Virus record (IMG/VR): IMGVR_UViG_3300028025_002703
Span: 1-22,571 of that record
Reading direction: 5' to 3' (one strand)
DNA length: 22,571 nucleotides
Source: a virus
Shown here in pieces: positions 1 through 22,571 of this stretch (within the stretch, counting starts at the first letter, position 1; each line of letters begins with the position of its first letter). The translations under genes were made by a program, and so were the position numbers. Under the pieces are notes generated by a model. It made no database searches. It was not told where the DNA came from and was given only the letters and a program-made list of their open reading frames with translations.

Positions 1-10
1 AGTTCTACCA

Positions 11-89
11 GGGGCAGATTTGGTATCGACTAGCATTAACTCCGCATGACGGAAGTGTTAGGAATCGAGTTCGACTCTCGACTGCTCCA
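11..89 (+). ncRNA. tmRNA-like RNA reduced to a tRNA-like domain
   Basis: The 5' end GGGGCAG (11-17) pairs over 7 bp with CTGCTCC (82-88), including a G3-U70 wobble and an A discriminator (89), the alanine-acceptor signature. A canonical 5-bp T arm with a TTCGACT loop lies at 65-81. There is no D stem: 21-32 reads TTGGTATCGACT, and its GGTATCGACT part closely matches the D-loop of actinobacterial tmRNA (GGTTTCGACT, from memory). Compared with the tmRNA acceptor (GGGGCUG/CAGCUCC) only pair 6-67 differs, and both sides changed so pairing is kept. No 5+7+5 anticodon arm can be drawn. Instead 37-40/57-60 and 41-44/50-53 form one hairpin with a CATGA loop. The mRNA-like domain and pseudoknots of a normal tmRNA (about 350 nt) are absent. 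CCA is not encoded. It could be a functional mini-RNA or a deletion remnant. Confidence 0.6.
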
Positions 90-123
90 CGTGTCCTGAG
101 TAAAGACATTAAACTGCTCACTA

Positions 124-195
124 TCCCGCTTAGCTCAACGGCAGAGCGCCAAGCTGTTAACTTGGATGTTCCTGGTTCGAGTCCAGGAGTGGGAG
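124..195 (+). tRNA. tRNA-Asn (anticodon GTT)
   Basis: This is a standard cloverleaf. Acceptor TCCCGCT (124-130) pairs with AGTGGGA (188-194). The D arm is TAGCTCAACGGCAGAGC. The anticodon stem CCAAG/CTTGG (149-153/161-165) encloses loop CTGTTAA with anticodon GTT at 156-158. The T stem CCTGG/CCAGG (171-175/183-187) has loop TTCGAGT. CCA is not encoded. It lies 34 nt after the tmRNA-like RNA and 45 nt before the endolysin start codon. The three may be co-transcribed. Confidence 0.95.
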
Positions 196-240
196 CTGGT
201 ATAGTACGTGACGTGCGTACAACTATTGAAAGAGGAACAC

Positions 241-975
241 ATGCCAAACCCAGTTGCTAAACCCAAGATCTCTCAGCCTTGGGGTAAGCCAAATCCACGC
301 TATGCTGCTAAGCGCCACACAGGTATTGATTATGCAATGCCAGTAGGTACTCCAGTTCTTGCTGTTGCAGATGGCAAAATTGTTAATGTTATGTCAGATA
401 AGTCTTACGGAAACGTAATTGTTCTTGAGGCTTCTGCAAACGGAGTTAAGTACAATGTCTGGTACTGCCACTTATCTTCATCAGCGGTCAAAAAGGGCGC
501 GTCAGTTTCAGTTGGACAGGAACTTGGAAAATCTGGTAACACTGGAAATTCCACGGGTCCCCATCTTCACCTAGAAACTCGTCAAGCACCTTTCCGTTAT
601 GGTAACGATGTATCATGCCCATTCATTGAAGACCCAGCAACTATTCACCCAGACTCGCCAAAAGAACGTCGGGTTGGATTTATGAAGAGACTAGCTGCTG
701 CAGTCACTACAGAAAAGCCTGCTCCAACTAAGAGCATCATCATGTCTGAACTTACTGTTAAAGGTAAGAACGATAGCATCACTATCGTTCAGTCTGCTTT
801 AGTTGATACTGTTGAACCTAAGCTAAAGGTTTCAGGAGCATGGGACGCTGCAACTGTTACTGCGTACAAGAAGTGGCAGAACACACTTGGCTACAAGGGC
901 AAGGATGCTGATGGTATTCCTGGCACCAAGTCCATTACAGCACTCGGACAAAAGTACGGGTTCACCGTAAAGTAA
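241..975 (+). CDS. M23-family peptidoglycan endopeptidase (endolysin) with C-terminal wall-binding domain
   Basis: A 244-residue lytic enzyme expected to cleave peptide cross-links of host peptidoglycan at lysis. The N-terminal half (about 10-130) is a LytM/M23 metallopeptidase. Zinc ligands H26 and D30 lie in HTGIDY and H110 in PHLHLE, and H77 and H108 are the conserved catalytic histidines. The C-terminal part (about 175-244) resembles a PG_binding_1 module, with the GAWDAATVTAYKKWQ and DGIPG signatures. No signal peptide is visible, so release would need a holin or host export. The ATG at 241 is preferred over an in-frame GTG at 208 because AAAGAGG lies 6 nt upstream and the conserved protein begins there. 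An inverted repeat (204-220) lies in the leader. A terminator follows directly. Confidence 0.88.
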   Translation: MPNPVAKPKISQPWGKPNPRYAAKRHTGIDYAMPVGTPVLAVADGKIVNVMSDKSYGNVIVLEASANGVKYNVWYCHLSSSAVKKGASVSVGQELGKSGNTGNSTGPHLHLETRQAPFRYGNDVSCPFIEDPATIHPDSPKERRVGFMKRLAAAVTTEKPAPTKSIIMSELTVKGKNDSITIVQSALVDTVEPKLKVSGAWDAATVTAYKKWQNTLGYKGKDADGIPGTKSITALGQKYGFTVK

Positions 976-984
976 GCTATTAGA

Positions 985-1014
985 GCGGGGCTCCTACGGG
1001 GGCCCCGTTTCTTT
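985..1014 (+). terminator. Rho-independent terminator after the endolysin gene
   Basis: The GC-rich stem CGGGGCTCC (986-994) pairs with GGGGCCCCG (999-1007), 9 bp with one wobble, around a TACG loop. It is followed by TTTCTTT. It ends immediately before tRNA-Arg at 1015, so that tRNA depends on read-through or on processing of this hairpin. Confidence 0.85.
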
Positions 1015-1087
1015 GCCCCCTTAGCTCAGGGGATAGAGCAGCAGGTTTCTACCCTGCGTGGCGCTGGTTCAAATCCAGCAGGGGGCA
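1015..1087 (+). tRNA. tRNA-Arg (anticodon TCT)
   Basis: Acceptor GCCCCCT (1015-1021) pairs with AGGGGGC (1080-1086). The anticodon stem GCAGG/CCTGC (1041-1045/1053-1057) encloses loop TTTCTAC with anticodon TCT at 1048-1050, reading AGA. The T arm CTGG-TTCAAAT-CCAG is canonical. CCA is not encoded. It probably supplements decoding of AGA, which occurs regularly in the neighbouring genes. Confidence 0.95.
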
Positions 1088-1089
1088 CT

Positions 1090-1124
1090 TTGTCAGTACA
1101 GATATGTACACTAGTATGTACAAT
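1090..1124 (+). promoter_or_regulatory. Candidate promoter overlapped by three phased GTACA boxes
   Basis: GTACA occurs at 1096, 1106 and 1118 (spacings 10 and 12 bp). The last two are part of a repeated TATGTACA. The boxes overlap a possible -35 TTGTCA (1090-1095) and AT-rich -10-like sequences (TATGTA 1115-1120, TACAAT 1119-1124). The cluster ends 8 bp before a ribbon-helix-helix gene, the layout expected of an autoregulated operator. The promoter elements are weak matches. Confidence 0.45.
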
Positions 1125-1129
1125 TAAGT

Positions 1130-1309
1130 ATGCCTAATGCACCTAAGACACCAACTCGTACCCTACGGGTAGACGACGAGTTATGGCTGGCTGTCCAAGA
1201 ACAAGCCAGAAAAGACGGGGTAACCGTCACCAGTATTATTATTAACGCTTTGTATAACTACCTAAAAGAAGCCAGACTTGCAGAAAGTCAGTCCTCCCCT
1301 GTAGAGTAG
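1130..1309 (+). CDS. Small ribbon-helix-helix (Arc/CopG-like) DNA-binding protein
   Basis: A 59-residue protein. Residues about 8-15 (PTRTLRVD) form the antiparallel DNA-contacting strand, followed by two helices: ELWLAVQEQARKDG (17-30) and the TSIIINALYNYL segment (34-45). This is the fold of dimeric RHH repressors, which bind tandem or palindromic sites. The tail is polar. ATG 1130 is preceded by only a weak ribosome-binding sequence (ATTAAG). The phased GTACA boxes just upstream make autoregulation likely, and a similar array lies at 10451-10490. It could be a phage transcriptional repressor or an orphan antitoxin-like protein; no toxin gene is adjacent. Confidence 0.75.
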   Translation: MPNAPKTPTRTLRVDDELWLAVQEQARKDGVTVTSIIINALYNYLKEARLAESQSSPVE

Positions 1310-1332
1310 TTTCTATACCTAAGGGGGTCCGT

Positions 1333-1740
1333 ATGGACATCAAAGAGTTCCTAGAGCAAGTTCGACAAAGTGTCATGCTCAAAGACAAGATAGACCAATT
1401 AAACTCACTGCAATCTGAAATTCGTTCATCGTTAAAAGATGGGGTTAAAGAACTTGGAGAAGAAGACAGCAGAGGCCACATTGTTGTTGAGGTTGATGAC
1501 GAAGCAACAGGCATCCGTAAAGTTATGCATCAGAGAAAAGTTTCTAAGTCTTTAGATATCGAAGTTGCTGAAAACATTCTTAAAGAAAAAAATATTCATG
1601 AACGCTGTGTCACCATGGTTCCTATCTTAAACGAAGACGAAATTATGGCGGCCTTTTATGAAGGTTTAATTACTGAAGAAGACATTGACGCAATGTTCCC
1701 AGCAAAAGTAAGCTGGGCATTAGTGATGACAAAGAGTTAG
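1333..1740 (+). CDS. Hypothetical acidic, helical protein
   Basis: A 135-residue soluble protein with no domain I recognise. The first 40 residues are heptad-rich and likely coiled coil (FLEQVRQSVMLKDKIDQLNS). The middle (45-70) is acidic and probably beta, and the C-terminal part (75-130) is helical and acidic (MAAFYEGLITEEDIDAMFP). The start has a strong ribosome-binding site (AAGGGGG, 1320-1326). It sits between the RHH regulator and a DNA-binding protein and just before replication genes, so an early regulatory or replication-accessory role is plausible. The next gene starts 2 nt after its stop, so they are translationally linked. Confidence 0.8.
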   Translation: MDIKEFLEQVRQSVMLKDKIDQLNSLQSEIRSSLKDGVKELGEEDSRGHIVVEVDDEATGIRKVMHQRKVSKSLDIEVAENILKEKNIHERCVTMVPILNEDEIMAAFYEGLITEEDIDAMFPAKVSWALVMTKS

Positions 1741-1742
1741 AC

Positions 1743-2213
1743 ATGGAAGATTTCATTGAAGAGACATTCTCTACACTAGATCAGTACTACCCAGGTAGTA
1801 AAAGAAAGCGTAGAGAAACAAAAGAGAAGCCTAAGGTTGAGTCAAAGACCTGGGATGCTCGTCCTTCTATGAAACCTTTGCCTAATGGTCAAGAAGTAGA
1901 AATGTTTACTCTTGGCGCATTAGCAGAGGCTATAGGGCGTTCAGCAATCACAGTTAGAACTTGGACGTTAGAGGGTGTTTTTCCTAAATCCCCTTACCGC
2001 TTACCCCCAGTGTCAGGCACGGATGGTAAGGTACGTGAAGGAAGACGCCTCTACACAAGGCCTATGATTGAAGCCGCTGTAGAAGTATTTGACAAACATG
2101 GATTACTCCACTTAGATAGAGTAGAGTGGTCTAACCACAAGAAGGTAACTCTTGAGTTATCTGAAATGTGGGCTAAGATTCGCGAAAGTGAAATGCAAAC
2201 AAATGCCGAGTAA
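1743..2213 (+). CDS. MerR-like helix-turn-helix DNA-binding protein
   Basis: A 156-residue protein. Residues 1-50 are polar and basic (KRKRRETKEK), likely disordered. Residues 54-86 form a MerR/excisionase-type winged HTH (MFTLGALAEAIGRSAITVR, then W74). A wing ending in GRRLYT (100-105) follows, with a helix MIEAAVEVFDKH. This arrangement is common in phage DNA-binding proteins near replication genes. The C-terminus is helical. It is the third gene in a run with the RHH gene and the unknown at 1333. It may regulate early transcription or help origin recognition. It lacks the long dimerisation helix of full MerR regulators. Confidence 0.65.
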   Translation: MEDFIEETFSTLDQYYPGSKRKRRETKEKPKVESKTWDARPSMKPLPNGQEVEMFTLGALAEAIGRSAITVRTWTLEGVFPKSPYRLPPVSGTDGKVREGRRLYTRPMIEAAVEVFDKHGLLHLDRVEWSNHKKVTLELSEMWAKIRESEMQTNAE

Positions 2214-2223
2214 AGGAAATACA

Positions 2224-2916
2224 ATGCCAGTTAACCGTTCGATTGAAGAAGAAAAGTACGCCGTAGCAGATAACTTCGGTGATGACTTTGATGTTGATGC
2301 CCGCCCAGAGCAGGCAAAGACTACAGCTCCATCCGCCGCATCTGTCGGTTCAGGTTGGGAAGCCGCTGAAAAACTACACACTCCATCAGGTGAATACCCT
2401 GTTGATTACAAGAGCAGTGAAACTATCCAGGTAGTAAAGTTCATTGACCCAAATGGCCCATTTGCCACATACAAGCAACACTTCCTAAATAAGCGCACAG
2501 AGGGCAAGCGTTCTTTTGTGTGCTCTGCTAATGAACCACAAGGATGCCCACTGTGCACAATGCTTGGTGATAAGCCAGAAGAGAAGCGCGGGTTTACTAT
2601 CGTAAATCTAAGTGCTAACCCAATGCAGCGTCAGATCTTGACCGCTACACCACGGTTCTTTAAGACCCTGCATGCAGCACACTTCTCGCCACAGGGTCCG
2701 CTAGATCGTCACTACTGGGCACTTAGCCGTACAGGCCAAAAGCAGACTACGGTTTACCATATGAATGCAATCAAAGGCAGAGACCTGCAAGAAGATTGGA
2801 ACATCATTGAGGCTGACGCAGAAGCAGCAGTCGCATCCTTTGAGCCATACGACAACACCGTAATTCGCATGACGCCTTACGCTGATCTTGTCGCTATTGC
2901 AGAAGAACTTCTCTAA
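2224..2916 (+). CDS. Putative single-stranded DNA-binding protein with zinc site
   Basis: A 230-residue protein just before DNA polymerase. Residues 1-50 are acidic and low-complexity. The core (55-150) is beta-rich with aromatic and basic residues (FATYKQHFLNKRTEGKRSF) and a metal-binding Cys cluster, C100-x7-C108-x2-C111 (CPLC). A zinc-stabilised OB-like core next to the polymerase is reminiscent of T4 gp32-type proteins and of SSB-like proteins of other actinophages. The C-terminus lacks the acidic tip typical of SSBs. The start is ATG 2224, with AAAGGA just upstream; an earlier in-frame start at 2152 would lie inside the previous gene. The function is inferred from context and composition. 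Confidence 0.5.
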   Translation: MPVNRSIEEEKYAVADNFGDDFDVDARPEQAKTTAPSAASVGSGWEAAEKLHTPSGEYPVDYKSSETIQVVKFIDPNGPFATYKQHFLNKRTEGKRSFVCSANEPQGCPLCTMLGDKPEEKRGFTIVNLSANPMQRQILTATPRFFKTLHAAHFSPQGPLDRHYWALSRTGQKQTTVYHMNAIKGRDLQEDWNIIEADAEAAVASFEPYDNTVIRMTPYADLVAIAEELL

Positions 2917-2929
2917 CAACACACAGACT

Positions 2930-2974
2930 GCCTCCAGCAGTAGGACCCCCCTAACCTACTGCTGGAGGCTCTTT
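2930..2974 (+). terminator. Strong intrinsic terminator between the SSB-like gene and polymerase
   Basis: A perfect 15-bp stem (2930-2944 with 2955-2969) encloses a 10-nt loop (ACCCCCCTAA), followed by TCTTT. It closes the early regulatory run. Only 11 nt separate it from the polymerase start codon, and I see no convincing promoter there. The polymerase may therefore be expressed by read-through, which would make this an attenuation point. Confidence 0.88.
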
Positions 2975-2985
2975 AGGGGCATCAT

Positions 2986-4965
2986 ATGAATATAATTACT
3001 ACTAGTGACCAACTAAAAGAAATGGTCGAACACTACCTAACTCAAGACGCGTATGCGTTTGACGTAGAAACTTTTGGACCGCATAGAGGCTTAACCCCTA
3101 TCAACGAAGTCCTTTGGGTTACGTTTGCTACACACGGTAGATGCGATGTTATACCTATGGGTCACCCTAATGGAGACTTTGTAGAGGAACTGTTTCCGCT
3201 TACAGGGCAGGGTGAAAAGCGTGTTGAGGCAGGGCTTACCGCACGCCCTAGTGATTATTCCCGAGATAAAAAGAAGGCCACAAAAGTATTTGGGCCTCCA
3301 CCACAGCAACTTTACCCCGCTGAAGTTTTTAGTCTTTTAAAGCCTTTGTTCTTTTCTAAGGACGTACTAACAGTTGGGCACAACTTAATTTTTGATTTAA
3401 CTTCCGTAGCAAAGTACTACGGTGGTGATATTCCTGTGGGTCCTTACTTTGACACCATGATTGCTTCTTTTATTAGCGATAACCGTAATAAAAATAAGTG
3501 TGGGCTTGACGCCTGTTTACAGCGTGAGTTTGGTTACGAGATGGTTAAAGGTGTAGGTAAGGAAGTAGAGAAGTACTCATTTGATGAGGTAGCTAAATAC
3601 GCATACCTTGACGCTAAATACACATTCTTACTTTGGAAAACGTTAGCTCCACGTCTTGAAGCTTCTGATCTAACTAAGATAATGACGCTTGAAATGGAAG
3701 TACTGGAAGTTCTATGTTCTATGAAACTTACTGGAGCACCTATTGATGTTGAGGCGCTTGAACACTTAGACAAGCAACTTAGAGAAGACATTGAGACCTC
3801 TCGAGCCACTATTTTTAAACAGGCAGAGCGGGTATTTAATATTAACTCTAATCAGGAAAAACAATTCTTGCTGTATGCACCGAAAGATGAGGGCGGTAGA
3901 GGGCTACAACCTAAGGTACTAACATTAGCTGGACAACGTAAAGCGGATGCCAACCAAGACTTAACCTATGCGGACTATTCTGTAGCAGCTGACGCTTTAG
4001 AGCCTTACCGTAATAGAGATCCTTTAGTTTCTGCCATGCTTGACTATGCAGATCTTAACAAGTTGAGTACTACTTATGTAGTTCCATACTTAGGTGGAGA
4101 AGTTGTCCGCACTACAGGAGGTAAAGAAAAACGTGAGCATAAAGACTCGTTACTTATTAACGGCAGGATTCATTGCGATTTCGTACAGCACGGTGCGGAA
4201 ACTGGTCGTTTCAGCAGTCGTAACCCTAACCTTCAAAACGTTCCTGCACCTCATACAACACACGGAAAAGCAATCAGAAACCTTTTTTTTGCCCCCGAAG
4301 GATACAAACTTGTAGTTGCTGACTACTCCCAGATTGAACCGCGAGTTATTGCGTCCATGTCTAAAGACCCTATTATGATGAAAAACTATTTAGATGGCGG
4401 AGATATCTATACCACGGTAGGTGACACTATGGGTGTAGACCGTAAAGCGGGCAAGGTGCTTGTGCTTGCTATGGCGTACGGCGTAGGACCAGACAAAATT
4501 GCTAAACAGATTGGGTGTTCCATCACTGCCGCTAGAGACCTACTGACCGCCTTCTCCGCTAAGTTTGGATCAGTAAATTCTTACCGCGCCAAAATTATTG
4601 GGGCTACTAAACAACAGAACCCACCCCATGTAACCACTGTGCTTGGGCGTAAGCGGTACCTGCCTGAAATTAAGTCTAAAAATATTGGGGCAAGGGCACA
4701 GGCTGAAAGACAGGCTTTCAATACCCGTATCCAAGGATCAGCAGCAGATATTATTAAGTTAGCTATGGTGCGGGCCTACCGATCTTTGCCAGAAGGTGCT
4801 AAGCTCATTCTTACTGTGCACGATGAACTTGTAACGCTAACCCCAGACGATAAGGTGGATCAAACTGTGGACGCAATTAAAGAAGCCATGGAAGGTATCC
4901 AACTGCTATCAGTCCCATTGGTTGCAGACATTAAAGTTGTTCAAAGATGGGGTGAAGCCAAATGA
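2986..4965 (+). CDS. polA: Family A DNA polymerase with 3'-5' proofreading exonuclease
   Basis: A 659-residue replicative polymerase of the Pol I family without the 5'-3' exonuclease domain, as usual in phages. The exonuclease domain has D26-x-E28 (FDVETFG), HNLIFD (D137) and Y205-x3-D209. Polymerase motif A is DYSQIEPRV (D446, E451). Motif B has R486, K490, L494 and Y498, and motif C is HDE (612-614). Two points stand out. The residue equivalent to E. coli Phe762 is Leu (L494), a variant linked in published work on viral family A polymerases to slower, often temperate lifestyles. Motif A also has Pro452 where Leu is usual. It overlaps the next gene by ATGA (4962-4965). Confidence 0.95.
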   Translation: MNIITTSDQLKEMVEHYLTQDAYAFDVETFGPHRGLTPINEVLWVTFATHGRCDVIPMGHPNGDFVEELFPLTGQGEKRVEAGLTARPSDYSRDKKKATKVFGPPPQQLYPAEVFSLLKPLFFSKDVLTVGHNLIFDLTSVAKYYGGDIPVGPYFDTMIASFISDNRNKNKCGLDACLQREFGYEMVKGVGKEVEKYSFDEVAKYAYLDAKYTFLLWKTLAPRLEASDLTKIMTLEMEVLEVLCSMKLTGAPIDVEALEHLDKQLREDIETSRATIFKQAERVFNINSNQEKQFLLYAPKDEGGRGLQPKVLTLAGQRKADANQDLTYADYSVAADALEPYRNRDPLVSAMLDYADLNKLSTTYVVPYLGGEVVRTTGGKEKREHKDSLLINGRIHCDFVQHGAETGRFSSRNPNLQNVPAPHTTHGKAIRNLFFAPEGYKLVVADYSQIEPRVIASMSKDPIMMKNYLDGGDIYTTVGDTMGVDRKAGKVLVLAMAYGVGPDKIAKQIGCSITAARDLLTAFSAKFGSVNSYRAKIIGATKQQNPPHVTTVLGRKRYLPEIKSKNIGARAQAERQAFNTRIQGSAADIIKLAMVRAYRSLPEGAKLILTVHDELVTLTPDDKVDQTVDAIKEAMEGIQLLSVPLVADIKVVQRWGEAK

Positions 4966-5426
4966 GTTGGAAGTTCTGGGGAAAGAAAAATGATCCTCTT
5001 GAAATTCTTATTGAGTCCTCTACAGTGCCTACTAGTACTTTATTTCGGTGGGCTCTTTATGATTTAGGTGTCCCTAATCCTAATAAGTTTGCTGAGGCTG
5101 CTGGGTTTACACCTATTAGTGAAGAGGGAGATGAGCTAGAGCGTAAAGAAAGCGAAGAGCGTTTAGAGGCTGTATACGCTTACCGCTCTTTTATTGCTTT
5201 GATGGCTGGTATTAACGGTGAGATTTTGGCAGAAACTTTTACTAACCTACTGTCAAAACATGGGTTAATGGAAAGCGAAGAAGACCTGGAATCTGAAAAA
5301 GAATTAATGGCAGAGGTCTACGAACAACTTTCTATTTCAGCCTTAGTCACCGCGTTTTCATCTGCTTTAGATTTAGGTATAATTATTAACCCTGGTACAT
5401 TTACGGAGGATATGGATTATGAGTAA
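4962..5426 (+). CDS. Hypothetical acidic helical protein
   Basis: A 154-residue protein translationally coupled to polymerase by a 4-nt ATGA overlap. It begins with a short aromatic/basic segment (MSWKFWGKK). The rest is almost entirely predicted amphipathic helix rich in Glu (EEGDELERKESEERLEAVYA), with two hydrophobic helical stretches too short and polar to be membrane spans. No catalytic motif is seen. The tight coupling suggests a polymerase accessory or replisome-bound role; that is inference only. Confidence 0.8.
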   Translation: MSWKFWGKKNDPLEILIESSTVPTSTLFRWALYDLGVPNPNKFAEAAGFTPISEEGDELERKESEERLEAVYAYRSFIALMAGINGEILAETFTNLLSKHGLMESEEDLESEKELMAEVYEQLSISALVTAFSSALDLGIIINPGTFTEDMDYE

Positions 5427-5799
5427 CAATTGGTGGGCTGACAAATTAGGAACGCCCCAAACACCTGCGGCAAGACCAACGTCTACACCGCCTACTTATC
5501 AACCCCCTGCGCCATCACCATATTTACCTCCACAACAGGACCCTTATGGACAGCCTAGGGAACCTCAAAGTGCACGGGCTATGTCTAGATGTCCTGGGTG
5601 CGGTAGCGGAAACTACGGAAGCGTAGATCCTTCTGTACGCGCTCGTTGCTATGACTGCGGATACCCAATTAGTCAATCTGGTAGTGGAACAGGTACTGGA
5701 GTTCAGCAACCTAAAGGCTCTGGACCAGTGCAAGCCGCTAGACAAGTCTCTACGGATAATAACTTTCACCCACAAGGAATCATAGGACGGATTGAATAA
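5419..5799 (+). CDS. Proline-rich zinc-ribbon protein
   Basis: A 126-residue protein. Residues 12-50 are Pro/Gln-rich and disordered. Residues 58-80 form a zinc ribbon with two CxxC pairs (CPGC 58-61 and CYDC 77-80). The tail is Gly/Ser/Gln-rich, ending in NNFHPQGIIGRIE. It overlaps the upstream gene by 8 nt and RecA by 1 nt (TAATG), so it is in the polymerase-recA operon. Zinc ribbons flanked by disordered arms often act as nucleic-acid or protein adaptors. Family not recognised. Confidence 0.78.
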   Translation: MSNNWWADKLGTPQTPAARPTSTPPTYQPPAPSPYLPPQQDPYGQPREPQSARAMSRCPGCGSGNYGSVDPSVRARCYDCGYPISQSGSGTGTGVQQPKGSGPVQAARQVSTDNNFHPQGIIGRIE

Positions 5800-6863
5800 T
5801 GCCTGTAATGAATGCAGACTTAGCAAAAACTTTAACGGCGCTAAATAAAAAGTTTGGCAACATGATCATTCTTGGATCAGATATTAAGAATGATGTAATG
5901 GGTAGAATGACAACAGGTTCTCTCGCATTAGATGTTGTTCTTGGTGGCGGGTTTCCTGTTAACCAATGGCATGAAATTGTAGGTGAGGCTTCAAACGGAA
6001 AGACTGCAGTAGCCCTTAAAACTGTTGCCGCTAATCAGGAGCGGGATCCAAACTTTACAACGGTATGGGTAGCCGCTGAGACTTGGGTACCAAGTTATGC
6101 AGAGATGTGTGGCGTGGATCTTTCTCGCGTTTACGTAGTGTCTACTAACATCATGGAAGAAGCCTATGAAGCTGTATTAGGTTTGGTAGAAACTAAAGCC
6201 GTTGACTGTGTAGTTATTGATTCACTACCTGCTCTTGTCCCAACCACAGAGGACGAGAAGAATATGGATGAGGCTACCGTTGGTCGCGGCGCACTACTTA
6301 CAGGTAAGTTCTTCCGCAAAATGGGACACGCTGCTCGTAGGTCTTTAGTGGAAGACGAGCGCCCTTTTATCGGCTTGCTCATTAACCAGTACCGTATGAA
6401 GATTGGCGTTATGTACGGTGATCCTCGTACCACCCCAGGTGGAGAGGCCAAGAACTACGCGTTCTTTACTCGCATTGAGGTCAAGCGTGACGAATGGATT
6501 GAGTCAGGCACTGGGCAGGAGAAGCGTAAGGTCGGTCAGACTATAAAGATTCGTACTCTAAAGAACAAGTCAGCCCCACCTTCACAGGTTGCTTATCTTG
6601 ATTTCTATTTTGCTGACGGTGACTCCTGTGTAGCAGGAGAGTATGACTTTGCTAAAGAGATTGTGGCGCTAGGTATTATGAACAAGATTATTACCCGCGC
6701 TGGAGCCTACTACAGTTACAAAGACCGTAAATGGCAAGGTGCAGATGCTGTGGTAAACTCTATTAGAGAAGAGTTAGACCTTAAAGATGAATTAGATAAG
6801 GACGTTCGGTCAGCCGTACGTGCAAGTTCTAAGTACGTCCAGGAGGGGTCTGATGAGGACTGA
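5799..6863 (+). CDS. recA: RecA recombinase
   Basis: A 354-residue ATP-dependent strand-exchange protein. The Walker A motif is GEASNGKT (62-69). The catalytic glutamate is E94 in AAETW and the Walker B aspartate is D141 (VVIDSLPAL). Loop L2 is signalled by NQYRMKIGVMYGDP (196-209) followed by TTPGG, very close to bacterial RecA. The N-terminal polymerisation helix is short and the C-terminal domain shorter and less acidic than in host RecA, so this is a phage lineage rather than a recent host copy. ATG 5799 overlaps the previous stop; M4 is an alternative start. It probably supports recombination-dependent replication with the nucleases downstream. Confidence 0.95.
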   Translation: MPVMNADLAKTLTALNKKFGNMIILGSDIKNDVMGRMTTGSLALDVVLGGGFPVNQWHEIVGEASNGKTAVALKTVAANQERDPNFTTVWVAAETWVPSYAEMCGVDLSRVYVVSTNIMEEAYEAVLGLVETKAVDCVVIDSLPALVPTTEDEKNMDEATVGRGALLTGKFFRKMGHAARRSLVEDERPFIGLLINQYRMKIGVMYGDPRTTPGGEAKNYAFFTRIEVKRDEWIESGTGQEKRKVGQTIKIRTLKNKSAPPSQVAYLDFYFADGDSCVAGEYDFAKEIVALGIMNKIITRAGAYYSYKDRKWQGADAVVNSIREELDLKDELDKDVRSAVRASSKYVQEGSDED

Positions 6864-7191
6864 AGGCCAAATTCAGTCTAAAAAGCACGAGGACAGATTA
6901 GCTAAGGCCATCGATGGTAGCAGAAATGCTGCCAGCGGTGCGTTTTGGAGCCGCAAGGGAGATGTGCGAAGCAAGGATTTACTTGTTGAGCATAAGTGGA
7001 CTGGAAAGAAGCAGGTAACTGTCCAAGCGGCAGTTCTAGAAAAGATTGTCAAAGAAGCAATTCTTGATAGTCGGATGCCTGTCCTCGGTTTTCACCTTAA
7101 TGGTGAGAACTACGTCATGTTGACGGAAGATGATTTTCTGGAGCTCCGCCAAGAGCTCCAGGAGCACGAGTGCGAGACCCCTACGACGTAG
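6853..7191 (+). CDS. Hjc-like Holliday junction resolvase (PD-(D/E)XK nuclease)
   Basis: A 112-residue nuclease. The order E13, D37 (KGDV), E46-x-K48 (LVEHK) is that of Hjc-type resolvases, preceded by the conserved GSRNAASG turn. A helix with KIVKEAI and a strand PVLGFHLNG follow, as in the family. The start ATG 6853 has an excellent ribosome-binding site (AGGAGG, 6841-6846) and overlaps the recA stop by 11 nt; a longer in-frame reading from 6820 lacks such a site and extends further into recA. Role: cutting four-way junctions made by RecA, or debranching DNA before packaging. Confidence 0.82.
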   Translation: MRTEGQIQSKKHEDRLAKAIDGSRNAASGAFWSRKGDVRSKDLLVEHKWTGKKQVTVQAAVLEKIVKEAILDSRMPVLGFHLNGENYVMLTEDDFLELRQELQEHECETPTT

Positions 7192-7487
7192 AAAACTGGC
7201 GTGCAGACGCTAAGTGTAAAGGCATGGACACCGAGTTTTGGTATCCTCCTAGAGATAAAAACTTATACAAACCAATCGCTGATAAGGCAAAAGCCGTATG
7301 TTTTGGTAGAGATGGGTTTCCTGAGTGCCCAGTTAGAAAAGATTGCCTATTGTATTCCGAAAGCATGGACGAACAGTATGGTATTTGGGGCGGTTTAAGT
7401 CATAGAGAGCGTAATGCTTTAAAACGTAAAGCGGCTAAGCATGGACTTACCTTAAAAGAGTGGGTTGAAAAAGGCGGTAAGAAATGA
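7170..7487 (+). CDS. WhiB-family iron-sulfur transcription factor
   Basis: A 105-residue protein. Four cysteines (C16, C44, C53, C59) should hold a [4Fe-4S] cluster, and GIWGG (71-75) is the diagnostic WhiB turn, followed by a basic AT-hook-like tail (RERNALKRKAAKHG). WhiB proteins bind the host sigma factor region 4 and regulate transcription; phage copies can act as dominant regulators. The usual central spacing is C-x2-C, but here it is C44-x8-C53 because of an inserted GRDGFP-like segment. It starts with GTG (7170), with AGGAG 6 nt upstream, and overlaps the resolvase by 22 nt. The family is the best pointer to an actinobacterial host. Confidence 0.9.
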   Translation: MRDPYDVENWRADAKCKGMDTEFWYPPRDKNLYKPIADKAKAVCFGRDGFPECPVRKDCLLYSESMDEQYGIWGGLSHRERNALKRKAAKHGLTLKEWVEKGGKK

Positions 7488-7717
7488 ATGAGCCTTTTAA
7501 ATGTCCTGACTGTGGTGTATGGTGGCGTGGAGAAACACACAAGTGTTACGAAGAAAAACCTAAACCACGTCTGGGTTGGATATCCTGCCCAATATGTGGT
7601 AAGAATGTTACTAAGTACGACTGGCATACCTGCCATAATGTAGCTTCGGCGCACAACAAGACGAATTGGAAGAGGAAACCACATGGTAAAACCACAGAAG
7701 ATAACGGGAAATCTTAA
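7484..7717 (+). CDS. Small protein with two zinc knuckles
   Basis: A 77-residue protein with an internal duplication. C7-x2-C10-x8-H19-x-C21 and C35-x2-C38-x9-H48-x-C50 are two near-equivalent CCHC modules (CPDCGVWW and CPICGKNV). CCHC knuckles bind single-stranded nucleic acid or proteins. The basic tail (NKTNWKRKPHGK) supports nucleic-acid binding. It overlaps WhiB by 4 nt (ATGA) and the Cas4-like nuclease by 35 nt, and its end contains the ribosome-binding site for that nuclease. No named family recognised. Confidence 0.8.
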   Translation: MNEPFKCPDCGVWWRGETHKCYEEKPKPRLGWISCPICGKNVTKYDWHTCHNVASAHNKTNWKRKPHGKTTEDNGKS

Positions 7718-8555
7718 AAAGCTTGTAGACGCAGGTAAAAAAGAAACCAGAGTACTTGGATCAGTAGATCGTTACTTAGTGTCTCGTCCTAAAGATACAA
7801 GCCGTGCTACAGATGTTATCCACCCTTCTGCCATGGTTAAGTCTGACTGGTGCCACCGTGCCGAATACTATACGTTGCAGGGTGCTGAACCTGCCCCTTC
7901 TAAGTACAAGACTTCCATGAAGCAGTTACTAGTGTTTGAAGAAGGCCACCGTATCCATGGTCGTTGGCAGTACTGGTTTCAGGATATGGGCAAACTCTAT
8001 GGTCAGTGGAAGTGTTTAAATTGTGGTCTTAAAGAGTGGGGCTTATCCTCTGAACTGGAACCTCATATTGATGGTTGTGGACCAGTTGTATACGACGAAG
8101 TCCCAGTGGCTAGTCCCGCCCACCGTATTTCAGGGCATGCTGATGGCTGGCTTAAAGGCTTTGGCGACGATCTTCTACTTGAAATTAAATCTGTTGGCGA
8201 AGGTACAATTCGTTGGGAAGACCCACGTCTGTTAATTGAAAACGATGGCGACTTTAAAAAAGCATGGAATAAGTTAAATGCCCCTTTCATGACTCATATT
8301 TCTCAGGCTCAGGTATACATGAAACTTCTTGAAATAATGGATCCAGAGAACCATCCTAAAGAAGCGTTATTTATTTACGAGTCTAAAGTGGATCAGGAAG
8401 TAAAAGAGTTTGTAGTGCCAAAGGGTGACTTTGGTATTGCTCCATTATTCGAGGCAGCAGAAATGATTGTTAAGGCTATTGACAGCCAAACACCACCACC
8501 GTGTAATATAGGTCCTAACGGATGCTACAAATGTGAGGTTTACAATGGGGATTAA
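7683..8555 (+). CDS. Cas4/RecB-like PD-(D/E)XK exonuclease with Fe-S cluster
   Basis: A 290-residue nuclease. H92 (EEGHRIH), D154 (GHADGW) and E167-x-K169 (LLLEIKSV) form the RecB-type active site, followed by the QAQVYM helix (208-213). C57 and the C-terminal trio C274-x6-C281-x2-C284 match the four-cysteine [4Fe-4S] clasp of Cas4 and AddB. An extra CxxC with H128 and C132 (C111, C114) looks like an inserted zinc site not typical of Cas4. The start ATG 7683 has AGAGGA upstream. No CRISPR array or other cas gene is in the window. A phage recombination role, generating ssDNA ends for RecA, is more likely than spacer acquisition. Confidence 0.82.
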   Translation: MVKPQKITGNLKKLVDAGKKETRVLGSVDRYLVSRPKDTSRATDVIHPSAMVKSDWCHRAEYYTLQGAEPAPSKYKTSMKQLLVFEEGHRIHGRWQYWFQDMGKLYGQWKCLNCGLKEWGLSSELEPHIDGCGPVVYDEVPVASPAHRISGHADGWLKGFGDDLLLEIKSVGEGTIRWEDPRLLIENDGDFKKAWNKLNAPFMTHISQAQVYMKLLEIMDPENHPKEALFIYESKVDQEVKEFVVPKGDFGIAPLFEAAEMIVKAIDSQTPPPCNIGPNGCYKCEVYNGD

Positions 8556-9030
8556 GTTACGCACTGATTACAGTCAACATACTCTTGACGCAATCAGACA
8601 ACAAGGGTTTAAATTAGACCAGGAGTTTGAGGCAGACTCCCCAATCATGCCTCATGACATTACAGACCTAGATGACTTAGGTATCATGCGGTTATGGCAA
8701 GAGTACAACGCGTACCTTGCTTTTATTCTGGCTCAAGTAACGTGCGCTCAGATTGATGAAAGCAATGCTAAGAAACGTTTAGAGATGGCTGAGGCTGAGG
8801 CTACCGCTACATACACGCAACCTAAGATGACAGTTTCTGCAATTAAGGCTCAAGTTACGGCTGACCCAGCCGTATTTGAATTGGCTGGAGAGTTAGCGTT
8901 TGCACATGATTACCGTAAAGGCATGGAGATGATGTATACAAATGTTAAGATGGACTGCGACTTCATTAGTCGTGAGCTAACTCGCCGTACTTCTGGAGGG
9001 TTTAGCCGAGTAAGTAAGTTCACAACCTAA
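8545..9030 (+). CDS. Hypothetical helical protein in the recombination run
   Basis: A 161-residue protein, mostly alpha-helical. An acidic N-terminal region is followed by a long helix (about 45-90, including AKKRLEMAEAEATATYTQP) and a second helical block (100-148). The C-terminus is basic and flexible (RRTSGGFSRVSKF). ATG 8545 is chosen for the GAGG 7 nt upstream; an in-frame GTG at 8533 would overlap the nuclease gene more. It overlaps the Cas4-like gene by 11 nt. Its position between a nuclease and a resolvase suggests a recombination accessory protein, but no family is recognised. Confidence 0.78.
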   Translation: MGIKLRTDYSQHTLDAIRQQGFKLDQEFEADSPIMPHDITDLDDLGIMRLWQEYNAYLAFILAQVTCAQIDESNAKKRLEMAEAEATATYTQPKMTVSAIKAQVTADPAVFELAGELAFAHDYRKGMEMMYTNVKMDCDFISRELTRRTSGGFSRVSKFTT

Positions 9031-9040
9031 AGGATTGGTT

Positions 9041-9166
9041 ATGTGTAATAAAACTGAAGACATGATTAGGGCCTACTCCCAAAAACATAACTGTTCTTAC
9101 TGTGAGTCTGTATTCTCTGAGGTTCTAGACCTTATTGCCCACATTAAAGAAACTCATGAGAAATAA
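9041..9166 (+). CDS. 41-residue single C2H2 zinc-finger protein
   Basis: A tiny gene starting at ATG 9041 with AAAGGA at 9029-9034; its TAA overlaps the next ATG (TAATG, 9163-9167). The protein contains a textbook C2H2 finger: C18-x2-C21-x12-H34-x4-H39, with a hydrophobic core (F, L, I) at the expected places. The first 17 residues form a polar helix. Classical C2H2 fingers are uncommon in bacteria and are mostly known from the Ros/MucR group and scattered phage proteins. It may bind DNA or act as a protein adaptor in this recombination operon. Confidence 0.78.
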   Translation: MCNKTEDMIRAYSQKHNCSYCESVFSEVLDLIAHIKETHEK

Positions 9167-9711
9167 TGTCTAAGAAAATTTTTGGGAAGCCAAACCTGCG
9201 AGGAGCAGTAGCCGTAGGTATCGATCAGTCCTACAGCGGGTTTGCTATAACTGTCCTTGATAAGAACTTTAATTACTACACTGAGGTTTATAAACCAGAA
9301 GGAACTGGCGTAGAACGCCTCTCCGATTTACGTAACTATACTGAGGATTTCTTATCTGATTACGACGTACAAAAAACTTGTATCGAAGGTTACGCTTTTG
9401 GATCACAGATGGCTAATATGGCAGGCGAACTGGGCGGAATGCTCCGTTTATTAATGTATGACTTGTACCCAGCAGTTCCTCAGGCGCGTTTTCCACTAGT
9501 AGTGCCTCCAACTAGCCTAAAGAAATATGTGGCTGGAAAAGGTACTGGGGTAAGTAAAAGCCAAATGCTTTTAGCTGTATACAAGAAGTGGGACGTAGAC
9601 TTTACAGATGATAATGCCGCTGATTCCTACGGATTAGCCCGTATTGTGATGAATAAACACGATTTTGAGTACGAAAAAGAAGTCTACGATAAGCTGACTT
9701 CTAAGGGTTAA
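9166..9711 (+). CDS. RuvC-like Holliday junction resolvase
   Basis: A 181-residue RNase H-fold nuclease. The first acidic residue is D20 (VGIDQSYSG), the second E74 (CIEGYAFG), and the C-terminal pair lies in TDDNAADSYGLA (D148/D149, D153). This order matches RuvC and its phage relatives. The VPPTSLKKYVAGKGTGVSK segment (113-131) is the conserved basic DNA-contact region of phage RuvC-like proteins. It overlaps the C2H2 gene by 1 nt and ends the recombination run, with a 59-nt gap following. With the Hjc-like enzyme at 6853, the phage appears to have two unrelated resolvases. Confidence 0.88.
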   Translation: MSKKIFGKPNLRGAVAVGIDQSYSGFAITVLDKNFNYYTEVYKPEGTGVERLSDLRNYTEDFLSDYDVQKTCIEGYAFGSQMANMAGELGGMLRLLMYDLYPAVPQARFPLVVPPTSLKKYVAGKGTGVSKSQMLLAVYKKWDVDFTDDNAADSYGLARIVMNKHDFEYEKEVYDKLTSKG

Positions 9712-9770
9712 TTTTTAGGTTTGCCTTTACAATTAGTAGAACGCAATTCCACTACTATACGAGGTATAAA

Positions 9771-10049
9771 ATGTCTGAGACATCAGAAGAGCAAATTTTG
9801 AAGGTAAGCGCTGGGTCTAACCCGCAATCTGTAGCATCTGCTATTGCCCACAGTATCTATGAAAACCACACATGCAAACTACGTGCCGTAGGCGCAGGGG
9901 CTGTTAATCAGGCTGTTAAGGCTATTGCTATTGCCCGTGGCTATACCGCACCTAGGGGTCTTGACCTTAAATGCATCCCAGGGTTTGCCAGCATTGAAAG
10001 CCATGATGGTCAAATCAGTGCAATTGTCTTTGTAATTACCTCAGATTAA
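9771..10049 (+). CDS. spoVS: SpoVS-family (Alba-like) protein
   Basis: A 92-residue protein that matches stage V sporulation protein S over nearly its full length. The core LKVSAGSNPQSVASAIA and the hallmark GAGAVNQAVKAIAIARGY (41-58) are followed by DLKCIPGFASIE. SpoVS has an Alba-like fold and is thought to bind nucleic acid; in Bacillus and Streptomyces it affects sporulation. In a phage it may regulate host or phage RNA or DNA. The start ATG 9771 has GAGG upstream. The 59-nt leader has AT-rich promoter-like sequence (TACTAT, 9753-9758) without a clear -35. A hairpin follows the gene. Confidence 0.92.
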   Translation: MSETSEEQILKVSAGSNPQSVASAIAHSIYENHTCKLRAVGAGAVNQAVKAIAIARGYTAPRGLDLKCIPGFASIESHDGQISAIVFVITSD

Positions 10050-10059
10050 TCCTGACAAC

Positions 10060-10083
10060 CCAAGTTTTGGTCTTTAAACTTGG
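10060..10083 (+). other. Perfect 8-bp hairpin between spoVS and the next gene
   Basis: CCAAGTTT (10060-10067) pairs perfectly with AAACTTGG (10076-10083) around an 8-nt loop. No U-tract follows on either strand, so it is not a standard terminator. It could be an mRNA stability element, a processing site or an operator. Confidence 0.5.
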
Positions 10084-10115
10084 ATAAGGATCCTACTCTC
10101 ATTTAAGAGGTTTTA

Positions 10116-10439
10116 ATGGCTAAAAATATTGCCCCAGTACCAGCGGCTGGTTCAGCACCTGCCTCGACTAACCCTATCAATTCTTCTGGCGTGCCTAAGC
10201 AAGGTAAGCTAATTAAAAAGGGCCACAGCAAGTCTGTAGACCCATATACTTTTCCTGCAGGCCCTGCATATGTTTACGCTCCAAAAGAGCGTAGTGGCGC
10301 TGTTTACGGTGTACAGGTAGGCTTTGAAGCCCACACTGCCCCAGAAGCTGGTAGCACACAGGGAAATGGTCGTATTGTGAACCACGCAATCAACCGTTCA
10401 GCCCCTAACTTCAGAGTTGGTATGCAGCCACAACAGTAA
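10116..10439 (+). CDS. Hypothetical Ala/Pro/Ser-rich protein
   Basis: A 107-residue protein without recognised domain. Residues 1-30 are Ala/Pro/Ser-rich and disordered. A short basic stretch (KQGKLIKKGHSK) follows, then a more ordered segment with aromatic residues (YTFPAGPAYVYAPKER, then GVQVGFEAH) that is probably beta. The ribosome-binding site is AAGAGG (10106-10111). Its composition resembles the unknown proteins at 11847-14356, and it may belong to the same functional group. The tandem 10-bp repeats begin 11 nt after its stop. Confidence 0.75.
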   Translation: MAKNIAPVPAAGSAPASTNPINSSGVPKQGKLIKKGHSKSVDPYTFPAGPAYVYAPKERSGAVYGVQVGFEAHTAPEAGSTQGNGRIVNHAINRSAPNFRVGMQPQQ

Positions 10440-10450
10440 TTTTTGGGCTA

Positions 10451-10490
10451 AAGTACATCAAAGTACACAGAAGTCCATAGACGTACACTC
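10451..10490 (+). repeat. Four tandem 10-bp repeats containing GTACA
   Basis: Four consecutive decamers: AAGTACATCA, AAGTACACAG, AAGTCCATAG, ACGTACACTC (consensus close to AAGTACAYAG). The GTACA cores are at 10453, 10463, 10473 (as GTCCA) and 10483, exactly one helical turn apart. The array is intergenic, between a stop codon and a terminator. It shares its core with the boxes at 1096-1122 upstream of the RHH gene, so it may be an operator array or iteron-like protein-binding site. Confidence 0.7.
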
Positions 10491-10504
10491 GTCAAAAACA
10501 AGTT

Positions 10505-10540
10505 AAACCCCGCTCAAATTATGGGCGGGGTTTTGCTTTT
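10505..10540 (+). terminator. Intrinsic terminator
   Basis: AAACCCCGC (10505-10513) pairs with GCGGGGTTT (10525-10533) over 9 bp around an 11-nt loop. It is followed by TTTTGCTTTT. It ends the transcript carrying spoVS and the gene at 10116. Confidence 0.88.
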
Positions 10541-10560
10541 CCTATTATCTGTGTTATGTT
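10533..10560 (+). promoter_or_regulatory. Candidate promoter for the HTH/phosphoesterase pair
   Basis: TTGCTT (10533-10538) and TATGTT (10555-10560), separated by 16 bp, lie just after a terminator and 35 bp before the next start codon. Both hexamers are imperfect, so the call rests mainly on position. An alternative -10 is TATGCT (10560-10565). Confidence 0.3.
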
Positions 10561-10594
10561 ATGCTGAAGAGCAACATAGGAATAGGAGAGCACT

Positions 10595-10828
10595 ATGCTT
10601 GGTGACATTATTAAAACGCACCTAGAACAGACAACACCTAGATGCACGGTCGGTAAGTGGGTTTTATCGTTAGACGCACCAGACCAAAACGAGTTTAACA
10701 CGTTGTTCGATATGAAGCTTAATTACGCCTCTTTCTACAGACTGCTAGAAAAAAGCACTCAAGTTCCTTTTAAATTAACTAGTTTTAAATCGCATATGCG
10801 AGGAGATTGTTCATGTCCAAAACGCTAA
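10595..10828 (+). CDS. Small HTH-like protein coupled to the phosphoesterase
   Basis: A 77-residue protein. The C-terminal half (NYASFYRLLEK, then PFKLTSFKSHMRGDC) has the helix-turn-helix look of small actinophage DNA-binding proteins that end in a HxRGxCxC-like motif. The cysteine pair C72-x-C74 at the very end may bind metal. The N-terminal half resembles a small helical cap. GGAGAG lies upstream of ATG 10595. The gene overlaps the phosphoesterase by 16 nt, and its last codons contain that gene's ribosome-binding site. The HTH assignment is tentative. Confidence 0.65.
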   Translation: MLGDIIKTHLEQTTPRCTVGKWVLSLDAPDQNEFNTLFDMKLNYASFYRLLEKSTQVPFKLTSFKSHMRGDCSCPKR

Positions 10829-11826
10829 ATCTGCTAGAGATCTTAGCCGAATCCCTTTTAGAGCCAGAGATTGAATCTTCAACTCTTTTAATCCAGGCCT
10901 CTACTGCTACTCTTCCAAAGCCTGTAAAAGCTAAACCTAAAAAAGGTAAATCGGAATGGAAGTTAGCGATGGTTCTACCCGATACTCAAATTGGGTATCG
11001 AAAATACGAAGACGGAACTCTAGATCCTTTTCATGATGTTCAAGCTATTGATGTAGCGATGCAAATTGTTGCCGCAATGGAAGAAGAACATGGTGTTGAT
11101 AAGGTGGTAAATCTTGGCGATACTCTTGATTTACCTATGTTTGGAAAGTACGCTACAGAGCCTACTTTTGAAGGTACCGTAAACCAATCCCTTCAAGCAG
11201 GGCACGACTATATTGCCGCTCAACGAGCTTTTGCTCCTACCGCTGAAATTGTATACATTGACGGAAACCACGACTGCCGTCCTCAGCGTTACATGACTGC
11301 TATGGCTAAGAACGCCGTAGAAGTACGCCAAGTTAATGGCGGAGAAGTTGTTTTTAGTATTCCTCACTTGCTTAATCTGCAAAGCATTGGAAACGTAACC
11401 CATGTCTCAGGTTATCCAGCGGACAAGTATTATATAAATTCACGTTTAGTTGCCCGACACGGTTCAGCAGCAGCCTCTAATGGGTCTACTGCTTTAAAGC
11501 ATGTTGCGGGTAATCACCATGAATCTACAATTTACGGTCATTCTCACCGCATGGAACTTTTGTACAAAACCCACGACACAAGCGCAGGACCTGTACAAAA
11601 CGGAGCCTACAGTCCAGGTTGTCTATGCCGTATTGACGGAGCTGTTCCATCTTTTAAAGGTGGCACTATGACTAACCTTCACCCCGTTAAGCAATACGAA
11701 AACTGGCAACAAGGTATTGGCGTAGTTTGGTACAAAGACAACGGCGACTTTACTATTGAAAACATTCATATTATGGATGGCTGGGGTGTCTATGCTGGTA
11801 ATGAGTTTAGGTCATCTATCAAGTAA
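10813..11826 (+). CDS. Calcineurin-like metallophosphoesterase
   Basis: A 337-residue enzyme with the metal-binding motifs of the superfamily in order: D57-x-Q59 (PDTQIG), G102-D103 (LGDTLDLP), GNHD (151-154), and later a GNHH and GHSHR near residue 240. Residues 1-50 are a polar, Lys/Pro-rich extension (KPVKAKPKKGK) not part of the catalytic fold. Phage members of this family are thought to act on nucleic acids (SbcD/Mre11-like) or cyclic nucleotides; the substrate cannot be read from sequence. ATG 10813 is preferred over an in-frame TTG at 10807 because AGGAGA lies 6 nt upstream. Confidence 0.88.
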   Translation: MSKTLNLLEILAESLLEPEIESSTLLIQASTATLPKPVKAKPKKGKSEWKLAMVLPDTQIGYRKYEDGTLDPFHDVQAIDVAMQIVAAMEEEHGVDKVVNLGDTLDLPMFGKYATEPTFEGTVNQSLQAGHDYIAAQRAFAPTAEIVYIDGNHDCRPQRYMTAMAKNAVEVRQVNGGEVVFSIPHLLNLQSIGNVTHVSGYPADKYYINSRLVARHGSAAASNGSTALKHVAGNHHESTIYGHSHRMELLYKTHDTSAGPVQNGAYSPGCLCRIDGAVPSFKGGTMTNLHPVKQYENWQQGIGVVWYKDNGDFTIENIHIMDGWGVYAGNEFRSSIK

Positions 11827-11846
11827 TTAAGTCGTAAAATTAGGGT

Positions 11847-12386
11847 ATGCCTAGTACCCATCAGAATACCCAAAATCTTGGCGCAGGTGGTATGTACGGT
11901 ACCAACACCAATTATGGTGGAGGTGGTACCCCAGTTGCTCGCTCTGAGCTTGATTTTCTGCGCCTGGGTGTAGGAAGAGAACCTTCCGCCGAATATCCTG
12001 ATGGGTATCTAGGTACTATTCGTTCACGTAGAGATGATCGCGGTCGTCCGTCCAGCACCTCAGATAAAGTTTTAGATAGCCTTAAAGTACGTGTGGGACA
12101 AAAAAGTTACCAACGTGGCGTGCACAGAGGTGAACGTACAGATCCCTCTAACTATTACTACCCTGAAGCATTAAAACCTGAACGCGGAATTATGCGTCAA
12201 ATGAAAGCTTCTTATGATGGAAATACATATTTAGCAAAGCGTCACGTTGAAGACGCTAAGTTAGTTCCGCCTCCGCATTTACCTAATGACGGAAAAGCTG
12301 GGCCAAATGTACGCAGTGACTCACCTGGTCAGATTAATCAAAAGCGAGTTTCACAGCTTTCTAACATGCGTCCAAGCTGGAAGTAA
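11847..12386 (+). CDS. Hypothetical Gly/Asn/Arg-rich protein
   Basis: A 179-residue, strongly polar, basic protein with no hydrophobic core or known domain. It begins with a Gly/Asn/Thr-rich stretch (NLGAGGMYGTNTNYGGGG), then alternates Arg/Asp/Pro-rich segments (RRDDRGRPSS), and ends QLSNMRPSWK. Intrinsic disorder is likely. A TAAAAT box (11836-11841) ends just upstream of the ATG and may be a -10 element for a near-leaderless transcript, since the ribosome-binding sequence is weak (TTAGGG). First of seven short unknown genes. Confidence 0.72.
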   Translation: MPSTHQNTQNLGAGGMYGTNTNYGGGGTPVARSELDFLRLGVGREPSAEYPDGYLGTIRSRRDDRGRPSSTSDKVLDSLKVRVGQKSYQRGVHRGERTDPSNYYYPEALKPERGIMRQMKASYDGNTYLAKRHVEDAKLVPPPHLPNDGKAGPNVRSDSPGQINQKRVSQLSNMRPSWK

Positions 12387-12388
12387 GT

Positions 12389-12742
12389 ATGTCTAATACC
12401 CCAGATGGCGTTTATGCCCGTAGACCTTGGATAGCTCCTGCTGAAGCTGCTTACCCACCGCAAGCTTATATTGGCCCATTTGCTAGCAATCAAGAACAAC
12501 AGCTAACTCAAGCATTAGCTTCTTTGACAACTCCTGGGCCTCAATTACAAGAGTATGTTCGCCCAAATCTTCCACAAATTCAATTATTTCCACCTCGATT
12601 TGGGTATGAAACCCGTGAATATGGCATTGCAGATATGATTGATGTCACGAGTAGCAGTCGCATGACTGAACGGGTTGATACGGCTAAGCCAGCCGCACAA
12701 GCCGAGAGTTCTTCTCGAAATACATTAGGAAACGGTATTTAA
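12389..12742 (+). CDS. Hypothetical Pro/Gln-rich protein
   Basis: A 117-residue protein starting 2 nt after the previous stop. It is Pro/Ala/Gln-rich (APAEAAYPPQAYIGPF), with one more ordered patch (QIQLFPPRFGYETREYGIA) and a Ser-rich tail. No cysteines, signal peptide or membrane segment. Neither fold nor function is recognised. Tight packing with its neighbours shows it is part of the same transcript. Confidence 0.72.
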   Translation: MSNTPDGVYARRPWIAPAEAAYPPQAYIGPFASNQEQQLTQALASLTTPGPQLQEYVRPNLPQIQLFPPRFGYETREYGIADMIDVTSSSRMTERVDTAKPAAQAESSSRNTLGNGI

Positions 12743-12970
12743 ATGAGTGATCCAGGTTTAATGACAAACGCTACAGGTGACGGTATGGCAGGGGCTACGG
12801 ATGTGTCCTTACTTACCCAGAAAAACATGAAGAAAACCTATTACAATGGTACTAAGCCTTGTATTGAGTGTGGAATTCATCTAGACCCATACCAAATTTT
12901 ACATAGTGAGTATTGCCCAAATTGTAGTAACCGCAAGTCTTACAATCGTGTAAAAAACAGAATGGCATAA
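12743..12970 (+). CDS. Small zinc-ribbon protein
   Basis: A 75-residue protein. A disordered N-terminus (1-30) precedes a zinc ribbon made of C40-x2-C43 (CIEC) and C58-x2-C61 (CPNC), followed by a basic helix (NRKSYNRVKNRMA). The basic tail suggests nucleic-acid binding. It begins immediately after the preceding TAA. The following gene has its ribosome-binding site inside a hairpin. Confidence 0.78.
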   Translation: MSDPGLMTNATGDGMAGATDVSLLTQKNMKKTYYNGTKPCIECGIHLDPYQILHSEYCPNCSNRKSYNRVKNRMA

Positions 12971-12974
12971 AGAA

Positions 12975-12990
12975 TTAACTAAGGAGTTAA
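12975..12990 (+). promoter_or_regulatory. Hairpin enclosing a Shine-Dalgarno sequence
   Basis: TTAACT (12975-12980) pairs with AGTTAA (12985-12990) around loop AAGG, directly before the TATG at 12991. The ribosome-binding sequence AAGGAG (12981-12986) spans the loop and the 3' arm, so folding would partly mask it. The stem is weak (one GC pair), so it would respond easily to temperature, protein binding or translation of the upstream gene. Confidence 0.45.
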
Positions 12991-12991
12991 T

Positions 12992-13198
12992 ATGACAGTT
13001 CCAGTACGTCGTTCACAGAACGCGGAATTAAACGTAGGCGCAACTGACGGTAAATACCGTAAGCGCCGTCCAAATACAACTGTTGCTGCAGGTATGGGTG
13101 ACCAGACTGTTGTTGCCAACCGTGCAGATCTACACCCGTACATGAACTATGGCTTCATTAACTCTGAAGAGCCAAGCAAGGTAAACCCAGGCGAATAA
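12992..13198 (+). CDS. Hypothetical small basic protein
   Basis: A 68-residue protein with no recognisable family. It is polar and Arg/Asn-rich (PVRRSQNAELNVGATDGKYR, then KRRPNTT), with a short aromatic patch (LHPYMNYGFI) near the C-terminus. It is likely disordered. Translation starts at ATG 12992 from the hairpin-embedded ribosome-binding site. The next gene begins 2 nt after its stop. Confidence 0.7.
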   Translation: MTVPVRRSQNAELNVGATDGKYRKRRPNTTVAAGMGDQTVVANRADLHPYMNYGFINSEEPSKVNPGE

Positions 13199-13200
13199 TC

Positions 13201-13554
13201 ATGACTACGACCCCTCCAGACCGTGGCGGAGATTCACGCCGCATAGTAGCCGCAGGTAAACTAGGTCCAGATGCTGGACGTGGTCCTTGGGTTAACAGCT
13301 CAACAGAACACAACGCTGTTCGTATTTCTGGAACTTTAAAGTATGACCGTGATGCGCTTAGTCGTGGTGACGACCCAACAATGGGCGGTACTTACCCTAA
13401 TTCAGTAGTAAAAGCGGATTATATTGATTCAATGGATAAAAAAACTGGAGAGTCTAGAGGACGAGCTGTGTTATCTGACCCGTGGTCCAACCGTGCTCTT
13501 GTAGCTAAAGCTGGTCGTAAACGTCAAGGTAAAAGGAAAGATAAAAATGGCTAA
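13201..13554 (+). CDS. Hypothetical polar protein
   Basis: A 117-residue protein rich in Gly, Arg, Asp and Ser (RGGDSRRIVAAGKLG). The centre has possible beta strands (AVRISGTLKYDRDAL) and the tail is strongly basic (KAGRKRQGKRKDKNG), suggesting nucleic-acid contact. No domain recognised. It overlaps the next gene by 8 nt and supplies its ribosome-binding site (AAAGGAAAG). Confidence 0.72.
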   Translation: MTTTPPDRGGDSRRIVAAGKLGPDAGRGPWVNSSTEHNAVRISGTLKYDRDALSRGDDPTMGGTYPNSVVKADYIDSMDKKTGESRGRAVLSDPWSNRALVAKAGRKRQGKRKDKNG

Positions 13555-14143
13555 GAAAAAACCACAAGTAACTCGTTTAGACAACGTAACCGCTTCTAAG
13601 GTAGAAAGAAATGTAGCGCGTAAAAGCGATGCAGTAATTTCGCAAAAGAAAAAAGACGCCAGAGACGTTTCAGGGCTTGAAGGCATTCTTGCCGCAGATG
13701 TAAAAGCCGAAAAGGCCTCTAGACGTGCCGCTGATGCTGAATTATCTAGCCGTAAAATTCCTAATGATAAGTGGACAGGCCCTAAGACTGAAGACTTTCC
13801 AATCCCTACTGCTAGAGGTGGCGCAGCCCGTGGCATGCGTAACGCTGAGGGCGGCAAAGGAAACGTGTCTGATGAAGACCGCTACATGTCTCATGTCCTT
13901 GAACTTACCAACGCCCCTTCTCATAGAGTAGAAGCAGTTAAGTCTAAAATGTGGGGACATGTTCTAGGAAATACTTCCCAAGGAACAAAGCCTCGCGGAC
14001 TTCCAGTAGGAGCTGTGACTCCTTGCACTGGTGCTGGTTGCAGAAACACTATTCCTTTTGAAAAGGATCAAGATTACTGCGCTGGTGACAGTTGTGCTAC
14101 TACTTCATTAAGTGCGCCATCAGTATCCCGCCCAAGAGGATAA
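13547..14143 (+). CDS. Hypothetical basic protein with C-terminal Cys4 site
   Basis: A 198-residue protein. Residues 1-75 are Lys/Arg/Ala-rich and probably helical (KAEKASRRAADAELSSRK). The middle is Gly/Pro-rich. An ordered helical patch (YMSHVLELTNAPSHRVEAVK) lies at 113-132. Near the C-terminus C160-x4-C165-x12-C178-x4-C183 could bind one zinc ion. The highly basic N-terminus suggests DNA or RNA binding. It is the longest of the unknown run and its stop abuts the next start (TAAATG). Family not recognised. Confidence 0.75.
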   Translation: MAKKKPQVTRLDNVTASKVERNVARKSDAVISQKKKDARDVSGLEGILAADVKAEKASRRAADAELSSRKIPNDKWTGPKTEDFPIPTARGGAARGMRNAEGGKGNVSDEDRYMSHVLELTNAPSHRVEAVKSKMWGHVLGNTSQGTKPRGLPVGAVTPCTGAGCRNTIPFEKDQDYCAGDSCATTSLSAPSVSRPRG

Positions 14144-14356
14144 ATGGAAAAGAAACTGCCACCAGGCACGATGATTGGTAACCCAGCCCCACCTTCAGAC
14201 AAAGCTAAATCCCCTACAAGACGTATTCAATACGTTGCAGGGGATCCTAAATCACAGGCTACTTTAAAAAAGTATTTAGCTCAGGGCGCTAGTTTAACTA
14301 TTTACCCTGGTGGAGCATACGACGCCCCAATTACTCGTCGGAAGAAGTCTGATTAG
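14144..14356 (+). CDS. Hypothetical small protein, last of the unknown run
   Basis: A 70-residue protein. It has a Pro/Lys-rich start (MEKKLPPGTMIGNPAPPSDK) and a compact C-terminal segment with helix and strand (QATLKKYLAQGASLTIYPGG) ending ITRRKKSD. No cysteines or membrane segment. It ends 26 nt inside the 3' end of the convergent minus-strand gene at 14331, so the two transcripts overlap tail-to-tail with no terminator visible between them. Confidence 0.68.
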   Translation: MEKKLPPGTMIGNPAPPSDKAKSPTRRIQYVAGDPKSQATLKKYLAQGASLTIYPGGAYDAPITRRKKSD

Positions 14357-14537
14357 ATTTCTCGTCTTTATCCTCACGAAGTCTGATTGTGACTAAGTGG
14401 ATAAATGTAGTAATAAAGACGGCATAGCCCACAATAGTACGCGCGCTACCCTCCAATAATACCCATGCCACAAAGAAACCAAGCAATGTGTAGCCTTGGT
14501 TTAGTGACTCAATGAATGCATCCTTTAACCAGCGCAT
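14331..14537 (-). CDS. Small two-helix membrane protein (possible holin)
   Basis: A 68-residue protein. It has a short amphipathic N-terminus (MRWLKDAFIESLNQ), two predicted membrane helices (about 16-31, GYTLLGFFVAWVLLEG; about 33-52, IVGYAVFITTFIHLVTI) and a charged hydrophilic tail (LREDKDEKSNQTSSDE). This matches class II-like holins in size and layout, although short membrane proteins of this type have many roles. The start has AGGAGA overlapping the end of the upstream minus-strand gene, 1 nt away (TAATATG), so it is co-translated with the surface protein. The pairing suggests it helps place or anchor that protein, or acts as a holin away from the lysin. Confidence 0.72.
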   Translation of the reverse strand: MRWLKDAFIESLNQGYTLLGFFVAWVLLEGSARTIVGYAVFITTFIHLVTIRLREDKDEKSNQTSSDE

Positions 14538-14538
14538 A

Positions 14539-16272
14539 TTATCTCCTAATTAACTGGGCGGTAACTCCGCCAACAATAACTTGACCAACAAGAACAACGG
14601 CTACCGTGCCTTGCTGAGCCGTTTTACGTACATCCGCAGGTAAATCAGCACCTACGTTAGAAATAGCTTTAAGAGCTTTTCCTGGGTCTGTAAAGGCCGT
14701 TGCAAGAAGCTCTGCAGGGTCTTCAAATATTTCAATAGCATCTGCAATCTCAGCAGTTAAAACAACACCATTTTCCAAAGTAATTGGCTGATCTGGTGGC
14801 AAGTCCTCGTAATCCAAACCAGATGCCTCAAATACATCAGCAGGAATAGCGGTATCCTCGTAAGCGGTAACCAAAACATCGGATAAAAACTCTTTTTCAT
14901 CCTCAGTTAGACCCTCAGCGGAGTCAAAATTATCAAAAAGATTTGTTAATTCATCCTCAGTAATTTCCCCATCAGACAAAAATGCATCAATAACCTCAGC
15001 CGTATCTGCTGAAGAAATAGAGCCATCAGATAAAGCATCTTCCACTAATTCGGCTGTTTCAGCTTCAGAGGTTATGCTAGGCTCATCTACAGGAGGTTCA
15101 GATGGAGTTGGAATTGGATCCTCGGTTGGATCGGGAGTTGGATCAGGAGTTGGCTCCTGAGTTACTTCTTCTGGAGTCGAAGGCTCTGGCTCAGGAATTA
15201 AAGTTGGAGCTGGAGTGGGTTCTACAGGAGATGTCTCGGATTCTGAAGGGGTTGGAGTAGGTGAAACGGTTTCTGAAGGGCTTGGGGACGGCTCTGGTGT
15301 TGGTTCTGGGGATGTCGTTGGTTCAGGGCTTGGTGTTGGCTCTAGCGTGGGTGTGGGTGTTGGTTGCGGTGTCGGGGTGGGAGTAGGCTCTACAGGACAT
15401 GTGGAATTCCACATAATTACAGAACCATCCCAGCAAGTAATATCTGGTGGTGTTGGCGGGCATTGAGCGTCCCAACTAACTGAAGTGCCATCCCAGCATT
15501 CAATTGGTGGGGGCTGTTGAGGGCAAGTTTGGCTCCAAGTAACCCATGATCCATCCCAGCATTGCGTATCAGGCGGTACAGGTGGGCAAATTCCATTCCA
15601 GGCTACGGTAGACCCATCCCAGCATTGGCCTGGAGGAGGCTCTGGAGGGCACGTAGAGGTCAAAGGAATAACAGATCCATCCCAGCATGACTGCATTTCT
15701 ACAGGACGCCCACCATTAACGGTAAAGGCTTCAGATATGGTTACTACGTCTGTGTTAGGGGCAAATCGGATACCACGCCGTAAATCTGCAGGAATCCAGC
15801 CTGTAGTTTCTACAGTTCCTGACCATGAAGGATACCTGGCTATGTCTACAGTTAATTTAATTTCAGTTATTGCTCCAGTTGATTGTGGGTAAGGGCGTAC
15901 TTTCCAAAGCACACAAAAACCTGTATCGTTAACGCCGTAACTTAAACTAGTACCTTCACCAAAAGTTACCCAGTCGTATCCAGCAAGGGAAATAGACGGG
16001 GTATTGGGATAAGAGCTAAAGTTAGCGTCAGGAGTACCAAAAGTAAGGGTTCCATTAGTGGTTACATACGTGATGTCATACGTAGTATCGCCCAAGGGCA
16101 ATGAAAATGGCAAAGCCATCTGATGTGCAGTGTCGTCTTCACCAGTCCAGGAATAAGTATTACAAGGCGCATCAACTACTGCTGAGGCAGTTGGCGTAAT
16201 TAGAAGTGGTGCTGCGAATAAAAAGACGGCAAGAATTAGCCTTTTAAACAATTTTGCTCTCCCAAGCGACAT
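14539..16272 (-). CDS. Secreted, stalked surface protein with CWDG repeats and C-terminal membrane anchor
   Basis: A 577-residue protein in clear blocks. Residues 1-31 are a Sec signal peptide (RAKLFKR, hydrophobic core, ending TASA). Residues 32-190 are beta-rich with two Cys ([11 protein letters not shown]), resembling nidogen-like surface modules. Residues 196-300 are five exact 21-residue repeats starting CWDG, each with C-x11-C. Residues 295-398 are a Pro/Thr/Glu/Ser stalk, and 402-470 are acidic helix pairs (SDGSI, SDGEI) that look calcium-binding-like. Residues 555-573 are a hydrophobic span followed by RR. ATG 16272 is chosen because it starts the signal peptide; an in-frame upstream extension to 16323 would precede it. 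It is likely displayed on the host envelope. A virion fibre is the alternative, but a signal peptide argues against it. Confidence 0.82.
15373..15687 (-). repeat. Five in-frame 63-bp repeats encoding CWDG modules
   Basis: Codons for CWDG begin at residues 196, 217, 238, 259 and 280 of the minus-strand surface protein, exactly 63 bp apart. Each unit reads Cys-Trp-Asp-Gly-Ser/Thr, a Trp in most units, then Cys-Pro and a Pro-rich link. On the plus strand the units show as repeats of ATCCCAGCA. The regular period suggests expansion by slippage or recombination. Confidence 0.9.
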
Positions 16273-16326
16273 ATCTATTTTTGCATAGTTGTGGTAAAAT
16301 TTCAGGATGAGCACTAGGAGCACAAT
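16273..16326. promoter_or_regulatory. Divergent promoter region between the minus-strand cassette and the gene at 16327
   Basis: This 54-bp gap is the only divergent junction in the window. Facing right, TGGTAAAAT (16292-16300) is an extended -10 element, with AGGAG (16316-16320) upstream of ATG 16327. Facing left, TATGCA on the minus strand (about 16281-16286) is a possible -10 leading to a nearly leaderless start at 16272. Neither has a good -35 box. Being shared, the region could switch between the two transcription directions. Confidence 0.45.
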
Positions 16327-16869
16327 ATGGCTGTAGATTTATCGAAGTTAGTCAAAGACAATAATGAAAACGAACAAGAGCCATACTTTAGACTGCTCGT
16401 GTGTCACACGTGCAAAACAATTGATGAGCTCCCACCTAAAGAAGGTGACCCAGGCGATATTCTTTTTAACTTAACTGTTGAACGTCACGGCGAGTCACAC
16501 ACTGGACGGCTATGGAATGTTCCAGCAGTTCTTTGGATGTCAAAATCAGGTAAAGACGACATTATTAAACAGTTAACCGAAGGGTCAACTGGCCTTGATG
16601 CGTTTGGCACGAATTTTTATAACACTAGAATGCAATTTGCTGAAGACGCTATGACCTGCTACTCAGAGCATAACCGTCCTAAAGGACAATGCCCAGATTA
16701 TAAGTCTGAAAAGAAGCGCCTAAAGCCAAAGACTGATTCTGACCGTAAACAGGCTGGATTGGGTAATTATGATTCAGCAGGGGGCCCAAAAGTCTATTTA
16801 TGCGATTTTTGCCCAGTTAAATCATTTAATATGACCAAGCATAATGAACAAAAAGGCCTCTACAAGTAG
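16327..16869 (+). CDS. Hypothetical zinc-binding protein
   Basis: A 180-residue protein. Cys pairs occur at 26/29 (CHTC), 111 and 122 (C-x10-C), and 159/162 followed by H172 ([15 protein letters not shown]), giving two likely metal sites. The central part (45-100) is mixed alpha/beta with a conserved-looking W63 and W70. A charged linker ([14 protein letters not shown]) precedes the C-terminal finger. The start has AGGAG upstream and a probable extended -10 promoter. The layout resembles actinophage proteins of unknown function. The role could be nucleic-acid binding. Confidence 0.76.
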
Positions 16870-16912
16870 TAGAATAAGGTTATACGCCTACCGACACCCA
16901 GGGGTGACTGCC

Positions 16913-17113
16913 ATGTACATAGAGATGATCTGTTCTTGCACAGCGTCTATAAGTGTTGACATGGATAAAGGTAAAGAAGACGCGGCGTGGTTACTTGCCG
17001 CTAGATTTTCATCAGCCCACGTAGCTTGCGGATTCATAAGCCCTTTATTAGAAGAGACCCCAACTACTACAAAGCGTTTTGATATTAAAACTACCCCAGA
17101 CCAGGACGCTTAA
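16913..17113 (+). CDS. Hypothetical small protein
   Basis: A 66-residue protein, mixed alpha/beta, with two Cys near the start (MICSC) and one later (HVACGF). The acidic helix DMDKGKEDAAWLLAARFSSA is followed by a Thr/Lys-rich tail. ATG 16913 is chosen because AGGGGTG lies 7-13 nt upstream; an in-frame ATG at 16844 would overlap the preceding gene and has no ribosome-binding site. Its TAA overlaps the next ATG (TAATG), so it is coupled to the nucleotidyltransferase-like gene and may be its partner. No family recognised. Confidence 0.65.
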   Translation: MYIEMICSCTASISVDMDKGKEDAAWLLAARFSSAHVACGFISPLLEETPTTTKRFDIKTTPDQDA

Positions 17114-18036
17114 TGAATTATTATGAGACTTTGCAGTCTTATGCTGAAAACGTAGAAATTGCACCAACTGATACTTCTTACTTCAGCAAACCAAGTGCGG
17201 GGCTAGACCCACGACTATTTAGAGACGGTAAGTTACTGTCTAATGTACGGGATGCAATTCTAGTATTGTTACATAATCATTTACGGCTTGGGTACTACGA
17301 GCCTGAGTCCTGGGCTCATGCATACCTAACAGGTTCTGGCGTTTCATACACTTGGGCTGCCCACAGAGATCCAGGCGATCTAGATTGTTTAGTGGCAATT
17401 AATTACGTTGCTTTCCGCCAGGCTAATCAAGAATACAAGGGATGGTCCGACAGAGAAATTGCGTCTGAGATTACCCAAGGATTCCGAAATGAATTACAGC
17501 CTAGAACTGAAAATTTTATGGGCGAATTTGAGTTAACTTTTTACGCTAACTTAAACCCAGACATTAAAGAGATGCGCCCTTACGCCGCTTACTCTGTTAC
17601 GCAAAATACTTGGGTAGTACCGCCAACAGAACAAGAAGCCCCAAATAATCCAGCATGGGAATTAGCAGTAACCCAAGATTCTTCAAAAGCAGCCGAGATT
17701 ATTAAACGGTATGCCTCGGCCTTAGAACAAATTACAAATGCTAAAAATGACGCAATGAGAATAAATGCTGAGCACGCATTAGCCACGGCAGTGCAACAAG
17801 GTTCAGCGTTATTTGATGTGATTCACGAAGACAGAAGCTCCGCATTTACGCCAGGTGGCGCAGGTTATTATGACTTTGCTAATTACAGGTGGCAATCAGG
17901 CAAAAAATCTGGCGTAATACAAGCCATGCGAAAGTTAAAAGATATCCATAAAGAAGCCGAGTCCCGTTTTTCTACTGAGACTTATGGTGTAGAATTACCA
18001 GACGTTAGTACATTAATTAGAAGGGCTCAGAGATGA
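17113..18036 (+). CDS. Putative nucleotidyltransferase
   Basis: A 307-residue protein. LTGSGVSYTW (72-81) followed by DPGDLDCLVAINY (86-98) is the GS...DxD signature of the DNA polymerase beta-like nucleotidyltransferase superfamily (D89, D91), with a likely third acidic residue in GEFELTFYAN (E138/E140). The C-terminal half is helical (RYASALEQITNAKNDAMR), which in the family often holds or caps the substrate. It might add nucleotides to RNA, protein or a small molecule; the substrate is not evident. It starts by TAATG overlap with the gene at 16913 and ends by ATGA overlap with the next, so the three are a unit. Confidence 0.65.
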   Translation: MNYYETLQSYAENVEIAPTDTSYFSKPSAGLDPRLFRDGKLLSNVRDAILVLLHNHLRLGYYEPESWAHAYLTGSGVSYTWAAHRDPGDLDCLVAINYVAFRQANQEYKGWSDREIASEITQGFRNELQPRTENFMGEFELTFYANLNPDIKEMRPYAAYSVTQNTWVVPPTEQEAPNNPAWELAVTQDSSKAAEIIKRYASALEQITNAKNDAMRINAEHALATAVQQGSALFDVIHEDRSSAFTPGGAGYYDFANYRWQSGKKSGVIQAMRKLKDIHKEAESRFSTETYGVELPDVSTLIRRAQR

Positions 18037-18425
18037 CTGTAGAATACGTATCGTGGAAAGCTGGAGATCCAAAGATCAAACCATCCCCGCAAACCATTCG
18101 TCCAAAAGTATGGACACAACTAGACTTTGGTGCACAAGATTCAATTGTTCCTAAGAACACTGGTCATGCTAACTGGGCTTTTTACGTTAATGTAAAAGAA
18201 CTTGGCGGAGCTAAGGATATGAAGATTCGATTTACCCGCGACATCGGAACTAAAGACGCAGATTTCACAGGTCAGCGTATGCTTGATTTAGAACTAGACA
18301 ACATTCATTCTGGTACTTGGTTTTTTAAGGCTAACAAAGGTCAGCCAGTAGGCCTTGAGGTTTACCACGCAGGCGCAACAGACATGGTGATTGTTACCCG
18401 CGAATTTAAGTTGTGGATTCCTTAA
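18033..18425 (+). CDS. Hypothetical beta-rich protein
   Basis: A 130-residue protein that alternates hydrophobic and polar residues in a pattern of beta strands (WAFYVNVKEL, KDMKIRFTRD, LEVYHAG, MVIVTREFKLWIP). It is probably a single beta-sandwich. No cysteines, signal peptide or catalytic motif. It overlaps the nucleotidyltransferase-like gene by ATGA. Such domains are common in carbohydrate-binding or minor tail proteins, and the glycosyltransferase downstream could fit a sugar-related role; this is weak inference. Confidence 0.72.
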   Translation: MTVEYVSWKAGDPKIKPSPQTIRPKVWTQLDFGAQDSIVPKNTGHANWAFYVNVKELGGAKDMKIRFTRDIGTKDADFTGQRMLDLELDNIHSGTWFFKANKGQPVGLEVYHAGATDMVIVTREFKLWIP

Positions 18426-18468
18426 TTTGTGATAGGTTGTACTAACCACTTTTAATACGGAGCGATAA

Positions 18469-19185
18469 ATGAAAGCAAAAGACACTGTAGCAATTGGCTG
18501 GGCACACGGCGGTACTATTGATACCGAGTTTGGCCTCAGTATGATGGAAATTGTAAAGCAAAAAGCTTCTCGCGTAGACACCTTTTTTTGCGTAGAAGGT
18601 TTAGGTTTACTAGCCAAAAGTCGCAATATCCTAGTTAAACACTTTTTAGACAACACTAAAGCCGATTGGTTACTAATGTTGGATTCAGATGAACGCATTT
18701 CTGTAGCCACTTTTGATTTATTATGTGCAACCGCTGACCAGGTTAATAAGCCCGTTGTAGCAGGTCTATACTTTGCAGCCTTGTGGGACGGACCTAGCTT
18801 ACGCCCAGTACCCCTAATTTTTACAATAGACGAGCAAAATGGATTAAACCCTTGGGATAACTATCCTAAAGATCAAGTTGTAGAAGTTAAAGCCGCAGGT
18901 ACAGGCTGCCTATTAATGCACCGCAGTGCGTTAAAAAAGATTCGTGACGGTCATGACGAGAATAACCAAGATTGGTGCTGGTTCCAAGATGGCCCGATTG
19001 GCGGTAACAAGTGGTTATCCGAAGATTTGTCGTTTTGCGCTAAATTAGGTCAATTTAATATTCCAATGCACGCGCATACGGGCGCAATATTACAACATCG
19101 AAAGCCAATGTGGGTAGACGAACCGCATTACAACGCATGGGCCTCCCAAAACGAGGCTGGTGCAGGGTTGGATGCCCTGCGATGA
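18469..19185 (+). CDS. GT-A fold glycosyltransferase
   Basis: A 238-residue protein. The N-terminal nucleotide-sugar-binding half contains the DSD metal motif at D72-S-D74 (LLMLDSDERI). An acceptor region with GTGCLLMHRSALKKI (144-158) and the catalytic-type SEDLSF (184-189) follow, and a histidine block HAHTGAILQH (201-210) ends the catalytic part. This order is shared by family 2-like phage glycosyltransferases. Targets may be phage DNA bases, virion proteins or the host wall; none is proved. GGAG precedes ATG 18469, and the 43-nt leader holds a small inverted repeat (GGTT/AACC). Confidence 0.8.
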   Translation: MKAKDTVAIGWAHGGTIDTEFGLSMMEIVKQKASRVDTFFCVEGLGLLAKSRNILVKHFLDNTKADWLLMLDSDERISVATFDLLCATADQVNKPVVAGLYFAALWDGPSLRPVPLIFTIDEQNGLNPWDNYPKDQVVEVKAAGTGCLLMHRSALKKIRDGHDENNQDWCWFQDGPIGGNKWLSEDLSFCAKLGQFNIPMHAHTGAILQHRKPMWVDEPHYNAWASQNEAGAGLDALR

Positions 19186-19307
19186 CCGCTGAATACGAAG
19201 GTGAATACGAAGACGCTTGGGTTGTTTGCAGTAAGTGCAATGAACTAGTGGTGTCTGTAAAATATACCCCAGGTTCAGGAAGCGTGTGCAAGAAATGTCC
19301 ATCTTAA
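19182..19307 (+). CDS. 41-residue zinc-ribbon protein
   Basis: A very short gene starting inside the stop of the glycosyltransferase gene (ATGA, 19182-19185). C16-x2-C19 (CSKC) and C36-x2-C39 (CKKC) make a minimal zinc ribbon with beta strands between (LVVSVKYTP). The N-terminus is acidic (EYEGEYED). It overlaps the next gene by 13 nt. The tight coupling argues that it is real despite its size. A longer in-frame reading from 19110 would lie inside the glycosyltransferase gene. Confidence 0.7.
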   Translation: MTAEYEGEYEDAWVVCSKCNELVVSVKYTPGSGSVCKKCPS

Positions 19308-19753
19308 TATTTGCAGACGACGTTATTCGTAACCCCCGAGATCAATCGCCAATTACCCCAGGGATTGCACTATACAAGTCTTTAAACGAGACTAATAGGG
19401 TTTTAGTTATTGCTGAAGATCGCGAAAAAACTGAAATTTGGATGAAAACGCATAATATTGCAAAACGCCTTGATGATATTGTTCAAATTGTAGACGACCC
19501 TGCTCGTGACCCAAAGTTATCCACAATCGATTTTATACGAAGCAAGACAAAGATCACCGCAGTGGTCACCGCTGATTCAGATTTGACTAAACAATTATTA
19601 GAACTGGGTATAACGGTATTAGTTTTCCTAAACCCTAAATACGCTAGGCCCGAATTCAGGCCCGATGGGCGTGAAGGCGTAAAGAGCTGGGAAGCCATTG
19701 TAGAAGAGCTTGACAAGCAACAAGGCCTATATTCAGAAGATCCACGCCTGTGA
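19295..19753 (+). CDS. Possible HAD-like protein
   Basis: A 152-residue alpha/beta protein. It opens with a strand ending in two acidic residues (MSILIFADDVI), then a helix and strand (RVLVIAED), a helix (EKTEIWMKTHNI) and later VVTADSDLTKQLLELG before a strand ITVLVFLNP. This order resembles compact HAD-superfamily hydrolases, but the DxDx(T/V) motif is imperfect (ADDVI), so activity is doubtful. The start is either ATG 19295 or GTG 19286; AGGAAG at 19277-19282 could serve either. It overlaps the downstream gene by a GTGA junction. Confidence 0.6.
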   Translation: MSILIFADDVIRNPRDQSPITPGIALYKSLNETNRVLVIAEDREKTEIWMKTHNIAKRLDDIVQIVDDPARDPKLSTIDFIRSKTKITAVVTADSDLTKQLLELGITVLVFLNPKYARPEFRPDGREGVKSWEAIVEELDKQQGLYSEDPRL

Positions 19754-21252
19754 AATTAATTTATTTGGGTGCAGATGTTCCCAGTAACAGGGTAATTCTA
19801 GAGACCATGGGCGTTAAACACGTTGGCGTGTCCTTCTGGAGATTAGTTAAGCGCGGTCTGCCTAAGAATAAGACATATTTGCTGGAGAACTACTTTCCTG
19901 ATTACATGAGCATTCATGTCCACCCAGGTATCCCCGAAAACACAGTTTTGAGTCCAGATGAGCTGGAAGAATTTACCGTAGCTTACGAGAGTTTTTTAGC
20001 GTTTAATATGGAACGCCTCAATTCATTTATTGAAATAGACCATCCAAGCCTGTCTAAAGAAGATATGCTAGCTCAGCGCCAAGCTGCCTGGAAAGACGAG
20101 CCAGATAAGTTCTGGGCTATTATTCGTGAAGACAACTCCTATTCTGAAATAGTAGAGATGTGTCAGCAGTTTACTAATATTGCAATACCTTATTCTTTGA
20201 TCGAATCTGACGTATCCATGGCCGCCAAAACGCGGGCCCTAACGTCACAATATGGAACAATATTCCATGCCATAGCCTGTGCCAAGCCAGATAACCTGCG
20301 TCAAATTCATGTGGCTACCGCAAGCACAATGTCATGGTTGTCCCCTATGATGCGTGGAGAGACTATAGTTTGGGACGGTAATAAGTTACTTAGATACCCC
20401 AAAAAAATGAAAGACCAAGCCCGACCAAGGTACAAAGCGGTGTACGAGAAAGCGGGGCTAGACTTTGATAAAATTATGTCAGACGATCCCGTAGAGGTGG
20501 CTAAATTAGCCCTATGGTCGTACGACCAATTCGAGGAGCGTTTTAATATGGTTAATAACCCTTTCCTAATTCCTGACGATGACGATGAGTTATTTGATGA
20601 CCTGTTAGATACTACGAGTGGGAAACTGCAAGACACTCCAAACGCGGAAACTGATACCGACATAGTGTATAAGACGGGTAGTGAAGTGCGGAAACTTGAA
20701 GTGCGTGACGCATCTGAAATTACCAGTCTACCTGTCTTTGGAACAGAGTTTAAAACTGTCGTAGAGCAGGATGAAGAAGGTCGAGACATCCTAGTTGATG
20801 TCCCATTATTGCGGTCTAACAGCACAAGTCTACGAATCTGTGACACCTGTTTTGTCGCGTCGAATTGCCCTGCATTTAAGCCTAAAAACACTTGCGCTTT
20901 TAACTTACCAGTAGAGGTAAAGACTAAAGAACAACTGCGCGCATTGCTTAATGCAATCGTAGAGATGCAGGGTCAAAGAGTAGCATTTGCAAGGTTTTCC
21001 GAGGAAATAAATGGTGGCTACCCTGACCCAAATACTAGCCAAGAAATTGATAGACTATTTAAACTCATTAAGACAATCAAAGAACTTGACGACTCGCGAG
21101 AATTCATTAGAATGACTGTAGAGAGGCAAGGAACAGGTGGAGTTTTGTCTGCTATTTTTGGTGACAGAGCCCAAGCCTTAACTGAACTTCCTAATGGTGG
21201 GATTGACAGCGAGAACACCACTCGCATCATCCAGCAAGCCATTGAAGATTAA
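19750..21252 (+). CDS. Large hypothetical protein with Cys4 cluster
   Basis: A 500-residue protein of at least three parts. Residues 1-230 are alpha/beta (MKLIYLGADVPSNR), with a likely Rossmann or barrel start. Residues 270-345 are highly acidic (PDDDDELFDDLLD) and probably a flexible linker. Residues 350-500 contain C364-x2-C367-x5-C373-x8-C382, which could bind zinc or an Fe-S cluster, then a long helical block (QEIDRLFKLIKTIKELDDSR) with a well-ordered look. The start is GTG 19750, overlapping the previous stop (GTGA). I recognise no enzyme motif. It sits between a possible HAD-like gene and nrdJ, consistent with nucleotide or DNA metabolism. Confidence 0.75.
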   Translation: MKLIYLGADVPSNRVILETMGVKHVGVSFWRLVKRGLPKNKTYLLENYFPDYMSIHVHPGIPENTVLSPDELEEFTVAYESFLAFNMERLNSFIEIDHPSLSKEDMLAQRQAAWKDEPDKFWAIIREDNSYSEIVEMCQQFTNIAIPYSLIESDVSMAAKTRALTSQYGTIFHAIACAKPDNLRQIHVATASTMSWLSPMMRGETIVWDGNKLLRYPKKMKDQARPRYKAVYEKAGLDFDKIMSDDPVEVAKLALWSYDQFEERFNMVNNPFLIPDDDDELFDDLLDTTSGKLQDTPNAETDTDIVYKTGSEVRKLEVRDASEITSLPVFGTEFKTVVEQDEEGRDILVDVPLLRSNSTSLRICDTCFVASNCPAFKPKNTCAFNLPVEVKTKEQLRALLNAIVEMQGQRVAFARFSEEINGGYPDPNTSQEIDRLFKLIKTIKELDDSREFIRMTVERQGTGGVLSAIFGDRAQALTELPNGGIDSENTTRIIQQAIED

Positions 21253-21253
21253 A

Positions 21254-21291
21254 CTCGTATATACTACGAGCCCCCCGTTCCCCTATGGAAC
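21254..21291 (+). other. Two small hairpins in the nrdJ leader
   Basis: CTCGTA/TACGAG (21254-21259/21265-21270, 5-nt loop) and GTTCC/GGAAC (21277-21281/21287-21291, 5-nt loop) lie in the 78-nt gap before nrdJ. The first contains TATACT (21260-21265), a fair -10 box, so the site may be a promoter rather than an RNA structure. No U-tract follows, so termination is unlikely. Confidence 0.4.
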
Positions 21292-21330
21292 ACCCTATTA
21301 AGTAAACTACACCAAAGAAGAGGAAGCCTT

Positions 21331-22571
21331 ATGCTCTCATTTAAATTAACTGACGACTTTATCAATACCTACGAGAGCAAGAAAGTGCCTTGGGGCTACG
21401 CCGATGCTGGCGGAAATGCGGTCGGGGAAATTACATTCCTGCGTACCTATTCTCGTAAGAAAGAAGATGGAACTAAAGAGACTTGGGTAGAGGTTTGCCG
21501 TCGTGTTATCGAGGGTATGTACTCAATTCAGAAAGACCACTGCAAGACTAACCGTCTGCCTTGGAATGAAAACAAAGCCCAGTCCTCGGCTAAAGAAGCC
21601 TTTGAGCGCCTATTTGAACTGAAGTGGACACCCCCAGGTCGTGGACTATGGGTAATGGGTACACCACTAGTAAACCAGCATAAAAACTCGGCTGCCTTGC
21701 AGAACTGCTCGTTCGTGTCTACTGAATCCATGACCAAGCATAACCCAGCCAAGCCGTTCGCGTTCCTAATGGAAGCGTCAATGCTAGGCGTTGGCGTTGG
21801 GTTCGATGACAAGGGCGCAGACAAGGAATTCACCATTTACGCGCCAACACAAACTGTCTCGGAAATTACCATCCCCGATACTCGTGAAGGCTGGGTGGAA
21901 TCGGTCTCTGCTCTAATCAATTCATACTTACGTCCAGATCAGCCTACTCTGGTATTTGATTACAGTGAGATCCGTCCAGCAGGCGCGCCTATCGCAACCT
22001 TCGGCGGCACGGCAGCTGGGCCCGATCCTCTGAAAGCTCTACATAACCACATCAGACGTATCTTTAATAATAGAGCAGGAACACTCTTAACTAGAGTAGA
22101 CGTTGCTGATATTGGAAACCTAATTGGTGTGTGCGTTGTAAGCGGTAACGTCCGCCGCTCAGCTGAGCTTCTCATGGGTCGCTTGGATGACCAAGACTTC
22201 CTTAATCTAAAGAATAGTGAGCGCTTTCCAGAGCGTAACTCGTACAGTTCCAAAGCACCTGGTTGGGGTTGGATGTCTAACAACTCTGTGGGTATCTCGG
22301 TAGGCGATGACCTGTCAGGAATCATTGACGGAATCGCACTTAACGGAGAACCTGGAGTAATCTGGATGGACGTTACCCGTAAGTATGGTCGCCTCATTGA
22401 CCCACCTAACAACAAGGATTGGCGCGCAGCGGGTTACAACCCATGCGCCGAGCAGTCCCTAGAGTCATTTGAGTGCTGTACTTTGGTAGAAACGTATTTG
22501 AATCGCCATGAAACATTAGAAGATTACAAGCGAACCCTGAAGTTTGCCTACCTCTACGCTAAGACCGTTAC
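21331..22571 (+). CDS. nrdJ: Adenosylcobalamin-dependent (class II) ribonucleotide reductase, 5' part
   Basis: The frame stays open to the window edge (413 complete codons). It matches monomeric class II ribonucleoside-triphosphate reductase of the Lactobacillus leichmannii type, which converts NTPs to dNTPs using coenzyme B12. The family PPGRGLW-MGT segment (104-114) is followed by C126 (LQNCSF), and NPCAEQSLE gives C372 and E374, with C383 eleven residues on. C126, C372 and C383 correspond to Cys119, Cys408 (thiyl radical) and Cys419 of that enzyme; the last two keep the same spacing. AGAGGA precedes ATG 21331. No B12 riboswitch fits the short leader. It would feed the phage polymerase. Confidence 0.93.
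   Translation, partial: MLSFKLTDDFINTYESKKVPWGYADAGGNAVGEITFLRTYSRKKEDGTKETWVEVCRRVIEGMYSIQKDHCKTNRLPWNENKAQSSAKEAFERLFELKWTPPGRGLWVMGTPLVNQHKNSAALQNCSFVSTESMTKHNPAKPFAFLMEASMLGVGVGFDDKGADKEFTIYAPTQTVSEITIPDTREGWVESVSALINSYLRPDQPTLVFDYSEIRPAGAPIATFGGTAAGPDPLKALHNHIRRIFNNRAGTLLTRVDVADIGNLIGVCVVSGNVRRSAELLMGRLDDQDFLNLKNSERFPERNSYSSKAPGWGWMSNNSVGISVGDDLSGIIDGIALNGEPGVIWMDVTRKYGRLIDPPNNKDWRAAGYNPCAEQSLESFECCTLVETYLNRHETLEDYKRTLKFAYLYAKTV

Follow-up and report, generated by a model that had tools for sequence, protein, structure and literature searches.

Structure of the element at 11-89

The window, a viral contig of 22,571 nt (IMG/VR record IMGVR_UViG_3300028025_002703, positions 1 to 22,571), carried a complete tmRNA tRNA-like domain (TLD) without a tag reading frame on the plus strand at positions 11-89. 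This TLD-only or mini-tmRNA gene spanned 78 nt up to its final acceptor base, followed by the discriminator A. The 5’ strand of the acceptor stem (11-17, GGGGCAG, G1-G7) formed seven of seven pairs with the 3’ strand (82-88, CTGCTCC), including G3 opposite U70. A stemless D segment at 18-29, ATTTGGTATCGA, had the tmRNA-like GG..UCGAC and aligned to the start of the Rfam tmRNA model RF00023. In the minimum free energy (MFE) fold, 30-37 and 54-61 formed the P2 helix, and the intervening positions 38-53, an internal loop (38-40) and an apical hairpin (41-44/50-53), occupied the place of the mRNA-like domain. The T arm at 65-81 (stem 65-69/77-81, loop TTCGACT) was evident in the sequence, the RF00023 alignment, and the fold, and was followed by discriminator A73 at position 89. 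CCA was not fully encoded (ACGT at 89-92) and would be added by a host enzyme. The MFE was -27.2 kcal/mol, with a z-score of -2.7 versus shuffled sequences.

RF00023 was the sole Rfam match at the locus (cmscan, 11-92, 46.1 bits, E = 1.7e-17). The alignment spanned both TLD ends, with a short insert replacing 306 model positions. Pseudoknots PK1-PK4 were missing along with these positions, and the mRNA-like domain with its resume codon, tag frame, and stop was absent. Because 46.1 bits falls just under the RF00023 gathering score of 47, a default Rfam scan misses the window element; 46 of 50 records of relatives scored above that cut-off. A separate RF00023 genome search over the window listed no match, discordant with cmscan. 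The element begins 11 bases in from the end of the contig, and relatives with 96% identity scored 56.7–61.7 bits in the same kind of search, so we attribute the discrepancy to the contig edge or to a prefilter.

ARAGORN is a common annotation tool for phage tRNAs and tmRNAs. It overlooked the mini-tmRNA gene and called no tRNA at 11-89, while the same run recovered a tRNA-Asn and a tRNA-Arg elsewhere in the window; the fold of 11-89 likewise lacked a D stem and an anticodon arm. The original prediction, a tmRNA reduced to its TLD with the acceptor stem, G3-U70 pair, discriminator A, T arm, and stemless D-loop of tmRNA rather than tRNA, was thus borne out by the sequence, RF00023, and the fold. 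Its description of the insert as a single hairpin held in that a hairpin caps P2, but not in full, as an internal loop interrupts the helix. The element is a TLD-only tmRNA of the type reported from mycobacteriophage DS6A, neither a standard tmRNA nor a tRNA.

Genomic neighborhood and predicted host

Two tRNA genes lay on the same strand as the mini-tmRNA, tRNA-Asn(GTT) at 124-196 and tRNA-Arg(TCT) at 1015-1088. Of three relatives with near-identical elements (L001-L003), L003 likewise had a tRNA-Asn immediately downstream. In L001-L003 the element is preceded by a -10-like TATGGT, which we rejected as a promoter because it apparently sits inside the end of the upstream reading frame. The window DNA polymerase was closest (38–40% identity) to those of the Streptomyces phages Alone3, LuckySocke, GiJojo, pSt2308, and BRock, each of which also has a copy of the mini-tmRNA. 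The window also contained a WhiB gene, and from these two sequence features we consider the host very probably actinobacterial. WhiB was found in 20 of 50 carrier records, and therefore not every carrier need be an actinophage. At 19750-21249 the window encoded a queuine tRNA-ribosyltransferase-like protein (phrog_887) that perhaps serves 7-deazaguanine DNA modification.

Distribution of the mini-tmRNA

A pattern of the two TLD halves searched against viral contigs retrieved 67 stretches of ~67–91 nt, 65 of which paired at 5–7 acceptor positions and kept the T arm intact. The identical pattern run on 84,980 bacterial and archaeal genomes (257 Gb) served as an empirical null and gave 19 matches. 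Seventeen were chance matches with 1–6 acceptor pairs and no proper T arm, and the two real ones were contigs of MAGs, one of them sharing sequence with several viral contigs. This comparison shows that the mini-tmRNA is essentially viral. A contig of a MAG labeled as an archaeon (NZBO01000077.1, L165) had at 150-227 a mini-tmRNA resembling the copies of several viral contigs, and is probably a viral contig binned into the MAG. Three more viral scans brought the family to at least 214 unique sequences in at least 277 loci. Some hits of the 3’-anchored scan, with only 1–5 acceptor pairs, were dropped as permuted tmRNA halves or chance. In one member (L015), ARAGORN called a 396-nt tmRNA at 10221-10616 with an odd 24-aa tag that overlapped the mini-tmRNA; this call is apparently a spurious extension.

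BLAST with the window element itself recovered no named phage beyond chance, while divergent family members and a consensus-like query did. After inspection of the sequences, the cultured carriers included the Streptomyces phages Shaeky, LuckySocke, GiJojo, pSt2308, and BRock and Pontimonas phage phiPsal1. The 3’-end BLAST matches in SM1, S-CAM1, CcrBL9, RpAliso, and GMA2 were rejected as TLD-only forms, as these are permuted or full-length tmRNAs. In Shaeky the unannotated mini-tmRNA sat between tRNA-Phe and tRNA-Leu. In phiPsal1 (L187, 1501-1580) it followed the prohead protease region and came just before the major capsid gene, a position from which it may be made with the late transcripts. 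An intact copy was also present on the 27-kb plasmid NZ_CP053567.1 of Pseudonocardia broussonetiae (L188, 3001-3080); this plasmid encodes a tyrosine recombinase as well, and is possibly a phage-plasmid. Streptomyces phage Alone3 (OR725492.1; L174, 587-666) contained a degenerate copy with a mismatched T stem and 36.8 bits. Its close relatives keep intact copies, so the function can apparently be lost.

Placement differed by lineage: several had the mini-tmRNA near terminase and portal genes, and a few had it ahead of capsid genes. tRNA genes lay within about 1 kb at about 15 of the 60 loci scanned. Two loci had a nearby tRNA with a CTA anticodon (ARAGORN: Pyl; L041, 1859-1932; L051, 1365-1438), a possible amber suppressor. 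Across 50 carrier records, some of them fragments, we found neither an SmpB gene nor a second tmRNA, standard or permuted, above the cut-off. Consequently SmpB, if the mini-tmRNA uses it, would be that of the host.

Covariation and conservation

We counted base pairs over 90 sequences less than 90% identical to each other and compared them with shuffles, using fixed anchors because MAFFT displaced the acceptor where the D segment was 12 nt long. The P1 (acceptor), P2, and T stems all show strong covariation, so the outcome that the original prediction named as refuting, relatives lacking conserved pairings, did not arise. Acceptor pairs 5 and 6 were each formed in 87/90 sequences (35 and 49 in shuffles), P2 pairs 1–5 in 78–90 (shuffles 37–40), and T-stem pairs 1–4 in 89–90 (shuffles 37–72). 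Acceptor pair 6-67, which the original prediction had described as changed on both sides, did vary on both, occurring as T-A (48), C-G (18), A-T (14), and G-C (4) among the 90 sequences. The layout of internal loop and apical hairpin seen in the window recurred in relatives, with the hairpin often AAAGCCGCAYGCGGAAC.

Alanine identity was nearly invariant. G3.U70 was present in 168/169 unique relatives and A73 in 169/169, though the initial patterns specified G1-G4 or some of the 3’ end, and conservation at the specified positions is no evidence. Two scans with the acceptor unspecified gave 101 further unique sequences, in which G1-C72 occurred in 101/101, G3.U70 in 100/101, and A73 in 101/101, with the mild bias that the acceptor start was set by best pairing and G-U was counted. 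Pair 4 of these same sequences varied (G-C 65, C-G 22, T-A 6, A-T 5). The conserved alanine-acceptor module that had been proposed from the window is confirmed.

A hidden mini tag was not conserved: GCN followed by a stop was found in 70/204 sequences versus 43–80 in shuffles. The GCA TGA in the apical loop of the window (Ala codon, stop) was rejected as such a tag for the same lack of conservation among relatives. The element itself was 96–97% identical between the window and L001, L002, and L003, while the aligned flanking DNA was mostly 69–72% identical, with some stretches at 76–88%.

Comparison with known tmRNAs

The original prediction knew of no described phage RNA of this form. This was incorrect: a tmRNA consisting of little but the TLD had already been reported for mycobacteriophage DS6A (Mao et al. 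2009, RNA Biol 6:355, as cited in PMC4131195 and PMC11915505). Like the window element, it is a phage TLD without a tag frame; it differs in phage lineage and sequence, and in that the window copy stands beside tRNA genes. One record of our family (L124) has 60,588 bases, 69% GC, and an Amidase_2 lysin. DS6A is 60,588 bases long (PMC10654092) and its published lysin is Ami-2B, so we take this record as DS6A and its copy, which has the same layout and apical hairpin as the window, as a member of the family.

Bacterial tmRNA (RF00023) shares with the window element the acceptor stem, G3.U70, A73, D segment, T arm, and start of P2, but is about 370 nt long versus 78 nt and has the mRNA-like domain and pseudoknots. 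Full-length phage tmRNAs (Streptomyces phages Annadreamy and Beuffert, mycobacteriophage Bxz1, Bacillus phage G) have the same TLD and often accompany tRNA genes, whereas their tag frame (in Beuffert, ANSKNASAYALAA) and pseudoknots are both absent here. In Gordonia phage GMA2, which has a full-length tmRNA, we also observed a match to the Pistol ribozyme (L182, 942-998, 56.8 bits) directly after a tRNA-Trp gene. Tag-less mitochondrial tmRNAs and the ~65-bp plastid tmRNAs of Mallomonadaceae likewise combine a tmRNA-type TLD with no tag frame (PMC11915505). These are organellar, and the mitochondrial forms are usually permuted and have a nucleus-encoded SmpB (PMC11915505), in contrast to the unpermuted phage element with its capped P2.

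Proposed function

We favor, as the likeliest reading, that the mini-tmRNA can be charged with alanine and works as a decoy, drawing host SmpB and stalled ribosomes away from trans-translation, one of the roles raised in the original prediction. A phage transcript would contain it, host tRNA-processing enzymes would trim it out, and after gaining CCA it would receive alanine from the host alanyl-tRNA synthetase (AlaRS). Host SmpB and EF-Tu would bind it as they do tmRNA. With neither resume codon nor tag frame, it would keep SmpB and stalled ribosomes occupied while the nascent chain stayed untagged. Host trans-translation would be lowered during infection, and phage proteins would benefit by escaping tagging and proteolysis.

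Inhibition of tmRNA by our element is argued by analogy, as it has been assayed for the DS6A form or a similar molecule only. PMC4131195 describes the DS6A sequence as little more than a TLD and reports strong inhibition of tmRNA by a similar molecule, whether or not it can be charged, with SmpB titration as a possible mechanism. PMC11915505 states that inhibition of the endogenous tmRNA in E. coli has been demonstrated for the DS6A form. Because that inhibition needs no alanine charging (PMC4131195), pure titration does not explain a near-invariant alanine identity. The conserved identity elements suggest that a step after charging probably matters. If charging matters, the ribosome is the probable site of action, with the mini-tmRNA either causing a block there or freeing an untagged chain.

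The second of these actions leads to the main rival of the decoy, tag-free ribosome rescue, which we regard as possible though clearly the less favored reading. Alanyl mini-tmRNA with SmpB would enter non-stop ribosomes, accept the nascent chain on its alanine, and then be released, for example by peptidyl-tRNA hydrolase, so that the ribosome is freed and the protein is left unmarked for proteolysis. Near-invariant alanine identity is what would be expected if charging matters, the apical hairpin in place of the mRNA-like domain is conserved, and tag-less mitochondrial tmRNAs are themselves conserved and co-occur with mitochondrial SmpB (PMC11915505). Against this, no known step ends such a reaction without the stop codon of a tag, and in the published data (PMC4131195) the similar molecule inhibits and does not rescue. 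A broader form of this idea, which we put forward as speculation, is a widespread viral tag-free trans-translation in which charged mini-tmRNA and host SmpB free stalled nascent chains unmarked, with the loop and hairpin replacing the mRNA-like domain.

The near invariance of the AlaRS identity elements would also suit a decoy aimed chiefly at AlaRS or EF-Tu, cutting the supply of alanyl-tRNA, rather than at SmpB. We consider this improbable: an acceptor-T minihelix would suffice for AlaRS, but the family also retains P2 and the D segment specific to tmRNA. Still less credible is that integration into host ssrA left the element behind as an attachment site or a relic without function. Phage integration at tmRNA genes does occur (PMC10654092) and the T stem of the Alone3 copy is broken, but the 5’ and 3’ halves of the element are complete, it is far better conserved than its flanks, and no integrase was among the commonest family matches of flanking genes. 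Covariation over the 90 sequences refutes a relic for the family as a whole and contradicts the earlier suggestion of a decaying phage ssrA remnant. An unusual tRNA with a normal anticodon arm would fit the tRNA genes that adjoin the element here and at about a quarter of loci scanned, but is practically ruled out by the tmRNA-only Rfam match, the missing arms, and the absence of an ARAGORN call.

Significance

TLD-only phage tmRNA had previously been in effect one curiosity, that of DS6A, and the 2025 tmRNA database holds nine ‘standard, no CDS’ sequences in all. The kind was thus known already; what is new, judged by a literature search limited largely to open-access papers, is its breadth, its conserved layout, and the conservation of alanine identity. 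The near-invariant alanine identity, unneeded in the published inhibition, poses a sharp question that is answerable with laboratory Streptomyces phages. More than 200 distinct, covarying copies over many viral contigs point to a recurrent viral strategy that acts against, or in place of, host ribosome rescue.
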